Positions 1-64,000 of a stretch of 64,000 nt of DNA are shown here, piece after piece. The first letter of the stretch is position 1, and each line of letters starts with the position of its first letter. Source of the DNA: Methanothrix sp. (lineage in GTDB: Archaea; Halobacteriota; Methanosarcinia; Methanotrichales; Methanotrichaceae); the NCBI GenBank assembly GCA_029907715.1, contig JARYLI010000001.1, positions 1 through 64,000 of the forward strand. The letters are read 5' to 3'. Made by a program: the position numbers and the translations under genes. The notes beneath the pieces were generated by a model. That model had not been told where the DNA came from and did no database searches. It saw nothing but the letters and a program-made list of their open reading frames with translations.

Positions 1-1
1 G

Positions 2-124
2 CTGCTTCTTGCGGATGAGGGCAGGAGTGACAAAGAGATAGTAGATGTGCTGAAGGTTTGTGGGCTGGCAACAGGAACGAAATGCGATCCGCGCAACTGT
101 ACGGTGGAAGTTCAGCAAAGATAA
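2..124 (+). pseudogene. transposase fragment, IS630-like N-terminus
   Basis: An open frame enters from the left edge and ends with TAA at 122-124. Its first residues, LLLADEGRSDKEIVDVLKV, resemble the helix-turn-helix start of IS630-type transposases. After VLKV the sequence becomes unrelated and Cys-containing, then stops, so the DDE catalytic part is absent. I read it as an insertion-sequence remnant. The true 5' end is outside the window, and a family comparison would be needed to be sure of the IS630 assignment. Confidence 0.5.
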
Positions 125-310
125 TGCCAGAGCAAAACCCAAACGACACTACAATACGGTTAAAAATTGATGTTACGGAGCAGTAGTAATTTTAACGAGC
201 TTTAGAATACAAATACATATGATGGTTGGAGTTATTGAATCTGCCTGCCACTTCTCTGCTTTCCGATAACTATTTCCGCCAATCCACAAAAAAGAGGTTG
301 GTGATTTTCG

Positions 311-616
311 ATGCCAGAGTTTGCCACACCGTTTGCGGGCATGGCCAGCGACAGGAAGCTCACAAAACAGGAGCTTGTGAGGGCGATAAGGTATGTCATC
401 GCGGCTGAGTACGAGGCGATCCAGCTCTACACGCAGCTCGCGGAGTCAACAGATGACGATCGCGCGAGGGCTGTGCTGATCGACATCGCTGATGAGGAGG
501 TTGTGCACGCCGGCGAGTTCCTGAGGCTTCTCAAGGAGCTTGAGCCGCGCGAGGAGGAGCTGTACAAAGAGGGATACGAGGAGGTCGAGGAGATACTGGC
601 GAAGCTCAGAAAGTGA
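311..616 (+). CDS. small ferritin-like (rubrerythrin-type) protein
   Basis: A 101-residue, mostly helical protein. The N-terminus MPEFATPFAGM and the following DRKLTK.EL.RAIR helix resemble the ferritin-like proteins that occur fused to, or next to, encapsulin shells in anaerobes. Likely di-iron ligands are the Glu pair at 33/35 and an EExxH at 62-66 (EEVVH). One short domain with a single ExxH implies that a full di-iron site forms between subunits, as known for that family. The probable job is iron oxidation/storage or peroxide defence in the cytoplasm. The start has an upstream GAGGTTGGTGA. No encapsulin gene lies nearby in this window, so it may act alone or with a shell encoded elsewhere. 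Confidence 0.7.
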   Translation: MPEFATPFAGMASDRKLTKQELVRAIRYVIAAEYEAIQLYTQLAESTDDDRARAVLIDIADEEVVHAGEFLRLLKELEPREEELYKEGYEEVEEILAKLRK

Positions 617-733
617 TCATCTCATCCGGACGCCGGGTTCATGCGGGGCTCTGATCCGAGCTCAGAGCCCACTACCATCTGATCGGCTGCCGGGATCAGG
701 CGTTGAGATCGATGCTCTTTGATGATGGTGTTT

Positions 734-1777
734 ATGCGCGTCGTGAAAAGAAGCCTTCGCGGTGATGAGGGTGAGATCTCTCTGGTTGCTGAGAGCCTTG
801 ACGATCTCTGGCACCTGAAGCATCTCGTATCTCCTGGAGATCTGGTCTTTGCCACAACACAGCGCAAGATCTCCGGCGCGACGGACAAGCTCCGGCCGGA
901 GAAGGCCGAGCGGAGGACTGTGCGGCTTGGCATCGCGGTTGAGGCTGTGGAGTTCCACACATACTCAAACTGGCTCAGGATCCATGGGGTGATAAAGTCG
1001 GGGGTGGATATCGGGTCTTATCACACGCTGAACATCGAGGCCGGGTCGGAGCTCTCTATAATAAAGAGATGGCGCCCTGACGAGCTCCAGAGGATCGAGG
1101 AGGCTGTGGCAGAGTCGAACCGGCCGCGGGTCGTCCTGGCTCTCGTCGAGGAGGGCGAGGCCACAATAGGCGTCCTCCGGCAGTTCGGCGTCCAGACCGT
1201 GGCCGAGATCAGGGGAGGGAGCGGGAAAGGCTCTGGATCCAGCGTGAGAGATGATTTCCTAAAAGAGGTCGCGGATCAGATTGCGAACTCTGCTGGCGAT
1301 GATGCTTATGTTGTCCTGGCAGGCCCGGGCTTCACGAAGGAGGATCTCAGGAAGGTGATGGAGGCCAGGTACCCTGATCTCCTCAAGCGCCTCACAATGG
1401 ATGATGCATCATCCACAGGAAGGTCTGGATTCCAGGAGGTTCTGAGAAGAGGAACGGTTGACAGGATCGTCGAGGCGAGCAGGATATCGCGCGAGACCAG
1501 GCTGATGGACGATCTGATGAAGGAGATAGCGACAGATGGAAGGGCAGCTTACGGCATCAGAGAGGTCAGGGAGGCTGCGAACTACGGCGCGATCGAGACC
1601 CTGATGATCACGGACAATCTCGTGCGGAGGGGCGAGATGGAGGAGCTGATAAGAGATGTCACTGGAGGGCGCGGCAGGGTTGTGATATTCAGCTCGGAGT
1701 TCGAGCCTGGAGAGAGGCTTGAGGCCCTGGGCGGGGTCGCTGCGCTGCTGCGCTTCAGGATTCCAGGAGCATCGTGA
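734..1777 (+). CDS. pelA: mRNA surveillance protein pelota (Dom34)
   Basis: Archaeal pelota/Dom34, the eRF1-like factor that binds stalled ribosomes and promotes subunit dissociation together with aEF1A or ABCE1. The 347-residue length and the three-domain layout fit: an Sm-like N-domain (about 1-125, MRVVKRSLRGDEGEISL...), a central domain (about 130-255) and a C-terminal L30e-like domain (about 260-345, ending GGVAALLRFRIPG). The central domain lacks the GGQ peptide-release motif of eRF1, as expected. The open frame begins 15 nt earlier, but ATG 734 (MRVVKR) matches the family N-terminus. It stands alone on the plus strand and is a housekeeping gene. Confidence 0.93.
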   Translation: MRVVKRSLRGDEGEISLVAESLDDLWHLKHLVSPGDLVFATTQRKISGATDKLRPEKAERRTVRLGIAVEAVEFHTYSNWLRIHGVIKSGVDIGSYHTLNIEAGSELSIIKRWRPDELQRIEEAVAESNRPRVVLALVEEGEATIGVLRQFGVQTVAEIRGGSGKGSGSSVRDDFLKEVADQIANSAGDDAYVVLAGPGFTKEDLRKVMEARYPDLLKRLTMDDASSTGRSGFQEVLRRGTVDRIVEASRISRETRLMDDLMKEIATDGRAAYGIREVREAANYGAIETLMITDNLVRRGEMEELIRDVTGGRGRVVIFSSEFEPGERLEALGGVAALLRFRIPGAS

Positions 1778-1944
1778 GTGCAAATCTGGGGTTCGGATAT
1801 GCTGCGAGGTTCGATTATACTTGCTGCATTTGGCAAAGTTCGAGGTGCAATCTGGCATCCATCTCTGATCATGCATCTCAGTGCGAGATCTTCGGATGTC
1901 CTGTGCTCTGCTGGGGCGCTTCCGGCGTCGTTTCAATCAACAGA

Positions 1945-2006
1945 TTAAAATAGGAGATTCACAGAAAAGATAACAGTTTCAGTCTGTATCGAATTTGGAT
2001 GGAGGG
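1945..2006 (+). promoter_or_regulatory. promoter and RBS of the secreted-protein gene
   Basis: A TATA-like TTAAAATA at 1945-1952 lies in an A-rich stretch and predicts a transcript start near 1975. A strong ribosome site GGAGGG at 2001-2006 sits 6 nt before TTG 2013, and this decides the start of the downstream gene. Confidence 0.45.
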
Positions 2007-2012
2007 AAAGAT

Positions 2013-3038
2013 TTGAAGAGAGTCATACTGCTGCTTGCAGTTATGGTTATTATAGGGATGTCCTCAGTGCACGCCAAATATGGGCTTTCTACGGATTTAC
2101 AGCCAGAGGGTTATAAGTACCCAGGGGAGAAGGGCGGATATCCCAACGAGGTCGCAGAGAAGAACGTGACCTTCAACTTCGAGCAGGACGTCCAGGGCAG
2201 CGGCTACTTCATGACATACAGGTATGCCAAGGCCGGCGCGCTCGCCTTCAAGGACTACGTCCATGGCTCGGGCTCCATAGACAACGAGTTCGTGATGTTC
2301 ACGCAGGAGCTCGATAAGAACACGCACCCGATAGATGCCGACTGGGTCGACGAGAACGTCTCGTGCATCTCCGTGAAGGAGGACAACGTGATGGTCTACT
2401 CGCCGTACCAGTTCGCGATCGGCGCGGGCTACTACGCTGTGAACCCGCTCGTCTTCGACTCGCTGCTCAAGGAGAAGACCTGGATAAAGAACTACCGCGC
2501 AGGAACCTCGATGCACCATGAGGTCGAGTACGCTCACGGCATAGACAAGGAGCTTGAGGTCCTTGCGAAGGAGAAGTACTTCCACCAGTACGATCCGGTG
2601 TACGAGGGAGTGGGCTACACACAGATGAAGATCAACGAGCATGTCGACAACGGCAAGGTCCACTTCGGAGTGCTCCAGGCATCTTCAGATTACACAGCGA
2701 ATGCGGCCGTGCCAGCATATCCAGGCACTGCACTGACCAGCAGCGCCCTGAGCGATATACGGGCTTACAAGAACCCGGCGATAGAGATCGATGAGGACTA
2801 CTTCGGTACATACGACATAACCAAGAACATGACACTGAACGTGCCGTACAAGCTCACCCAGAAGAGCGAGGACTGGCTCCCGTGCTGCTCTGGCGGCTGG
2901 GCTGATATTCCGGCTGGACTGAAGAAGGGCTTCGGCTCGAGCGCTGAGGGCATATTCGACTGCTCCTGCCTCGCGAAGGCAAGGGCCGGAATGTACGGGC
3001 CGACTGATGTGAACCCGCCATTCAAGGCGTGGGCTTAG
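2013..3038 (+). CDS. abundant secreted glycoprotein, sheath/surface-protein candidate
   Basis: About 341 residues from TTG 2013. The N-terminus KRVILLLAVMVIIGMSSVHA is a Sec signal peptide with cleavage expected after VHA. The mature chain is polar, Tyr-rich and without a membrane anchor. It has three N-glycosylation sequons (NVT, NVS, NMT) and six cysteines, most near the C-terminus (CC...C.C). From about 2150 to 3030 the codons are strikingly uniform (AAC, GAC, TTC, GAG, CTC preferred), more so than in neighbouring genes, which points to very high expression. A perfect hairpin plus T-rich tract follows the stop. I do not recognise a characterised family. Because Methanothrix filaments sit in a tubular protein sheath, a sheath or S-layer-like structural role is a reasonable inference, not proven. 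Confidence 0.6.
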   Translation: MKRVILLLAVMVIIGMSSVHAKYGLSTDLQPEGYKYPGEKGGYPNEVAEKNVTFNFEQDVQGSGYFMTYRYAKAGALAFKDYVHGSGSIDNEFVMFTQELDKNTHPIDADWVDENVSCISVKEDNVMVYSPYQFAIGAGYYAVNPLVFDSLLKEKTWIKNYRAGTSMHHEVEYAHGIDKELEVLAKEKYFHQYDPVYEGVGYTQMKINEHVDNGKVHFGVLQASSDYTANAAVPAYPGTALTSSALSDIRAYKNPAIEIDEDYFGTYDITKNMTLNVPYKLTQKSEDWLPCCSGGWADIPAGLKKGFGSSAEGIFDCSCLAKARAGMYGPTDVNPPFKAWA

Positions 3039-3072
3039 ATAGGGATCCATCCCTATCCTTTCTGTTTTATTC
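3038..3072 (+). terminator. hairpin terminator after the secreted-protein gene
   Basis: GATAGGGAT and ATCCCTATC form a perfect 9-bp stem with a CC loop (3038-3057), starting on the last base of the TAG stop and followed by a T-rich stretch to 3072. Such strong intrinsic-like hairpins are unusual in this window and fit a highly transcribed gene. Confidence 0.6.
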
Positions 3073-3140
3073 TGAGCAGCCGTCTGCCGTTTCTCCTCCG
3101 GATTATCAGCACAAGGCTTTTTGCTTCTCCAATCAATTAA

Positions 3141-3791
3141 ATGCAGATGCGCTTCGAGGAATGGGATAGGATATACAAGAGGATCCTTGCCGACTTCAGC
3201 TTCTCCAGATCCAGGGATGAGGAGGCGGCGCGCGTTCTCTCCTCTCTTCTCGATTCCATCGATCAGATCACGCTGGACGAGCTCAAGGATGCTGTTCGCG
3301 GCAGGGATGTGGTGGTGTGCGGCAACGCTCCCCGCCTGAGAGATGAGATCGGAGGAATAACTCCCTCGGATGTTGTCGTGGCAGCAGACGGCGCCACATC
3401 AGTGCTTCTTGAGCATGATGTGATCCCAGACATCATAGTGACAGATCTGGATGGATGCATTCCGGACATCATCGATGCCAATCGCAGGGGATCTGCGGTC
3501 GTGGTGCATGCGCACGGGGATAACATCGATAAGCTGAAGGAGCACGTGCCGCATCTCAGGCGTGTCCTGGGAACGACGCAGGCATCGCCGCTGGAGAACG
3601 TCCACAACTTCGGAGGGTTCACAGACGGCGACAGGGCCGTGTTTCTCGCACTCGAGTTCATGCCCAAAAGCATCAGACTGATCGGGTTCGATTTTGATGA
3701 TGAGAACGTCACGCCCAGAAAGTCCAAGAAGCTCAGATGGGCGAAGGTGCTCCTTGAGATCGCGCTCGGACCCAGATGCACAGATCCCTGA
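3141..3791 (+). CDS. mptE: 6-hydroxymethyl-7,8-dihydropterin pyrophosphokinase, MptE type
   Basis: Archaeal MptE-like enzyme (DUF115/COG1634). It transfers pyrophosphate from ATP to 6-hydroxymethyl-7,8-dihydropterin in the tetrahydromethanopterin (or folate) pathway. The 216-residue length is normal. Family segments are visible: [34 protein letters not shown] (Asp-rich catalytic loop), [29 protein letters not shown] and IGFDFD. It carries the archaeal fold and not the bacterial FolK fold. ATG 3141 follows TCAATTAA with no clear ribosome site, so translation from a short or absent leader is likely. It lies 61 bp upstream of aspS on the same strand. Confidence 0.9.
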
Positions 3792-3852
3792 GCATCAACG
3801 ATTCCGGACTGCTTTTATACCCGGAGCCAATCTTTCGAAGGGTGAGATTCCA

Positions 3853-5157
3853 TTGATTCTCAGAACTCATTATTCCGGTGAGATACGTCCGGAGATGGAC
3901 GGATCAGAGGTCACGCTGGCAGGACATGTCCACGAGATCAGGGATCTTGGTGGAATATGCTTTCTCGTTCTCAGAGACAGGGAGGGGCTCGCGCAGGTGA
4001 CGGTTCTCACAAAGAGGGCTGACCGAAAGCTGGTGGAGACTGTGCGCGGCGTGAGCAGGGAGAGTGTGGTTCTGGTTCGCGGCAGGGTCAAGGCAGAGCC
4101 GAAGGCGCCGAACGGCTTCGAGATCCTCCCTGAGGCTGTGGAGGTGCTCTCGAGAGCGGATTCGCCCCTGCCCCTCGATCCCACGGGTAAGGTCGGCGCG
4201 GAGCTCGACACCAGGCTGGATGCGAGGTTTCTGGACCTGAGAAGACCCGCATCGATGGCCGTCTTCAAGATAGAGTCCGCTGTTATGAGAAGCCTGAGGA
4301 ACACATTCTATGAGAACGGATTCATCGAGGTCTGCACGCCAAAGATCGTGGCGACCGCGACTGAGGGAGGCACAGCTCTCTTCCCGATAAGCTACTTCGA
4401 GAGGGAGGCGTTCCTGAACCAGAGCCCGCAGCTCTACAAGCAGATGCTGATGGCCACGGGCCTCGACAGGGTCTTCGAGATAGGGCCGATATTCAGGGCT
4501 GAGGAGCATGACACAAGGAGACATCTGAACGAGGCGATATCTGTGGATATAGAGATGAGCTATGCGGATCACGAGGATGTGATGTCGCTCCTGGAGAACG
4601 CTGTCTCCTCGGCTTACAGATACGTCTTGGAGAGCTGCGATAAGGAGCTACAAATTCTGGGCGTTGAGCTTGATGTCCCGAAGACTCCGTTCAGGAGGAT
4701 CACATACACAGAGGCACTCGAGATGGCCAGCGAATCCGGAAAGAAAAGCATGGAGTGGGGTGATGATATAGATACTGAGACCGAGCACTACCTGGGATCT
4801 GTGATCGGAGAGCATTACTTCCTGACGGACTGGCCGAGCTCTGTGAAGCCATACTACACACAGCCATATGATGATAAACCTGAGATCTGCAAGGGTTTCG
4901 ACCTCATGCATCCCACGATGGAGCTTGCGAGCGGTGCGCAGCGCGTGCATGATTACGATCTCCTAGTCAGCAGAATAAAGGAGAAGGGTCTGAACCCGGA
5001 GAGCTTCGAGTTCTACCTCAAGCCGTTCAGGTACGGAATGCCGCCACATGCAGGCTGGGGGCTGGGGCTGGCGCGTCTCGTCCAGACCATGCTCGGGCTT
5101 GAGAACATCAGGGATGCGGTGCTCTTTCCAAGAGATCGGAGGAGACTGGTCCCCTGA
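3853..5157 (+). CDS. aspS: aspartyl-tRNA synthetase, non-discriminating (Asx) type
   Basis: Class II archaeal/eukaryal-type AspRS, 434 residues from TTG 3853, which follows a GGTGAG ribosome site and gives the family start ([10 protein letters not shown]). An OB-fold anticodon domain (about 1-105) precedes the catalytic domain, with motif 2 around [14 protein letters not shown] and motif 3 GWGLGLARL near the C-terminus, ending [10 protein letters not shown]. The OB-fold carries His at residue 27 (GHVHE) and Pro in KAPNG near 86. From memory of the literature, the discriminating Thermococcus enzyme has Trp26 and Lys85 at these sites, while His and Pro mark non-discriminating enzymes. The enzyme should therefore charge both tRNA-Asp and tRNA-Asn, with amidation by an Asp/Glu-tRNA amidotransferase not seen here. 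Confidence 0.93.
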
Positions 5158-5169
5158 TAAAAGGAACAT

Positions 5170-5280
5170 GCTCAATACGTTGAGGTAAATTGCCCTCTTG
5201 GCGGATTCTGGATGAACAACTATGCCCGATGATAGCGGCTTCACTTGATCAGTAACTCAAGTACGCTCACGATATTGAGC
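5170..5280 (+). repeat. element A, copy 1 (intact, 111 bp, inverted ends)
   Basis: A 111-bp repeat. Its ends GCTCAATACGTTGAG and CTCACGATATTGAGC are imperfect inverted repeats of each other. A second copy in the same orientation lies at 8171-8410, split by a MITE. No coding frame is convincing inside. The copies flank the pstB-phoU-phoU segment. Confidence 0.7.
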
Positions 5281-5540
5281 AAATACGATAAAAGCTCTCT
5301 CTTCGTTTCCGGGCATGAGCGAATTGCATCTCAAAACCGCGCGCCCCTGAGGCATTGCAGGTGGAAATGCATTTGCTGCGGTTTTGAGACCACATCGCTC
5401 CCGTATCCTGCGGTCCATTCTGTGCGTCTGATTGCTCCTCGCTGAGAATACCAGATCGGTGGTGTTTGTGTTGTTTACGCTCAGGCGTGATCCGGTCCTC
5501 GCAGCATCTCTTCCAGTGGCCGGCATTCCGAACCGGCGAA
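5281..5540. other. intergenic stretch with a 12-bp inverted repeat
   Basis: No gene is visible between element A and the pstB promoter. The only structure is TCTCAAAACCGC (5329-5340) paired with GCGGTTTTGAGA (5378-5389), a perfect 12-bp stem around a 37-nt loop. It could be a small MITE, a protein-binding site or an RNA hairpin. The sequence alone does not tell which. Confidence 0.45.
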
Positions 5541-5589
5541 AATATAAATAGATCCCGGAAGCCCAGTATCTTCATTTAACACAGGAGAT
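5541..5589 (+). promoter_or_regulatory. pstB promoter (TATA) and leader
   Basis: AATATAAATA at 5541-5550 is a good archaeal TATA box and predicts transcription from about 5570. AGGAGAT at 5583-5589 precedes ATG 5596, and a second ribosome site AGGAGGT at 5649-5655 precedes TTG 5662, so two starts for pstB are possible. Confidence 0.5.
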
Positions 5590-5661
5590 CACCGGATGTC
5601 CCATGCGGTCAGCGTGCCTGTCCCGCTCAGCATGAACCGTGGGCGGCAGGAGGTATCTTGC

Positions 5662-6405
5662 TTGTTCAAGATAGAGTCGAGGAACCTATCGCTCTGGTAC
5701 GGGAATAAGCAGGCTCTGAAGAACATAACCCTGGGGATTCCTGAGAACAAAATAACGGCTCTCATAGGCCCATCGGGATGCGGAAAATCTACGTTTATCA
5801 GATGCATCAACAGGATGAACGATCTCATATCAGGCGTCAGGATCGAGGGAGAGATCCTGTACGATGGGAAGAACATCTACGATAAGGACATGGATGTCGT
5901 CTCTCTCCGAAAGAAGATAGGCATGGTCTTCCAGAAGCCAAACCCCTTCCCGATGTCGATCTACGATAACGTTGCATACGGCCCGAGGATTCATGGATAC
6001 AGGAACATCGACAGGATCGTGGAGCAGAGCCTGAAGGACGCCGCGCTCTGGGAGGAGGTAGAGGACAGGCTAGATCAGCCGGCCATGGGTCTGAGCGGTG
6101 GGCAGCAGCAGAGGCTCTGCATAGCAAGGGCGCTGGCCATGAGACCTGAGGTCCTGCTCTTCGACGAGCCATGCAGCGCTCTCGATCCAATATCGACAGC
6201 ACGCATAGAGGGGCTCATGGAATCGCTCAGAGGAAGATACACACAGATCATAGTGACGCACAACATGCAGCAGGCTGCGAGGGTCTCTGATTACACCGCA
6301 TACTTCTACATGGGGGAGATGATAGAGTTCGGGGAGACGAAGCAGATCTTCGAGAATCCCAGGGAGAGGAGCACAGAGGATTACATCACTGGAAGGTTTG
6401 GTTAG
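5662..6405 (+). CDS. pstB: phosphate ABC transporter ATP-binding protein PstB
   Basis: ATPase of the high-affinity phosphate importer, a peripheral membrane protein working with PstA/PstC. Walker A is GPSGCGKST, the Q-loop [10 protein letters not shown] is typical of PstB, the signature is LSGGQQQR, Walker B is [12 protein letters not shown] and the switch His is VTHN. From TTG 5662 (after AGGAGGT) the protein has 247 residues, the usual PstB length. ATG 5596 with its own AGGAGAT would add 22 unconserved residues. The usual partners pstS, pstC and pstA are not present. Instead a TATA-driven transcript begins directly at pstB and continues into two PhoU genes, pointing to a regulatory unit or to transporter subunits encoded elsewhere. 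Confidence 0.92.
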
Positions 6406-6421
6406 CTTTGGGGTGGGGGTT

Positions 6422-7081
6422 TTGAGTCCGTACAGGGAGAAGTACCACAGAGATCTGAACGCGCTCAGGACGATGACGAAGGAGCTCTCAGATCTCGTCT
6501 CCTCCTCGATAGAGAGATCTGTGGAGGCGCTCTGCAGGAACGATGCCATCCTGGCCAGGGAGGTCGTTCAGGGCGACTACGCGGTTGACGATCTGAGCGT
6601 GAAGCTGGAGAGCAAGTGCATGGAGCTCCTGGCCCTTCAGCAGCCAATGGCGAAGGACCTGAGGATGATAATCGGCATACTTAAGATCGGGATAGATCTC
6701 GAGCGCGCAGGAGATCTCGCCGTGGACATAGCCAGGGCCGTGATCCAGACAAAGGACAGGGATCATATAGAGAAGCCAGACGGCCTCTCGAGGATGGCAC
6801 GCATCGCGGTTGAGATGCTGTCAGGGGCGATGGAGGCTCTCGAGAGGGGTGATCCAGAGATGGCGAGGAATGTGACGAGGCATGATTACGAGATCGATTC
6901 TCTCTACGTAAAGGTGCGTGACGCGCTGATGATGATGACGGCTGAGAACATGAGCCTCATGGACCGGACGATTCCAATGCTCATGGTGAACAGGCACCTC
7001 GAGAGGATCGGGGATCACATCTGCAACATCTGCGAGTCCATAGTTTATATGATCGAAGGGAAGAGAGAGCATCTGAATTAA
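6422..7081 (+). CDS. phoU: phosphate regulator PhoU (two-repeat)
   Basis: PhoU-family protein of about 219 residues made of two three-helix repeats, each with the metal-binding ExxxD signature: LKIGIDLERAGDLAVDIA in repeat 1 and NRHLERIGDHICNICES in repeat 2. PhoU dampens phosphate uptake by contacting PstB and a sensor kinase and binds metal clusters. It follows pstB by 16 bp from TTG 6422, or overlaps the pstB stop if TTG 6398 is used. The purine-rich GGGGTGGGGGT favours 6422. It is co-transcribed with pstB and the next PhoU-like gene. No phosphate-sensing histidine kinase lies next to it. Confidence 0.88.
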   Translation: MSPYREKYHRDLNALRTMTKELSDLVSSSIERSVEALCRNDAILAREVVQGDYAVDDLSVKLESKCMELLALQQPMAKDLRMIIGILKIGIDLERAGDLAVDIARAVIQTKDRDHIEKPDGLSRMARIAVEMLSGAMEALERGDPEMARNVTRHDYEIDSLYVKVRDALMMMTAENMSLMDRTIPMLMVNRHLERIGDHICNICESIVYMIEGKREHLN

Positions 7082-7090
7082 GAGATCTAC

Positions 7091-8098
7091 ATGGAGACGA
7101 GAAAGGTTCAGAGGACCGGGAAATCGACGTTCATAGTCTCACTCCCCAAGGGCTGGGCGGTGAGAAACGGCATAAAGCCCGGATCCATAGTGTACATCAC
7201 ACAGGGGGATAGCGGGGATCTCATACTCTCACCTCAGCGGACGAGCCAGAATCTGAAGGTGAAGCTTGACATCGGGGAGAAGTCGGGAGAGGCGCTGATC
7301 AGGGACATCATCGGATGTTATCTGTCAGGGTACAGAACGATCGAGGTGGTCTCCACCTACATGACGCCGGAGCAGAAGAGGGACATACATCAGATCGTGA
7401 GCAAGCTGATCGGTCCCGAGATACTGGAGGAGACCGGTAACAAGGTTCTCATCCAGGATCTTTTGAACTCTGAGGAGCTCCAGTCAGACAGGGCTCTCAG
7501 GCGGCTCAGGACCGTCGTGAGGTCGATGATACAGGATGCGATCGACTCTCTGATAGGGATGAAGAAGAGCCTCGCAGAGGATGTCATACAGCGCGACGAT
7601 GATGTGGATCGCCTCAATCTTCTTGTATCGCGCCAGTTCACCGAGATGCTCAGGACCGGCGCGCTCTCGCAGAGCTCTCTAGACGTCATCACGGCCTTCA
7701 ACTACGCGCTCGCTGCATCCAACCTGGAGAGGATCGCAGATCACGCACACACCATAGCAGCTCTGGTGATCGAGCACAGCACGCCTGTCCCTGAGGACAT
7801 GGCAGTTGAGCTCTCGAGGATCTCCGCGATCATTGGCGGTCTCATAGATGAGGCCATATCAGCACTGCTAAACAGAAACACAGAGACAGCTAACTCGATA
7901 ATAGAGCGGACGAAGGAGATACGCAGGGAGGCGATGAGGAACCTGGAACCCATCATATCCAGCTCATCGGCGGAGAACCAGGAGGAGATCATGATGAGAA
8001 TGGTGGTATCAAGCAGCATCGCGAGATTCCTGGATCACATAAAGAACATCGGCGAGTTCACCATCAATATGACACACGCCCAGCTTCACAACCATTGA
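7091..8098 (+). CDS. AbrB/MazE-domain plus PhoU-domain phosphate regulator
   Basis: A 335-residue archaeal architecture: an N-terminal SpoVT/AbrB swapped-hairpin DNA-binding domain (about 1-45: RKVQRTGKSTFIVSLPKGW, IKPGS.VYI), then two PhoU-type helical repeats (about 110-335), with the ExxxD motif in NLERIADHAHTI and a related segment near LDHIKNIGEFTINM. AbrB fused to PhoU is widespread in archaea and is thought to act as a transcriptional regulator of phosphate uptake. It lies 9 bp after phoU, so the three genes form one operon. The second repeat has weaker ligands, so it may bind metal with one repeat only. Confidence 0.85.
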   Translation: METRKVQRTGKSTFIVSLPKGWAVRNGIKPGSIVYITQGDSGDLILSPQRTSQNLKVKLDIGEKSGEALIRDIIGCYLSGYRTIEVVSTYMTPEQKRDIHQIVSKLIGPEILEETGNKVLIQDLLNSEELQSDRALRRLRTVVRSMIQDAIDSLIGMKKSLAEDVIQRDDDVDRLNLLVSRQFTEMLRTGALSQSSLDVITAFNYALAASNLERIADHAHTIAALVIEHSTPVPEDMAVELSRISAIIGGLIDEAISALLNRNTETANSIIERTKEIRREAMRNLEPIISSSSAENQEEIMMRMVVSSSIARFLDHIKNIGEFTINMTHAQLHNH

Positions 8099-8170
8099 TC
8101 TGCCCTGGCGTTTTATCCGGCCGCGATACCCTGAGCAAAGCTGGCGCAGATGATGGCATCCGCCGAATAT

Positions 8171-8410
8171 GCCCAATGCGTTGAGGTAAATTGCCCCTAT
8201 TGGCATATTTCTGGATGAACGACTGTGCCATAGGGACTTCACTTGATCGGTAACTCAAGCGCTCTTATGTATTCAGCAACTTGAAGGACATGCAGGCTGG
8301 TTGCTGAATGAACTCATTCGCTCGCCACGAGCGCACAGCGTGACTGGTGCCTCTTCGGGCAAGTTATCAGATGGATAAGAGCGAACTCAAGTACGCTCAC
8401 GATATTGAGC
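8171..8410 (+). repeat. element A, copy 2, interrupted by a MITE
   Basis: Same element and orientation as 5170-5280. The left part runs 8171-8259 and the right part resumes at 8384 after the inserted MITE. The 8-bp AACTCAAG is present on both sides of the insertion and once in copy 1, so copy 1 shows the unoccupied target. Confidence 0.75.
8260..8383 (+). mobile_element. MITE-like element, copy 1 (124 bp)
   Basis: Begins CGCTCTTATG and ends ATAAGAGCG. It is flanked by direct 8-bp duplications AACTCAAG (8252-8259 and 8384-8391). An internal inverted repeat ATTCAGCAAC/GTTGCTGAAT lies near the left end. No open frame, so non-autonomous. Confidence 0.85.
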
Positions 8411-8451
8411 AAATACCATCCAACCATCGCAGCCCTTCAGCTGGCAGGTTG

Positions 8452-10335
8452 TCACAGGTAAATCTTAACCGAATACACACCCCCCTCCAGCTTCCTCTCA
8501 GTCCGGAGGTTGAGCCGCTCGAACATCCTCAGAACCGCCTGGTTCTCCACAAGAACCTCAGCGTTCAGATAGAACAACCCCTGCTTTCTCGCCAGGTATA
8601 CCAGATACGAGAGGATCTCCATGCCCACACCCTTTCTCTGATAGTCATCTCTGACGACTATGGCCACCTCTGCGGTATGCGTTCCCTCCGCGATGCTGTA
8701 CTGTCCGAGGCCGATCACCTCCTCTTTGTCATCCTCCTCGATCACGGCGAGAATTACCATCTCTCTGGTGTAATCTATAACAACAAAATCCTGAAGCTGC
8801 TTGTGGCTCATGCCCTTGCGTGCTGATGCGAAACGCTGGTACATCGTCTCGTCTGATAGAGAGTAGAAGAAATCCTTCAGGAGCGGCTCGTCTGTGATCC
8901 TGACCGGCCTGAGAAGTATGTTGATGCCGGTCTTCGTCGTTCTGTACGTCTCCAGGTGCTCCGGGTACTCGCCCTTCTCGCCGGGTATGAACTGCTGGTC
9001 CGCATAGATGAGCGAGAGCCGCTTCGCCTCCTCTAAAAGCCACGGCCGGAACTTCGGGTGCGCCAGGGCTATGAGATCCATCGCACGCTCCCTGACGTTC
9101 TTGCCGTGGAGGTAGGCGATCCCGTACTCTGTGACCACATAATGCAGATCCCCTCTCGTCAGTGTGACCCCTGCGCCCTCCCTGAGCATCGGAACTATCC
9201 TCGATATCCTCCCGTTCTCAGCGGTCGATGGCAAAGCGAGAATCGCCTTGCCCCCGGGCGAGAGGACCGCGCCGCGCATGAAGTCTGCCTGGCCTCCAAT
9301 GCCGCTGTGGAAGAACGTTCCGAGAGACTCGGCTGTCGCCTGGCCTGTGAGATCGACCTCCATCGCGCTGTTGATCGATACCATGTTCCGGTTCTTCGCT
9401 ATGATGAGAGGATTGTTCGTGTAATCGATCGTCTTGAACTCTATCGCCGGATTATCATGTATGTACTCGTACGTCTTCCGGGTGCCCATGCAGAACGAGG
9501 CTATGGTCTTGTATCTGTCTATGCTCTTCATCGAGTTATCAACAGCCCCTACCTTCATGAGCTCTATGAACCCATCTGTCAGAAGCGATGTGTGAATGCC
9601 GAGATGCTTCTTGTGCTTCAGGTTTGCGAGGACCGCGTTCGGTATCATTCCGTAGCCGGCCTCGATCGTGGATCCGTCCTCCACTATCCGCGCCACATAC
9701 CTTCCAATCTGCTGGGCCAGCTCTGTCGGCACGCTCTCCACGTACTCCAGGAGAGGCTCGTCGTGGGGTATAACAAAGCTCACATCATCCATGTGGATGA
9801 AGCCGTCTCCCTGGACCCTGGGCATGTTCGAGTTTATCTGTGCTATGACAACTGACGCTCTCTCCACAGCAGCCTTCACGATGTCAACGCTTATCCCCAG
9901 GTTCAGGTAACCGTGCCTGTCCGGAGGTGTTGTCTGTATTAACGCGACATCTATCGGTATGCGCCCCCTGTCTATCAGATCAGGTATCGCTGAGAAGAAT
10001 ATGGGGGTATAATCCGCGAGCTCCTTGTTCACAGCATCGCGCGTGCTTCTCCCGATGAAGAATGTGTTCAGCCTGAAGTTCTCCCTGAACTTGATGTCTG
10101 TGTATGGAGCAGCGCCCAGCGTCCATACGTGAAGTATCTCAGTGTCGAAGAAGGCCTTCGGATGCTCCCTAACGTAGTCGGCGAGCGCCTGGACCAGGAA
10201 CTGCGGCTCGCCGCAGCCGGTGCCTATGAAGATCCTGTCGCCCGCGTGTATGTGGCTGAACGCCCTCTCCAGCGAGACGAACTTTTCAGGCCACTGCGCC
10301 CTCAGATCACTGTAGTAGTGCTCCATGATCTCCAT
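8452..10335 (-). CDS. acetyl-CoA hydrolase/transferase fused to a GNAT acetyltransferase
   Basis: A 627-residue two-enzyme fusion. Residues about 1-450 form a class I CoA-transferase/acetyl-CoA hydrolase (Cat1/4-hydroxybutyrate CoA-transferase family), with the likely catalytic Glu in INSAMEVDLTGQ, the oxyanion GIGGQADF loop and the C-terminal ITEYGIAYLHGK-like segment (here VTEYGIAYL). Residues about 470-627 form a GNAT domain (RPVRITDEPLLKDFF, VVRDDYQRKGVGMEIL for CoA binding). The fusion is known in many anaerobes. It may interconvert acyl-CoA and acetate and acetylate a target protein or metabolite with the same CoA pool, which is pertinent in an acetate user. GGGGGA precedes ATG 10335. 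A MITE-split repeat lies just past the stop. Confidence 0.88.
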   Translation of the reverse strand: MEIMEHYYSDLRAQWPEKFVSLERAFSHIHAGDRIFIGTGCGEPQFLVQALADYVREHPKAFFDTEILHVWTLGAAPYTDIKFRENFRLNTFFIGRSTRDAVNKELADYTPIFFSAIPDLIDRGRIPIDVALIQTTPPDRHGYLNLGISVDIVKAAVERASVVIAQINSNMPRVQGDGFIHMDDVSFVIPHDEPLLEYVESVPTELAQQIGRYVARIVEDGSTIEAGYGMIPNAVLANLKHKKHLGIHTSLLTDGFIELMKVGAVDNSMKSIDRYKTIASFCMGTRKTYEYIHDNPAIEFKTIDYTNNPLIIAKNRNMVSINSAMEVDLTGQATAESLGTFFHSGIGGQADFMRGAVLSPGGKAILALPSTAENGRISRIVPMLREGAGVTLTRGDLHYVVTEYGIAYLHGKNVRERAMDLIALAHPKFRPWLLEEAKRLSLIYADQQFIPGEKGEYPEHLETYRTTKTGINILLRPVRITDEPLLKDFFYSLSDETMYQRFASARKGMSHKQLQDFVVIDYTREMVILAVIEEDDKEEVIGLGQYSIAEGTHTAEVAIVVRDDYQRKGVGMEILSYLVYLARKQGLFYLNAEVLVENQAVLRMFERLNLRTERKLEGGVYSVKIYL

Positions 10336-10421
10336 AAGCTTCCCCCAGGCTCAATTAAAGGCTGACTTAATTAATTTTACCTGCAGAGGATTTATGCGCC
10401 CATACAGGCAGATGTATCTCC

Positions 10422-11120
10422 ATGGATCTGGATCGTCTTGTGCTGGGCGCAGAACTCCCAGATGGTGTTCTGATCAGATTCCGGCCGTTCTCCGAGGGGG
10501 ACGCTGATATGATAAGGGACGTATACCAGCACAGGCACTACGATCTCCTGGACATACGCCCGGGCGAGGTGGTGTTTGATGTTGGCGCGCATATCGGATC
10601 GTTCGCGTTAAGAGCTGCAGGGATGGTGGGGGAGGATGGCCTTGTGGTCGCGGTGGAGCCGGAGCGGAGCAACTACGAGCTTCTCAGGATGAATTCGGAG
10701 GGAATGGATAGCATCATTCCACTGCGCATGGCTCTGTCTGATTTCAGGGGAACTGGCAGGCTATTTCTTGCAGAGGGGACAGTTGCTCACTCCCTGGTCT
10801 TCCGCAGAAGCACCTTCTGGGATGAGGTTCCTGTCAACACCATGAACGGTCTCATCGAGGAGCTTGGGATCGGGCCGGATGTGGTCAAGATCGACGCTGA
10901 GGGTGCTGCGCTGAAGATCCTGAGCTGTGCTGATAGAATGCGCTGCAGGAAGATCGCGATCGCAGCGTACCACTTCCCTGCTGAGGACCTCCAGGTCGCA
11001 GGCAGGCTGCGATCGATGGGTTTCATGCCGAATATAATCCATGTGAGGGCGAGCGTATACAGAAGCCCTTTCGCCCCAAGCGTGCCCATAGTCACGGGCG
11101 AGTGGAGGGGAAACGTCTGA
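10422..11120 (+). CDS. FkbM-family SAM-dependent methyltransferase
   Basis: A 232-residue Rossmann methyltransferase. The AdoMet-binding motif I is VVFDVGAHIGSFAL (about 48-61), the acidic motif II VVAVEPE (about 75-81), and the FkbM-type segment ..GPDVVKIDAEGAALKIL (about 150-167) holds the catalytic-site Asp/Glu. FkbM proteins methylate hydroxyls of sugars or polyketides. In archaea they often modify glycans or lipids, but the substrate here is unknown. It is transcribed alone, divergent from the CoA-transferase gene with a short AT-rich spacer between. Confidence 0.82.
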   Translation: MDLDRLVLGAELPDGVLIRFRPFSEGDADMIRDVYQHRHYDLLDIRPGEVVFDVGAHIGSFALRAAGMVGEDGLVVAVEPERSNYELLRMNSEGMDSIIPLRMALSDFRGTGRLFLAEGTVAHSLVFRRSTFWDEVPVNTMNGLIEELGIGPDVVKIDAEGAALKILSCADRMRCRKIAIAAYHFPAEDLQVAGRLRSMGFMPNIIHVRASVYRSPFAPSVPIVTGEWRGNV

Positions 11121-11123
11121 GAT

Positions 11124-11230
11124 CTGAGTCATGCGAAACTCAACAGGAACGTCTGCAGGTCGAGTACGAGAGAGATGACGCTGAAGAAGTGCAGCTGAGT
11201 CATGCGGATCTAAACAGAAACGCCTGCAGG
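11124..11230. repeat. two 36-bp direct repeats, 71-bp period
   Basis: CTGAGTCATGCG...CTGCAGG occurs at 11124-11159 and 11195-11230 with 31 of 36 positions identical. They lie between the methyltransferase stop and the aroA' promoter. A third weaker echo (CATGTGAAAACGTC) begins near 11234. Function unknown. Confidence 0.5.
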
Positions 11231-11317
11231 ATCATGTGAAAACGTCCTCAGATCCTCTAAGCCTCATCTCCGGGTCATTCCAGGGCAAAGCATATCTCTG
11301 ACTCTGACCGCCATCTT

Positions 11318-11364
11318 TTTATATATGACATTTGTTAGCATGTACCACGTTAACACTAGGAGAT
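11318..11364 (+). promoter_or_regulatory. aroA' promoter and RBS
   Basis: TTTATATAT at 11318-11326 is a clear TATA box predicting a start near 11347. AGGAGAT at 11358-11364 is the ribosome site of ATG 11369. Confidence 0.6.
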
Positions 11365-11368
11365 AGCT

Positions 11369-12172
11369 ATGAGCGAGATTGGCAAACGTGTTCGTCTGGA
11401 AAGAATCATGGACAGGGACAGCGGGAACACCGTGATAATACCTCTTGATCACGGGATATCGGTCGGCCCGATACAGGGGCTTGCAAACCTGCCCGAGATG
11501 GTCGATAAGGTTGCAAAGGGCGGAGCAAATGCGGTGCTCCAGCAGAAGGGCATGGTCAGGCATGGGCACCGTGGCTACGGCAGGGATATAGGCCTGATCG
11601 TGCACATGTCCGCCTCCACGTCTCTAGGTCCTGATCCGAACAACAAGGTCCAGGTCGCCATGGTGGAGGAGGCGATAAAGCTCGGAGCGGATGCGGTGAG
11701 CGTCCACATAAATATCGGCTCTGAGACCGAGGCGGAGCAGCTCCACTTCCTCGGGATGGTCTCGGAGAGATGCGACTTCTGGGGCATGCCGCTGGTCGCG
11801 ATGATGTACCCCCGCGGCAAGGATATAACAAACCCGAACGCTCCGGATGTCGTGGCGCACGCCGCCAGGGCAGGCGCAGAGCTCGGGGCTGACATCATAA
11901 AGACGAACTACACCGGATCTCCGGATAGCTTCAGGGAGGTTGTGGCAGGCTGCCCTGTGCCTGTGGTCATTGCAGGCGGCCCGAAGACAGCGACGGACCT
12001 TGAGTTCCTGCAGATGATCGAGGGCGCGATGAAGGCAGGTGCGAGGGGTGTCGCCATAGGCAGAAACGTCTTCCAGCACAGGGATCCGACCCGCATGACC
12101 AGAGCGATATGCGCGATAGTGCATCATGGGAGAAGCGCAGAGGAGGCTGCGAGAATACTGAGCGAGATCTGA
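11369..12172 (+). CDS. aroA': 2-amino-3,7-dideoxy-D-threo-hept-6-ulosonate synthase (ADH synthase)
   Basis: Class I aldolase of the archaeal shikimate route that replaces DAHP synthase. It condenses aspartate semialdehyde with 6-deoxy-5-ketofructose phosphate to feed AroB' (3-dehydroquinate synthase II). The 267 residues form a TIM barrel with [12 protein letters not shown] near the N-terminus, MMYPRGKD at about 147-154, the Schiff-base Lys in [10 protein letters not shown] (about 173-182) and GG.K at the phosphate site (VVIAGGPKT). This motif set and length match ADH synthase better than fructose-bisphosphate aldolase, the main alternative. It has its own promoter. AroB' is not in the window. 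A distant aldolase paralogue lies at 23032-23925. Confidence 0.88.
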
Positions 12173-12324
12173 CGCGCGGGAGCTGATGTGCGGATCTCCG
12201 GCGATTCGTCGATGCCTCCTGATGGGGTCGGGGACGTGTTGAAAGCGTGGATCCTGGATTCATCCCGCTGGGCAGTGCGCCTGGAATCTGCGTTCCTTGG
12301 GGAGATCTCTGCGGGGATCTCCTC

Positions 12325-13473
12325 TCACTCGAATATATGCACCTCGACCTGCTCCCCCACGTCCAGCCCCTCAAGATCCTCAGGCACCAGAACGAAGCCG
12401 TCAGCCCGCGCGACCGAGCTCAGTATGCCTGCGCCGCTGATCATTACCGGATCAGCGACCCCGTCCTTCAGCGAGACCCTCGCGAAGGTGATGTACCCTG
12501 GCCTGGAGGGGATCTTTCTCGAGAGCATCGCATCTCTTCTCCGAACATCATCTCTGAGATGCGCAAGTCTCTTCACCGCGGGCCTCACGAGCAGGTACAG
12601 TGAGGCCAGGGCAGCCACAGGGTATCCCGGCAGGCACACAACCGGCGTGCCGCTGACGGATCCAACAGCTGTGGGCCTTCCAGGGCTCAGCCTGATGCCG
12701 TGAACCATCAGCTCGCCCATCTCCTCAAGCACGCCCGGCGCATAATCTCTATCACCTACAGAGGTCCCACCTGAGATCAGTATCAGATCAGATCCCAGGT
12801 ATCTCTTTATAACACGCTTTATCGAATCCCGGTCGTCCGGTATCACGCCGGAGAGCTGCGGCTCGCCGCCCCAGAGCTTCACGTAACTGCATATCATGAT
12901 GCTGTTGATCTCCCGCGCCTCGCCCGGCGCCGGCACGCTGCTCCTGGGAACGAGCTCGTCCCCGGTTGGGATAACAGCGACACGCGGTCTGGTGAAGACA
13001 TCCACCTCGCCAATGCCGACCGCCCCGAGAAGCGCAAGGTCAGGAGGCCTGAGCCTGTGCTCCCGGCCGAGAACCACATCCCCGGCTCTTACATCCTCAC
13101 CGACCCTGGAGACGTTTCTGTAAGGGGTGAGCTCGGCTGTGACCTCAAGGACGCGGCCGCGCAAGAACGAATCCTCAAGCATCACAACCGCATCGAACCC
13201 ATCTGGGAGAGCGGCGCCGGTCCTCACCCTCACGTGCTCTGTGATCTGAACGGGCGAACTCTGAGATGCCCCGCGTGTCTGCTCTGATCTTACAGCATAT
13301 CCATCCATGGCGGCCCTGTTGAACGACGGCAGATTCTCCGGCGACAGAACATCGGATGCGAGAACCCTTCCGCATGTCTCCTCGATCGGGATTTTCTCAA
13401 TCTCATCTACAGGAGAGCAGAGATCCAGGAGCCTTTCAAGGGCGTAACCGACAGAGGACAGTTTTCTGAACAT
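12325..13473 (-). CDS. moeA: molybdopterin molybdenumtransferase MoeA
   Basis: MoeA inserts molybdenum or tungsten into adenylated molybdopterin. The 382 residues include the family's N-terminal start (ALERLLDLCSPVDEIEKIPIEE..GRVLA), LPSFNRAAMDGYAVR, the MoCF_biosynth domain with RVAVIPTGDELV and SGGTSVGDRDY (about 245-256), and the C-terminal beta-barrel domain IV. Methanogens need Mo/W pterin for formylmethanofuran dehydrogenase. It lies 12 bp downstream of cbiP on the same strand and is probably co-transcribed. Two other cofactor genes, mobB and moaB, are scattered further along the window. Confidence 0.9.
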   Translation of the reverse strand: MFRKLSSVGYALERLLDLCSPVDEIEKIPIEETCGRVLASDVLSPENLPSFNRAAMDGYAVRSEQTRGASQSSPVQITEHVRVRTGAALPDGFDAVVMLEDSFLRGRVLEVTAELTPYRNVSRVGEDVRAGDVVLGREHRLRPPDLALLGAVGIGEVDVFTRPRVAVIPTGDELVPRSSVPAPGEAREINSIMICSYVKLWGGEPQLSGVIPDDRDSIKRVIKRYLGSDLILISGGTSVGDRDYAPGVLEEMGELMVHGIRLSPGRPTAVGSVSGTPVVCLPGYPVAALASLYLLVRPAVKRLAHLRDDVRRRDAMLSRKIPSRPGYITFARVSLKDGVADPVMISGAGILSSVARADGFVLVPEDLEGLDVGEQVEVHIFE

Positions 13474-13485
13474 GTCTCACCGGCT

Positions 13486-14988
13486 TTAATGCATCTGTGC
13501 TGCATTTCCGTCTGCAGGCTTGCTCTCATTATCTGTTGACACATCCAGCTCAAGCATGCTCAGTATACTCTTCACATCAAGATGCCTCTCCACAGCCTTC
13601 GCCAGGGCGTCAAAGCCGTCGCTGCGTGAGACCTCCTGGCGCCTGAGCCCCCTCCGCTCGTAGAGGTAATCGAGAAATGCGTTTCTGAAGTTCTCGTTCT
13701 CGAATAGGCCGTGGAGGTATGTGCCCATCACCAATCCATCCTTTGTGACAGAGCCATCATCTCCGAACGCGCTAACCTCCCTCGAGTCCGTGATACCCAT
13801 GTGTATCTCGTATCCCTTTACATGCTCCCCTTTTATCCTCCCCAGTATCGGGCCGTCTCCTGTGACCTCCTTTGTGACCTGAACGGTTCTCTTCTCGTAT
13901 GCATCGAAGCGGGTCACGGCATCGATGAGCCCCAGCCCCTGGACGGATCCGCAGATATCCTCTATCCCGCAGTCGATTATCTCCTTCCCCAGAATCTGAT
14001 ACCCTCCGCAGATGCCGATAATCGGAACGTTCCTCAGGGCAAGAATCCTGCGATCCATCCCGTACCTCCTCATCTCAGCAAGATCTGATACGGTGTTCTT
14101 TGTGCCCGGTATTATCACTGCATCCGGATTTCCGAGATCATCCCTCAGATCGACGTACCTGACCCTGGCGTATCGCTCCAGCGGCTCGAAGTCTGTGAAG
14201 TTCGATATCCTGGGGAGCCTTATGATCGCTATCTCCGGCAAATCCTCTTTCTGTGAGATTCTCTTGTCAGAGAGCGATACCGAATCCTCGGAGGGGATCT
14301 CCAGATCCAGGTACGGAAGGATCCCGAGCACAGGGATCCCTGTCATCTCCTCCAGCATTTTTATACCCGGCTGAAGTATTGCGGGATCCCCGCGGAACTT
14401 GTTTATGACCAGCCCCTTAACCAGATCTCTGATCTCGGGCGGCAGGAGCTTCACAGTCCCGTAAAGGCTCGCGAAGACCCCGCCCCTCTCGATGTCCCCC
14501 ACAAGTATTACGGGGGCTCTGAGCCTGGATGCGACGTATATGTTCGCGATATCCCTGTCGAAGAGGTTTATCTCAGCCGCCCCTCCCGCCCCCTCAACGA
14601 TGATGTAATCGTAATCCCTGCTCAGCTCCTCGATCGCGGAATCGACGATCTCCTTCAGGCTGTCTATATCCTTGTAGTAATCAGCAGCCGACTTGTCTGC
14701 CACCGGCCTTCCCATTATTATGACCTGAGATGTCCGGTCACCCTTTGGCTTGAGCAGTATGGGGTTCATGAGCACGGACGGCTCCAGGCCGGCTGCCCAT
14801 GCCTGCACAGCCTGGGCTATCCCCATCTCTCCGCCTGAGGATGTCACCCACGAGTTCAGGCTCATGTTCTGGGACTTGAACGGGGCGACGCGAAGACCGC
14901 GGTTTTTGAGCATCCTGCACATGGCGGTTACCAGTATGCTCTTTCCTGAGTGGGATGTTGTGCCCAGAATGATCAGGTACTTAGTCAT
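13486..14988 (-). CDS. cbiP: cobyric acid synthase (adenosylcobyric acid amidotransferase)
   Basis: Glutamine-dependent amidation of four side chains of adenosylcobyrinic diamide in the corrinoid pathway. The 500 residues hold an N-terminal dethiobiotin-synthetase-like ATPase (about 1-230; LGTTSHSGKSILVTA P-loop, PFKSQNMSLNSWVT, EGAGGAAEINLFDRDIAN) and a C-terminal class I glutaminase-like domain with nucleophile Cys in GICGGYQILG and His in MGTYLHGLF. Methanogens need corrinoids for methyltransferases. Other B12 genes in the window are cobD, a Cys-rich partner and cbiB at 49490-51771. It heads the cbiP-moeA pair. The last 25 or so residues are unconserved. Confidence 0.92.
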   Translation of the reverse strand: MTKYLIILGTTSHSGKSILVTAMCRMLKNRGLRVAPFKSQNMSLNSWVTSSGGEMGIAQAVQAWAAGLEPSVLMNPILLKPKGDRTSQVIIMGRPVADKSAADYYKDIDSLKEIVDSAIEELSRDYDYIIVEGAGGAAEINLFDRDIANIYVASRLRAPVILVGDIERGGVFASLYGTVKLLPPEIRDLVKGLVINKFRGDPAILQPGIKMLEEMTGIPVLGILPYLDLEIPSEDSVSLSDKRISQKEDLPEIAIIRLPRISNFTDFEPLERYARVRYVDLRDDLGNPDAVIIPGTKNTVSDLAEMRRYGMDRRILALRNVPIIGICGGYQILGKEIIDCGIEDICGSVQGLGLIDAVTRFDAYEKRTVQVTKEVTGDGPILGRIKGEHVKGYEIHMGITDSREVSAFGDDGSVTKDGLVMGTYLHGLFENENFRNAFLDYLYERRGLRRQEVSRSDGFDALAKAVERHLDVKSILSMLELDVSTDNESKPADGNAAQMH

Positions 14989-15245
14989 CCAGCAGACCTC
15001 TCGAGATGGTTGTATTTGTCACTTCGCTCATCCATTGGCAGCGCTGTGTGCAGTTGCGGGGAACACTCGCTGCGCTGGATCTTCTCAGCCACGAGCCAGA
15101 AATCCTGACCTTTGCGGCTGAATCCGATTCCCTCCCGGGAGGCGTAAAGACCGCTGGCTGCAGGAGTTTCTGGAACCCAATCTGGACATTGCGTGACACG
15201 CGCATGCTTCTCCGAAGCTGATGGCACGGGCGCTGGCAGGATGTC

Positions 15246-18200
15246 TCACCCTGCAATCCTCTCCAGCTCTCTCCTGACCCTCTCGAACTCCTCATCCAGA
15301 GCCCTCAGCCTTTCCCCCACCTCATCAAGCTTCGCCTCTCGCCCGAGCGCCTCGATCTCCGCGCATATCCTGGACAGGCGCAGCGCCCCTATGCTCGCGC
15401 TTGCCGACTTCATGCTGTGGGCTGCCCTGTGTAGCGCATGCGGATCATTTTTTTCAAGGGCCTCATGCATCGATGCTATCCTTGATGGGGCGTTGCTCAG
15501 GAATATCGCTCCCAGCTCCGCAACCACATCCGGCTCGCCCGCCTCCTGGAGCTCCCTGAGCCTGGACAGCGTCGAGCGATCCAGAACACCCTTCACATTC
15601 TCGATCGCTGCCTTCAGCTTCTCCATTGTCACAGGCTTGCTTATGTAATCGTCCATTCCCGCTGCGATGCACCTCTCACGATCTCCCTCCAGCGCATAGG
15701 CTGTTATCGCCACGATACGTGGTCCTTCATATCCCTTCAACTCCCGTATTCTCCGGGCCGCCTCCAGGCCGTCCATCTCAGGCATCTGCACGTCCATGAG
15801 CACGAGATCGTAATCGCGATGCTCGAGGGCGCTTAGAACCTCAAGCCCGTTACGCGCTGTATCCGCCCTGTAGCCGAGATGCGAGAGCATCATGAGCACC
15901 ACCTTCAGGTTCACCGGATTGTCCTCGGCGACAAGGATCCTCAGGTCGCGCTCCTCGACCTCATGAGGTGCGTCGGCCTCCTCTGCCCCCGTGACTGCGA
16001 TCATCGCTGAGATCATCTGCGAGTGCTTCACAGGCTTCGGGATCGCCGGCGTATCGGGCGAGACGCTTGGCTTCAGCAGATCCGTGATCGCGAGAACCCG
16101 TGAGCCCGGCATGGCAGATTTTATTCTCATGATATCGCTGCCGTCAGCAGATTCTGCGATCACAAAATCGAAGTTCTCCCTGAGAAGAGAGTCATCCAGG
16201 AAGGGCGCATCCACGACATCGATCCTGTAAGAGCAGAGCAGCGTTTTTAGCACACTTCTGGCGGTATCGTTTCTGTAGATCAGCAGGGCGCGCCTTCCCT
16301 TCAGCATATCGCTCCTTTCCTGTGGTTGCTCTGAGACCCTTGCTTTTATCGTGAAGTGGAATGTTGAGCCAGCTCCAGGGGAGCTCTCAGCCCAGATCCT
16401 GCCCCCCATCATCTCAACGAGATGTTTGCTGATTGCAAGACCCAGACCAGTTCCGCCGTACCTCCTTGTGATCGAGGAATCGACCTGGCTGAATGTCTGG
16501 AAGAGCCTGCTCATCCTCTCCGCAGGAATCCCTATGCCGGTATCCCTGACTGAGAAGTGCAGTTCTGACAGGCCCTCATCCATATGCAGGCAGCTCACCC
16601 TGAGGAAGACCTCGCCCTTATCGGTGAACTTGATCGCGTTCTCCAGAAGGTTGACCAGCACCTGTCTGAGCCTTGTGACATCTCCTATAACCAGCTCCGG
16701 CACATCCTCGTCTATGAGATAGATCAGCTCGATCTGCTTCTCGCCCGCTTTTACAGCGAGGATATCCATGCAGGTCTCGACGCACTCCATGATGCTGAAC
16801 GGGCTCGAATCAAGCTCGAGCTTTCCATCCTCGATCTTCGAGAGATCCAGTATGTCAGCGAGCATCTCCAGAAGCGCACTTCCGCTGCTCTGTATTGCGC
16901 TGACGTACGACCTCTGCTCCGGGGTGACGCTTGTCCTCAGGAGCAGCCCTGACATGCCTATTATCGCGTTCAGGGGGGTCCTGATCTCATGGCTCATGTT
17001 CGCAAGGAACTCCGCCTTCGATCTCGCAGCCTCCTCAGCAGCCTCCTTCGCTTTTCTGAGGTCCTCAGCCGCTTTTATGTCTTGGGTCACGTCCTCGAAG
17101 ATGCCCAGCCTCCCGAAGTACCTCCCGGATCTGTCGATGATATCCGTCGCGAAAACCTTTATCACCCTATCATCTGTTCTGATCTCGATCCCGGCCTCGT
17201 CGCTGCGGCCGTAGATCCCTCTGAGCGCTTCTCCTGCATCCGAATGCATCGAGCCTATCCGCGAGAAGAGATCGTTGCCATCAATCCTTCCGGATCTGAG
17301 ATCATCCTCGAGATCCTCAACACCCAGAAGCTCGCAGAACCTGTGGTTGAGGTAAATACTCCTGCCCGTCTCTCTGTCGAGCACATAGAATCCGAAGGGT
17401 ATGCTCTCGGTCATGGATCTCATCAGAAGCTCACTCCACCTGAGACGCTCCTCGGCGAGCCTCCTCTCGGTTGCATCCCTCTGTATCGATACCCAGTGGG
17501 TGATCTCGCCCCTGTGATCCCTCACAGGGAAGATGTTCAGCTCGACCCAGAACTTTGAGCCGTCCTTCCTGTAGTTGACGATCTCCTGGTTCGCAGGCAT
17601 TCCCTTCCTGACCGCCTCAAGGATCTCCAGAGTCCTCGATCTGTCGGTCTCCGGCCCCTCAAGAAAATCCGGGTACCTTCCGAGCACCTCCTCTCTCCCG
17701 TATCCCGTCATCCTGGTGAACGCATCGTTCACGTAAACGATCTTGGGCATCCCATCAGATGGATCGGGTGCGGCTATGACGATCGCGTCGTTGCTGTTGA
17801 CCACCGCTGACTCGAGAAGCCGCATCCGCTCTATGGCATCATTTTTCGCCACCGCCTCTCCTATGGTGCTGGCAGAGGCGACCAGGATCGAGACTTCGGC
17901 ATCGGTCCACACTCTTTCGCAGGTTGTATCGTCGAATCCGACGATGCCCCAGAACCTCCCACCGACTGTGATCGGGACGATGAGTATGGATAGAACGCCA
18001 TACGGCTCCAGGATCTCTCTCACCGGAGATGGAAGATCGCGCACAATGCCCTTTATGACCCTGCCAGAGCTCAGGACCTCGTACCATCCCGGGAAGAACC
18101 TGCTGTACGATAGACCCCTGAAGATCGGATCGTCTATCCAGCTCCTGATTCCATCCCTGCACCACTCGAACCTCAGGCAGAGCTGTGGCTCATCCCCCAC

Positions 18201-20312
18201 CTGGTTCTCGAAGACGTAGACGCGGTCCACCTGTGAGATCAGCCCCAGAATCTGCATCGCCTCATTGATCGATGACTCGTAATCCTCTCCAGAGAAAAGA
18301 CTGCTTATCGCAAGAGCAGATCCGGCAAGAAGATTGTCTCTCCTGAGCAGTTCCATCTCAGCAAGCCTGCTCTCGGTGATATCCCTCATCGACTCGATCG
18401 CGCCCACGATCCTCCCATCTCTGTCCCTGAGCGGAGAGGCCTTGACCCAGAGATATGCACCGCGTCCGTTGTAAAGCGATGGCACGTGGACGTGGGCGTA
18501 GAGCGTGTCTCCCTTCTGTTCAAGATTCTCATAAAGGGATGCGATATGCTCATCATATCTCATGACGAGATCTATGAGCATCGGCCTCCTGCATCCGTGG
18601 AACGGCAGGGCATAGGCAAAATCCCCCTTCCCGAGGATCTCGCTCTTCGATATCCCTGTCATCTCCTCCATGGCCCTGTTCCAGGCCACCACCCTGCCAT
18701 CCGCATCTATGACAAGAGTCGCATCCGGAAGAAACTCTATTATCTCGAGAAGCCTCTGATTCATCGATTCGAGACGCTCCTTCGCGCGTCTGATCTCTGT
18801 TATATCATTCCCAACACACAGGATCTCCGTCTCCCCGCTCTCAGAGACGATTGGCTTGTTCGTCCATGCGATCCAGACGCGCTCTCCGCTCTTTTTCATG
18901 TTCTCATTCACATTCGTCCTGTAGTCCTCAGGCGCTTTGAGTATCTCTGCGATCATTCCTCTGAGATCCCTTCCTGTCGACTCGATCTCAGGGACGAGTG
19001 TGCCCATTACGCACTTCCCCAGGATCTCGCTCTCCGAGTAGCCGAAGAACCGCTGGGCGAACTCGTTGATGAACCTCACATTCCCTCTTTTGTCCATCCT
19101 CAGGATTATGCTGTTCGCGTTCTCGACGAGCTCCCTGTACCTCTCCTCGCTCCTGCGTAGGTTCTCCTCAGCAGCGCTTCTTGCTATCGCCCCGCCTATG
19201 CTGGCCACCCCAAGCATGAGTATGGATATCTCGTTCCAGCTCCAGGATCGCTCGCGCTCGCAGTCTTCGAACCCGATGAACCCCCAGAGTCTGTCCGCTA
19301 TTGTTATCGGGAATATCAGAACTGACCGCGCGCCGCGGCATTTCAGCATATCCCTCTCCTGCGGAGGCATCTCGTCCACTATTCCATGGACAGGCCTGTC
19401 GTTCAGGAAACGCTCGCGCCAGCGCGGGATCACATCATAGCGAATCATCTCATCCAGGCTCGCGGGAACGCTGCCCCTCTCCCACCTGAACCTGAGCACA
19501 GCCTCATCCCCGGACTCGCTGTTCTGATAGATGTAAACACGATCGACATCAGCTGCGGATCCGAGGAACTCGAGCGCGTTCATCAAACTCCTCTCAAATC
19601 CATCCACTGTCAGGAGCTGGTTTGCAGCCATCGCGACGCCGGCGAGGAGCACATCTCTCTTCTGGATGTAATCCTCTTTCTCAGAGGGGGATAGGAAGAC
19701 GCACAGCGTTCCATCGCCCTCGATCGGGCTGAACCTCCCCACCATCTCGATGCTCGAGCCGTCGATGGATCTGTACACCTGGACGCTCTCGGTCTCCTGT
19801 CTCATAGCCTGCCTGATTATCTCATCGATCTCCTCCCTGTCCTGCTCCATTATGTCATAGAGTGTGAGGGACTGGATCTCCTCCGGAGGGTACCCCAGCA
19901 GCTCCTGGAAGGCTGCGTTTGCATCGAGGATCCTTCTGCTTGCAGCCTCCACAAAAAAGACAGCCTCTCTGGATCTTTCGAGCGCGGCCCTGTACCACCG
20001 CTCCTCCCTTCTCTCCTCAAAAGAACCTGAGAGGTCGGAGATGATCATCAGCCCGCTGGAGCCGTCGGGATCCCTGAGGGGAATAACAGAGAGGGGCATC
20101 TCAGAACTGTAGCTGCCTATCCGCGCCCTGATCCTCGAGGTAGCATCAGATGCAACTGCGGAGGCCAGGCAGTCGCCGCATGATACCCCGAGGAGCTCAT
20201 AGATGGATCTGCATCTCGAGATCCTCCCTGACAGCATTTCAGCGGTCCTGCTCAGGTATCTGAGACGACCTTTATCATCAAATACATATACTGCTGGTTT
20301 ATCAGCATCCAT
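15246..20312 (-). CDS. giant hybrid sensor histidine kinase (PAS/GAF, two REC-like, Hpt)
   Basis: A 1688-residue soluble multi-sensor kinase. Approximate order: degenerate PAS (1-95), PAS (105-215), GAF (220-385), PAS (395-510), PAS (520-645), GAF (655-820), LOV-like PAS without the flavin Cys (830-950), PAS (955-1075), HisKA with phospho-His in SHEIRTPLNAI (about 1107), HATPase_c, a receiver-like domain lacking the phospho-Asp set (about 1335-1440), a true receiver with Asp in LVLMDVQMPEMDG (about 1507), and an Hpt domain with His in AAHSMKSAS (about 1633). No membrane helix was seen. This is a BarA-like phosphorelay in one chain. It has no output domain, so an unlinked response regulator must receive the phosphate. 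It is the third gene of a minus-strand group after a secreted protein and a cyclase. Confidence 0.92.
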   Translation of the reverse strand: MDADKPAVYVFDDKGRLRYLSRTAEMLSGRISRCRSIYELLGVSCGDCLASAVASDATSRIRARIGSYSSEMPLSVIPLRDPDGSSGLMIISDLSGSFEERREERWYRAALERSREAVFFVEAASRRILDANAAFQELLGYPPEEIQSLTLYDIMEQDREEIDEIIRQAMRQETESVQVYRSIDGSSIEMVGRFSPIEGDGTLCVFLSPSEKEDYIQKRDVLLAGVAMAANQLLTVDGFERSLMNALEFLGSAADVDRVYIYQNSESGDEAVLRFRWERGSVPASLDEMIRYDVIPRWRERFLNDRPVHGIVDEMPPQERDMLKCRGARSVLIFPITIADRLWGFIGFEDCERERSWSWNEISILMLGVASIGGAIARSAAEENLRRSEERYRELVENANSIILRMDKRGNVRFINEFAQRFFGYSESEILGKCVMGTLVPEIESTGRDLRGMIAEILKAPEDYRTNVNENMKKSGERVWIAWTNKPIVSESGETEILCVGNDITEIRRAKERLESMNQRLLEIIEFLPDATLVIDADGRVVAWNRAMEEMTGISKSEILGKGDFAYALPFHGCRRPMLIDLVMRYDEHIASLYENLEQKGDTLYAHVHVPSLYNGRGAYLWVKASPLRDRDGRIVGAIESMRDITESRLAEMELLRRDNLLAGSALAISSLFSGEDYESSINEAMQILGLISQVDRVYVFENQVGDEPQLCLRFEWCRDGIRSWIDDPIFRGLSYSRFFPGWYEVLSSGRVIKGIVRDLPSPVREILEPYGVLSILIVPITVGGRFWGIVGFDDTTCERVWTDAEVSILVASASTIGEAVAKNDAIERMRLLESAVVNSNDAIVIAAPDPSDGMPKIVYVNDAFTRMTGYGREEVLGRYPDFLEGPETDRSRTLEILEAVRKGMPANQEIVNYRKDGSKFWVELNIFPVRDHRGEITHWVSIQRDATERRLAEERLRWSELLMRSMTESIPFGFYVLDRETGRSIYLNHRFCELLGVEDLEDDLRSGRIDGNDLFSRIGSMHSDAGEALRGIYGRSDEAGIEIRTDDRVIKVFATDIIDRSGRYFGRLGIFEDVTQDIKAAEDLRKAKEAAEEAARSKAEFLANMSHEIRTPLNAIIGMSGLLLRTSVTPEQRSYVSAIQSSGSALLEMLADILDLSKIEDGKLELDSSPFSIMECVETCMDILAVKAGEKQIELIYLIDEDVPELVIGDVTRLRQVLVNLLENAIKFTDKGEVFLRVSCLHMDEGLSELHFSVRDTGIGIPAERMSRLFQTFSQVDSSITRRYGGTGLGLAISKHLVEMMGGRIWAESSPGAGSTFHFTIKARVSEQPQERSDMLKGRRALLIYRNDTARSVLKTLLCSYRIDVVDAPFLDDSLLRENFDFVIAESADGSDIMRIKSAMPGSRVLAITDLLKPSVSPDTPAIPKPVKHSQMISAMIAVTGAEEADAPHEVEERDLRILVAEDNPVNLKVVLMMLSHLGYRADTARNGLEVLSALEHRDYDLVLMDVQMPEMDGLEAARRIRELKGYEGPRIVAITAYALEGDRERCIAAGMDDYISKPVTMEKLKAAIENVKGVLDRSTLSRLRELQEAGEPDVVAELGAIFLSNAPSRIASMHEALEKNDPHALHRAAHSMKSASASIGALRLSRICAEIEALGREAKLDEVGERLRALDEEFERVRRELERIAG

Positions 20313-20349
20313 ACCATTCCCTCATGAATTCGACCTGGAGACGGAGATC

Positions 20350-20961
20350 TCAGAGGATCCACTGATGCCACTCAGCCGGAGCCAGGATGGCTCTGACCGG
20401 AGATGCCTCGGCGCCCTCGATCTTCAGCGGCATGCAGAGAAGCGTGTGCACGCCGGCTGGGACGCCTTCCAGATACAGCCCCTCCAGGATCAGCATGTCA
20501 TTTGATAGCAGAAGCCTGTGCACGGCATCCTCCTCTGAGCTGTCCACTGAGAGAGCATCTGTTCCGATCAGCTTTAATCTGCGGTCCACACATGCTCTGG
20601 CGGCGCCCTCTGATAGGTATCCAGTGAGAGATCCTGTTCTGAAGATGACGCCCTCTGCGAGGGGGTTCAGACCCGATAGGTTCTCAGGAGAGACAACAGT
20701 CCCAGAGTCGATGAGATCCACCATCATGATCAACCTCTCGATGGGAATCTCATGAACGGATCTGCCGCCTCTGATGAAATGTGAGGGTGCGTCGATGTGC
20801 GTGCCTGCGTGGGCGCTGAGATGGAGCGCGGAGAGCGTGTAGGGGTCACCCCATTCCAGGCTTTTCAACACCTCTCTGGAGAACCCCGGATCTCCTGGAT
20901 ATACGGGCAGCATGCTGCTGATATTCTGTGTTACATCGTAAATTCTGATATGAGGAGGCAT
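20350..20961 (-). CDS. cyclase-family metal-dependent hydrolase
   Basis: A 203-residue member of the cyclase/kynurenine-formamidase-like family (Pfam Cyclase). The zinc-binding signature HAGTHIDAPSHF (about 50-61) fits HxGTHxDxPxHF. P-Y-PGDPGFSRE at 20-28, L.GTDALSVD (about 133-140) and the C-terminal AGVHTLLCMPLKI.GAEASPVRAILA are also typical. Members hydrolyse amides or lactones, N-formylkynurenine being the best known; the substrate here is unknown. ATG directly abuts the TAG stop of the secreted protein upstream (TAGATG), and the histidine kinase starts 37 bp downstream, so the three are likely co-expressed. Confidence 0.85.
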   Translation of the reverse strand: MPPHIRIYDVTQNISSMLPVYPGDPGFSREVLKSLEWGDPYTLSALHLSAHAGTHIDAPSHFIRGGRSVHEIPIERLIMMVDLIDSGTVVSPENLSGLNPLAEGVIFRTGSLTGYLSEGAARACVDRRLKLIGTDALSVDSSEEDAVHRLLLSNDMLILEGLYLEGVPAGVHTLLCMPLKIEGAEASPVRAILAPAEWHQWIL

Positions 20962-21603
20962 CTATCCCATCATCCCCATGCCGCCGGCTCCGCCCATGTT
21001 GATGCCCGGCGGAATCACACCCGCTGCAGGAGGCACGAGATGCGCCAGGGAGTGCACATCTGTGTACCTGCTCTGGGCGCCCGTGGTCTGCGCCTCAGAG
21101 GAGGCTGTGTCTGATGTGTTGTCAGATGCGATTGCGGATGCAGGCTGTGATGCACCAGCCTCTGACTGCGCCTCCATGACAGGCGTGTATCCAGAGGTAT
21201 CCGGATTTATCAGGATCGCCTCGAAATCTCCGCTCTCAGCGTTTCCGATGCTGTCGGATCTGTAGAACGTTCCGCGCATCTCCTCGTCCGAGCAGCTCCC
21301 GATCAGCCTTATTTCAGCGATACCGCCACCTCTCAAGAACGTGATCGTCAGCTCCAGAGTGCTGTTGTTCATCGATCCCATAACAGCGCCGTTCCATGAC
21401 TCCTCAGAGGAGCTGGCAGATCCGAAGAGCTGGCCCTCGAACTGATGGAGGACCATTGTCACGGCGTTCTGGCCGAGCGATACTCTCCATATACCCTCGA
21501 GGGCAGGCTGATCTGTGGTTGCGTTCTGAGCCAGCCCCTCGCCTGTGCAGAAAAAAATGAGTACGAACAGAAGGGCTGCATGATACCAGTGGCATCTGAG
21601 CAT
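20962..21603 (-). CDS. secreted protein with beta-sheet domain and low-complexity tail
   Basis: A 213-residue exported protein of unknown family. The signal peptide is hydrophobic ALLFVLIFFCTGEGLAQ (cleavage near GLA/QN). The core (about 30-130) opens LEGIWRVSLGQNAVTMVLHQFEGQLFGSAS, a pattern seen in small beta-barrel proteins that begin with a G.W strand, with N-glycosylation sequons (NAT, NST, NTS). The tail (about 135-213) is rich in Ala, Ser and Gln and ends with a Pro/Gly/Met run (GGAGGMGMMG). It heads the operon with the cyclase and the large kinase, so it might be an extracellular partner, but no function can be assigned. Confidence 0.65.
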   Translation of the reverse strand: MLRCHWYHAALLFVLIFFCTGEGLAQNATTDQPALEGIWRVSLGQNAVTMVLHQFEGQLFGSASSSEESWNGAVMGSMNNSTLELTITFLRGGGIAEIRLIGSCSDEEMRGTFYRSDSIGNAESGDFEAILINPDTSGYTPVMEAQSEAGASQPASAIASDNTSDTASSEAQTTGAQSRYTDVHSLAHLVPPAAGVIPPGINMGGAGGMGMMG

Positions 21604-21736
21604 GGATAACAGGTCTATCTGCTAATATTAATTGCCATCGCAGGGCTAGGATCGCGGGCCGGCTTGTGTGATAAGCACATCTGCATGCCGGTCATGCCGT
21701 CCCCCGCGCCCTGGCCAGTGTCGGGTGAGATGCGGC

Positions 21737-22477
21737 TCACATGAAGAGCCTTATGTCGTTCACGGTCACTGTATAGAATGGATGCTGTGTATCGACGTAT
21801 ATGCGGTCTCCCTGATCGTAGATCGCCCATCCACCGCTGTTTATGTTCCCGTTCAGGTTCATGAAGCACAGCAGCCCGGGCAGGACAGGTGCGGGCTTGT
21901 CGTTGTCAGGATCCGAATCTCTGACCCTGGTTCCCGCCTGGAGCGTCATGTAACCTGTTATGCGCACATCACCTGCGTCGATCCTGCCGTACTCTGGACC
22001 GACGTCAAGGTAAACAGGGTCCACGATGCTGTATGCTCCGTCGCCATCAACATCGAAGTAGACAAGCTGCGCGCCGGTCATGCCACCGATGCCGAATGGT
22101 GTGAGCTTGTATCCGTAATCCTGATCACCTAGTCTGACCTGGCTTCCTGCAGGATATTGTCCAAAGGGCGTCAGCCTCACATCGTTCTCGTTGACCACAT
22201 CATCTGAGGGATCCACATCGATATAAACAGGATCCGATATATCGAAGACCCCACGCATGTTTGCATCCGAGTAAGCGAACACAGGCGCGGATGAGAACGC
22301 GCTGAGTGCTCTCGACTCATCAGCATCGTATGGCAGGACCTTGGAGCCGTAGCTCGGGTCTGCAGCAGCTGAGCCGATCGCCATGAGCACAGCCATGAGA
22401 ATGAGAAATCTCGTCTTTATACCCCCTTCACATGAAATATCATCATTACTTGATTTAAATTTTATCGTCATCCTCAT
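21737..22477 (-). CDS. secreted protein with three Asp-rich calcium-loop-like repeats
   Basis: Up to 246 residues with a signal segment FLILMAVLMAIGSAAADPS. The mature part has three copies of one unit: an aromatic strand, an EF-hand/dockerin-like loop, then DPVYxDV and a DVRxT strand: YSDANMRGVFDISDPVYIDV, YFDVDGDGAYSIVDPVYLDV and the divergent FMNLNGNINSGGWAIYDQGD. Loops D.DGDG and N.NGN resemble calcium ligands. It is likely a cell-surface adhesion or structural protein; dockerin-like binding to a partner is possible. The start is uncertain: ATG 22477 gives about 20 residues before a basic-hydrophobic signal, with no clear ribosome site, and the real start may be closer to KTRFLIL. Confidence 0.6.
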   Translation of the reverse strand: MRMTIKFKSSNDDISCEGGIKTRFLILMAVLMAIGSAAADPSYGSKVLPYDADESRALSAFSSAPVFAYSDANMRGVFDISDPVYIDVDPSDDVVNENDVRLTPFGQYPAGSQVRLGDQDYGYKLTPFGIGGMTGAQLVYFDVDGDGAYSIVDPVYLDVGPEYGRIDAGDVRITGYMTLQAGTRVRDSDPDNDKPAPVLPGLLCFMNLNGNINSGGWAIYDQGDRIYVDTQHPFYTVTVNDIRLFM

Positions 22478-23031
22478 AGAGATGCTTCAGCTATCCCTTT
22501 CATGATGCCTGGAGGAGATGCCGATTCTGAGATGCGGTACGCTTTTAGTCGGCTCCTCTGCGGCCTGAAATGCCGGTGTATCTCCCAGTGGCTGTGCAAA
22601 GTCTAATATCATGTGAAACGATCTTCGCCACGGGCTGCCATACGACTGCAACGAGATCTTCGGCAGGTACACAGGTCTGAAACCATGCGAAAAGATCTCC
22701 GCCTGCCAGGTGCATCTATCCAGCCGGCATCTTGGCATCAAACAGTGAAGCGACCGCCGGATATTACCGAGTATTCCTGTTCGCTCTTATGCGTTCAACA
22801 ACTTGTGGGTCATGCCTGGAGGTTGCTGAACGCAATCATTCCCCGGAAGGAGGGCAGAGCAGGAGCGGTGTCTCTTTTGGGATAAGAGCGTTCCTGTTAA
22901 CCTCTTTCTCTACGATCTGTCCATGTGGCCAAGTAATTTTATAGATGATATTTTATATCAAAAAGTGGGGTTTTAGGAATTCTCGACTGCATCAAACAGG
23001 CTGGAATCCCCTGGATGCGGCGGTTCCAGGT
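22478..23031. other. non-coding stretch holding a MITE
   Basis: No convincing gene. 22609-22705 has two similar segments, CATGTGAAACGATCTTCGCC and CATGCGAAAAGATCTCCGCC, about 72 bp apart, reminiscent in spacing of the pair at 11124-11230. A MITE sits at 22782-22890. 22935-22970 is AT-rich (TTTTATAGATGATATTTTATA). Confidence 0.5.
22782..22890 (+). mobile_element. MITE-like element, copy 2 (109 bp)
   Basis: CGCTCTTATG...ATAAGAGCG with perfect 8-bp duplications TTCCTGTT at 22774-22781 and 22891-22898. It is the shortest copy. The internal hairpin arm has changed to GTTCAACAAC/GTTGCTGAAC, so the outermost pair changed on both sides. Confidence 0.85.
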
Positions 23032-23925
23032 TCACCGCAGCATGCGCAGCGCCTCCTCCAGGGATCTGTTCTCCACAGTTATGGCGTATATCGCGTTGCA
23101 CATCCTGATCGCATCCTCGAGCCTCTTCTGGTGTATGTTCCTGCCGGTGGCGTTTCCGGATGCGCCTGAGATGTGGATCTGCTCGTGGAGTCTCCGGAGG
23201 AACGCCTCAGGATCTTCGCTCGATCCGCCGGCGCATACCACCTTTGTTCTGCCGGCCGCCAGCACAGCCTCCCTGAATGCCAGAGCTGGATTCTCCGCCC
23301 GGGGATAATTCACCTTGACGAAGTCGCTCCCCAGAGCGGCCGCAACCCCGCACGCTCCAGCGATCAGATGCGGGTCGTGCTCGTCCTTCACAGCCTTGCC
23401 CCTGGGATACATCCAGAGAACCACAACAAGCCCGTGTCTGTGAGCATCGTGTACCACCTGGGCTGCCTCCCTTAGCATGATCGCCTCATGCTCGCTTCCA
23501 GGGTACACTGTGTAGCCGACGCCCAGTATCCTGAGCCCAGTCTCCCTCTTGAACTCCAAGACCTGCGGGACATCAATCCATGCCCTGCTCAGCGGATCCG
23601 CCTGCGATGTCTTTATCAGATTCGTCTTTGAGTTCAGCTTGACCAGGTAAGGAACGGCCGGATAGTCCATGCCGTATCTGGCAATCAGGCCGAGCTGCGT
23701 CGCAAAAACGCCGATCCTGCCCCGGCTCGCTATCCTGAAGAGATGCTCCGGATCCGCATCATCCTCTGCTATCCCCTGGCCGTAGAAATCGTCGTTCAGA
23801 TGCTCGACCTTCTGATCGCCTGCAAACAGCATCAGCCTTCCGGAGCCTCCTGTGATCTCTGTGTAGTTCCTGATGTATTCGTCCCTCGCGTTTCCTGGAA
23901 CATCAAGCGGCACCTTCAGATCCAT
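23032..23925 (-). CDS. class I aldolase, DeoC/FbaB-like
   Basis: About 297 residues, TIM-barrel aldolase related to archaeal class I fructose-bisphosphate aldolase and ADH synthase. Seen: MLFAGDQKVEHLN (an acidic variant of the IIPLDHG site), VPYLVKLNSKT, WMYPRGKAVKDEHDP, the Schiff-base-type Lys in LGSDFVKVNYP, and VVCAGGSS at the phosphate site. The GDQK and HLN.DFYG segments set it apart from ADH synthase at 11369. A sugar-phosphate aldolase in gluconeogenesis or pentose synthesis is likely, but the substrate is not certain. ATG 23925 sits after GGGGAGTTGTGGAG; the GTG two codons earlier is an alternative. It is monocistronic. Confidence 0.75.
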   Translation of the reverse strand: MDLKVPLDVPGNARDEYIRNYTEITGGSGRLMLFAGDQKVEHLNDDFYGQGIAEDDADPEHLFRIASRGRIGVFATQLGLIARYGMDYPAVPYLVKLNSKTNLIKTSQADPLSRAWIDVPQVLEFKRETGLRILGVGYTVYPGSEHEAIMLREAAQVVHDAHRHGLVVVLWMYPRGKAVKDEHDPHLIAGACGVAAALGSDFVKVNYPRAENPALAFREAVLAAGRTKVVCAGGSSEDPEAFLRRLHEQIHISGASGNATGRNIHQKRLEDAIRMCNAIYAITVENRSLEEALRMLR

Positions 23926-24082
23926 CTCCACAACTCCCCGCAGAATGCATGCTTCTCTTTACCTTCTCCCCCTTAATCTTTTGCTGCACTGGTGGAGGTC
24001 TGTATCTGACCGCGTGATCGAAGAGCAGAGGTCCTTGCTGCAATCACAAGGTTAATAGCACTGACCCACAGACTGCAGTCTT

Positions 24083-26740
24083 ATGGCTAACTGGCATGCT
24101 CTGCCACCTGAAGATGCTCTTAAGCTGCTGAACTCCAGACCCGAGGGTCTCCCGGATGGCGAGGCAGCATCCCGTCTTGAGAGGTTCGGGCCGAACGATC
24201 TCGCTCGAATCTCCGGACCCGGCCCGGTCAGGATCCTGCTGCGACAGTTCGAGAACTACATGGTCCTGGTGTTGCTGGCTGCAGCAGCGATATCCTGGCT
24301 CTCAGGGGAGAGATCTAATGCGATCGTGGTTCTCGGAATTCTCCTGTTCATAGCCATCCTGGGATTCGTACAGGAGTACAGAGCTGAGAGGGCGATGGAG
24401 GCGCTCAGGAAGATGGTCGCACCTGAGGCAAGGGTCTTCAGGAGCGGCAGGCTGATCACGGTCCCGGCGAGAAACATCGTGCCCGGGGATGTTATTTATA
24501 TCGAGGCTGGCGATATAGTCCCCGCGGATGCGAGGATACTTGATGCAGCTGCCCTGGAGCTTGTGGAGTCGTCGCTGACCGGGGAGTCCAATCCGGTGAG
24601 AAAGAGCCCTGATCCTGTGGATGAGAACGCGCCCCTGGCGGACCGAAGCAGCATGCTGTTCATGGGCACCATGGTCACCTACGGCAACGGAAGGGCTGTT
24701 GTGACGTCCACGGGCTCCAGCACAGAGCTCGGAAGGATCTCGGGGATGATCCAGGAGACCCCTGCAGAGCCTCCGCTCAAGATCAGGCTGCAGCAGCTCT
24801 CCAAAAGCCTCGCAGTTATGGTATTCATTGCAGCTCTTGTGGTCTTCTCGATCCAGGTCTACAGGGGCAATCCAGTTCTGGATACGCTTCTGATTGCCGC
24901 AGCTCTTGCGGTCGCCGGCATACCTGAGGCTCTCCCGTTCGTCGTGACACTCGCTCTGGCATATGGAACGCAGAGCATGGCCAGAAGGAATGCGATAGTC
25001 AGGAGGCTTCCCGCGGTTGAAACCCTCGGGTCCACGACAGTGATATGCACCGACAAGACCGGCACCCTGACCAGGGGAGAGATGACTGTGAGAGAGGTCT
25101 GGTGCGGGCGCAGGGTCGAGGTTACGGGCTCAGGGTATGTGCCAGAGGGTGTGTTCAGGATTGATGGCACTGAGATCGATCCTGGATCTGTTGATGCTTT
25201 AAAGGAGACGATAATCATGGGGGCTCTGTGCAACAACTCAGAGGTCGTATTCGAGGATGGATGGCGGATCGCCGGCGATCCGACCGAGGGAGCCCTGATA
25301 GTGCTCGCCAGGAAGGCAGGTCTGGATATACGCGAGAGTTGCAGGGAGGTCACCGAGTACCCATTCGCATCTGACACGAGAAGGATGACCACAGTGCATG
25401 AATGCGACAGCGGTCTCCGGGTCTCAATGAAGGGTGCGGTCGAGGTTGTCGTGGAGAGGTGCTCATGGATTATGGATCCCACAGGTCTCAGACCCATGAC
25501 AGAGGTGGAGAGGAACAGAATTCTGGAGACCGCGGACGAGATGGCGGGCAGAGCTCTGCGGGTTCTGGCGGCTGCATTCAAACAGATCGAATCCGGAGAG
25601 CTGGGCAGGGATGCTCTTGAACGGGATATGATCTTCACAGGCCTCTTCGGAATGATGGATCCACCGCGTGAGGAGGTCTTCGGAGCGATAGATGTGTGCA
25701 AGAGAGCCGGCATAAGACCGGTGATGATCACAGGGGATCACAAGCGCACCGCTGAGGCGATCGCAAGGGAGCTGCGCATGCTCAACGGGGAGGTGCTGGA
25801 CGGCTCTGAGCTCGACAGCATGAGCGATCAGGAGCTCAGCGATCGGATAGAGAGAATCTCCGTATTCTCAAGGGCAACTGCGGAGCACAAGATGAGGATA
25901 ATAAAGGCGCTGAAGGAGCACGGCCATATTGTTGCAATGACCGGGGATGGTGTGAATGATGCTCCTGCTTTGAGGTCTGCGGATATCGGGATCGCGATGG
26001 GCCGGGCCGGAACCGATGTTAGCAAGGAGGCCTCGGACATGGTGCTGGCAGACGACAACTTCGCCACAATAGTCGCAGCTGTCGAGGAGGGCAGAAGGAT
26101 CTACGAGAACATAAGGAAGGCATCATCATACATGTTGGCGGTGACGTTCGCAGAGGTGGCTGTGATACTGATAGCGGTGCTGGTCGGCCTGCCCGCTCCG
26201 CTCCTGGCGCTTCAGATACTCTGGATCAATGTCGTCGCTGAGGACTTCCCCGCGATAGGCCTTGCTGTGGAGCCTGCGCGGGCTGGGCTGATGAACGAGC
26301 GCCCGAGGAACCCGAAGGAGCCGATCCTGTCGAGGGATGTTCTCAGATACACCCTCGGCACGTCAGCTGCGATGCTCATCGGGACACTGGGTCTGTTTCT
26401 CATCAACATCGAGGATGGTCTCGGCTACGCGAGAAGTGTGGCATTCGCATCTCTCGGAGTATGTGCGATATACAATGCATACAGCAGCCGATCATTCCAT
26501 CATTCTGTGTTGCAGATGAACCCCCTGGGGAACAGAAAGCTGCTCGCCGGGATCGTGGCCTCGCTCGCATCAGTTGTGATGGTCATCTACATTCCGGTGT
26601 TTCAGAGGGCATTCGAGACGCTGCCGCTGACTCTGGACTCCTGGCTGCAGGTCTGGCTGGTCTCAACGATAGTTATCGTCATAGCAGAGGTGCTGAAGAG
26701 GTCGATGATGTGGCGTCATGCCAGTGCACGTGATTTCTGA
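24083..26740 (+). CDS. P-type cation-transporting ATPase (P2-like)
   Basis: An 885-residue membrane pump with the full P-type core: N-terminal cation-ATPase domain, actuator TGES (about 165), phosphorylated Asp in ICTDKTGTLT (about 323), nucleotide-domain KGAVEVVVERC, hinge MITGDHKRTA and GDGVND (about 620). About 8-10 helices are predicted. The M4 site reads GIPEALP, not the calcium pump IPEGLP, and M6 reads NVVAEDFPAIG where calcium pumps have N..TDGLPA. The Glu of M4 is kept, but the M6 ligand set is altered, so the ion (Ca2+, Mn2+, Na+ or H+) is uncertain. TATA-like GGTTAATAG (24050-24058) lies about 27 nt upstream of ATG, consistent with a leaderless message. Confidence 0.88.
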   Translation: MANWHALPPEDALKLLNSRPEGLPDGEAASRLERFGPNDLARISGPGPVRILLRQFENYMVLVLLAAAAISWLSGERSNAIVVLGILLFIAILGFVQEYRAERAMEALRKMVAPEARVFRSGRLITVPARNIVPGDVIYIEAGDIVPADARILDAAALELVESSLTGESNPVRKSPDPVDENAPLADRSSMLFMGTMVTYGNGRAVVTSTGSSTELGRISGMIQETPAEPPLKIRLQQLSKSLAVMVFIAALVVFSIQVYRGNPVLDTLLIAAALAVAGIPEALPFVVTLALAYGTQSMARRNAIVRRLPAVETLGSTTVICTDKTGTLTRGEMTVREVWCGRRVEVTGSGYVPEGVFRIDGTEIDPGSVDALKETIIMGALCNNSEVVFEDGWRIAGDPTEGALIVLARKAGLDIRESCREVTEYPFASDTRRMTTVHECDSGLRVSMKGAVEVVVERCSWIMDPTGLRPMTEVERNRILETADEMAGRALRVLAAAFKQIESGELGRDALERDMIFTGLFGMMDPPREEVFGAIDVCKRAGIRPVMITGDHKRTAEAIARELRMLNGEVLDGSELDSMSDQELSDRIERISVFSRATAEHKMRIIKALKEHGHIVAMTGDGVNDAPALRSADIGIAMGRAGTDVSKEASDMVLADDNFATIVAAVEEGRRIYENIRKASSYMLAVTFAEVAVILIAVLVGLPAPLLALQILWINVVAEDFPAIGLAVEPARAGLMNERPRNPKEPILSRDVLRYTLGTSAAMLIGTLGLFLINIEDGLGYARSVAFASLGVCAIYNAYSSRSFHHSVLQMNPLGNRKLLAGIVASLASVVMVIYIPVFQRAFETLPLTLDSWLQVWLVSTIVIVIAEVLKRSMMWRHASARDF

Positions 26741-26784
26741 AAGTCTGTTCAGATATTCGGACCCACGGCCCTTGAGGCAAAAAA

Positions 26785-26985
26785 AGCTCTTATGTATTCA
26801 GCAACTTGAAGGACTTCAAGACGGTTGCTGAATATACCCATTCGCTCGCCAGGCCTTCGAATACTTTGAATGGTTTCGACAGTTTCGACTTCGGCGAAAC
26901 TCTTCGACACAGTCGAAGATAAGTCGAAACGAGCGCATAGCAGGACCGGTGCCTCTGCGGATAAGTTATCAGATGTATAAGAGCG
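26785..26985 (+). mobile_element. MITE-like element, copy 3 (long form, 201 bp)
   Basis: GCTCTTATG at the left end (first base changed) and ATAAGAGCG at 26977-26985. The target duplication is not recognisable, so this is probably an older copy. It carries an extra central block of about 80 bp made of nested TTTCGAC/GTCGAAA palindromes, shared with copy 4. The left-hand hairpin includes CTTGAAG/CTTCAAG. Confidence 0.75.
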
Positions 26986-27028
26986 AATGCACAATTAGAG
27001 AAAGAGAGAAAGCCCTGGAATTCCCAGC

Positions 27029-27583
27029 TCACCAGTACAGTTCCGCTCTGCTGATGCACTCCCTTATGAGGGGGTCGAGCGATCCCCGCACAGGGAGTGC
27101 GCGCAGGATCTCTTTTATGTACCAGGCCTTGGCGCGCATCAGCCCAGATGCATCCAGACCGTCCAGCTCTGAGAGCAGAGCATCTGTCGTTCTCCGGGCC
27201 GAGCTGATCGAGCTCTGAAGGTTATCATCTTCCATATCGTCCTGATCTGAGAACTTTATGGCAGTCCCCAGATCGATGATGGCATCTGTGAGCTGAACAA
27301 ACCTCGAATTATCGTTGCTGCATATGCCTCCGTGCGTCTCTGCGTATCCACACTCTGAGCACCTCTCATCCGCGTACTCTATGCAGAACGGGCACATCTC
27401 CGGCCTGAGGGGGAGGTAGGCGAGCTCCAGGAGCGCAAGCGCCCTGGCAAGCCGGCACGTCCCCTCAGAACTCGACAGGCTCTGCTCAACCGCTCTCAGC
27501 ACCCTCAGAAACTCCAGGGCTCTCGCCCTGATCGCGCCCCTCGCCCTGAGCACAGATTCATCAGATATCCGGGCTGCGGCCAT
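27029..27583 (-). CDS. unknown helical protein with a zinc-ribbon-like Cys cluster
   Basis: About 184 residues, family not recognised. Long Arg/Leu-rich helices (RARGAIRARALEFLRVLRAVEQSL) precede a compact Cys cluster CPFC...CSEC...GGIC (about 73-95), which could bind one zinc. Further helices and a C-terminal LIRECISRAELYW follow. The start ATG 27583 lies one base after the stop of the HDAC-like gene (TGAGATG), so it is translationally coupled to it and third in the HyuA-HDAC operon. It may be an accessory or adaptor to the deacetylase, whose C-terminus is also Cys-rich. That is inference from context only. Confidence 0.6.
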   Translation of the reverse strand: MAAARISDESVLRARGAIRARALEFLRVLRAVEQSLSSSEGTCRLARALALLELAYLPLRPEMCPFCIEYADERCSECGYAETHGGICSNDNSRFVQLTDAIIDLGTAIKFSDQDDMEDDNLQSSISSARRTTDALLSELDGLDASGLMRAKAWYIKEILRALPVRGSLDPLIRECISRAELYW

Positions 27584-27584
27584 C

Positions 27585-29027
27585 TCACAGGACGATCTCG
27601 TTTCTGGTTCTGGTGCAGTACGCTCTGAACCTGTCAGACGGCCTGTCCTGGAGGTAAACATAGTCGTACTTCATCTCGGATTTGTGCTCCTCGTACTCCT
27701 CACGCGCATCCTCAATGCAGCTTCTGCATGCGAAGAGCGGCACAGAGACGCAGAACGCTGTGTTCAGCCGGCCGTATCCCCTGGCAGCCTGTGTGGAGAC
27801 CGTGAGATATCCGGGACATTCTGTGCACATCCTCAGCGTCTCCTCCTGCCCCTCGGTTATCATGTCTGTATCGTAGAATATCCTCTTCCTTCTGGAGTAA
27901 AACCTGCCGTGCTCCTGCCTCGCCTTTGCCACAAGGTCGTCCCTGCTCTCCCAGATGGTGAGGAGGTGGTTCACGGTGGCCTCTATCGATCTCCTCATCT
28001 CAGATGTCAGGACAAACCTCCCAGGAACGTAGTCCGGCTCTCTCACATTTGAGTAATCGAGCCCGGCCATCGCCTGGATGATTCCTGTGTTGACGTAGGG
28101 CAGCGCGCTCTCTATGGCGTAGCCGCCCTCGAGCACTGCCATATCCGGAGCGAGCATCTCGTTCAGCCTGGCGTAGCCCTGGGCTGTGAACCTCATGTTG
28201 GCTAGAGGATCTGTGTAGTGGTTGTCCTGGCCCGCTGAGTTGAAGACTAGCTGCGGATCGAACTCCTCCAGGACTGGAAGTACAAGGTTCTCCAGGACGT
28301 ACAGTATCCCCTCATCCGTCGTCCCGGGGGGCAGCGGCACGTTCAGCGTTCGTCCCAAAGCGAGCGGCCCGCCCATCTCACTGGTGAATCCTGAGCCCGG
28401 GTAGAGCGTCCGGCCGTCCTGGTGGAAGCTTATGAAGAGCACATCAGGATCATGCCAGAATATATCCTGAGTCCCATCTCCGTGATGCACATCGGTGTCG
28501 ACTATGGCGATGCGCCTCACGCCGTACTTCCTGCGTATGTACTCGACCATTATGGCCTCGTTGTTGATGTTGCAGAACCCCCGGTTCCCATGGACAACCC
28601 TCATCGAGTGGTGGCCAGGAGGGCGCACAAGAGCGAAGCCGTTTCTTATCTCTCCCTTCATCAGAGCATCCGCCAGGACGAGGGTGCTGCCTGCTGCTAT
28701 CAGGTGAGCTTCGGTCACCTGTGACTGCACATCTGGAACGCAGAAGTGGACCCTGGCGACATCCTTCAGCTCGGCCAGACGCGGCCTGTACTCAACGATC
28801 TCCGGGAAGTCCATCAGCCCTTCCTCAAAGATCTGGTCTCTCGTGTAGAGAAGCCGCTCCTCCCGTTCTGGATGCGTGGGAGATATGGCCCAGTCGAATG
28901 CCGGGAAGAATATCAGGCCGGTCTTTCTCACAGAGGATGTCCTGGCAGGCCTCACAGGGGTTTCGACTCTCCTCGTGGGCGCATCGATTTTTGAGGCATT
29001 CTGTTTCGGGTGAACATCAGCTGCCAT
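27585..29027 (-). CDS. histone-deacetylase-family zinc hydrolase with Cys-rich C-terminal extension
   Basis: 480 residues from ATG 29027 (GGAGGGGAG upstream). Residues about 45-350 form an arginase/HDAC fold: PTHPEREERL, GHH at about 138-140 (general base pair), the zinc-site DTDVHHGDG at about 177-185, LVFNSAGQDNHYTDPL and the GGY of the active-site Tyr. Such proteins in prokaryotes deacetylate polyamines, acetoin-related compounds or lysines. The remaining about 130 residues are unusual: CTECPGY, then FACRSC and a charged end, suggesting a metal-binding module. The gene overlaps the HyuA-like gene by 11 nt and is followed one base later by a Cys-cluster protein. Confidence 0.85.
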   Translation of the reverse strand: MAADVHPKQNASKIDAPTRRVETPVRPARTSSVRKTGLIFFPAFDWAISPTHPEREERLLYTRDQIFEEGLMDFPEIVEYRPRLAELKDVARVHFCVPDVQSQVTEAHLIAAGSTLVLADALMKGEIRNGFALVRPPGHHSMRVVHGNRGFCNINNEAIMVEYIRRKYGVRRIAIVDTDVHHGDGTQDIFWHDPDVLFISFHQDGRTLYPGSGFTSEMGGPLALGRTLNVPLPPGTTDEGILYVLENLVLPVLEEFDPQLVFNSAGQDNHYTDPLANMRFTAQGYARLNEMLAPDMAVLEGGYAIESALPYVNTGIIQAMAGLDYSNVREPDYVPGRFVLTSEMRRSIEATVNHLLTIWESRDDLVAKARQEHGRFYSRRKRIFYDTDMITEGQEETLRMCTECPGYLTVSTQAARGYGRLNTAFCVSVPLFACRSCIEDAREEYEEHKSEMKYDYVYLQDRPSDRFRAYCTRTRNEIVL

Positions 29028-30699
29028 GCTCTCCCCTCCAGGATGTGATGATTCCTGCCGGGATCTCCATCCTGACATCGATAAGCTTTCCAACAGTCGA
29101 CCAACCGCGGACCATATTGAAGACCTCACTGTCCACCACCTCCGCCTCGTCAGCGTAATCCTGGATTCCCAAGCGCTCTGCCCGCTCTCTAAGAAGCTGT
29201 CTTGCCATCTCCTGAGCCCCCTCGAGGCTCAGGTTTCTGCCCTTCGCCTCGCCCAGCGTGCCATCCTCCTCAACTGTGTACATGCCTCTCTCAGTATCTA
29301 TCCTCAGGCTCAGCGTCATCGTGGGCCTGGCGACCGCAGCGCCTATCGCGTTGGCCACAGGCGCGTGCTCCGGAATGATGGCCAGCGCGTTGAGTCTCTT
29401 TGCAACCAGCGGCACCAGCGGAGGTGAAGCCCCCCCGACTCCGACAACATTCTGCGGTCTGGCCTTTGTCCTCTGGAGCAGCTCCCAGATCCTGTACGCG
29501 GGCTCCTGCTCCCATTCCAGAAACATCATGTTCACGGTATCAACTATCCTATCGACAACAGTATCAACTATCATTCTGGCTGCGTCCTCTGTGCTGCATC
29601 CAAGGGTGCTGGCGATTATGCCAATGCCTTTCCGGGCAAGGGTTATTTCCCCAAGGTTTGTGAGGCCAAGAACCATGAGGGCATCGGTGGGTGTCGGCTC
29701 CGGCCCGCCCAGTGCAAATGCAGGCCCTGCCCTGTCCGGCCCCACCGTGATCTCACCGTCTGACACCCTGACGACGCTGTCGCCGCCGATACCTATGGAG
29801 CGGACAGCAAACGCCCTCACATGCGTCAGCATATCCTCTATCTTCGCACCCCTCGATGAGAGAAGCGGCTTTCCGGAGAGTATCAGCGCAAGATCGGTTG
29901 TTGTCCCGCCTATATCTATAACGACTGATGTCTGCCCCTCAGGGGTCAGTGCCATTACCCCCATGACGCTCGCAGCCGGCCCTGAGAATATCGTCTCAAC
30001 AGGCCTGTCCAGTGATTTGTCCAGCGGGAGCGTTCCGCCATCTGCTTTCAGAATGTATATCGGAGCCTTTATTCCACGCTGGCGCATGGCGCGCTCCGCC
30101 TGCTCCGCGAATCTTCTGTAGTGATCGCGGGTCGCGAGGGTCAGCATGGTGGTGGCAGCTCTTCGCGGGAAGTTCAGCCGGCCGGAGACCCTGTGCCCCA
30201 TCTCGACCTCGATCGCGGGGGCGGCCTTCGAGAAAACCTCCTTAACGTGCATCTCATGCTCGTGGTTCCTCTGGCAGAACTTTCCCACGACTGCGACCTT
30301 CCTGTACCCCTGGTCGGCAAGGCTCTGCGCAGCCGCTCTTATCTGATCGTCCCTGAGCGGCGCGATCTCCCTCCCTCTGTAATCCACCGCGCCATCAAGG
30401 ATCACAGGCTCTGTCCTGAACCTGTAATCCCTCGGGTTGACTCCAGGCCCGGGTATCAGAACCAGGCCGACCCTGTCCGCCTTTCCCTCTGCTATGAGGT
30501 TTGTGATCAGCGTGGTGCTGAGCACCACCCTCTCGATCCTCTCAACGTCAACACCCTCGATGAGCCTGTCCATTGTTCTGAGCAGGCTGCCGAGGATCTC
30601 CTGATGGTCAGTCGGGCCGATGGCGGTCTTCACGACTCTGCTGCCGTCCACCAGCGCCGCGTTGGTTGTTGTTCCACCGACGTCTATTCCTACAAACAT
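29017..30699 (-). CDS. hydantoinase/oxoprolinase A-family protein
   Basis: About 560 residues of the HyuA/oxoprolinase alpha family, an ASKHA-type ATP-dependent fold. The phosphate-1 motif is FVGIDVGGTTTNAALVDG at the N-terminus, a second site is VVIDIGGTTTDLALI (about 270-284), and the family GNAT-like region includes IFSGPAASVMG and GIGGDSVVRV. These enzymes hydrolyse cyclic amides with ATP. In methanogens HyuA homologues are common, often with HyuB, but HyuB is absent next to it here. It overlaps the HDAC-like gene by 11 nt, so an amide/acyl-cleaving pathway involving both is possible. ATG 30699 is chosen over GTG 30717 because it gives the family N-terminus. Confidence 0.85.
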   Translation of the reverse strand: MFVGIDVGGTTTNAALVDGSRVVKTAIGPTDHQEILGSLLRTMDRLIEGVDVERIERVVLSTTLITNLIAEGKADRVGLVLIPGPGVNPRDYRFRTEPVILDGAVDYRGREIAPLRDDQIRAAAQSLADQGYRKVAVVGKFCQRNHEHEMHVKEVFSKAAPAIEVEMGHRVSGRLNFPRRAATTMLTLATRDHYRRFAEQAERAMRQRGIKAPIYILKADGGTLPLDKSLDRPVETIFSGPAASVMGVMALTPEGQTSVVIDIGGTTTDLALILSGKPLLSSRGAKIEDMLTHVRAFAVRSIGIGGDSVVRVSDGEITVGPDRAGPAFALGGPEPTPTDALMVLGLTNLGEITLARKGIGIIASTLGCSTEDAARMIVDTVVDRIVDTVNMMFLEWEQEPAYRIWELLQRTKARPQNVVGVGGASPPLVPLVAKRLNALAIIPEHAPVANAIGAAVARPTMTLSLRIDTERGMYTVEEDGTLGEAKGRNLSLEGAQEMARQLLRERAERLGIQDYADEAEVVDSEVFNMVRGWSTVGKLIDVRMEIPAGIITSWRGEHGS

Positions 30700-30985
30700 C
30701 GTATCGCCTTTTTCCACGGCCCGCTAACGCGTTTGATGTATATCGGCCTTTTGGTGATCTGCGTCCCCCGAACCTGCGGGGAGGGAATGTCAGCGAAGAT
30801 CAGCTGCTTCGAAGCTGTCTGACGGGCACACCGCCACATCGCACGCTTGGACCTCTAGATCTGAATGCTCATAGAGCGACCTCCTGTAGAGAGGCAGTGA
30901 GACCCCCAGGAAGTCACGCCAGCATCTCGACAGCCTGTGCGCTCGACCAGCAACTATATTGAGCTTCAGGAAGCACAATCTATGG

Positions 30986-32080
30986 ATGTCGGATACTCTC
31001 ATCACGTTTCGAAATTTCGAGCTCCCGCGGTTTGAGGTTGTGGAGAGGAAGTGCACTGGGCATCCGGACACACTCGCAGATGGGATCTCAGAGTCCATAT
31101 CTAGGGAGCTCTGCAGGATCTACATGGAGGAGTTCGGCGAGATCATGCATCATAACGTGGACAAGGTGTTGATCATAGGAGGGAGGTCAGAGCCGCGGTT
31201 CGGGGGCGGCCGGATACTTGAGCCGCCTGCCATAGTGGTCGGCGGCCGGGCCACGTCTGTGAGATCATCCATGAGTGAGATCATAAGAGATGCGGCGACA
31301 TCATATCTGAGAGTGGCCGTGAGACACCTTGATGAGTTCGTGGTGGAGCCCAGGACGCGGGAGGGCTCTCCGGAGCTGAGAAGCCTGATGGGAAAGGGCG
31401 CCAACGATACCTCCATCGGATCCGGGTTTGCGCCCCTACGACCTCTCGAGTCGATGGTGCTCGAGATCGATCGCATGATCGATGGGATGAAGGGGGTCGG
31501 TGAGGACAGGAAGATCATGGCAGTCAGGTTTGACGACAGGGTGAAGGTGGTTGTGGCCGCAGCCGCCATCTCAAGGTACATCTTCTCAATGGATGATTAC
31601 GTGGAGATGAAATCCCGCATAAGGGAGACCATCAAGAGCGTTTATGATGCTGAGGTCGATGTCAACGCTGCAGATCACGATTCCGGCATCTTCCTCACGG
31701 TGACAGGAACGTCAGCTGAGATGGGGGATGATGGCGCCACAGGGAGGGGCAACCGCGCGAACGGGCTGATAACTCCGATGCGACCCATGACCATGGAGGC
31801 GGTCGCTGGCAAGAACCCTGTGAACCACGTCGGCAAGATATACAATGTGATAGCGCAGCGTGCAGCCGAGGAGATCTCGAGGCTTGACGGGGTACAGGAG
31901 GCTTATGTCACGCTGGTGAGCAGGATCGGCTCCCCTCTCGATCAGCCGCTCATGAAGGCCTTGAGCATCGCCGGCTCGGAGAGAGCAGGATACGAGGCAG
32001 AGTCCATACTGGATGACTGGCTGGGAAGAGCTGACAGGCTCGTCGATGAGTTCGTATCCGGCAGGATCAGGATGTTCTGA
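30986..32080 (+). CDS. mat: S-adenosylmethionine synthetase, archaeal type
   Basis: Archaeal methionine adenosyltransferase (COG1812), about 364 residues, making AdoMet from ATP and methionine. Motifs: [18 protein letters not shown] (substrate loop), [16 protein letters not shown], and the long conserved [18 protein letters not shown]...[23 protein letters not shown]. It has no detectable similarity to the bacterial MetK layout. A TATA-like ACTATATTG near 30952 lies about 30 nt upstream of ATG 30986, favouring this start and a very short leader. The open frame extends back to TTG 30959. Divergent from the HyuA operon. Confidence 0.93.
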
Positions 32081-32234
32081 GTGTGGTCAAGATGCTGTGG
32101 TCATGATGCAGCTCTAACGCAGCGATAACGAAGGGCGGGCTGGTGCATTATCTCAGGGAAGCGCTCATGACGCAGGTTCATTGGTGCGGATGGAAATGGC
32201 GCATGCGATGCTTACAGTGACCTGAGTGCTGGAT

Positions 32235-32894
32235 TCAATGGAGCTGCAGCTCCCTGGCCATCTCCGCAGCCCTTCTCAGCGCCCTTATGGCGTCCTCCCT
32301 CTTGAGATCCGCCCGTCTGCTCTCAAGGAACCTCCTGAACTGGAGAAGCGTCTCCTCCGGAATCCTGCCTGTGGCGTCCTTCATCAGATTCTCATAGCTC
32401 CGGGACGGAAAGTACCTGGCTCTGGCGATCTCCAGCAGATCTGCTGCGCTCTTCGCATCGATAAAGCCCTCATTCACAGCCAGCCTCAGGTTGTGGCGTA
32501 TGTTGACCAGCGGCTCGGAGAGAGGCTCGAGCGTCACCGGATCGAACACAAGGGCGACCTCGTCGTCAGCGGCTATCTCCCCGCTCCTGTATGCCCTGTA
32601 GATCTCGCCGATGCCCTCCATGCCGTAGACATCCATCTCAGCTGCCCGCAGAGCCCCCATGCTGGAGGCGCCGATCACCCTCACGCCCATCTGCAGCGCC
32701 TCGAGTATCTCCTTGTGCGCCACAGAGGAGTCCTGGAAGAAGACGCCATCTATCAGGCATATTATCTCCGCACCATCTCTTGCAGCTGCGAGAACGTCGC
32801 CACGCCTGGCCGGCGGCCTGTAATCCGCATCGAGTATGGAGCGCGCCTCGTCATGAGGCATGCTTGGACCCAGAAACACGACGATTCTTGGCAT
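32235..32894 (-). CDS. tfuA: TfuA-related McrA-glycine thioamidation protein
   Basis: A 219-residue TfuA-domain protein. MPRIVVFLGPSMPHDEAR starts the domain, followed by RRGDVLAAARDGAEIICLIDGVFFQDSSVAHKE.LEAL..GVRVIGASSMGALRAAE, the family's core. With YcaO, TfuA is required in Methanosarcina for the thioglycine in the alpha subunit of methyl-coenzyme M reductase, where it is thought to help deliver or activate sulfur. It overlaps the 3' end of ycaO by 44 nt, so the two are coupled. ATG 32894 is preferred; an ATG six codons earlier is possible. Confidence 0.9.
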   Translation of the reverse strand: MPRIVVFLGPSMPHDEARSILDADYRPPARRGDVLAAARDGAEIICLIDGVFFQDSSVAHKEILEALQMGVRVIGASSMGALRAAEMDVYGMEGIGEIYRAYRSGEIAADDEVALVFDPVTLEPLSEPLVNIRHNLRLAVNEGFIDAKSAADLLEIARARYFPSRSYENLMKDATGRIPEETLLQFRRFLESRRADLKREDAIRALRRAAEMARELQLH

Positions 32895-34062
32895 CCCTGC
32901 ACCGCTTGCCAACCCTTTCCGGATCCACAGCCGATATCTCCAGCCCGGGCACTATCACCCTGACCACGGGCACCATTATCTCAGGAGCTGTGAGATCCAC
33001 GACTATCGCCCTGTCAAATCCGGCTGCCTGAAGCCGATCGAGCATGAGTCTTATGTCATCCAGAAAATCATCGGTATCATAAGACTTTATGGAGCTGAAA
33101 TCCTCCTCGCGCTCGTGCTCGAACCAGTGCCTGTTCAGGCGCTTCAGCCTCTCATAACCCATCATGCGCCTGAAGTCTGCGCTCACAGTATCCTCCCGGG
33201 CGCCATGTATCTGCGTTAGCCGGCTCTGCGCGACCTCAGTGAGAGCTCTCAGAAGCGCCACCTCAGGATCGGTATGTGTGCCCATTCCTGCGGTCAGAAG
33301 CGCCGGATCCTTCAGCTTCAAATCATCTGAGACCGCGGCGAATGTTGCCACATCTACGTCGCTCGTTATGTCCCTCACGTAAACCTGGACCTCCGCGAGC
33401 CGGAACATATTGAGAAGCTCCCCGGCGAGGCCGTCGCCGTTGTATCGAAGCAGCGGCCCCATGCTCCTGGAGTGCTCCGCTATCGACCACGCATCCCTCT
33501 CGATGACCTCTGCGAGTCCGTGGAAGATCGCCTCCTCCAGCTGGTTCCCTGATGCGAGGCCTGTGGTGTTTGTCCTGAACAGGCGCGTGTAGACTGATGG
33601 CAGTGGATGGAATACAGCATTCGCCGGAACCAGAATCTCCTCGTCCCCTATGAGATCGTATCCCATCACCCAGGGGATCTCTGCATCTGGATCAGCATCT
33701 CTCGGCAGGATGAGCTCCTCTGGATTCAGCGCGTTGTCCCTGAGCTCTGAAAACCTGGCAATTCTGAGATCGGAATTGCGGACCTCGGCAGAGTACCTCT
33801 CGATGCCCTCCATTATGGCGGAGACCTTCGCCTCGGTTGGAGTGGCGCCCTTACCATTGTAAACAGATATCGCGCCCTTCTCTGCTGTTGGTCTTATCGA
33901 GGTGAACACAGGTATGCCTATCCGGTCGAGGTTGGTGATGTCTGCAACCCTTGTTATTCCGGCCGCAGGCATCTTCCTCTCCACGATCTCGAGCGTCTCC
34001 TCTGGAGGCAGAGCACGGTGTGTATCCTTCTTGTACCTCTTCAGGCAGGATCTCAGTCGCAA
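32851..34062 (-). CDS. ycaO: YcaO-related McrA-glycine thioamidation enzyme
   Basis: A 403-residue YcaO ATP-dependent cyclodehydratase-like enzyme (methanogenesis marker 1 family). It phosphorylates a backbone amide so that sulfide can form the thioamide of thioglycine in McrA. Visible: SIRPTAEKGAISVYNGKGAT..EAK.SAIMEGIERYSAE, GLASGN..EEAIFHGLAEVIERDAW (ATP/Mg site Glu residues), TEVAQSRLTQIHGAREDT. The start is TTG 34062 with GGAGATGGTGAG just upstream, one base after the stop of the Cys-rich gene. Order Cys-rich, ycaO, tfuA indicates one operon. Confidence 0.92.
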   Translation of the reverse strand: MRLRSCLKRYKKDTHRALPPEETLEIVERKMPAAGITRVADITNLDRIGIPVFTSIRPTAEKGAISVYNGKGATPTEAKVSAIMEGIERYSAEVRNSDLRIARFSELRDNALNPEELILPRDADPDAEIPWVMGYDLIGDEEILVPANAVFHPLPSVYTRLFRTNTTGLASGNQLEEAIFHGLAEVIERDAWSIAEHSRSMGPLLRYNGDGLAGELLNMFRLAEVQVYVRDITSDVDVATFAAVSDDLKLKDPALLTAGMGTHTDPEVALLRALTEVAQSRLTQIHGAREDTVSADFRRMMGYERLKRLNRHWFEHEREEDFSSIKSYDTDDFLDDIRLMLDRLQAAGFDRAIVVDLTAPEIMVPVVRVIVPGLEISAVDPERVGKRCRDAKNRRVSGSKHAS

Positions 34063-34063
34063 C

Positions 34064-35074
34064 TCACCATCTCCTGGCCGCTGACGGCTTCAGGATCCTC
34101 TCCGCGTCCTCCCTTAGAAGCATGTTGGTCAGGGCGCTCAGAGAGCAGAGTGTGCCGCGACCCTCAATCTCCTCTCCCGCAATCCTGGCGACTATGTAGC
34201 CCTCCGCTGACACCTCGATCTCCGCGCCGATCTCTGTAAGTCGCTGCAGGATGATGTTTCCCGTGGCGCCCATGGACTTGTCCATCCAGCAGTGCTTGAA
34301 CGGGCACAGGTTGCAGTAGAGCTTGAACTGCTCTGCGCTAGCCTGCGGCACAAGCCCTGCGACGATCTCGGCCTTCACAGTGGCGTATGCCATGCAGCAC
34401 CCGAGAACTCTGCTTGCCAGAACCTCCTCTCCCCTGGCCAGGGTGACACGGACATGGCCGTGCTCTATCTCGTACCTGTTCTCGAGACCGAGCTCGAGCT
34501 TCTTCCTGCCAGTGTTCGGCTTTCCCTCAAGCGTTTTTTTAATTGGATCTGCTATCTCCGGAGTGATCGCGGCGGCGATTGTGACCGCGCATGTCGGGCA
34601 GTAGGATGGCGGAGATGATGCGATTGCATCTCCCTTTGAGTCAAAGAATGTTGCGACGACGCCCAGCCCCTCGCGCCTGATGAGCGTCCTGCCGCCCCTC
34701 TCCTTCACCATGTTCAGTGCCAGGACTGCTGGGGTCACGACCCTGCCATAGCCGAAGAGCGCTGCAACCTTCTCCACAACATCCTGGGTGCTGGTTCCAT
34801 CTCTTCTGAGACGATCCTCAATGTCAGATGGGACTATGCCTGCATCCAGCTCTGCTGCGAGGACTGCAGGAGACCAGACGATGCCGAAACCCTCCCCGAT
34901 CACCTCGCCCCTGTCATCTGTTATCCTGGCGAGTATTCCTGAAGGACGCTCGTATGCGAGGATAGATCCCCCTGTGGCGCATACCTCCTCAGCTATGGCG
35001 TGGCAGGTGCCACAGGCGCCCTCTCTGGGGTTGATCCTCCTCGCAACACGCTCCGCAAGCTCGTCCCTGTACAT
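34064..35074 (-). CDS. conserved-looking Cys-rich protein heading the McrA thioamidation operon
   Basis: A 336-residue cytosolic protein I cannot place in a family. It has four cysteine groups: CGTC near residue 21 with another Cys near 32, YCPTC near 160, GCC near 232, and YCNLCPFKHCWMDKS near 260, plus a lone Cys near 312. The spacing CxxC...CxxCxxxxC suggests one or two iron-sulfur or zinc sites. It is the first gene of the operon with ycaO and tfuA, separated from ycaO by one base. Together this suggests a sulfur-relay, iron-sulfur or McrA-handling role, but that is inference from position and cysteine content. It contains no recognisable rhodanese, NifS or radical-SAM motif. Confidence 0.65.
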   Translation of the reverse strand: MYRDELAERVARRINPREGACGTCHAIAEEVCATGGSILAYERPSGILARITDDRGEVIGEGFGIVWSPAVLAAELDAGIVPSDIEDRLRRDGTSTQDVVEKVAALFGYGRVVTPAVLALNMVKERGGRTLIRREGLGVVATFFDSKGDAIASSPPSYCPTCAVTIAAAITPEIADPIKKTLEGKPNTGRKKLELGLENRYEIEHGHVRVTLARGEEVLASRVLGCCMAYATVKAEIVAGLVPQASAEQFKLYCNLCPFKHCWMDKSMGATGNIILQRLTEIGAEIEVSAEGYIVARIAGEEIEGRGTLCSLSALTNMLLREDAERILKPSAARRW

Positions 35075-35385
35075 ACAGATTAAGATAGGCAGAATGCTCC
35101 TATTAACTTTGTGGGGGTGTCTGGTTTAAGGGCCATTTTAATAGCAACCCTGGCAGCGTAAGGCGTGCGCAGGCATTTCCCGCGACGACGTGCTGAATCG
35201 TTACGAAGCGGCATTTGGCGCGGACCTTTTTCCCTCCACAGGGGGTGGCATTGGGTCATGAGCGTTTTCTGCCATGGCTGCTGCGGCGCATGTCTGTCTG
35301 TTTTGAACTCACAGCAGATCTGGGCACCGGCGTCTCCGCATCGGTACTGAAAAAGTCCAAGTACTATTAGCTCAATGGCATCAGT
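35075..35385. other. intergenic, nothing recognised
   Basis: A 311-bp divergent spacer between the thioamidation operon and nob1. TATTAACTT and TTTTAATAG near 35103 and 35138 could be promoters. The middle (35160-35340) is GC-rich without an open frame of family interest. No tRNA or CRISPR pattern is visible. A structured RNA cannot be excluded. Confidence 0.4.
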
Positions 35386-35835
35386 GTGTATATAGTTGCA
35401 GACGCCTCTGTGTTCATACTTGGAAAGCCGCTGAAGGGAGTGGTGATCACGGTTCCTGCGGTGGAGCAGGAGCTCAAGGACATCCGATCGAGGATCAAGC
35501 TGCAGATCTCAGATGTGAGGATCGAGCCACCCACAAAGGAGACCCTGAAAAGGGCGACAGATGCAGCAAGGGAAACGGGTGATCTCTGCAGGCTCTCACA
35601 GACAGATCTGGAGGTCCTTGCGAAGGCCATTGAGTATGATGCAGCGCTTGCCACAGACGACTATGCTCTCCAGAACGTCGCTGTCCATCTGGGTCTCAGG
35701 GTCGAGCCGGTCGTCCAGCGTGGGATAAGGCGATTCATAAAGCGCACACAGAGATGCCCTGGCTGCGGCAGAGCTTTTGAGGGAGATCTCTGTCCTGTAT
35801 GCGGAACACCTCCGAAAAGAAGAAAGAAGGGATGA
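35386..35835 (+). CDS. nob1: rRNA maturation endonuclease Nob1 (PIN plus zinc ribbon)
   Basis: Archaeal Nob1, which cuts the 3' end of 16S rRNA during small-subunit maturation. The 149 residues comprise a PIN domain (about 1-110) with acidic catalytic residues in VADASV, VEQEL, DLEVLA and ATDDYAL, then a zinc ribbon CPGC.....LCPVCG (about 124-141) and a basic tail. GTG 35386 opens the PIN domain exactly. No ribosome site is visible and ACTATTAG lies about 20-25 nt upstream, so translation may be leaderless. The next gene begins at or overlaps its stop codon. Confidence 0.9.
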   Translation: MYIVADASVFILGKPLKGVVITVPAVEQELKDIRSRIKLQISDVRIEPPTKETLKRATDAARETGDLCRLSQTDLEVLAKAIEYDAALATDDYALQNVAVHLGLRVEPVVQRGIRRFIKRTQRCPGCGRAFEGDLCPVCGTPPKRRKKG

Positions 35836-35837
35836 TC

Positions 35838-36449
35838 ATGAAGAGTATAGAGGATCTCATAAAGAAAGCCACAGAGCTCAAGTCTGAGGGTCTTTCAGAG
35901 GGTCAGATATCTGAGGAGCTGAACGTCTCCAGGGAGACCGTCACCTGGCTTCTCACGCATGCCGAGCGCGCCACAGTCCCCGGGCCGAAGGATATCTCGG
36001 TGGACTGGTCTATGATAGGAAGGAGCGCCTACAGGCTGAGCCACATAGCCCAGGCGCTATCAGAGATGATATTCGATCTCCTTGACGAGAAGGAGCTTGA
36101 CATCGATATGGTCGTGGGCGTGGCGCTGAGCGGTGTGCCCCTCGCTAGCATGGTCGCGAACCACATGGGCGTGGGGCTCGCGGTCTACATGCCAACAAAG
36201 CAGATGGCATCGCAGGATGTCAAACCCCATGGGAACCTGAGCACGAACTTCGCCGATGTCAATGGCAGGGAGTGCGTCATCGTGGATGATGTGATAACGT
36301 CAGGCAGGACCCTGGAGGAGGCGGTCGCATACCTGGATGATCACGGCGCCAGGACGAATGTCATAGCGGTTCTGATCGACAAGAGGGGCGTGGACAGCAT
36401 CGCAGGTGTGCCGGTCTGCTCCCTGCTCAAGGTCATCAGGGTCAACTGA
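35838..36449 (+). CDS. GfcR-like regulator (HTH plus phosphoribosyltransferase domain)
   Basis: About 203 residues annotated elsewhere as orotate-phosphoribosyltransferase-like. An N-terminal helix-turn-helix (about 1-50: LKSEGLSEGQISEELNVSRETVTWLL) precedes a type I PRTase domain with the PRPP loop CVIVDDVITSGRTLEEAV. Homologues such as haloarchaeal GfcR regulate sugar-degradation genes, with the PRTase domain acting as ligand sensor. This one probably senses a phosphorylated sugar or nucleotide. ATG 35838 is favoured because GAAGGG sits 6 nt upstream; ATG 35832 overlaps the nob1 stop. Co-transcribed with nob1, followed by a T-rich hairpin. Confidence 0.85.
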   Translation: MKSIEDLIKKATELKSEGLSEGQISEELNVSRETVTWLLTHAERATVPGPKDISVDWSMIGRSAYRLSHIAQALSEMIFDLLDEKELDIDMVVGVALSGVPLASMVANHMGVGLAVYMPTKQMASQDVKPHGNLSTNFADVNGRECVIVDDVITSGRTLEEAVAYLDDHGARTNVIAVLIDKRGVDSIAGVPVCSLLKVIRVN

Positions 36450-36459
36450 CGATCAAGAA

Positions 36460-36483
36460 GATAAAAACATTTTAATTTTTATC
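36460..36483 (+). terminator. A/T hairpin terminator
   Basis: GATAAAAA (36460-36467) pairs with TTTTTATC (36476-36483) around an AT-rich loop, just after the regulator stop at 36449. The T-run within the structure suits archaeal termination. Confidence 0.5.
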
Positions 36484-36674
36484 TCGTGCCACCTGCAGAT
36501 GGAGCGAGGCGCTTTTATGCGCCCTCCAGAAATGGATGGTGGCGATCTGGATTTTCAGAGTTCTGTCATTTCCCAGCCCTGCATGTGGGGCCGGCAGTGC
36601 GAGCAGTTGGATTCAGATGCTGGGGAGATGATTAGCATGCTGTGACCTGGCCGCGCTCCGGGGACTCACAAACT

Positions 36675-36682
36675 CTTATAAC
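36675..36682 (+). promoter_or_regulatory. TATA box of the glycosyltransferase pair
   Basis: CTTATAAC is centred about 26 nt before GTG 36705, placing the expected transcript start at or next to the start codon. No ribosome site exists upstream of GTG 36705, consistent with a leaderless message. Confidence 0.5.
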
Positions 36683-36704
36683 TCCCTCATGCCATTGCCC
36701 GTAT

Positions 36705-37832
36705 GTGCGCTCAGTCAGTCTCATCATACCCACCCTGAACGAGGCGGACACGATCGGCGAATGCATAATGAGATCGCGCGCTGTTCTTCAGAGCGTTGCC
36801 TCTGAGTGGGAGATAGTTGTGGTAGACAGCTCAGACGATGAAACCCCAAAGATAGCGGAGAGCCATGGCGCCACTGTGGTGAGATCCGAGGCGCTCGGAT
36901 ACGGAAGGGCGTACCTGAGGGGCTTCGAGGTGGCATCGGGGGATTACATAGTCCTCATGGACGGAGATCTGACATACGCCCCTGAGGATATCCCCAGGCT
37001 CTTGAAGCTGCTCGACGAAGGCGCGGACCTGGCGATGGGCAGCAGGCTTCGCGGCAGGATACATCCAGGGGCGATGCCGGCGCTTCACAGATACATTGGG
37101 AATCCGGTTCTCACCTGGATCCTCAACCACCTCTACTCGATCAGGGTATCGGATGCGCACTGCGGGCTCAGAGCTATAAGGAAAGCTGCTCTGGAGAAGA
37201 TGCGGCTGCGAACCGCGGGCATGGAGTTCGCCTCGGAGATGCTGGTCGAGGCATCCCGGCGGGGCCTCAGGATCGCCGAGGCGCCGATTGATTACTACCC
37301 GAGGCGAAGGGGAGGATCGAAGCTCCGCTCCTTCTCCGATGGCTGGCGCCACCTGAGATTCATGATGCTCTATCAGCCGATCCCGTTTCTGATGGCGCCC
37401 GGCGCTCTGGTCATGGCTCTGGGCATGATGCTCACCGCCGGGGTTCTCCTTGTATCCCGCTCCTCTGAGCTCAGGATGCACTCTCTCATCCTCGGGATCA
37501 TGATGCTCTTCATCGGCTACCAGACGTTTCTCGCAGGTATCCACTTCAGCATATTCGGCACCACGCATGGAATAACGAACAGCTGGCTTGCGGAGAGGCT
37601 GCTGAGCTATCATTCCCTGGAGAAGGAGATCCTTCTGGGGATGGCTTTCATAATCGCGGGCATTGCCATTGGTGGCAGGGTGCTTATGAGCTGGATCAGC
37701 GCCGGCTTCGGGTCGCTTGCTGAGGTTCAGAGCGCGATGATCGCGATGGTCCTCTCAATGATCGGGATCCAGACGATATTCTCGGGCATGCTAATAAGCC
37801 TCTTCCTGCTCACAGATGGCAGGGAGTGCTAG
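36705..37832 (+). CDS. membrane-anchored family 2 glycosyltransferase (DPM1/AglD-like)
   Basis: 375 residues. The N-terminal GT-A domain (about 1-215) starts VSLIIPTLNEADTIGECI and holds VVVDSSDDET, the metal site LMDGDLTYAPEDIP, MGSRL.G, and the GLRAIRKAAL and EMLVEASRRGLRIAE.PI.Y..R.GGSKLR segments of polyprenyl-phosphate sugar synthases. Four or so hydrophobic helices follow (about 225-370). This layout fits dolichyl-phosphate hexose synthases that charge lipid carriers for N-glycosylation. The partner gene 25 bp downstream is a family 4 glycosyltransferase, so the pair probably builds surface glycans, possibly including those on the secreted protein at 2013-3038. Confidence 0.85.
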   Translation: MRSVSLIIPTLNEADTIGECIMRSRAVLQSVASEWEIVVVDSSDDETPKIAESHGATVVRSEALGYGRAYLRGFEVASGDYIVLMDGDLTYAPEDIPRLLKLLDEGADLAMGSRLRGRIHPGAMPALHRYIGNPVLTWILNHLYSIRVSDAHCGLRAIRKAALEKMRLRTAGMEFASEMLVEASRRGLRIAEAPIDYYPRRRGGSKLRSFSDGWRHLRFMMLYQPIPFLMAPGALVMALGMMLTAGVLLVSRSSELRMHSLILGIMMLFIGYQTFLAGIHFSIFGTTHGITNSWLAERLLSYHSLEKEILLGMAFIIAGIAIGGRVLMSWISAGFGSLAEVQSAMIAMVLSMIGIQTIFSGMLISLFLLTDGREC

Positions 37833-37857
37833 AGCGTGCATTTGAGGGCAGATCACG

Positions 37858-38949
37858 ATGAGAATAGCGTATGTTTATGACGCAGTTTACCCGTGGATCA
37901 AGGGAGGCGCCGAGCGGAGGGTTTACGAGCTCTCGCAGAGGCTCGCCCGTAGGGGGCATGAGGTCCACTGCTACGGAGCCAGGTGGTGGGGGAGCGAGAG
38001 GGAGATCAAGCTGGGCGATGTGTGGCATCATGGAGTCTGCCCTCCGTATCCTCTGTACAACAAAAATAAAAGGTCGGTGAAACAGGCCCTTCTGTTCTCT
38101 CTTGGCCTTCTGAGATACCTTGAAGGTGGATACGATGTGATCGACTGCCAGGAGTTTCCGTATCTTTCATGCTTCTCAGCGAGAGTTCGCTCAGGAGGCG
38201 CATCCTTCTTCATAACGTGGCACGAGATCTGGGGCGATTACTGGATCGAGTACCTGGGCAGTTTGGGTTATCTCGGAATGGCCGTTGAGAGAGCTGCTGC
38301 GATGCTGACCGGCAGCAACATAGCGGTCTCTGAGATGACGGGGCGGGAGCTGATGAATTTCGGGGTCAGGAGCACTGTGGTCCCAAACGGAATAGATTTC
38401 ATGCAAATACAATCGATCAGGCCTGCGGATTCGGAGCACGATCTTGTATTTGCAGGAAGGCTGATATCTCACAAGAATCTGCACATGTTACTGGAGGCCA
38501 TCTCTTTACTTTCCGATGTGAAGCTCCTTATAGTTGGGGAGGGTCCGGAGGCGCCGCGGCTTCATGCCCTCGCCAGATCGCTTGGTTTGAATGACAGGGT
38601 GAGGTTCAGCGGCTTTCTCAAATATGAGGATACGATCTCTCTGATCAAGTCATCCAGGGCTTTTGTCCTTCCCTCAACCAGAGAGGGGTTCGGGATGGCC
38701 GCCCTGGAGGCGATGGCATGCGGGGTTCCAGTTGTCACGGTGCGCCACAGAATGAACGCTGCATGCGATCTTCTGACCCCCGAGACAGGAGTGATCGCGG
38801 AGCCCTCGCCGGGTTCGCTTGCGGATGCGATCCGGGCTGCGCTCGATCTCTCCAAAGCAGCAAGCTCGAGGTGCAGAGAGATCGCCAGGCGATACGACTG
38901 GGATGTTATCTGCGGAGAGATCGAGAGGGTGTATGCTGAGCGTGCATGA
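37858..38949 (+). CDS. GT4-family glycosyltransferase
   Basis: A 363-residue GT-B enzyme. The N-terminal acceptor domain opens MRIAYVYDAVYPWIKGGAERRVYELS..LARRGHEVH. The C-terminal donor domain shows VVPNGIDF, LVFAGRLISHKNLHMLLEA, LLIVGEGPE and the EGFGMAALEAMACGVPVV retaining-transferase signature. The product sugar is not predictable. It follows the membrane GT2 gene by 25 bp and shares its promoter. The leading valine-like VHLRADH stretch upstream is not coding. It probably acts at the cytosolic face on lipid-linked or surface glycans. Confidence 0.88.
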   Translation: MRIAYVYDAVYPWIKGGAERRVYELSQRLARRGHEVHCYGARWWGSEREIKLGDVWHHGVCPPYPLYNKNKRSVKQALLFSLGLLRYLEGGYDVIDCQEFPYLSCFSARVRSGGASFFITWHEIWGDYWIEYLGSLGYLGMAVERAAAMLTGSNIAVSEMTGRELMNFGVRSTVVPNGIDFMQIQSIRPADSEHDLVFAGRLISHKNLHMLLEAISLLSDVKLLIVGEGPEAPRLHALARSLGLNDRVRFSGFLKYEDTISLIKSSRAFVLPSTREGFGMAALEAMACGVPVVTVRHRMNAACDLLTPETGVIAEPSPGSLADAIRAALDLSKAASSRCREIARRYDWDVICGEIERVYAERA

Positions 38950-39033
38950 GATATCGCAGAATGGATCCTGGAATGCAAATGTGGGGATACCATCGGTATT
39001 ATTATTCATCGATCTCCCCAGGAGATCTGTTCG

Positions 39034-39921
39034 ATGATCACCATCAGGACATCAGGCGAGAAATGCATCTGTGATTTCACCTTCGATTTCTACTGGCAGC
39101 ACAGGGGCTCGCGTTTCGATCCGGATGCTGAGATCGATGGGTGGAGTTACAGGTCTCTGGTGGATGCGCTCAGGCGCGGCGAGAGCGTGAAGATTATTGG
39201 AGATGCAGGGAGCAGGCTCTGCTCCAGCATGGGCGTGGATCTGATGAGGCTGGGCGGGAGCGGTGCCGCTGTGGATGTGGGAGATGTGATTGTGGACGGG
39301 GATGTGGGCCCGAGAATGGGCATCTCGATGATCCGAGGCGCGATCTACGTCAGCGGCAGGGTCGAGGAGCCGCTTGGCAATCTCATAGAGGTGGAGAGCG
39401 ATCTCTCCGGATACAGAATGTTCGTCTCCATAACAGAGCTTCTGGAAAGGGGATATTCTCCACTGCCTCCAAATGAGCTCTCTGACGGTGTTCTCAGGAT
39501 ATCCGATGGCATAACCAGAGAGACGATAGGGGCGAGGAATGAATCTTCCGGGAGGATCGAGCTCTTCGGGAATGCAGGAATGAGCGCCGGAATTCTCATG
39601 CGCTCAGGAGTTCTCGAGATCCACGGCAGCTCGGGCAGAAACACAGGGGTTCTGCTGAGTGGTGGAACTCTGGTGGTGCATGGCGACACAGAGGATTTCA
39701 CGGCGACAGAGATGAGATCAGGGGAGATCTTCGTGAAGGGGAACGCAGGCGGTTTTGCGTGTGCAGGGATGCGTGGAGGGTATGTGTTTGCGAGGGAGTG
39801 CAGACCTGTTCCTCCCGCCAGGCCATCAACCCCCTCTCCAGATGATATCCGGCGGATATCAAAGATCTTCGGCATCAGCAGCATTCACGCGATGATATAC
39901 CGGAAGATCATCACCAGGTAG
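39034..39921 (+). CDS. FwdC/GltB-type beta-helix (GXGXG) protein, orphan
   Basis: 295 residues dominated by right-handed beta-helix turns of the GXGXG family (formylmethanofuran dehydrogenase subunit C and the glutamate synthase C-domain): VKIIGDAGSRLCSSMG, VIVDGDVGPRMGISM.RGAIYVSG, IELFGNAGMSAGILMRSGVLEIHGSSGRNTGVLLSGGTLVVHGD, IFVKGNAGGFACAGMRGGYVFA. An insert of about 50 residues (120-170) breaks the helix. No other fwd/fmd or glutamate synthase gene is adjacent, so it is not part of a recognisable complex here. It may pair with an Fwd-like complex elsewhere or act as a structural scaffold. CAGAC...T6...GTCTG (39932-39966) after the stop could terminate transcription. Confidence 0.75.
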   Translation: MITIRTSGEKCICDFTFDFYWQHRGSRFDPDAEIDGWSYRSLVDALRRGESVKIIGDAGSRLCSSMGVDLMRLGGSGAAVDVGDVIVDGDVGPRMGISMIRGAIYVSGRVEEPLGNLIEVESDLSGYRMFVSITELLERGYSPLPPNELSDGVLRISDGITRETIGARNESSGRIELFGNAGMSAGILMRSGVLEIHGSSGRNTGVLLSGGTLVVHGDTEDFTATEMRSGEIFVKGNAGGFACAGMRGGYVFARECRPVPPARPSTPSPDDIRRISKIFGISSIHAMIYRKIITR

Positions 39922-40163
39922 CATGCTCTTCCAGACCGAGAAATGTGTTTTTTAAATCCCCGTCTGGTCATAAGCTCGAGCCACCGAACAGTCTCCTGAG
40001 GGATCGGCCTCCACTGACATGATGCCTCATGATCTATATCTTGTTGGTCTCAATGAATCTCGAGTACGTAACGTCATATTGGCTCAACAGGGATTTCTGA
40101 CATTCTGAGTTCTGCGAAGCAGCTAATTTTATAATCCACATCTCACTCTCTTAGGGTGATACG

Positions 40164-40499
40164 ATGAGCGAGATGCGAGAGCTTGTCATAAACGAGGAGG
40201 AGATCCGTGACTTTCTTCTGGAGCGGCTCAGGCTTGAGGGAAAGAGCGCAGAAGCACTTGATAAGCTGAGCCTGCCGTTCCTTTTCGCGTCGGGCAGCGA
40301 GCTCCTCCGCACATACATTCTGAACGCGTCAGGTTTTGCAGCAACGCTCCCCGACAAGTACAAGATACCACAGAGAGGGTACGTCTGGTACATGTTCTCG
40401 CAGGCCGTCAGGGAGATCGAGGTGCGTCCAAAGGAGATACTGATCAGATACGAGCTCCAGGACAGCTACATGCTCCCGTTCAGGCAGTTCTACCTCTAG
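40164..40499 (+). CDS. small cytosolic protein of unknown function
   Basis: 111 residues, family not recognised. AGGGTGAT precedes ATG 40164 with good spacing, TTTTATAAT (about 40127-40135) is a TATA box, and codon use is like neighbouring genes, so it is a real gene. It is acidic at the N-terminus (INEEEIRDFLLERLRLEG), with a central aromatic patch (YKIPQRGYVWYMFSQ) and the end FRQFYL. No cysteine, signal peptide or membrane helix. It converges with the radical SAM gene so tightly that both stop codons share the bases CTAG (40496-40499). Confidence 0.65.
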   Translation: MSEMRELVINEEEIRDFLLERLRLEGKSAEALDKLSLPFLFASGSELLRTYILNASGFAATLPDKYKIPQRGYVWYMFSQAVREIEVRPKEILIRYELQDSYMLPFRQFYL

Positions 40500-41611
40500 T
40501 GCAGCCTTCCTTTCAGTTTTCCGGCAAGTGCCAGCCGACCCAGCCTGAGCTCCGCTTCTCTAAGAAGGGGCGAAGGCTCCTGAGATTCCAGCGGTGTTCC
40601 AGGCAGAGGCATGAACCTGTGGGCTCTGACCCTGCCCCCCATTCTCACTATCTTCTCCGCCAGTTCGACCGTGAGCATCTGGTCCTCCTCGCTCTCCCCG
40701 GGAAGGCAGAGTATCAGGTCGACATTCGGCACCATCTCATGATCGATGCAGAGCTCACACGCCATCTCGATATCATGTACACCATGACCTCTGTTGATCG
40801 CTCTCAGAACCCTGTCGCTTCCTGACTGCCCTCCTATGCTGAGCGTTCGGTTCGTGCAGTAGGTAGTTATGATCTCGAGCGCTCTCTCCGAGACGAAATC
40901 AGGCCGCACCTCTGACGGGAACGTGCCGAAGTATATCGGCCTCTTCAGCTCTGATAGAGTTTTGAGAAGCATCTCGACCCGTTCCAGTCTCGGTCTTAGA
41001 CCATCTGAGCCGTAGGCGAGCGCATTCGGAGACGTGAACCTCAGATCCATGTGCATCCTCGCATGGCTGAGAATCGATGGTATGGAGCGGTGGCGCATGA
41101 TGCTCCCGCAGAGCCTGGGCGTCTGGCAGTATGCGCATCCCCATGGACAGCCCCTGGTTATCTCTATTGGCGCGAGAAGGGGATGCGAGAAAGAGGGGTA
41201 TCGATCCAGATCCACGAAACCCCTGCGCTCTGTCACGACGAGCTCTCCGTCCTTCATGTATGCTATCCCCCGCACAGACCCCGGATCGCGGCCTGAGCGG
41301 ATAGCATCGATGAGTTCCGGGAGCGTCTCCTCTCCCTCCCCGATCACGACGTAATCAAAGTGCCTGAGGACCTCCTCAGGCCTTGCAGATGGATGAGGCC
41401 CGCCTGCGATGAATATGGATTTTATACCTGAACTGCGTGCTGCATCGACCTCTCTGTAAACCTCTTCAGCCTGCGGAGTCGCAATGCTGTAGAGCATTAT
41501 TCCCGGCTTTGGCGCGTGTGCAAGCCTGGCACCGCTCACGAGCGGAAGCAGAGCTGCTATCGTGTACCTGTTCTTTCTGTTCCACCTGAACCATATATCC
41601 AACCCGGACAT
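40496..41611 (-). CDS. B12-binding-like/radical SAM protein (TIGR04013-like)
   Basis: About 371 residues from ATG 41611. An N-terminal Rossmann-like B12-binding region (about 1-125: FIAGGPHPSARPEEVLRHFDYVVIGEGEETLPELI) precedes a radical SAM domain with ITRGCPWGCAYC (CxxxCxxC, about 145-156), GGQSGSDRVLRAINRGH and the LILCLPGESEEDQ strand. Such archaeal proteins are uncharacterised; methyltransfer or methylthiolation is possible. Upstream in frame, GTG 41695 overlaps the ade stop (GTGA) and would add 28 residues. That stretch is a tandem copy of the end of ade, so ATG 41611, the duplicated equivalent start, is preferred. The gene follows ade on the same strand. Confidence 0.75.
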   Translation of the reverse strand: MSGLDIWFRWNRKNRYTIAALLPLVSGARLAHAPKPGIMLYSIATPQAEEVYREVDAARSSGIKSIFIAGGPHPSARPEEVLRHFDYVVIGEGEETLPELIDAIRSGRDPGSVRGIAYMKDGELVVTERRGFVDLDRYPSFSHPLLAPIEITRGCPWGCAYCQTPRLCGSIMRHRSIPSILSHARMHMDLRFTSPNALAYGSDGLRPRLERVEMLLKTLSELKRPIYFGTFPSEVRPDFVSERALEIITTYCTNRTLSIGGQSGSDRVLRAINRGHGVHDIEMACELCIDHEMVPNVDLILCLPGESEEDQMLTVELAEKIVRMGGRVRAHRFMPLPGTPLESQEPSPLLREAELRLGRLALAGKLKGRLH

Positions 41612-41722
41612 GGCCCCGTCACCCCATGAACAGAGGTACGTGCCCGAACCCTGTTTCATGCCCTGGGCACGCCCTCCCGCCTCCATGCCCCTCACTCCAT
41701 GAACAGAGGAACGTGCCTGAAC
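41609..41722 (-). repeat. tandem duplication of the ade 3' end
   Basis: On the minus strand the end of ade plus its stop and following ATG (41722-41684) recurs slightly diverged at 41649-41609, about 74 bp on. Shared core: GGCACGT.CCTCTGTTCATG, then G.GTGA.GGG..ATG. The second copy is read in another frame and precedes the radical SAM start. Confidence 0.7.
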
Positions 41723-43407
41723 TCCCTCACATCCACAAGCCCTCTGTCTGTGATCCTGAGCTCGGGTATGACCGGCAGTGCGAGGAACGAGAGTATCATG
41801 AACGGATCCTCAAGCTCAGATCCAAGGGAGTGGGCTGCTGATATCACATTCTCCGCGTCCTCGACCACATCCTCCACGCATCGATCAGATAACAGACCCG
41901 CGATCGGTAAAGGTAAAGAAGCGAGCACTCCACCATCGACGGCAACCCATCCACCACCCATGGATATCAGGGATTCCACAGCTCTGAGCAAGTTCTCATC
42001 GTCCACTCCCACGGCCGTGATGTTGTGGGAGTCGTGTGAGATTGAGCTCGCGATCGCCCCTTTCTTCAATCCAAACCCGCTCACGAGGCCAAGTCCAACA
42101 TTGCCTGTGGCCCTGTGTCTCTCAACCACAGCGATCTTGAGGATGTCATTCCTGGTATCTGAGAGAACCTCTCCATTCCTCACAGCTGGGCGCGCTGCAA
42201 TCATCTCTGTCAGAATCTGGTTCGGAACAACGCTTATCACCCTCGCGATTCTGCCAGCAGCAGGGATCCTGAAGGACTCACGCGTGATGGGCATCCGAAC
42301 ATTCATGGTGCTCTGCAGCGGCAGCCTCTTCGACTCAGAAATCACTGTGAGCCTTCCGTCCCTGGCCACCTCCCTGCCCTCGAAGATCACGCGCTTCACA
42401 TCAAAATCATGGTCCATAACAACGATGTCAGCCCTGTATCCAGGAGCCACGGCCCCTGTCCTGCGAAGCCCGAAGTGGCGCGCAGGGTTGATCGTGGCCA
42501 TCTGAATCGCTGCGACCGGATCGACGCCGGCATCTGTGATTCTTCTTATCATCTGATCGATGTGCCTCTGCATGAGATCTCTCGGATCAAGATCGTCAGT
42601 GCAGAGCATGATGTTTGGAGTGTTGTAATCCCTGATGATCTTCACAAGATCATCAAGATTCCTCGCAGCGCTGCCCTCCCTGATCATTATGCATATGCCT
42701 GAGCGGAGCTGTTCAGTCGCCTCTTCTGCTCCTGTACACTCATGATTGTTCTCTATGAGCGCGGCAGCATACGCCTGGAGATCCCTGCCCCTCAGCCCTG
42801 GCGCATGGCCACATACTGTTTTGTTCCTCGAGGCAGCGGCCTCCAGCTTTGCGAGCACCGACTCATCTCCGTGTACAACTCCTGGATAGTTCATCATCTC
42901 CCCCAGACCCACGACCCTGGGATCCTCAAGGAGGCTGGCGATCTCGCTCATGCCCAGAGCAGCGCCTGATGTCTCCAGTGGGGTTGCAGGCACGCAGGAT
43001 GGCGCTGTTACAAGAAACCTCATCGGGATGCCCTCTGCGCTTCTGAGCAGATACGATATCCCCTCCACGCCCATCACGTTCGCGATCTCATGCGGATCTG
43101 CTATCACCGCGAGCGTACCGCGCGGGACGACGGCCCTCGCATACTCTGATGGCATCACCATGGAGCTCTCCAGGTGTACATGAGCATCTATGAAACCCGG
43201 CGCTATGAGCATATCCTCAACAGAGATCACTCTCGTGACGCTCGAGCAGTCGAAACCTGCCACGTGTCCGCCGTAAATCGAGATGTCAGCCCTGTATATC
43301 TCCCCTGAGAAGACATTTACCAGCTCGCCACCCTCCAGGAGGAGATCCGCCTCAAGCTCGCCTCTCGCTGCGGCTATCAGATCCCTGGTCCTCAAAGAAT
43401 CACCCAC
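41692..43407 (-). CDS. ade: adenine deaminase
   Basis: A 571-residue amidohydrolase-family adenine deaminase converting adenine to hypoxanthine and ammonia in purine salvage. Metal ligands: APGFIDAHVHLESSMV near the N-terminus, ADPHEIANV.G, CGHAPGLRG, and LCTDDLDP. The C-terminal Ade domain includes VGLGLVSGFGLKKGAIASSISHDSHN and VGVDDENLLRAV..L..MGGG. The full length matches the family. It is upstream of the radical SAM gene on the same strand, and its last 30 or so bases plus stop have been tandemly copied into the spacer. A MITE lies about 130 bp upstream of its start. Confidence 0.93.
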   Translation of the reverse strand: MGDSLRTRDLIAAARGELEADLLLEGGELVNVFSGEIYRADISIYGGHVAGFDCSSVTRVISVEDMLIAPGFIDAHVHLESSMVMPSEYARAVVPRGTLAVIADPHEIANVMGVEGISYLLRSAEGIPMRFLVTAPSCVPATPLETSGAALGMSEIASLLEDPRVVGLGEMMNYPGVVHGDESVLAKLEAAASRNKTVCGHAPGLRGRDLQAYAAALIENNHECTGAEEATEQLRSGICIMIREGSAARNLDDLVKIIRDYNTPNIMLCTDDLDPRDLMQRHIDQMIRRITDAGVDPVAAIQMATINPARHFGLRRTGAVAPGYRADIVVMDHDFDVKRVIFEGREVARDGRLTVISESKRLPLQSTMNVRMPITRESFRIPAAGRIARVISVVPNQILTEMIAARPAVRNGEVLSDTRNDILKIAVVERHRATGNVGLGLVSGFGLKKGAIASSISHDSHNITAVGVDDENLLRAVESLISMGGGWVAVDGGVLASLPLPIAGLLSDRCVEDVVEDAENVISAAHSLGSELEDPFMILSFLALPVIPELRITDRGLVDVREFRHVPLFME

Positions 43408-43535
43408 ATAAAATCATGCAGCCTGCAATATAGCTCTGCCCTGCAGAAGCTCGATCATAACCCTCAGAAACTGATGAATTTTAGGAGGCACATCCAGGTT
43501 GTCGAAAAGGATCATGCTGTCTGCGAAAAGTCGGT

Positions 43536-43735
43536 CGCTCTTATGTATTCAGCAACATGGAGACCATGGAGGCCGGTTGCTGAATGCGCTCATTCCAGCG
43601 CAAGGCCTTCGACTACATCGAAGGGTTTCGACAGTTTAGACTTCGTCGAAACTCTTCGACGCAGTCGAAGATAAGTCGAAACGAGCGCATGGCATGACTG
43701 CTCTCTGCGGACAGGTTATCAGATGGACAAGAGCG
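43536..43735 (+). mobile_element. MITE-like element, copy 4 (long form, 200 bp)
   Basis: CGCTCTTATG...ACAAGAGCG with perfect 8-bp duplications AAGTCGGT (43528-43535 and 43736-43743). It contains the same extra palindromic TTTCGAC/GTCGAAA block as copy 3, and a hairpin CATGG/CCATG where copy 3 has CTTGAAG/CTTCAAG. It sits between the ABC permease stop and ade. The rest of 43408-43794 holds no gene. Confidence 0.85.
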
Positions 43736-43794
43736 AAGTCGGTTTCACCATATCTCTCCTTCAACCTCGAACCTTAAAAATCGCCAGGGTGTGC

Positions 43795-44583
43795 TCACTG
43801 CGTGAGCCCGACCCGCCATCTGAGAAGCCTGTCCTCGATTATGCCCCTGAACGCCTTGTCGATGAAGAGGCCGAGCATGCCCAGAACGATCATGTACAGC
43901 AGGACGTGGTCCATCTTGTGCAGATAGTAGTAAGACCATATCCTGTATCCGAGACCGCTCGTGCTGACGCCGAACATCTCTGCCGCAACGAGACACATCC
44001 AGGCTATTCCCATCGCGATTCTTATTCCCGCGGCTATGGATGGGAGCGCGTATGGAAGCGCCACATACCGTATCAGATCCCTGTCCCTTGTCGCTCCCAG
44101 GACCATCGCCGATTCCACATAAACCCTGGGCAGGTTCCTGAACCCGACGTATGTGTTTATCAGTATCGGGAAGACGGCGCCGACGAATACTATGAATCCC
44201 GCCGACTCATGTGTGAGCCCGAACCAGACGATGGCGAATGGTATCCAGGCCAGGGGTGGTATCGGCCTGACCACCTCCACTATGGGATCGACGATCCTGT
44301 CCACGGACCTGGACCAGCCCATCCCCATGCCAAGAGGCATTGCTATGATCATGCCTGCGAGTATCCCCAGGGAAAAGTGAAGCAGGCTCACAGGCAGATC
44401 CTGAAAGAATATGTCACCCCAGCTGGAGCCGAAGGCGCTCACCACGTCGATAAAGCTTGGAAGCACAAGCGAGTCGTTCACGAGCATGGCAGAGATCTGC
44501 CATACAGCCAGCAATCCGATGAGGGGAAGGGGCTGAGCCCACTCCCTTCTGAGTTTACCGGATTCTCTGCTTATCTCACTCAC
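43795..44583 (-). CDS. ABC transporter permease, SsuC/TauC/NrtB family
   Basis: A 262-residue inner-membrane permease with about six helices. The BPD_transp EAA loop reads YVESAMVLGATRDRDLIRYVALPYALPSIAAGIR (about 155-190), and VRPIPPLAWIPFAIVWFG is the hallmark of the nitrate/sulfonate/taurine permease group. It overlaps the binding-protein gene upstream by 8 nt, so the two are translationally coupled. The ATPase normally encoded next is missing: only 51 bp separates the stop from a MITE duplication site, and the sequence beyond holds no ABC remnant. An ATPase from another locus must serve it, or the system is incomplete. Confidence 0.87.
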   Translation of the reverse strand: MSEISRESGKLRREWAQPLPLIGLLAVWQISAMLVNDSLVLPSFIDVVSAFGSSWGDIFFQDLPVSLLHFSLGILAGMIIAMPLGMGMGWSRSVDRIVDPIVEVVRPIPPLAWIPFAIVWFGLTHESAGFIVFVGAVFPILINTYVGFRNLPRVYVESAMVLGATRDRDLIRYVALPYALPSIAAGIRIAMGIAWMCLVAAEMFGVSTSGLGYRIWSYYYLHKMDHVLLYMIVLGMLGLFIDKAFRGIIEDRLLRWRVGLTQ

Positions 44584-45565
44584 CCCTCACCTTATCGTAG
44601 AAGCTCACATCGAAGAGCTCCTCTTCGGATGGCATTCTGCTTATGTACTTCAGCTCGTAGTTGACCCTGGCGTACTCCATGGTTGACGGAATCTGCAGAT
44701 GAGGATCGCTTATCCATCTCCCATCCCAGTTCTTCATCGAATACTCCACAACACTGAGATCCTGCTTCGTACGGTTGGCATAGATCCTCGCTGCCTCATC
44801 AGGATGAGCATACACATACTCTGTTGCTTTGATGTGCGTCTTCACGATCTGATCAACAAGCTCCGGATGCTCCCTGATGAGCTTGCCGCTGACGACCAGG
44901 CTGCAGCATGCATGGTTCGGCCACATCTCTCCAGAGTAGACAACGACCCGTCCCCTGTTGGCCATCTCTATCACCGATGGCGATGGCTCGGGCAGCAGCG
45001 AGCCGTCGACCTGGCCGGCAAACATCGCTGTCACAGCATCACCCGGGCCCATTGGAAGAATCTTAACCTCCGATGTATCGACGCCGTTCTCCTTCAGCCA
45101 CTTTTTGAGAACAGTATCCTGGATCGAGCCTGGCGGGAATGTCGCTATGCTCATGCCCCTCAGCGACTCGGGGCCTTTGTATTCCTTATCAGGAGCGAGC
45201 ACAAGAGCAGAGCCGTTGGTGTTGACTCCGGCGACTATCTTCGCATCAAGACCTCCCGCGATCGCAGATATCGGCGGTGCAGTCCCAACATAGGCGACAT
45301 CCAGGCTGCCGGCCAGCATCGCCTGCATCTCCGGCGGTCCTGAGGGGAACTCGTACTCCTCGACTGCCGTCACTCCAAAAGGCCTGAGATCCTCAAGCCA
45401 CCAGCCCTTCTCCATCGCGACCATCTCAGCTATCTGATGGGTGCTCGGCTGGTAGCCGATTCTGAGTGTTATGTTCTCGGATGGTGTTTTTGTTATGCAG
45501 CCAAGCGAAGCCACAACCACCAGTCCGACGATCAGGAAGACAAGCATGTGCCTCAATATCCTCAC
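44576..45565 (-). CDS. ABC substrate-binding lipoprotein, nitrate/sulfonate/taurine type
   Basis: A 329-residue SsuA/NMT1-like binding protein. A basic N-terminus, hydrophobic segment and lipobox-like ASLGC (Cys at about 23) predict membrane-lipid anchoring. The mature part starts ITLRIGYQPSTHQIAEMVAMEKGWW, typical of the family, with GSLDVAYVGTAPPISA, LRGMSIATFPPGSIQDTVLKKWL and MFAGQVDGSLLPEPS. The ligand could be a sulfonate, nitrate-like anion, thiamine precursor or riboflavin-like compound. It is first gene of the operon with the permease. A TATA box and paired palindromes lie just upstream (45588-45637), indicating regulated expression. Confidence 0.87.
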   Translation of the reverse strand: MRILRHMLVFLIVGLVVVASLGCITKTPSENITLRIGYQPSTHQIAEMVAMEKGWWLEDLRPFGVTAVEEYEFPSGPPEMQAMLAGSLDVAYVGTAPPISAIAGGLDAKIVAGVNTNGSALVLAPDKEYKGPESLRGMSIATFPPGSIQDTVLKKWLKENGVDTSEVKILPMGPGDAVTAMFAGQVDGSLLPEPSPSVIEMANRGRVVVYSGEMWPNHACCSLVVSGKLIREHPELVDQIVKTHIKATEYVYAHPDEAARIYANRTKQDLSVVEYSMKNWDGRWISDPHLQIPSTMEYARVNYELKYISRMPSEEELFDVSFYDKVRGE

Positions 45566-45587
45566 CGGTTTCTCAGGTGATCGCTCG

Positions 45588-45637
45588 CTATAAAGTGTTT
45601 TCCATAAATTGGAAAAAGATTTCCTTAAATGGAGAAA
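45588..45637 (-). promoter_or_regulatory. operator-like palindromes upstream of the ABC binding-protein TATA box
   Basis: On the minus strand TTTATAG (45588-45594) is a TATA box. Immediately upstream, 45598-45616 is a perfect palindrome TTTTCCATAAATTGGAAAA and 45620-45637 a looser copy (TTTCCTTAAATGGAGAAA), with centres about 21-22 bp apart, i.e. two helical turns. Their junction also reads GGAA-N6-TTCC at 45611-45624, the form known for the methanogen nitrogen regulator NrpR. This strongly suggests control by a dimeric regulator; which one is uncertain. Confidence 0.55.
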
Positions 45638-45754
45638 ACATTGTCACATTTATACAAAAATGACGCGCAGGTCGGCGGAGCGTCTCCATACACATCAACA
45701 ACTGTGTAAAAACGCATCTGTCAGGAAGTGGTGGGGATATCGGGGCGGCTCAGA

Positions 45755-46159
45755 TCAGAGAGAGAGGATCATGCTCACGATATGATCCACAGTGGAATCG
45801 TTCACATCACGGACGTCACATATCTTGTTTGGTGCATCTATCCCGCCGATGGCTATCTTCGGGTAATGGCTGCTCTTGAACCCCTCGAGTATGACAAAAT
45901 CGATACCCCGGTTTTGCATCTCCGCGAGGGCAGACTCAAGGCTCCCCTCAGGGGTCACCACGATCTGGCCCAGGCCGATGCCGATGACGACATCTGCGCC
46001 GGCCATGAGGTGCCTGTGCGTGTCGCCCTGGTCGACATGATGCCCTGGCATGTGCTTCACCGTCCCCACGCGGCCGTACCTCTTGAGGGCTTTTACCAGA
46101 GCCTCGATCAGTGTGGTCTTCCCAGACTTGTGATGACCCACAACAGCCACTACCTTCAA
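45755..46159 (-). CDS. mobB: molybdopterin-guanine dinucleotide biosynthesis protein MobB
   Basis: About 134 residues from TTG 46159, which has AGGTGAT upstream; an in-frame GTG at 46180 without ribosome site would add 7 residues. P-loop VVAVVGHHKSGKTTLIEAL opens the protein, followed by RVGTVKHMPGHHVDQGDTHRH..AGAD and the Walker-B-like VILEGFKSSHYPKI. MobB is a GTP-binding adaptor that helps MobA attach GMP to molybdopterin. MobA is not in the window. The gene lies upstream of the ABC operon on the same strand, separated by the operator region. Confidence 0.88.
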   Translation of the reverse strand: MKVVAVVGHHKSGKTTLIEALVKALKRYGRVGTVKHMPGHHVDQGDTHRHLMAGADVVIGIGLGQIVVTPEGSLESALAEMQNRGIDFVILEGFKSSHYPKIAIGGIDAPNKICDVRDVNDSTVDHIVSMILSL

Positions 46160-46215
46160 TCCATCACCTGATATCTGCACATTTTGCTCTCATATCTGAG
46201 AGGCACCTTCGAAGT

Positions 46216-47421
46216 CTAGAGCAGAAGCTCCCCGATGAACCGCATGTAGCTCACGAGGTCCTCGACACTTACGTTCTCATCGATGCCATGTGCATTGCTC
46301 TCGAGCTGCCTCCCGACACCGTAGACTGCTGCAGGGATCTTTGTGACCTCTGTCGCATACGCCTGGTCCAGGCTCCCCTGTGCTCCAGATAGATGTGGCT
46401 CGGATCCGGTGGCCCTCCTCACCGCCTCCTTGACCTCAAGAACCCAGGGGTGCTCCGGATCCATCCTCATGGGGGGGTACCCGGGCCACATCTTCAAGCT
46501 GACATCCGGGCCGAAGCGTTTGACAACCCCCTCAAGCTCATTCATGGCATCCTCCATCCTCTCCTCCGGAATCACCCGCCTGTCACCACGTAAGACGCAT
46601 CTGTCAGGCACGATGTTCTCCTTTATTCCACCATGTATCACGTTTATGTTCAGGATCGGCATCATGTGATCTATATTCTTATCCCTCAGCACGGAGCTTG
46701 CGGGAAGCGATGATCTCTTCTTTTCTACCTCCCGCTTGTGCATGAGTATCGCATCGATCACAGGAAGCGACTTCTCTATCGCGTTATCTCCGAGAAAGCT
46801 GGATCCGCTGTGCACCGCTCTTCCCTTCACTGTGACCTCCCAGGTGATTATGCCGTTCGATCCGATAACCACATCATCGGAGAATCCGTCCATGCAGAGC
46901 ATCTTATCTCCCCGGACCATTCCGGAATCCGCAAGATAACACAGCCCTGAGTAGCCCCCAACCTCCTCATCGGTCGTCAGAAGGAGGCGGAGGTTGTACT
47001 TCGGCTTCCTGTCAACCAGAATGCCTCTGAGGGCAGCGATAAGCGCTGCTACAGCCCCCTTTGAGTCCGAGACTCCCCTGCCGTATGCTCTGCCGTTCAT
47101 GATTGTGAGCGAGAAAGGATCTGTGGACCATCCGTCACCGGGAGGCACGACATCGAGGTGCGTGTATATCACCAGCCACTCGGGCCTGCCGAGATCCATA
47201 TCTGCGATCAGATTGACCCTGTCTCCTGAGAGCCGGGGATCGGAGCACCTGGACTCGAAGACCTCTGCAGGCATCACAAGCTTTTTCGTTGCAAACCCCA
47301 TCTCATTGAGCAGCGGAACAAGGTAATCCACTATCTCATGGTAGAAGCTCCCGGGTGGTGCAATTGTCCTGAAGGCTATGAGATCTCTGAGGAGATCCAG
47401 CATGTATCCAGAGTCGAACAT
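46216..47421 (-). CDS. M20-family metallopeptidase (DapE/ArgE-like)
   Basis: About 401 residues. Dinuclear zinc motifs: VIYTHLDVVPPGDGW (His and Asp), GRGVSDSKGAVAALIAA, LLLTTDEEVGGYSG (catalytic Glu pair), MDGFSDDVVIG. The dimerisation domain (about 180-300) and C-terminal zinc His in ESNAHGIDE complete the fold. Members deacylate acetylornithine, succinyl-diaminopimelate or dipeptides. The real substrate is not evident; an amino-acid pathway or peptide salvage is likely. ATG 47421 has GGAGATGA just upstream; earlier in-frame starts would add up to 9 residues. It is not linked to arg or dap genes here. Confidence 0.82.
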   Translation of the reverse strand: MFDSGYMLDLLRDLIAFRTIAPPGSFYHEIVDYLVPLLNEMGFATKKLVMPAEVFESRCSDPRLSGDRVNLIADMDLGRPEWLVIYTHLDVVPPGDGWSTDPFSLTIMNGRAYGRGVSDSKGAVAALIAALRGILVDRKPKYNLRLLLTTDEEVGGYSGLCYLADSGMVRGDKMLCMDGFSDDVVIGSNGIITWEVTVKGRAVHSGSSFLGDNAIEKSLPVIDAILMHKREVEKKRSSLPASSVLRDKNIDHMMPILNINVIHGGIKENIVPDRCVLRGDRRVIPEERMEDAMNELEGVVKRFGPDVSLKMWPGYPPMRMDPEHPWVLEVKEAVRRATGSEPHLSGAQGSLDQAYATEVTKIPAAVYGVGRQLESNAHGIDENVSVEDLVSYMRFIGELLL

Positions 47422-48008
47422 CTTGTCATCTCCGCTCATGTGTTCCACTATGCCAACGCGGTTTAAAGTTTTAACCCGGGAGTGCTGTGTTGAATAATTG
47501 AGAGCTAAAAGGTCGATTGCTCTCGATTTTTACTATAATTGTAATTTGTATGAATTGGGTCTCTGCTATCGGATTCTCAAACCGCTCTTATCCATTTGAT
47601 AACTTGCCCGAATGAGCAGGGGTCATGCTATGCGTTCGTTTCGACGAATGAATGCTTTCATCGACCACATTGCATGCTCTGCAAGTTGCTACGCACATAA
47701 GAGCGTCTCAAACATTATTCAACACAGCCCCGGGAGGACGGTTAAGTTGAGGTCGAGTGCTCGATTCGCTGAACGTCTCTCAGGAATCGCCGATCAACGA
47801 CACAATACATCATAAATCCTGCGGTGCCGCATGCTGTTGATCTCAATAATACGAGTACACGACATAAGTTGAGCATAAATGCCAACCGGTTCACACCGAA
47901 ACTCATTTTTGTATCAGTTTGGAGCTGCATGACCCCATTCAGTGGTGTCCGCATTACCGAAAGCAATACATCCTCGCAAATTCAATGGGCGCTTCAGCAG
48001 GTATCAGC
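47422..48008. other. long spacer with a MITE; no gene seen
   Basis: Divergent spacer of about 590 bp between the peptidase and the MFS gene. It contains MITE copy 5. 47500-47560 is AT-rich (TTTTTACTATAATTGTAATTTG) and may hold the peptidase promoter. 47720-48000 contains scattered stop codons in all frames. Confidence 0.5.
47583..47705 (-). mobile_element. MITE-like element, copy 5 (123 bp, inverted orientation)
   Basis: CGCTCTTATCC...CATAAGAGCG flanked by perfect 8-bp duplications TCTCAAAC (47575-47582 and 47706-47713). Relative to copies 1-4 it is inverted. It closely matches copy 6, so the two form a subfamily. Confidence 0.85.
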
Positions 48009-49430
48009 ATGATTGTCTGCCAGGAAGATAGCGATACAGAACGCATACAGAGCTGCGCTCTTGTCGTCTCAGTGATCGGATCGTTCCTCACGGCCTTCAC
48101 GTCATCAGCTGTGAACATCGCGCTGCCGGCCATAGGCAGCGAGTTCTCCATGGACGCGGTGATGCTCAGCTGGGTCTCAACAGCGTTTCTTCTGGCGGCT
48201 GCCGTCTTCCTGGTGCCGTTCGGGCGCCTGGCCGATATATACGGGAGGAGGAGGATTTTCGGCTGCGGGATCGCGCTCTTCACCCTGGCATCGATACTCG
48301 CGCCGGCTTCACGATCCGCCAGCATGATCGTTGCTGCAAGGTTCGTGCAGGGAATTGGAGCTGCGATGATCTTCGGCACTGCGGTCGCTATTCTGACATC
48401 AGTCTTCCCCCTGAGAAAGCGCGGCAGGGTCATCGGGATCAATGCAGCCTCTGTTTACCTGGGTTTGTCACTTGGCCCTGTTCTTGGTGGGATTCTCACC
48501 CAGTACCTCGGCTGGAGAAGCCTGTTCACAGCAACGGTTCCGCTCGGCGCACTCGCTCTGGCGCTCCTGATGCTGACGCTGCGGGAGGAGTGGGCGGATG
48601 CGAGGGGCGAGCGGTTCGATCTCACCGGATCTCTGGTCTACGGCATCTCCATCATGGCCCTCGTCTACGGCATGTCGCTGCTCCCCTCCAGCTCCGGCCG
48701 TTTTGTGGCAATCGCGGGCCTGGCCGGCCTGATCCTGTTCCTGTACGTGGAAACAAGAGCTGCGAGCCCCGTTCTCGAGGTCGATCTCTTCATATCCAAT
48801 CGCGTCTTTGCCTTCTCAAACCTCGCGGCACTCATAAACTACAGCGCTACCTTCGCGACAGGATTCCTCCTGAGCCTGTACCTCCAGTACATAAAGGGTC
48901 TGGACCCCAGGAGTGCGGGTCTGGTGCTCCTGGCACAGCCGCTGATGATGACGATCTTCTCCCCACTTGCCGGCAGGCTCTCCGACAGGATTGAGCCGAG
49001 GCTTGTTGCCTCTGCTGGCATGGTATTCACGCTGCTGGGCGTCATGCCATTTGTGTTTCTTGATGAGCTAACGCCGGTGTGGTTCATCGGCGCCGTCCTC
49101 CTCATCCTGGGATTTGGTCTTGCTCTCTTCACGCCACCAAATACAAACGCTATAATGAGCTCTGTTGATAGAAAATACTACGGGATAGCATCTGCGACCC
49201 TCGGGACGATGCGTCTTCTGGGCCAGATGCTGAGCATGAGCCTGGCGATGGTGATCTTCGCGATCTACATCGGGAGGGTCGAGCTAACCCCTGAGACTTA
49301 TTCCAGTCTCATAGAGAGCAGCAGGGTGGCTTTTACGATATTCTCCCTGCTCTGCTTCATCGGCATATTCGCATCGCTGGCGAGGGGAGAGCTTCGCAGC
49401 GGCGCTGCGGTACGTGGTAGAGATAAATAG
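48009..49430 (+). CDS. MFS drug:H+ antiporter (DHA2/EmrB-like, 14 TM)
   Basis: About 473 residues with about 14 hydrophobic helices. Family signatures: SFLTAFTSSAVNIALPAIGSEF in TM1, WVSTAFLLAAA..LVPFGRLADIYGRRRIF (the MFS loop 2-3 motif), ARFVQGIGAAMIFGTAVAILTSVFP..RGRVIGINAASVYLGLSLGPVLGG (antiporter motif C region). Proton-driven efflux of toxic or amphiphilic compounds is expected. ATG 48009 lies after CAGCAGGT; the open frame continues upstream without conservation. Solitary plus-strand gene, possibly acquired horizontally since the family is commoner in bacteria, but base composition looks native. Confidence 0.87.
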   Translation: MIVCQEDSDTERIQSCALVVSVIGSFLTAFTSSAVNIALPAIGSEFSMDAVMLSWVSTAFLLAAAVFLVPFGRLADIYGRRRIFGCGIALFTLASILAPASRSASMIVAARFVQGIGAAMIFGTAVAILTSVFPLRKRGRVIGINAASVYLGLSLGPVLGGILTQYLGWRSLFTATVPLGALALALLMLTLREEWADARGERFDLTGSLVYGISIMALVYGMSLLPSSSGRFVAIAGLAGLILFLYVETRAASPVLEVDLFISNRVFAFSNLAALINYSATFATGFLLSLYLQYIKGLDPRSAGLVLLAQPLMMTIFSPLAGRLSDRIEPRLVASAGMVFTLLGVMPFVFLDELTPVWFIGAVLLILGFGLALFTPPNTNAIMSSVDRKYYGIASATLGTMRLLGQMLSMSLAMVIFAIYIGRVELTPETYSSLIESSRVAFTIFSLLCFIGIFASLARGELRSGAAVRGRDK

Positions 49431-49489
49431 ATCTGTGAACCCTGGTGGCATCCGCCAGGTTAAAATCATTGAGATCTTACGGGCTGTGG

Positions 49490-50584
49490 ATGAGAGTTCG
49501 CAAAAGCTTTGCGGCGACCGAGCCGTGCCAGCATGGAGGCAGGGTTCGTGAGATGTCCAGAATCCTCGGCAGGGAGATTCTGGACTTCAGCGCAAGCATC
49601 AACCCCCTCGGCCACCCTCCCCTGGAGGACCTCGTGCTGCGAGAGCTGAAGAACATATGTCATTATCCGGACATCACATACAGCGATTTCAGGGAGGCTG
49701 CAGCATCATTTGTCGGGGTGGATCCTGAGAATATAGTCCCTGGAAACGGCTCATCAGAGATAATAAGAATTTTCTCAGAGGTCTGTATAGATGATGGCGA
49801 GGTCGCGCTCATACCTTCCCCCACCTTCGGCGAGTACGAGACCCAGTCTAGGCTTGCAGGCGCACAGATCATTAAAACAGATCTTGGCGTGGAGAATCCA
49901 AGGGATCTCGAGTCGGTGTTCGATGAACCGCTCTTGAGGGGTGCAAAAGCAGCGTTCTTCTGCAACCCGAACAACCCCACAGGGACTCTCACAGACAGGG
50001 AGAGTGTCAGGAGGCTTGCAGAACGGTGTGAGGACTGCGGGGGTTTTCTCCTTGTTGATGAGGCTTTCATAGAGCTCTCTGATCCAGATCAGAGCCTGGC
50101 AGATCTCGCGCCAGATATGGAGGGGCTGGTGGTCATGAGATCCCTGACGAAATCGTTCGGCGTGCCGGGACTGCGTCTGGGGTTTGCTGTCACTAACAGA
50201 GAGCTTGCGGGGATAATGAACAGGGCGCGGATACCATGGTCGATAAGCTCGATAGCATCTGCTGCCGCTGTTCATTTGCTGAAGAATGTGGAGTTTCTTG
50301 AGAGGAGCAGGCAGACTGTCGTTAAAGAGCTTGACTGGCTGACAGGGGCACTTACAAGCATCGGGTTGAGGCCGCTCAGAAGCAGCACGAACTTCGTGCT
50401 CGTCGATGTGAGGGGCACGGGCATGGATTCGGGAGAGCTTGCGGAGAGGATGCTGCATGAGGGCATTCTCATAAGGGACTGCAGATCTTTCGGCCTTGAT
50501 GGATACGTGAGGGTCGCCGTGCGGAGGAGAGAGGAGAACGAGATGCTGGTTCTCGCCCTCAAGAGGGTCCTGGAGGGTGCATGA
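49490..50584 (+). CDS. cobD: L-threonine-O-3-phosphate decarboxylase CobD
   Basis: 364 residues, fold-type I PLP enzyme that makes (R)-1-aminopropan-2-ol phosphate for the cobalamin lower-ligand linker. N-terminal EPCQHGGRV..MSRILGREILDFSASINPLGHPP is the CobD signature (H-GG). The PLP lysine is in RSLTKSFGVPGLRLGFAV, and FFCNPNNPTG and LVDEAFIELS are also present. It resembles HisC, but the start and its genomic partners (Cys-rich protein and cbiB directly downstream) decide for CobD. ATG 49490 is chosen for the family N-terminus. The following gene starts inside its stop (ATGA). Confidence 0.87.
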   Translation: MRVRKSFAATEPCQHGGRVREMSRILGREILDFSASINPLGHPPLEDLVLRELKNICHYPDITYSDFREAAASFVGVDPENIVPGNGSSEIIRIFSEVCIDDGEVALIPSPTFGEYETQSRLAGAQIIKTDLGVENPRDLESVFDEPLLRGAKAAFFCNPNNPTGTLTDRESVRRLAERCEDCGGFLLVDEAFIELSDPDQSLADLAPDMEGLVVMRSLTKSFGVPGLRLGFAVTNRELAGIMNRARIPWSISSIASAAAVHLLKNVEFLERSRQTVVKELDWLTGALTSIGLRPLRSSTNFVLVDVRGTGMDSGELAERMLHEGILIRDCRSFGLDGYVRVAVRRREENEMLVLALKRVLEGA

Positions 50585-50817
50585 GGGAGAGCTGCGACCG
50601 CTACCCATGCCACTTCGAGGGGCAGGACTGCACATTCTGCTTCTGCCCGTTCTACCCGTGCCTCGATGAGAGCCTTGGATGCATGATCGATGGGGTATGG
50701 AGATGTGATGGCTGCACGATACTTCACAGAGCTGATGTGGCAGCCGGAGTTGTTGAGGATCTGCTCCGTGGAGAGGAACTGGAGGCTGTCTGGAGGAGGG
50801 TCAGGTCAAAGGTGTGA
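50581..50817 (+). CDS. Cys-rich small domain protein of cobalamin gene clusters
   Basis: 78 residues: MRESCDRYPCHFEGQDCTF, then CFCPFYPCLD, GCMIDG and CDGCT, giving nine to ten cysteines in the first 45 residues. It matches the small Cys-rich domain found in archaeal cobalamin operons, sometimes fused to CobD or CbiZ. Role unknown; metal (cobalt or zinc) or Fe-S binding is likely. ATG overlaps the cobD stop by 4 nt (ATGA), and cbiB starts 7 bp after its stop, so it is expressed with both enzymes. Confidence 0.85.
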   Translation: MRESCDRYPCHFEGQDCTFCFCPFYPCLDESLGCMIDGVWRCDGCTILHRADVAAGVVEDLLRGEELEAVWRRVRSKV

Positions 50818-50823
50818 AAACAG

Positions 50824-51771
50824 ATGATCGAGCCGTCTCCACTTTCAGTTCTGATACTGGCGATCCTGATCGATATCATCCTGGGGGAGCCGCCAGCTGC
50901 GCTTCATCCTGTGGTCATGATCGGAAAGGCGGTGGAGCGCCTCAGGCAGATGTTGCCGCGGAGGAAGCTCTCGGGGCTGGCGATCTCGGTGGTTGTGATC
51001 TCAGGAGCCGCGCTCGCTGGCTCTGCTCTTATCCGTCTCGCACATGCCGCCGGAGCTCTTGCGGGCGTATCTGCGATGGGAGATATCCTGGCCCTTATCG
51101 TCTCCGCTTACCTTTTGAAATCCACATTCGCCTTCAGGAGTCTGATCTCCACATCCGGAGAGATAGGCGGTCTCATCGATGAGGATCTCGATTCAGCAAA
51201 GCGCCTCCTTCCGGCTCTGGTGAGCAGAAATCCTCTTGATCTCACACACGCGCAGGCCAGGTCCGCAGTCATAGAGTCGCTCTCCGAGAACTACGTCGAT
51301 ACGATCGTCTCACCCCTGTTCTACTACGTGCTCTTCTCGTATCTCGGCCTCGGGGTGGAGGCCGCGCTTGCGTTCAAGGCTGTAAGCACGATGGACAGCA
51401 TGCTGGGGTACAGGACTGAGGAGCTCCGCGAGATCGGGTATGTTCCCGCAAGGCTTGATGACATCCTGAACTGGATCCCGGCTAGGATGAGCCTGCCGCT
51501 GATCATGATCTCCTCACCCGGGAGGTCCCTGGATATCCTCATGGCATGCATGCGATACCGTTCCGTCACCCCAAGCCCGAACTCAGGGTGGCCTATGGCA
51601 GCAGCTGCGGGCGCACTGGGCACGAGAATGGAGAAGCCCGGGGTCTACACGATACTTGATGAGGGGAGGGAGCCGGAGAGCGAGGATATATCATCAGCGA
51701 TTTCGCTCATCGGGAGGGCGATGGCTCTGACTGCTTTGTTATCGGCGCTGCTTCTCATGCCACTGAGATGA
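50824..51771 (+). CDS. cbiB: adenosylcobinamide-phosphate synthase CbiB
   Basis: 315-residue integral membrane enzyme joining adenosylcobyric acid with aminopropanol phosphate (the product of CobD). Markers: ILIDIILGEPPAALHPVVMIGK, RNPLDLTHAQARSAVIESLSENYVDTIVSPLFYY, STMDSMLGYRTEELREIGYVPARLDDILNWIPAR, SPNSGWPMAAAAGALGTRMEKPG.Y. It has about five to seven membrane segments. With cobD and the Cys-rich gene it forms a three-gene operon, and cbiP at 13486 acts just before it in the pathway. Confidence 0.92.
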   Translation: MIEPSPLSVLILAILIDIILGEPPAALHPVVMIGKAVERLRQMLPRRKLSGLAISVVVISGAALAGSALIRLAHAAGALAGVSAMGDILALIVSAYLLKSTFAFRSLISTSGEIGGLIDEDLDSAKRLLPALVSRNPLDLTHAQARSAVIESLSENYVDTIVSPLFYYVLFSYLGLGVEAALAFKAVSTMDSMLGYRTEELREIGYVPARLDDILNWIPARMSLPLIMISSPGRSLDILMACMRYRSVTPSPNSGWPMAAAAGALGTRMEKPGVYTILDEGREPESEDISSAISLIGRAMALTALLSALLLMPLR

Positions 51772-51867
51772 GATCGATATTCATGAACACAGCCATGACT
51801 GCAACGGTCGATAACATCTTATCCAGCCACCCCCGGAACTGATCGCATTGAAGCTGCTACGGAGAGA

Positions 51868-52356
51868 TCATCTGCCTCGGGCATGCTGCAGTATGTGCTC
51901 AAGCTCCTGCAGGATGAGCTCGATCCCGAGGGATGCAGCAGCGGGAGATCCCGGTATGGCAAATACAGGTACGCCTCTTATCAGACCGGCTGATGCCCTT
52001 GTGAGCATCGCCCGTGTGCCGACCTGCTCCAGGCTCTTCAGCCTGAAGATCTCTCCAAACCCTGGAATGCCCTTCTCAACAAGCGGCTCTATCGCCTCTA
52101 TTGTGAGGTCGCCCGGTGCCAGGCCGGTTCCCCCGCAGAATATCACAGCATCGCTGTTCCGCTCGATGCTCTCGAGCAGCGCCAGGCGCACCGGCATGAT
52201 GCCATCTGGAATCAGCCTGTATCTGAAATCATGGCCTGATGCAGTTATCCTCTCGACTATCCTCTTCCCGGAAACATCCTCAGCATCATCAGGCCTGGAT
52301 ACAGAGCCGTACCGTGTGAAGCGCGAGGTGCTGACTGTGATAGAATCGATGATCAT
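51868..52356 (-). CDS. moaB: molybdenum cofactor biosynthesis protein MoaB
   Basis: 162-residue MoCF_biosynth-domain protein of the MoaB/MogA group that adenylates molybdopterin before MoeA inserts the metal. Signature: DAVIFCGGTGLAPGDLTIEAIEPL and the C-terminal RGVPVFAIPGSPAAASLGIELIL. The N-terminus ITVSTSRFTRYGSV is normal. ATG 52356 has no strong ribosome site, so start confidence is moderate. It converges with cbiB from the other strand. Together with moeA (12325) and mobB (45755) it gives three Mo-cofactor genes in separate places in one window. Confidence 0.88.
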   Translation of the reverse strand: MIIDSITVSTSRFTRYGSVSRPDDAEDVSGKRIVERITASGHDFRYRLIPDGIMPVRLALLESIERNSDAVIFCGGTGLAPGDLTIEAIEPLVEKGIPGFGEIFRLKSLEQVGTRAMLTRASAGLIRGVPVFAIPGSPAAASLGIELILQELEHILQHARGR

Positions 52357-52829
52357 CAGATGGAGGCTGATATGAAAACATAAAGGCGTTTCGATATGCT
52401 CGAGATGCTTGTCTAAGCGTCATCGGTTAAGATCGACATGTGTAGAATTGGACTTCGCTCTTATCCATTTGATGACTTGCCCAAAGGGAGCAGGGGTCAT
52501 GCTATGCGTTCGTTTCGACGAATGAATGCTTTCAGCGACCACATTGCATGCTCTTCAAGTTGCTACGCACATAAGAGCGTTGGACTTAATAGTCTTATCC
52601 CCATCAGTACTGCTATCAGGACTCAAGTCCACAGGTGGTCGATTTGAATCAGACTCTCCAATCTGGCGTGATCACAATTTGTTAAATTCCATGGTCAATA
52701 TATTTACATAAAATCCTTAACCGATGGCCAATGGATGCTTGTCATAACCAGATCGCCGGAATAAATTCAGCACGCCGACCATCTCTGTTTGTGGAAACGC
52801 AGATATATGATAACTGCGCATCGAGCTGC
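52357..52829. other. spacer with MITE copy 6 and AT-rich tail
   Basis: 473 bp, no gene seen apart from MITE copy 6 at 52456-52579. 52670-52720 is AT-rich, and ATATATGA at 52803-52810 is a TATA box for the small gene that follows. Confidence 0.5.
52456..52579 (-). mobile_element. MITE-like element, copy 6 (124 bp, inverted orientation)
   Basis: CGCTCTTATCC...CATAAGAGCG between perfect 8-bp duplications TTGGACTT (52448-52455 and 52580-52587). It is nearly identical to copy 5, indicating recent activity of this subfamily. Confidence 0.85.
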
Positions 52830-53075
52830 ATGCTCAGCCAGATGGAGCAGGCCATTGATGGATTCGAGAAGATGAGCGCTGATAAGAGGGCGGCCATGCG
52901 TGGAATCCTGCAGAGATACGTTGAGGGAAGCATGGGGATCGACGAGGCGTATTACGAGCTTCTGGATGCAGGTCTGATACCGATGCCGAGCCGGTGTGCG
53001 ATGAAGCCGAAGATCAGCTCTGAAGGCGATGAGGCCAGGCTGAAGGATCTGATACGGACCAGGATCCTGCGCTGA
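52830..53075 (+). CDS. short unknown protein
   Basis: 81 residues, family unknown. MLSQMEQAIDGFEKMSADKRAAMR and LQRYVEGSMGIDEAYYELLDAGLIPM are helical, and the C-terminus is charged. An earlier in-frame ATG (52731) would add 33 poorly composed residues, but a TATA box at 52803-52810 lies about 25 nt upstream of ATG 52830, making a leaderless start there more likely. Codon use past 52830 looks native. Conservation in relatives would be needed to prove it. Confidence 0.5.
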   Translation: MLSQMEQAIDGFEKMSADKRAAMRGILQRYVEGSMGIDEAYYELLDAGLIPMPSRCAMKPKISSEGDEARLKDLIRTRILR

Positions 53076-53126
53076 CTTGTGTGGGGGAGATGTGTATATC
53101 ATCCCGTAGGGGAAAGGCCTCTGCCA

Positions 53127-53165
53127 CTTCAGGGCTGCCTGAAGCGTGACCAGTGGTCTTTAAAA
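53127..53165. terminator. hairpin between convergent genes
   Basis: CTTCAGG (53127-53133) and CCTGAAG (53138-53144) form a perfect stem with a 4-nt loop, followed by TTTAAAAATTT at 53160. It lies between two convergent genes and could terminate either. Confidence 0.4.
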
Positions 53166-53197
53166 ATTTCTGAGCTGACGCAGGAGGGATGCGCTCT

Positions 53198-53494
53198 TTA
53201 CGGTCTCCTCTCCAGCGCCTTCAGCTTCGTGTCTATTGATATCTCCTTGTCCAGCCTGTAGTCTATTGTCACAGTGGTTATCACCCTCTGCACCTCCATG
53301 TCTGTCAGTATCTTGTTCGCCCTCTCAACGATCATGCAGACCTGCTCGATCGACTCCGCCTCTATTGCTGTGGACATCGCACCAGGCACGAATTTTATGC
53401 CCGAGCTTTTCAGCATCTCATGCACCGCACGGATGTACCTGCCGGCGCTTGTGCCCGCGCCCATGGGTACCACGCTGAACTCAGCAACTATCAT
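53198..53494 (-). CDS. thiamine-binding protein, MTH1187/YkoF-like (UPF0045)
   Basis: 98 residues from ATG 53494: MIVAEFSVVPMGAGTSAGRYIRAVHEML, GIKFVPGAMSTAIEAESIEQVCMIVERAN..L and VITTVTIDYRLDKE are the signature of the MTH1187 family (COG0011), ferredoxin-like subunits that assemble into tetramers and have been found to bind thiamine or a related small molecule. A role in thiamine sensing or trafficking fits the presence of thiC at 59586. The start at ATG 53494 matches the family N-terminus; the open frame extends further upstream into the tRNA gene and is not coding there. Confidence 0.85.
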   Translation of the reverse strand: MIVAEFSVVPMGAGTSAGRYIRAVHEMLKSSGIKFVPGAMSTAIEAESIEQVCMIVERANKILTDMEVQRVITTVTIDYRLDKEISIDTKLKALERRP

Positions 53495-53558
53495 GATAAT
53501 AAATGAGATGCGATCGTATAGAAATATTTTTAGGATCTGGCTGGTGGGATTGTGACGA

Positions 53559-53631
53559 TGGGCCCGACGCGATTCGAACGCGTGATCCCCGCCGTGTAAG
53601 GGCGATGTCATGACCCCTAGACCACGGGCCC
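53559..53631 (-). tRNA. tRNA-Val (anticodon TAC)
   Basis: A 73-nt cloverleaf on the minus strand. The acceptor GGGCCCG pairs with CGGGCCC, discriminator A at 53559, CCA not encoded. D-arm with GGTCTAGGGGTCA, anticodon loop CTTACAC closed by CGCC/GGCG giving TAC, and T-arm around GTTCGAATC. It reads GUA and, by wobble, other valine codons. It lies 34 nt past the symporter stop and upstream of the thiamine-binding gene. No intron. Confidence 0.93.
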
Positions 53632-53665
53632 TACCGCCACCTCTTATACATTTTGGTATTAGACG

Positions 53666-55198
53666 TTATCGCTTGCTCTTCGGACGGATGTACAGGCCGG
53701 TCATCGTTGTATCCAGCACATCCACCGGGGGCGATCTGGTCAGAAGGCTCACAACCACCATGGATGCTATCGATAGAATGAATCCATAGAAGCTGAAGTG
53801 CACTGGAAGAGGTGATACGAACCAGTGGTACCATCCAGCCACAAGTGCTCCTATGAGACCAAGAGACATCGATGCTATCGCGCCCTCCCTCGTCGCCCTC
53901 CTCCAGTAGAGACCGGCAAGTATCGGCACCACAAATGTGGCGAGCATTATGCCTATACCCATCCATATCAGGAAGGCCAGAAGCTCCGGCGGCTTCCTCC
54001 AGGCCAGGATCAGCGTCAGTATCACGGAGAGTACTATAGCTATTCTGCTCACCAGGGTTATGCTTCTATCCGAGGCTTTTTTATTGAAGAACATCTTATA
54101 GATGTCCCATCCGACATAGCTGCCTATTGTGAGCATGAGCCTGTCGGTGGTGGACATCACTGCGGAGAGCACGATCACAGCGACCAGCGGGCCAGCGATG
54201 GTGGGGAAGATGTGCATCGCTGCGACAACAAATGCATAATCCTGCGCGTTGGATACGTTTGTCGGGAGCGCTATCATCCCCTCCTCCACCATCGCCCTCG
54301 ATGCGAAACCTGAGATCTTGACGAGGTACATCACGATCAGGTACAGAACGAAGGCGGCAAGCGGCGACCACTTGAAGAATTTCTGGCTCCTGGCCGAGAG
54401 GACGTTGTTTATGACATGTGGAGCGCTCGCAAGCCCGAATGTGAGCAGGAAGAAGAATGATACCAGGTACATCGGCGTCATGAAGGCGTACTTCGCATAT
54501 GGTGGATGCATCTGCGGGTACCAGATCCTCACGTAGTTCGGGTCAATTCCTGCAAGGACGCTGTTCACATGTGTGAGGCCGCCTGCTGACTGGATGATGA
54601 ATGGCGAGACCGCGAGAACTCCTATTATTATAAGCAACCCCTGTACAAGCGAGACCCAGGCGATTGCGTAGAGGCCGCCCATGATCGTGTATATCATCAC
54701 TATTATTGCTCCGATCAGCAGCGCATCTGTGTATGAGATCTTGAGCATCCAGCTCAGCACCATGCTTATGGCGACGTACTGCCCCACCAGATATATCAGC
54801 GATACAAGTATACCGGCCACCGCAGAAAGCCCGCGCAGCCCGCGCTGGCTGTAGAACCTCTGCGCAAGGTAGTCCTGTATGGTGATGTATCCCATCCGTT
54901 CGGAGATCGCATGGAGCTTCGTTCCGTACACCAGGATGACGAAGGCAGCGCTCAGCGGCACGAAGATCTGCTCCCAGATCGTCGGCCATCCTCCGATGTA
55001 CCCCAGGCCGCTTGTCCCGAGGATCGTCATACCGCTGCATATGCTCGCCACTATCATCAGCGTGAGCAGCCAGAAGCCCAGGTTCCTTCCTGCGACAATG
55101 AAGTCCTCAGAGGATCTTATCTTCCTCGAAGCCCATGCTCCTATGGCGAGAAGCCCCACCAGATACAGCCCAAGAATGAGTGCCATATTGAAGTCCAT
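53666..55198 (-). CDS. sodium/solute symporter (SSS family)
   Basis: About 510 residues with 13 or so membrane helices of the SSS family (PutP/PanF/ActP relatives): AGRNLGFWLLTLMIVASICSGMTILG near the start, GYITIQDYLAQRF, TIMGGLYAIAWVSLVQGLLI (sodium site region), FGLASAPHVINNVLSA, and AVIVLSAVMSTTDRLMLTIGSY. The substrate is unclear; acetate, a carboxylate or proline are possible, and acetate would suit an acetoclastic methanogen. ATG 55198 shares one base with the stop of the tiny upstream gene (TGATG) and GAGGTG is its ribosome site. GTG 55207 is an alternative start. Confidence 0.9.
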   Translation of the reverse strand: MDFNMALILGLYLVGLLAIGAWASRKIRSSEDFIVAGRNLGFWLLTLMIVASICSGMTILGTSGLGYIGGWPTIWEQIFVPLSAAFVILVYGTKLHAISERMGYITIQDYLAQRFYSQRGLRGLSAVAGILVSLIYLVGQYVAISMVLSWMLKISYTDALLIGAIIVMIYTIMGGLYAIAWVSLVQGLLIIIGVLAVSPFIIQSAGGLTHVNSVLAGIDPNYVRIWYPQMHPPYAKYAFMTPMYLVSFFFLLTFGLASAPHVINNVLSARSQKFFKWSPLAAFVLYLIVMYLVKISGFASRAMVEEGMIALPTNVSNAQDYAFVVAAMHIFPTIAGPLVAVIVLSAVMSTTDRLMLTIGSYVGWDIYKMFFNKKASDRSITLVSRIAIVLSVILTLILAWRKPPELLAFLIWMGIGIMLATFVVPILAGLYWRRATREGAIASMSLGLIGALVAGWYHWFVSPLPVHFSFYGFILSIASMVVVSLLTRSPPVDVLDTTMTGLYIRPKSKR

Positions 55199-55293
55199 CA
55201 GCTCCACCTCAAAGCCCAGCCCAGAAGAACCAGAGCTATGATGCCGGGCACCATTGTTACTGCGATGAGAGTCTCAGTTGGCAGACCGAACAA
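55198..55293 (-). CDS. 31-residue single-helix membrane partner of the symporter
   Basis: Too short for routine calling: TTG 55293 opens LFGLPTETLIAVTMVPG, then a hydrophobic helix (IIALVLLGWAL) and RWS before TGA. Support: a very strong ribosome site GGAGGAG 5 nt upstream, a TATA box at 55339-55347 placing the transcript start near 55318, and a TGATG overlap with the symporter start. SSS carriers often have small membrane partners (YhdT with PanF, YjcH with ActP), so an accessory or stability subunit is likely. An in-frame ATG at 55332 would lie upstream of the predicted transcript start. Confidence 0.7.
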   Translation of the reverse strand: MFGLPTETLIAVTMVPGIIALVLLGWALRWS

Positions 55294-55338
55294 AGAGATC
55301 TCCTCCCTCTGATGCATGATAGCGTGTTTCATTGTGGC

Positions 55339-55347
55339 ATATAAATG
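55339..55347 (-). promoter_or_regulatory. TATA box of the symporter operon
   Basis: On the minus strand ATTTATATG is centred about 50 nt before TTG 55293 and predicts a start near 55318, leaving a leader of about 25 nt with the GGAGGAG site. Confidence 0.55.
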
Positions 55348-55500
55348 TGGCGTGTGAAGCACCCGATGTTTGAATAAGTGATGTGATTTGCAGGAAAATA
55401 CATTAAGAATGATCAGTTTGTTAAAAGATCTATTATTATTAGTATTGATGTATTATTTTGATCATCATTGTCATATTTCGTATCAATTGCCCTGAAATAA

Positions 55501-55560
55501 CTGTCTGTCCCAGACAGGTCGCAGAACCTCCATAGGGAGGTCGCTGGCTGTTTTGAACAG
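55501..55560. other. three consecutive perfect hairpins, possible small RNA or terminator
   Basis: CTGTCT-N5-AGACAG (55501-55517), ACCTCC-ATAG-GGAGGT (55526-55541) and CTGTT-N3-AACAG (55548-55560) follow each other in the spacer between the symporter promoter and the AIP synthase stop. The rest of 55350-55500 is AT-rich without a gene. Three evenly spaced stems suggest a structured transcript or transcription-end region. Confidence 0.35.
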
Positions 55561-55604
55561 TTTCTGGAAACCGCAATTCGAAACTGCATTACAAACAGAG
55601 ACGG

Positions 55605-56219
55605 TCATCTCCCCAGGCACCTCCAGATGTGTACGAACCGCTGTATCGCTGTGATGTGGCTCAGCACCATGGTGATCAGCACCATCCAGCCGAGGATGTG
55701 GAGCCCATCTATTCTCTCAGGATAGATGGCGTTTGCAAGCGTCGCGATGATGATAAAAACCAGCCTGTCTGCCCGGCCAAGCATGCCTCCGTAGCATCTC
55801 CTGAGGCTCACGGCCTGCGCCTGTGTGCCGATGTAGCTGGTCATGAGAACACCTACGACCGCGAGAAGGCCTATCTCCCACCGGACATATCCGGCGAAGA
55901 TCACTCCTGATAGCAGAAGCACATCTGAGTATCTGTCAATTACATGGTCTAGAAGATCCCCTCTCCGGTCAGCATATCCCATCCTGCGGGCCAGCGCGCC
56001 GTCCACAGCATCTGCAGTCCCGTTGAGCATGACCATGATCGCAGCTGCAAAGAGCATTCTGTGATCAGAGGCTGAGATGCAGTAGAAGAGAAATGCGAGA
56101 AATGAGAAGCAGAGGGAGAGAGCGGAGAGCATGTTCGGGGTCAGCCCCGCCCTTTCGACTATCTCAGCCACCGGCTCGGTGAGCGATCTCGAAGCATCTC
56201 TGAGATCATCCAAGGTCAA
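55605..56219 (-). CDS. CDP-alcohol phosphatidyltransferase, likely archaetidylinositol-phosphate synthase
   Basis: 204-residue membrane enzyme. The CAPT motif is complete: DAVDGALARRMGYADRRGDLLDHVID (DxxDGxxARxxxxxxxxGxxxDxxxD), binding metal and CDP-archaeol. About five to six helices. Archaeal members of this size near hisC/argD-type operons usually make archaetidylinositol phosphate; a serine or glycerol head-group is the alternative. It is last of five overlapping minus-strand genes and overlaps the AK6 kinase gene by 14 nt. Confidence 0.82.
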   Translation of the reverse strand: MTLDDLRDASRSLTEPVAEIVERAGLTPNMLSALSLCFSFLAFLFYCISASDHRMLFAAAIMVMLNGTADAVDGALARRMGYADRRGDLLDHVIDRYSDVLLLSGVIFAGYVRWEIGLLAVVGVLMTSYIGTQAQAVSLRRCYGGMLGRADRLVFIIIATLANAIYPERIDGLHILGWMVLITMVLSHITAIQRFVHIWRCLGR

Positions 56220-56727
56220 TCTCCGGATCCCCCAGCCAGTCGATGCCTCCAGGGGGCATCTCGATCTCTCTTTTTACTATGGCAGTTACGATAGACGCTA
56301 CCTCCTCCGGGCTCAGACCTGTGGTGTCGACCTCGTGCACCCTGGAGCAGAGCTCAAGCGCTTCTACCAGTATCAGATCGATCGCCTCTGCCTCGACGTT
56401 CTCCCTGATCTTGCTCTCCCTGTATCCGCGGGCCTCCAGACGCCTGCGGAGCAGGTTCGGATGAAGCCTGAGAACTATCGCCTCGTCTGCGAAGTGATGC
56501 GCGAAATGCCCCTCGATTATCAGAATCTCATTCTCACACGACCGCTCGATCTCTCTGATCCTCTCCTCAAGAGCATCCATGTCTGCCTCCAGGCACTCCC
56601 TCTCAGGGTCGAAGCCTGCGCTCATCCCATCCCTTATCAGATCATTGAGAGCCACGACCCTGAAAGGTAGGAGCCTCGAGACCGTGGTCTTTCCCGTCCC
56701 GGGGGTGCCTGTCAGCGCTATCCGCAT
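56206..56727 (-). CDS. AK6/Fap7-type adenylate kinase
   Basis: 173-residue NMP kinase-like protein: P-loop MRIALTGTPGTGKTTVSRLL, IIEGHFAHHFADEAIVLRLHPNLLRRRLEARGYRESKIRENVEAEAIDLI, VHEVDTT. This is the archaeal Fap7/AK6 family, which phosphorylates AMP and in eukaryotes and archaea aids final maturation of the small ribosomal subunit with uS11. It overlaps hisC by 10 nt and the AIP synthase gene by 14 nt. Nob1 (35386) is another 16S maturation factor in the window. Confidence 0.88.
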   Translation of the reverse strand: MRIALTGTPGTGKTTVSRLLPFRVVALNDLIRDGMSAGFDPERECLEADMDALEERIREIERSCENEILIIEGHFAHHFADEAIVLRLHPNLLRRRLEARGYRESKIRENVEAEAIDLILVEALELCSRVHEVDTTGLSPEEVASIVTAIVKREIEMPPGGIDWLGDPEIDLG

Positions 56728-57782
56728 ATCTCCCTGTAAGCCTCCAGAAACCGCGCGTTCTGCTCCGGAGTTCCAACGGTCACGCGGATGTGGTGATCGC
56801 CAGCATCCCTGAACGATCTGCAGTCCCTGACTATTATGCCCTTCCGGAGCATCCTCTCTGTGATGACGTCAGACCTCTCAGAGGTCTCTATGTAGAGAAA
56901 GTTCCCCCACGAAGGGCTCGCCTCCACGATCTCTGAGAGCAGCAGCTTCCTCTCTCTCTTTATGAGCTCGACAGATCTGCGCATGTGCTCCAGGTCGCCC
57001 AGCGCTGCAATGCCAGCCGCAACCGCAGGGGTCGTGACTCCAAAGAACGGCGGAGCAGCTTTTCTGTAAGCCTCAGCGATCCATTCGGGAGCAAGCGCAT
57101 AGCCGAGGCGAACTCCAGCGAGGCCGAACGCCTTCGACATGGTCCTGCCGACAACGAGGTTCTCGTACTCGTTCACCAGATCCACCATGCTCCTCTCCGC
57201 GAACTCCACGTATGCCTCGTCCAGGAAGACCACACCTTCAGTTGACTCGATCACCGATCGCAGCACATCCTCGTCCATGACCTCTCCGGTTGGATTGTTC
57301 GGAGAGCATATGAATACCATCCCGATTCTGTCGTCTCCCAGATGCTCGATCAGCTCTGAAGGATCGGATCGTCTGACAAACACCGGCTCTCCGCCGCACA
57401 GGATCGTGACGATCTCGTAGAAGCTGAATGTCGGGGTGGGGATCACTGCGCGAACTCCGTGATCCAGGAAGAGGCGGGAGAGGGTGTCGATCACCCCATC
57501 CATTCCAGAACCAATAAGCACCTGGCTTTCTGGAAATCCGGTGTACGATGAGATCGATTCTATGAGCCCATCGACCTCTGGATACAGATTCAGAGGCGCC
57601 TCAGCGATCGCTTTTCTCACATCAGGGCTCGGTCCATAAGGATTCTCGTTGCTCCCCAGCTTCACGATCCTCTCAGGCGGTATCCCGTAGATCCTGGAGA
57701 TCTCCTCGATTCCCCTGCCTGCGACATACGGCCTGAGGCTGGAGAGCACAGGTCTGAGTCTAGAGCGTCTCTCCAATGACAT
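56718..57782 (-). CDS. hisC: histidinol-phosphate aminotransferase
   Basis: 354-residue PLP aminotransferase: VKLGSNENPYGPSP, PLNLYPEVDG, GSGMDGVIDTLSRLF, FICSPNNPTGE, VVFLDEAYVEFA and the PLP lysine in RTMSKAFGLAGVRLGYAL; the C-terminal RDCRSFRDAGDHHIRVTVGTPEQN is diagnostic for HisC. It converts imidazole-acetol phosphate to histidinol phosphate. It overlaps argD by about 23 nt at its start and the kinase by 10 nt at its end, so a slightly later start is possible, but MSLERRSRLRPVLSSLRPYV aligns with the family. Confidence 0.92.
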   Translation of the reverse strand: MSLERRSRLRPVLSSLRPYVAGRGIEEISRIYGIPPERIVKLGSNENPYGPSPDVRKAIAEAPLNLYPEVDGLIESISSYTGFPESQVLIGSGMDGVIDTLSRLFLDHGVRAVIPTPTFSFYEIVTILCGGEPVFVRRSDPSELIEHLGDDRIGMVFICSPNNPTGEVMDEDVLRSVIESTEGVVFLDEAYVEFAERSMVDLVNEYENLVVGRTMSKAFGLAGVRLGYALAPEWIAEAYRKAAPPFFGVTTPAVAAGIAALGDLEHMRRSVELIKRERKLLLSEIVEASPSWGNFLYIETSERSDVITERMLRKGIIVRDCRSFRDAGDHHIRVTVGTPEQNARFLEAYREICG

Positions 57783-58902
57783 TCACCACGCGATCTATCT
57801 CATCTTTTGTCACAACAAGAGGTGGCACCAGACGTAGCGTGTGCTCGCCTGTGCTGTTCAGCAGCACCCCTCTCTCGCGGGCAGCATCCACAACAGATCT
57901 TGCGTCTTTCGCTATGTCCACACCGACCATCAGCCCAACTCCGCGGACACTGACGGGCAGCCTGCTCAGCTCTCTCCTGAGATAAGAGCCCATCTCCTCG
58001 GATCTCCTTACAAGATTCTCATCCCTTATTGCAGATATCGACGCCAGTGCTGCTGCGCATACCAGGGGCCCGCCACCGAAGGTGGATGCGTGATCACCAC
58101 GCTGGAAGCAGCCGGAGACGTTCTCAGTGGAGAGCATCGCGCCCATGGGAAGCCCGCCTGCGATCGCCTTCGCCAGGGTCATGATATCGGGCATCACGCC
58201 GCTGTGCTCCTTCGCAAACCATCTTCCTGTTCTTCCGAATCCGGTCTGTACCTCATCGAAGATCAGGAGAGCTCCTCTGTCATCGCATATCTCCCTGGCA
58301 GCCCGGAGGTACTCATTCGATGCTGGATAGACCCCAGCCTCGCCCTGGACCGGCTCGAGTATGACCGCGGCAGTCTCTTTTGTGACAGCTGATTTCAGGG
58401 CCTCAGTGTCGTTGTATGGCACAAATGTGGCCTCGCTGAGTGGCCTGAAGGGCTCCCTGTAGTTCTGCTTGTATGTCAGTCCGAGAGCACCCAGAGTCCT
58501 GCCGTGGAAGCTGCCTGTGGCTGCAACGACCTCATGCCTTCCTGTGGCTTTGCGCGTGAGTTTCAGTGCAGCCTCCACGCTCTCTGTGCCTGAGTTGCAG
58601 AAGAAGACCTTATCCATGCCGCTCAGGGATCTCAGCTCCTCTGCAAGCCTGACCTGGTTCTCTGTGTAGTACAGATTCGATGTGTGTATGAGGATCTCGC
58701 ACTGCCTCTTTATTGCCTCCACCACCCTCGGATGGCAGTGGCCAACGTTGTTAACAGCTATGCCTGCAACGAAGTCTATGTACTCCCTGCCATCCTGGTC
58801 CCACACCCTCGCGCCAGAGCCGCGAGCTATCAGTACGGGCTGTCTTGTGTATGTCTGAAATATCGACCGCGATTCTCTTTTAATGATCTCATCAATGCTC
58901 AT
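57760..58902 (-). CDS. argD: acetylornithine aminotransferase
   Basis: 380-residue class III PLP aminotransferase: FVAGIAVNNVGHCHPRVVEA, FFCNSGTESVEAALKLTRKATGR, FHGRTLGALGLTYK, EPVQGEAGVYPA, LIFDEVQTGFGRTG.WFAKEH and the lysine in LAKAIAGGLPMGAML; HASTFGGGPLVCAAA follows. It acts in arginine synthesis and can also serve lysine synthesis (succinyl-DAP). The ATG start overlaps the stop of the MBL gene (ATGA) and its 3' end overlaps hisC, so it is coupled in the five-gene chain. Confidence 0.93.
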   Translation of the reverse strand: MSIDEIIKRESRSIFQTYTRQPVLIARGSGARVWDQDGREYIDFVAGIAVNNVGHCHPRVVEAIKRQCEILIHTSNLYYTENQVRLAEELRSLSGMDKVFFCNSGTESVEAALKLTRKATGRHEVVAATGSFHGRTLGALGLTYKQNYREPFRPLSEATFVPYNDTEALKSAVTKETAAVILEPVQGEAGVYPASNEYLRAAREICDDRGALLIFDEVQTGFGRTGRWFAKEHSGVMPDIMTLAKAIAGGLPMGAMLSTENVSGCFQRGDHASTFGGGPLVCAAALASISAIRDENLVRRSEEMGSYLRRELSRLPVSVRGVGLMVGVDIAKDARSVVDAARERGVLLNSTGEHTLRLVPPLVVTKDEIDRVVNVIGETL

Positions 58903-59540
58903 AGGAACCTCCTCGCAAACCTCAGGCTCTCTCTAATCTGCGCCCTGACATTATTGCACGTTATCCCCATGTGCCCCGGGTACATGCAGGTCACATCCAG
59001 CTCCAGCAATCTCTCTATGGATCTCACGAGATCCTCTGTGGAACCTCCGAACAGATCCGTCCTTCCTATATTTCCGTCCGGAAATACAGTATCTCCTGAG
59101 AAGAGGATGCCATCACGCCGCTCATAGAGGCACACGCTCCCCGGGGAGTGTCCCGGCGTGTGTATCACCTCAAGCCTCATATCTCCGAGATCGAGAACCA
59201 TACCATCTTCCATGGGCATATCCACCTCAAACTCCGGCGCGGTATCTCCGAAAAGGTATGCCACTGTCGCCAGATCATCACCCACCAGGCCTATCTCCTC
59301 TTTCGACAGAAGTATCTTTGCGCCAGTTCTCTCCTTTATTGCAGGCGCCGCAGCAGAGTGATCGTGATGGCAGTGTGTGAGAATGATCATCTCGAGCTCC
59401 TCAGGATCCATGAACCTTCTGATATTTCTGATTGTGGGCTCCGAGAACATCCCCGCATCGATCAGGACCGGCCGCTCGGCCATGACCAGGTAAGCATTGC
59501 CGTCGTAGGCCGCACCGCTAACCTTATGCACCTCGACCAT
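58899..59540 (-). CDS. MBL-fold metallohydrolase (glyoxalase II-like)
   Basis: 213-residue metallo-beta-lactamase fold: ILTHCHHDHSAAAPAI (HxHxDH), HTPGHSPGSVCL, LFSGDTVFPD and the final PGHM.. His. These bind two metals. The sequence is closest in style to glyoxalase-II-like thioester hydrolases or small rhodanese-linked MBL proteins; the substrate is unknown. It leads the overlapping chain with argD, hisC, AK6 and AIP synthase and is divergent from thiC with a 45-bp spacer, so both promoters share that gap. Confidence 0.83.
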   Translation of the reverse strand: MVEVHKVSGAAYDGNAYLVMAERPVLIDAGMFSEPTIRNIRRFMDPEELEMIILTHCHHDHSAAAPAIKERTGAKILLSKEEIGLVGDDLATVAYLFGDTAPEFEVDMPMEDGMVLDLGDMRLEVIHTPGHSPGSVCLYERRDGILFSGDTVFPDGNIGRTDLFGGSTEDLVRSIERLLELDVTCMYPGHMGITCNNVRAQIRESLRFARRFL

Positions 59541-59585
59541 CTAAACACCTTCTGGCCAGATAACCTCTGAATATATAATGGTAAC

Positions 59586-60866
59586 ATGACTCTCATGGAA
59601 GACGCAAAAAAGGGAAAAATACCCGATGCGCTCAGGAGGGCCGCCGAGACTGAGGGGGTGGATCCTGAGGCGCTCAGGAGGCTCCTGGCAGCAGGGCGGG
59701 TGGTGGTTCCCATGAACGCCCGTCGCGCCAGAGAGATGGCAGTGGGCATAGGGGAGCTTCTGTGCACAAAGGTCAACGTCAACGTCGGCACATCCCCGTC
59801 GCTCTCAAACCTCAGAGAGGAGGTTGAGAAGGCGCTGGCTGCTGTGAATGCCGGAGCTGATACGATCATGGATCTCTCAACTGGTGGGGATCTCGATGAG
59901 ATCCGGAGAGCGATCCTCAGGGAGGTGGATGTTCCGGTTGGAACCGTCCCGATATACCAGGCGGCTGTTGAGGAGAAACTCACGTCACAGGGCATGTTCG
60001 ACGCTCTGGAGCAACATGCAAGAGATGGTGTGGATTTTGTAACGGTCCATGTGGGAGTTAACAAAGAGTCTATAAGGCGCCTGAGAAGGGATCCTAGGCT
60101 CATGGGCGTGGTCTCACGTGGTGGCTCTCTGACAATTAAGTACATCACCGAGACGGGAGAGGAGAACCCGTACTACGAGGAGTTCGATTACCTGCTTGAG
60201 ATCGCGAAGGAGTACGACCTGACCCTGAGCCTGGGCGATGGTCTCAGGCCAGGTTGCATAGAGGATGCGAGCGACCGGGCGAAGTACATGGAGTTCATAA
60301 TGCTGGGGGAGATGGTCACACAGGCAAGAGAGGCGGGCGTTCAGACCATTGTGGAGGGGCCGGGCCATGTGCCCGCGGATGAGATTGAGACCAGTGTGCG
60401 CGCGATGAAACACCTGACCGACGGCGCCCCTCTCTATCTGCTGGGTCCCATTGTCACGGACGTGGCTCCCGGATACGACCACATCACTGCTGCTATGGGC
60501 GGGCTGATCGCCGGTATGGCAGGTGCTGACTTCCTCTGTGCAACCACGCCAAGCGAGCACCTCGATCTCCCCAGTTTAGAGGATATTGTCGAGGGGACTG
60601 TGGTGACGAAGATCGCAGCACATGCAGCCGATCTCACAAAGCCCGGCGTCAGGGAGCGCGCCAGGGCATGGGACAGGAGGATGGCAGATGCCAGGGCGAG
60701 GCTCGACTGGGAGGCGCAGTTCAGAGAGGCGATAGATCCCACAAGAGCGAGAAGGATCCGCCACAGAAGGGGAATCGATGTGGAGACCTGCACGATGTGC
60801 AGCGACCTCTGTGCGATAAGGATTGCGAGAGAGGCCATGAAGCATGAGCGCCCGGACGAATCTTGA
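59586..60866 (+). CDS. thiC: phosphomethylpyrimidine synthase ThiC
   Basis: 426-residue radical SAM-like enzyme making hydroxymethylpyrimidine phosphate from aminoimidazole ribotide for thiamine. Seen: [74 protein letters not shown], and the C-terminal cluster CTMCSDLC. The cluster spacing is CxxCxxxC, one residue shorter than the CxxCxxxxC of E. coli ThiC; archaeal paralogues often show the short form. The start [13 protein letters not shown] fits the archaeal family. ATATATAA lies only 8-15 nt upstream. nurA starts inside its 3' end (23-nt overlap). Confidence 0.92.
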
Positions 60867-61866
60867 GAGGGCGGCGGAATCTCTTATGAGATATCTCAGT
60901 GTGGTACCTGAGGATCTCATGCGCCATACCGGGATTGGGGAGAAAGACTTCGTGCCAGTGGAGCCGCAGCCGTTTGAGGGAAGGATCTTCGCAGTCGACG
61001 GCTCCAACATCGAGGTCTATGATCTCTCAGTGGTCAAGGCGAACCGCATCCGTGCAGGGTATGTGGTTTACAGGGGCAGGAGGCGGGAGAGGACTGTGGT
61101 GACCTATGATGATCTCTTCGTTGCTGACAGGCGGGCCTACGTGGATTGGTTCAGGGAGCCGCTGGAGAGGCTCAACATTGATATCGATCTGAGCGGCCTC
61201 CGCGGGAGCGAGCTCGAGAGGCTCTCAACATACTTCAGAGAGCTGCAGGAGTACGTGGCCCTCGATGCAGCGCTTTCCGAAGCTGAGGAGGGTGATCTGC
61301 TTCTTTACGACGGCGGCTTTGTGATATGGAAGGATCGCCCCTTCGGGAGGATCGTGGCTGAGATCATAAAGAGAGCATCTGAGCGCGGCGTGGATCTGCT
61401 GGGCGTGAGCAAGTCCAGCAGCATGTCATGGGGAGAGATCTCGATGCCCCTGGTGTATCATCTCTCAAGGCTCGGGAAGAGCCTGCTGCCCGGAAGGGCG
61501 TGGTACGTCGATCTCAGCGGAAAGAATGTCCATCCGGATCCTCAGGAGGAGCGCTGGCAGGGCAGCATCTACATGGTGCTGTTCCATCCGACGGGAGATC
61601 GGGCATTCAGGGTGGACATCCCTTCTTACATGCAGGGGCATGCTGCCTCTGCTTTGTCAAAAGCAGCCGCGTTCTCCGGATCCTCTGAGTCTCCCGGGTA
61701 TCCGCATGCCCTCTTCAGGGCCCACCACGACCTGAAGCTCTCCTCTCACGATGGTGAGATGAGCAGATTCAGAGTGATGGACGCGATGGCAGCGCGTTGC
61801 CATGTGAGCATGAGGGAGCTCAGAAGCGCGATGGATTACCACGAGATCCTGGAGATCGCCGGATAG
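60844..61866 (+). CDS. nurA: NurA-domain nuclease
   Basis: 340-residue NurA-domain protein. Active-site Asp/Glu motifs: [15 protein letters not shown] near the N-terminus, [10 protein letters not shown] (about 155-165), and the C-terminal ...[13 protein letters not shown] and [16 protein letters not shown]-like region (here [12 protein letters not shown]). NurA resects DNA ends for homologous recombination with HerA and Mre11-Rad50, but none of these is adjacent here. It overlaps thiC by 23 nt, an odd partner. Identification rests on DGSN/DGG and overall layout; function in break repair is inferred from the family. Confidence 0.8.
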
Positions 61867-61996
61867 GCACATGAGATTACAGGAGCTTCCGGGCACTTTT
61901 TCCGCGAAAATCCTGACGCCATCACTGAGATCGACCGCGGCGCGAGGGGTGCGCCGGTGCTATATCCCGAAGAGCATCGTGGAGATCCAGGCAGTC

Positions 61997-63214
61997 TCAT
62001 ATTATATGACCCAGAATTGCATGCGGATCGATCAGCCCCATCCGGTGCCATATTATGTATATTCCGAGAAATGTTCCCAGGGTTGCGCCGAGGTTCGCAA
62101 GGGCGGCCACGAGCACGACCCTGAAGAACCGGTTCTCCATCATCTCACCCATGCTCTCAGCGCTTGCCAGGCGTTTCACATCCCCCATCGTCGGCTTCCT
62201 CTTCCAGGCTTCGACCATTCCGGCGAACCATCCTGCAGCGACCAGCGGATTCAGTGTGGTCATCCAGGCTATCATGAATGCAGTGAGGATCGACAACGGA
62301 TGACCTCTTGCAGCCACGACGCCCAGCGCTGCAAGGCCACCGGTCACCAGGAACCATATGCCAAATGCGAGAAGCACCACGCCGCTCGAGTATCCCGCTA
62401 TCAGGATGTAAACAAACGTGGCGATGATCAGGAGTGTGACGATGATGCCAAACGCCTTGCCCATGCTGAACCCCTTCTCAGGAGGCGCGTCGAAGATCCG
62501 GGTGTCTGGAATTCTTGAGGGATCTGAGAGGTAGCGCATTATGCCCTCGCGATGGCCGGCGCCCACGACCGCGAGGACCCTCCCGTATCTGGACAGCTCG
62601 TACAGGTTCCTGGCTATGTATGCATCCCGCTCGTCAACCAGCGCCCTGGCAGCGGATGGCGCGATCTTCCTGAACTCCGCCATGAGCTGGGATACCACAT
62701 CTGAATCGGTGACGCTGTCAACATCGAGATCCTCCTTGCCGAAGCCGAGGGCTGCCACGACGAGGCTCCAGAGCATCTTCATCTTCTCCCATATGCCCAT
62801 CGCCGACCAGAACCGCTGGATCGTTATGCTGATGTCCCTGTCGACAAGGGCGACCCTCGCGTTGACCTCCCTGGCAGCCTCTATGGCTGCGAGCATCTCG
62901 GATCCTGGCTTCACGCCCATCTCAGAGCCTATCTGCCTCTGCAGGTATGCGAGCAGCCACTGGACCAGAACCAGATAGATCTTTCCGCCGCTCAGAAGCT
63001 CGCTTATTTTTATATCCTCATCCCTCTCCTGGCCTGTCAGGGCAAGGTAGCGCCTCTGGCACAGCTCGACAGCCACGATATCCGGCCTGGTCTGCTCTAT
63101 GGCCTCTCTCACCTCGGCGACGCTCTTCTCTGATACGTGTGCGGTGCCTATGATCACTATCTCGTTCCTTGCATCAGTTACTGATCCTTCCGTGCCTTCC
63201 GTGATATCTGCCAT
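61997..63214 (-). CDS. TraB/GumN-family membrane protein
   Basis: 405 residues. An N-terminal TraB domain (about 15-255) has IIGTAHVSEKSVAEVR, VAVELCQRRYLALTG and AVVGAGHREGIMRYL, the GTAHVS...E...GAGH pattern thought to be a metal-binding, protease-like site. The C-terminal third holds about four helices (VTLLIIATFVYILIAGY, VVLLAFGIWFLVTGGLAALGV). Function in archaea is unknown; the homologue in Enterococcus blocks pheromone. Its start codon abuts the stop of the M50 protease gene (TAAATG), so the two membrane proteins are expressed together and the TraB protein may act with the protease. Confidence 0.85.
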   Translation of the reverse strand: MADITEGTEGSVTDARNEIVIIGTAHVSEKSVAEVREAIEQTRPDIVAVELCQRRYLALTGQERDEDIKISELLSGGKIYLVLVQWLLAYLQRQIGSEMGVKPGSEMLAAIEAAREVNARVALVDRDISITIQRFWSAMGIWEKMKMLWSLVVAALGFGKEDLDVDSVTDSDVVSQLMAEFRKIAPSAARALVDERDAYIARNLYELSRYGRVLAVVGAGHREGIMRYLSDPSRIPDTRIFDAPPEKGFSMGKAFGIIVTLLIIATFVYILIAGYSSGVVLLAFGIWFLVTGGLAALGVVAARGHPLSILTAFMIAWMTTLNPLVAAGWFAGMVEAWKRKPTMGDVKRLASAESMGEMMENRFFRVVLVAALANLGATLGTFLGIYIIWHRMGLIDPHAILGHII

Positions 63215-64000
63215 TTACAGCCTCACATCCGAGCAGAGCTCGATGGCTCTGAGAAGATCCTCTCTTGATATTATACCCACCAGCCTGCCATCCTCGATGA
63301 CGGGGAGCCTTCTTATCTTCTTATCGCCCATGATCTTTATGGCCGCGGTCGCCTCATCATCCGGTCCTATGACATATATGTTTCTGGTCATGACATCTCC
63401 GACACGGGTTGTCTCGCGCAGATGCTCAGGAACACGCTGCAGATCCGTGATCGTGACTATCCCCACAATCGCATCACCCACCATCACAGGGTAGCCCCTG
63501 TGCTTCTCATAGAACATCAATCGCATCAGCTCCGCCAGGGTCATCTCAGGTGGCACAACTCTCACATCTTTTGACATTATGTGCCTCACCTTTATGCCCC
63601 GCAGGCTGTCTGCTATTGTGGTGCTCCTGTCCTCCTCAGAGGCCGCTATGTAGAGGAATATGCCTATGATGAGCGTGAGGAAGTTCAGCGTGAAAAGCCC
63701 GAGGAATATGAGAAATACTGCAAAGATCTTTCCGAGGGCGGCTGCGTTCTTTGTCGCGACCACATACGGCATCCGGGTGGAGAACCACGCCCTGAGCACC
63801 CGACCGCCGTCCATTGGAAATGCAGGGATGAGATTGAATATCATCAGAATGATATTCATTATGCCCAGTGTCCACAGCAGTACGGAGAACGGATGGCCTT
63901 CGCCAAGCATCGATTCCGACTGAGTGTAGAGCAGTATCGAGATCACGCCGAGAGCCCCGCTGACTGCTGGTCCGGCTATAGCCATCCTCAGCTCCATCGA
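63215..64000 (-). CDS. site-2-type M50 metalloprotease with CBS pair (5' end beyond window)
   Basis: The C-terminal 260 or so residues of an intramembrane protease. FNLIPAFPMDGGRVLRAWF carries the second M50 metal-ligand Asp (the NPDG-like motif). The HExxH helix must lie upstream of the cut. Helices flank this, then two CBS domains (about 135-260 of the visible part: VRHIMSKDVRVVPPEMTL, VGDVMTRNIYVIGPDDEATAAIK), which usually bind adenosyl ligands and gate activity. It is probably a regulated protease for membrane factors, co-transcribed with TraB downstream. Incomplete only because the window ends. Confidence 0.87.
   Translation of the reverse strand, partial: SMELRMAIAGPAVSGALGVISILLYTQSESMLGEGHPFSVLLWTLGIMNIILMIFNLIPAFPMDGGRVLRAWFSTRMPYVVATKNAAALGKIFAVFLIFLGLFTLNFLTLIIGIFLYIAASEEDRSTTIADSLRGIKVRHIMSKDVRVVPPEMTLAELMRLMFYEKHRGYPVMVGDAIVGIVTITDLQRVPEHLRETTRVGDVMTRNIYVIGPDDEATAAIKIMGDKKIRRLPVIEDGRLVGIISREDLLRAIELCSDVRL

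Follow-up and report, generated by a model that had tools for sequence, protein, structure and literature searches.

A probable sheath (SH) family protein gene of Methanothrix, linked to mptE and carrying a hypervariable N-terminal tail

The window, i.e. the whole stretch of 64,000 nucleotides of Methanothrix sp. contig JARYLI010000001.1 that was analysed, harbours at positions 2013..3038 (plus strand, as are all features of this locus given below) an ORF of 341 amino acids which runs from a TTG start to a stop codon and, judging from homology and predicted structure, very probably specifies a structural component of the filament sheath of Methanothrix, an SH protein. The gene is present in six congeneric genomes (protein identity 86–100%), and comparison of the locus showed that the ∼80 nt preceding the TTG are nearly unchanged across these species, while the sequence farther upstream diverges. 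This near-invariant block (1930..2012), with a TATA-like TTAAAATA at ∼1945–1952, may be read as a conserved promoter and 5′ leader. The ribosome binding site GGAGGG (2001..2006) ends 6–7 nt 5′ of the TTG and, together with the start codon, is invariant in all six species. Residues 1–21 (2013..2075) form a signal peptide, MKRVILLLAVMVIIGMSSVHA, in which a small-residue site comes after a hydrophobic stretch; as read from the sequence, a hydrophobic leader of 21 residues is common to all orthologues. Downstream of the gene, an intrinsic-terminator-like hairpin with a T-rich run was found at 3038..3072; its 8-bp stem (3038–3057) is kept in six of six species, and the folding energy of the region is -16 kcal/mol. 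Hence, the ORF, the signal peptide, the strong ribosome binding site and the hard terminator proposed in the initial annotation were all borne out. The conserved downstream neighbour is an mptE-like gene (3141..3791; PF01973, E 2.5e-30).

The description of the product as Tyr-rich, with cysteines clustered at the end, also held: Tyr accounts for 7.3% of residues (rank 2 of 148 proteins of the same genome; rank 4 for aromatic residues), and four of the five cysteines are found among the final 51 residues (hypergeometric P 0.002). In the alignment of 39 sequences C291 and C292 are invariant and C317 and C319 are conserved in at least 90%; these residues of the C-terminal tail are encoded at 2883..2969. 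The three N-X-S/T sequons (N51, N115, N272) are present as claimed, and two of them (N51 and N272) are retained from genus to genus in the family alignment, but their number shows no excess over chance (3 observed against 1.65 expected, P 0.22), so that the label of a glycoprotein must be considered unproven.

Codon usage was compared with that of ribosomal and mcr genes, 168 genes being ranked. The whole-gene codon adaptation index (CAI) of 0.808 is not an ordinary one (rank 7 of 168, among mcr and other highly adapted genes) and exceeds the values of the two flanking genes (0.697 and 0.732), in agreement with the earlier claim of a codon choice unlike that of the neighbours. However, this choice is not very uniform, as had also been claimed: the effective number of codons of the whole gene (45.2) is at the median, and adaptation is distributed as a mosaic, with CAI values of 0.895 and 0.914 in the core, 0.615 in the signal peptide, 0.499 in the N-tail and 0.661 in the loop of residues 224–250. 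Codon adaptation of the gene is therefore confined to its core. None of the other genes in a set of 123 shows as large a drop over its first 47 codons, and all six species display this mosaic pattern. Elsewhere in the window, a small rubrerythrin/EncFtn-like protein encoded at 311–616 has a CAI of 0.788, the ninth of the 168 genes.

The suggestion that the gene encodes a filament sheath protein or another bulk envelope protein fits the homology data, since the product belongs to the archaeal SH proteins, a family that Medvedeva et al. 2024 (PMC11576556) defined. Comparison of the window family (alignments A3 and A4) with the family of Mthe_0668 (A2) by hhalign gave 96.5% and 97.9%, the latter, for A4, being a profile-profile match with an E-value of 4.5e-13 over 234 columns; it should be borne in mind that the hhalign score is partly due to the signal peptide and that the E-values are those of single comparisons. 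Members of the family also match Mthe_0668 in phmmer, with E-values down to 1.5e-6. A phylum-wide search revealed secreted relatives in another class, including a bridging SH-type protein which matches A4 in hhalign at 99.3% (E 5e-20); in single-sequence BLASTP this bridging protein is similar both to the window protein (E 2e-8) and to Mthe_0668 (E 1e-14). The C-terminal signature (GTYDITKNMTL...DWLPCCSGGW), which together with the last core strand occupies residues 251–296 (2763..2900), contains positions invariant in A3 and A4 and is common to Mthe_0668.

As regards the features by which SH proteins are recognised, the protein lies within the range of 150–350 aa without Ig domains (341 aa, no Pfam domain), all orthologues carry the signal peptide leader, homology to established SH proteins is detected by phmmer, hhalign and BLASTP, and the genome contains several copies, namely two to three relatives of the window type and six of the Mthe_0668 type. 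With the SH proteins of the 2024 study (PMC11576556) it shares secretion, a length below 350 aa, a predicted beta core and the C-terminal signature G-x-F/Y-x-I-x-K...DWLPC. It differs from Mthe_0668 in its longer Cys-rich tail (CC...CxC); moreover, it adjoins mptE and carries hypervariable segments, of which the text of that paper covered here makes no mention. By inference, the protein may also resemble SH/MspA of Methanospirillum hungatei (WP_011449234.1; PMC6242892, PMC10593813) as a secreted beta-arch monomer with cysteine-mediated links, whereas the latter has 377 aa and a cap that is alpha-helical with one beta sheet. Searches of Pfam, NCBIfam, PHROGs and PDB sequences gave no convincing match.

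A paralogue with 35% identity is located elsewhere in the same genome. The paralogue at G000:C4:74012-75022 (loci L002 and L118) has the CC...FDCTC tail signature of the window protein; its surroundings resemble a transporter locus, with a gene for a periplasmic binding protein (PF01497) next to it. A third, divergent relative lies at G005:C1:70157-70906 of the PT-like genome, and its position is close to that of the gas vesicle genes (numbers Mthe_0055-0073). In another class (loci L136, L137, L138), an SH-type gene is grouped in conserved order with genes for two further secreted proteins, which are possible sheath partners. Among the relatives found by the phylum-wide search, some lie in very long frames, and one of these is a repeat-rich adhesin-like protein with an SH-type segment, in agreement with the "sheath adhesins" of Medvedeva et al. 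2024 (PMC11576556).

Family members were found in all 50 Methanotrichaceae genomes searched (11 genera), and the named strong relatives belong to Methanothrix, Methanosaeta, Methanotrichaceae and Methanocrinis or to MAGs with broader labels. In 10 of the 10 genera where both genes could be placed, one SH copy is situated directly upstream of mptE on the same strand. By coordinate comparison this linkage was seen in 31 of the 35 family genomes with an mptE match; the other four involve a contig end or are not resolved among the matches listed. In the related Methanosarcinales genomes inspected, the gene upstream of mptE encodes an aminoacyl-tRNA synthetase instead, putatively of the ileS type according to its KMSKS region. 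The linkage is read here as a marker of positional orthology and not as a functional link. No prior description of it was found, nor do Medvedeva et al. 2024 (PMC11576556) report a conserved context for SH genes.

To place the gene in a known genome, G005 was taken as that of M. thermoacetophila PT. Counting genes back from the S-layer gene Mthe_0677, two secreted SH-type ORFs were found at 668 and 667, and the window orthologue, the only SH-type gene nearby, at count 624, one doubtful overlapping ORF included. The gene is thus the probable orthologue of Mthe_0625, which ranks third in transcription among the SH genes of Medvedeva et al. 2024 (PMC11576556), where 100:67:29 is given for M. thermoacetophila PT.

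AlphaFold2 predicted an all-beta model with long antiparallel strands (six or seven strand elements, among them several with a length of 28–29 residues), a mean pLDDT of 75, values above 90 over much of residues 48–282, and disordered N- and C-tails. In the first part of the core (residues 48–223; 2154..2681) the pLDDT is mostly above 85. The SH core is defined by two beta sheets of six antiparallel strands each, and no SH structure was found in the libraries searched. For the Mthe_0668 family, whose alignment was too uniform, AlphaFold2 gave an unusable model (pLDDT 35). Foldseek against PDB and BFVD returned no match with E <= 0.001, the listed TM-scores being <=0.25 (<=0.15 query-normalised), as expected because the SH fold has not been deposited as coordinates; the listed pore-protein matches, with their low TM-scores, were rejected as a chance likeness of long hairpins.

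Two hypervariable segments depart from this conserved frame, namely the N-tail with which the mature protein begins (residues 22–47; 2076..2153) and the loop of residues 224–250 (2682..2762). Between species, pN is 0.009–0.012 in the core (0.012 in its first part), 0.32 in the N-tail and 0.20 in the loop, and both segments fall in low-confidence parts of the model (pLDDT ∼45–50 over most of the loop). Identity between the window and PT amounts to 99% in the leader, the first core part and mptE and to 100% over the terminator region; in the N-tail it falls to 47%, and there the window shares 87% with G002, a species that is farther off at the flanking loci. Over the signal peptide and N-tail, 45 of 45 informative sites join the window with G002, as against 15 of 129 elsewhere; these sites are not independent, and the nominal P of 5e-29 overstates the case. 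The block 2013–2153 (141 bp) combines a species affinity other than that of its flanks with poor codon adaptation. From the alignment, such a clean block between near-identical flanks looks like recombination of the signal peptide and N-tail between species. Alternatively, the PT/G003 lineage could have diverged rapidly from one ancestral type, but this requires either that two lineages underwent the same change or that the block has another species tree. A search of six genomes for a donor of the variable segments yielded orthologous genes only; accordingly, neither silent cassettes nor a template repeat of the diversity-generating type came to light. No prior description of the hypervariability of residues 22–47 and 224–250 or of the block exchange was found, and a literature search combining Methanothrix sheath protein with recombination gave no paper with all terms.

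MspA (Mthe_1069) was reportedly described in 2015 as the amyloid sheath protein of Methanothrix; the initial annotation had referred to a sheath reported to be amyloid. Both proteins are secreted, abundant and from the same genus, but M. thermophila MspA (ABK14853.1; ∼60.9 kDa, a 575-aa frame at G005:1154521) is much larger than the 341-aa window protein and unrelated to it in sequence (BLASTP E 0.20; hhalign probability 3.6%, in the signal region only). Identity or homology with MspA is thus highly improbable; it was rejected at the sequence level and could return only through a common fold. According to Medvedeva et al. 2024 (PMC11576556), MspA was probably misidentified as the main sheath component. 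An equally improbable reading is that of a secreted enzyme or binding protein: the core is highly conserved, but neither sequence nor fold gave a significant match in Pfam, NCBIfam, PHROGs or PDB, no enzyme family that would contradict a structural role was found, and the beta core has no recognisable active site. Somewhat more could be said for an envelope protein that has nothing to do with the sheath, such as an S-layer protein, as the product is a secreted, acidic and conserved protein of surface type; this nevertheless seems improbable, because the S-layer duplication domain is absent from it (NCBIfam and TIGR01567 searches, the latter placing S-layer proteins elsewhere; Pfam likewise without a match) and the homology points to SH proteins instead. 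A scan of viral contigs revealed no relative and hence, at the sensitivity of the scan, no sign of recent viral origin.

A different question is whether a protein of the SH fold serves here as a bulk ring subunit or has a special role in a filament plug, hoop junction or adhesive surface. The single mptE-linked locus apart from the main SH genes, the distinct Cys-rich tail and the existence of paralogues with other tails speak for the latter, as does the proposal, in the 2024 paper (PMC11576556), that small-cap SH proteins may join hoops or support plugs. However, production in bulk is suggested by the very high codon adaptation of the core and by the rank that the probable counterpart in PT holds among the published transcripts, and a special role is considered possible, if rather unlikely.

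Taking the protein as a structural SH protein, its gene would be strongly transcribed and translated, as the conserved leader and ribosome binding site, the codon-adapted core and the published high transcript level of the probable counterpart in PT suggest. The product would be exported by the Sec route with cleavage of the signal, and residues 48–282 are predicted with high confidence to fold into long antiparallel beta strands. By homology, rings would form through its edge-to-edge polymerisation with SH proteins of the Mthe_0668/0667 type; the ring model that has been published concerns other SH proteins. The flexible Cys-rich tail may make disulfides between rings, a role that has been proposed for M. 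hungatei. Neither the N-tail, which varies between species by recombination according to the sequence evidence, nor the 224–250 loop is part of the conserved core, and both are probably exposed. Sheath subunits may tentatively be viewed as modular, a near-frozen amyloid-like frame being combined with an exposed N-terminal tip (and side loop) exchanged by recombination, which would diversify the filament surface in an antigen-like manner, possibly under pressure from host-specific parasites or viruses. Patescibacteria attach specifically to Methanothrix filaments (PMC9600506); that variation of the tip results from recognition of the sheath by parasites or viruses, and that parasites select it, is speculation.

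The identity of the builder of the Methanothrix sheath is disputed between MspA and the SH proteins, and the gene described here represents a precisely placed, family-wide conserved sheath candidate with mptE as a stable landmark. Its orthologues can therefore be recognised in any Methanotrichaceae genome and sought among the proteins of prepared sheaths. The tip, being variable and subject to recombination, suggests which part is turned outwards and may set the specificity for partners, parasites and viruses.
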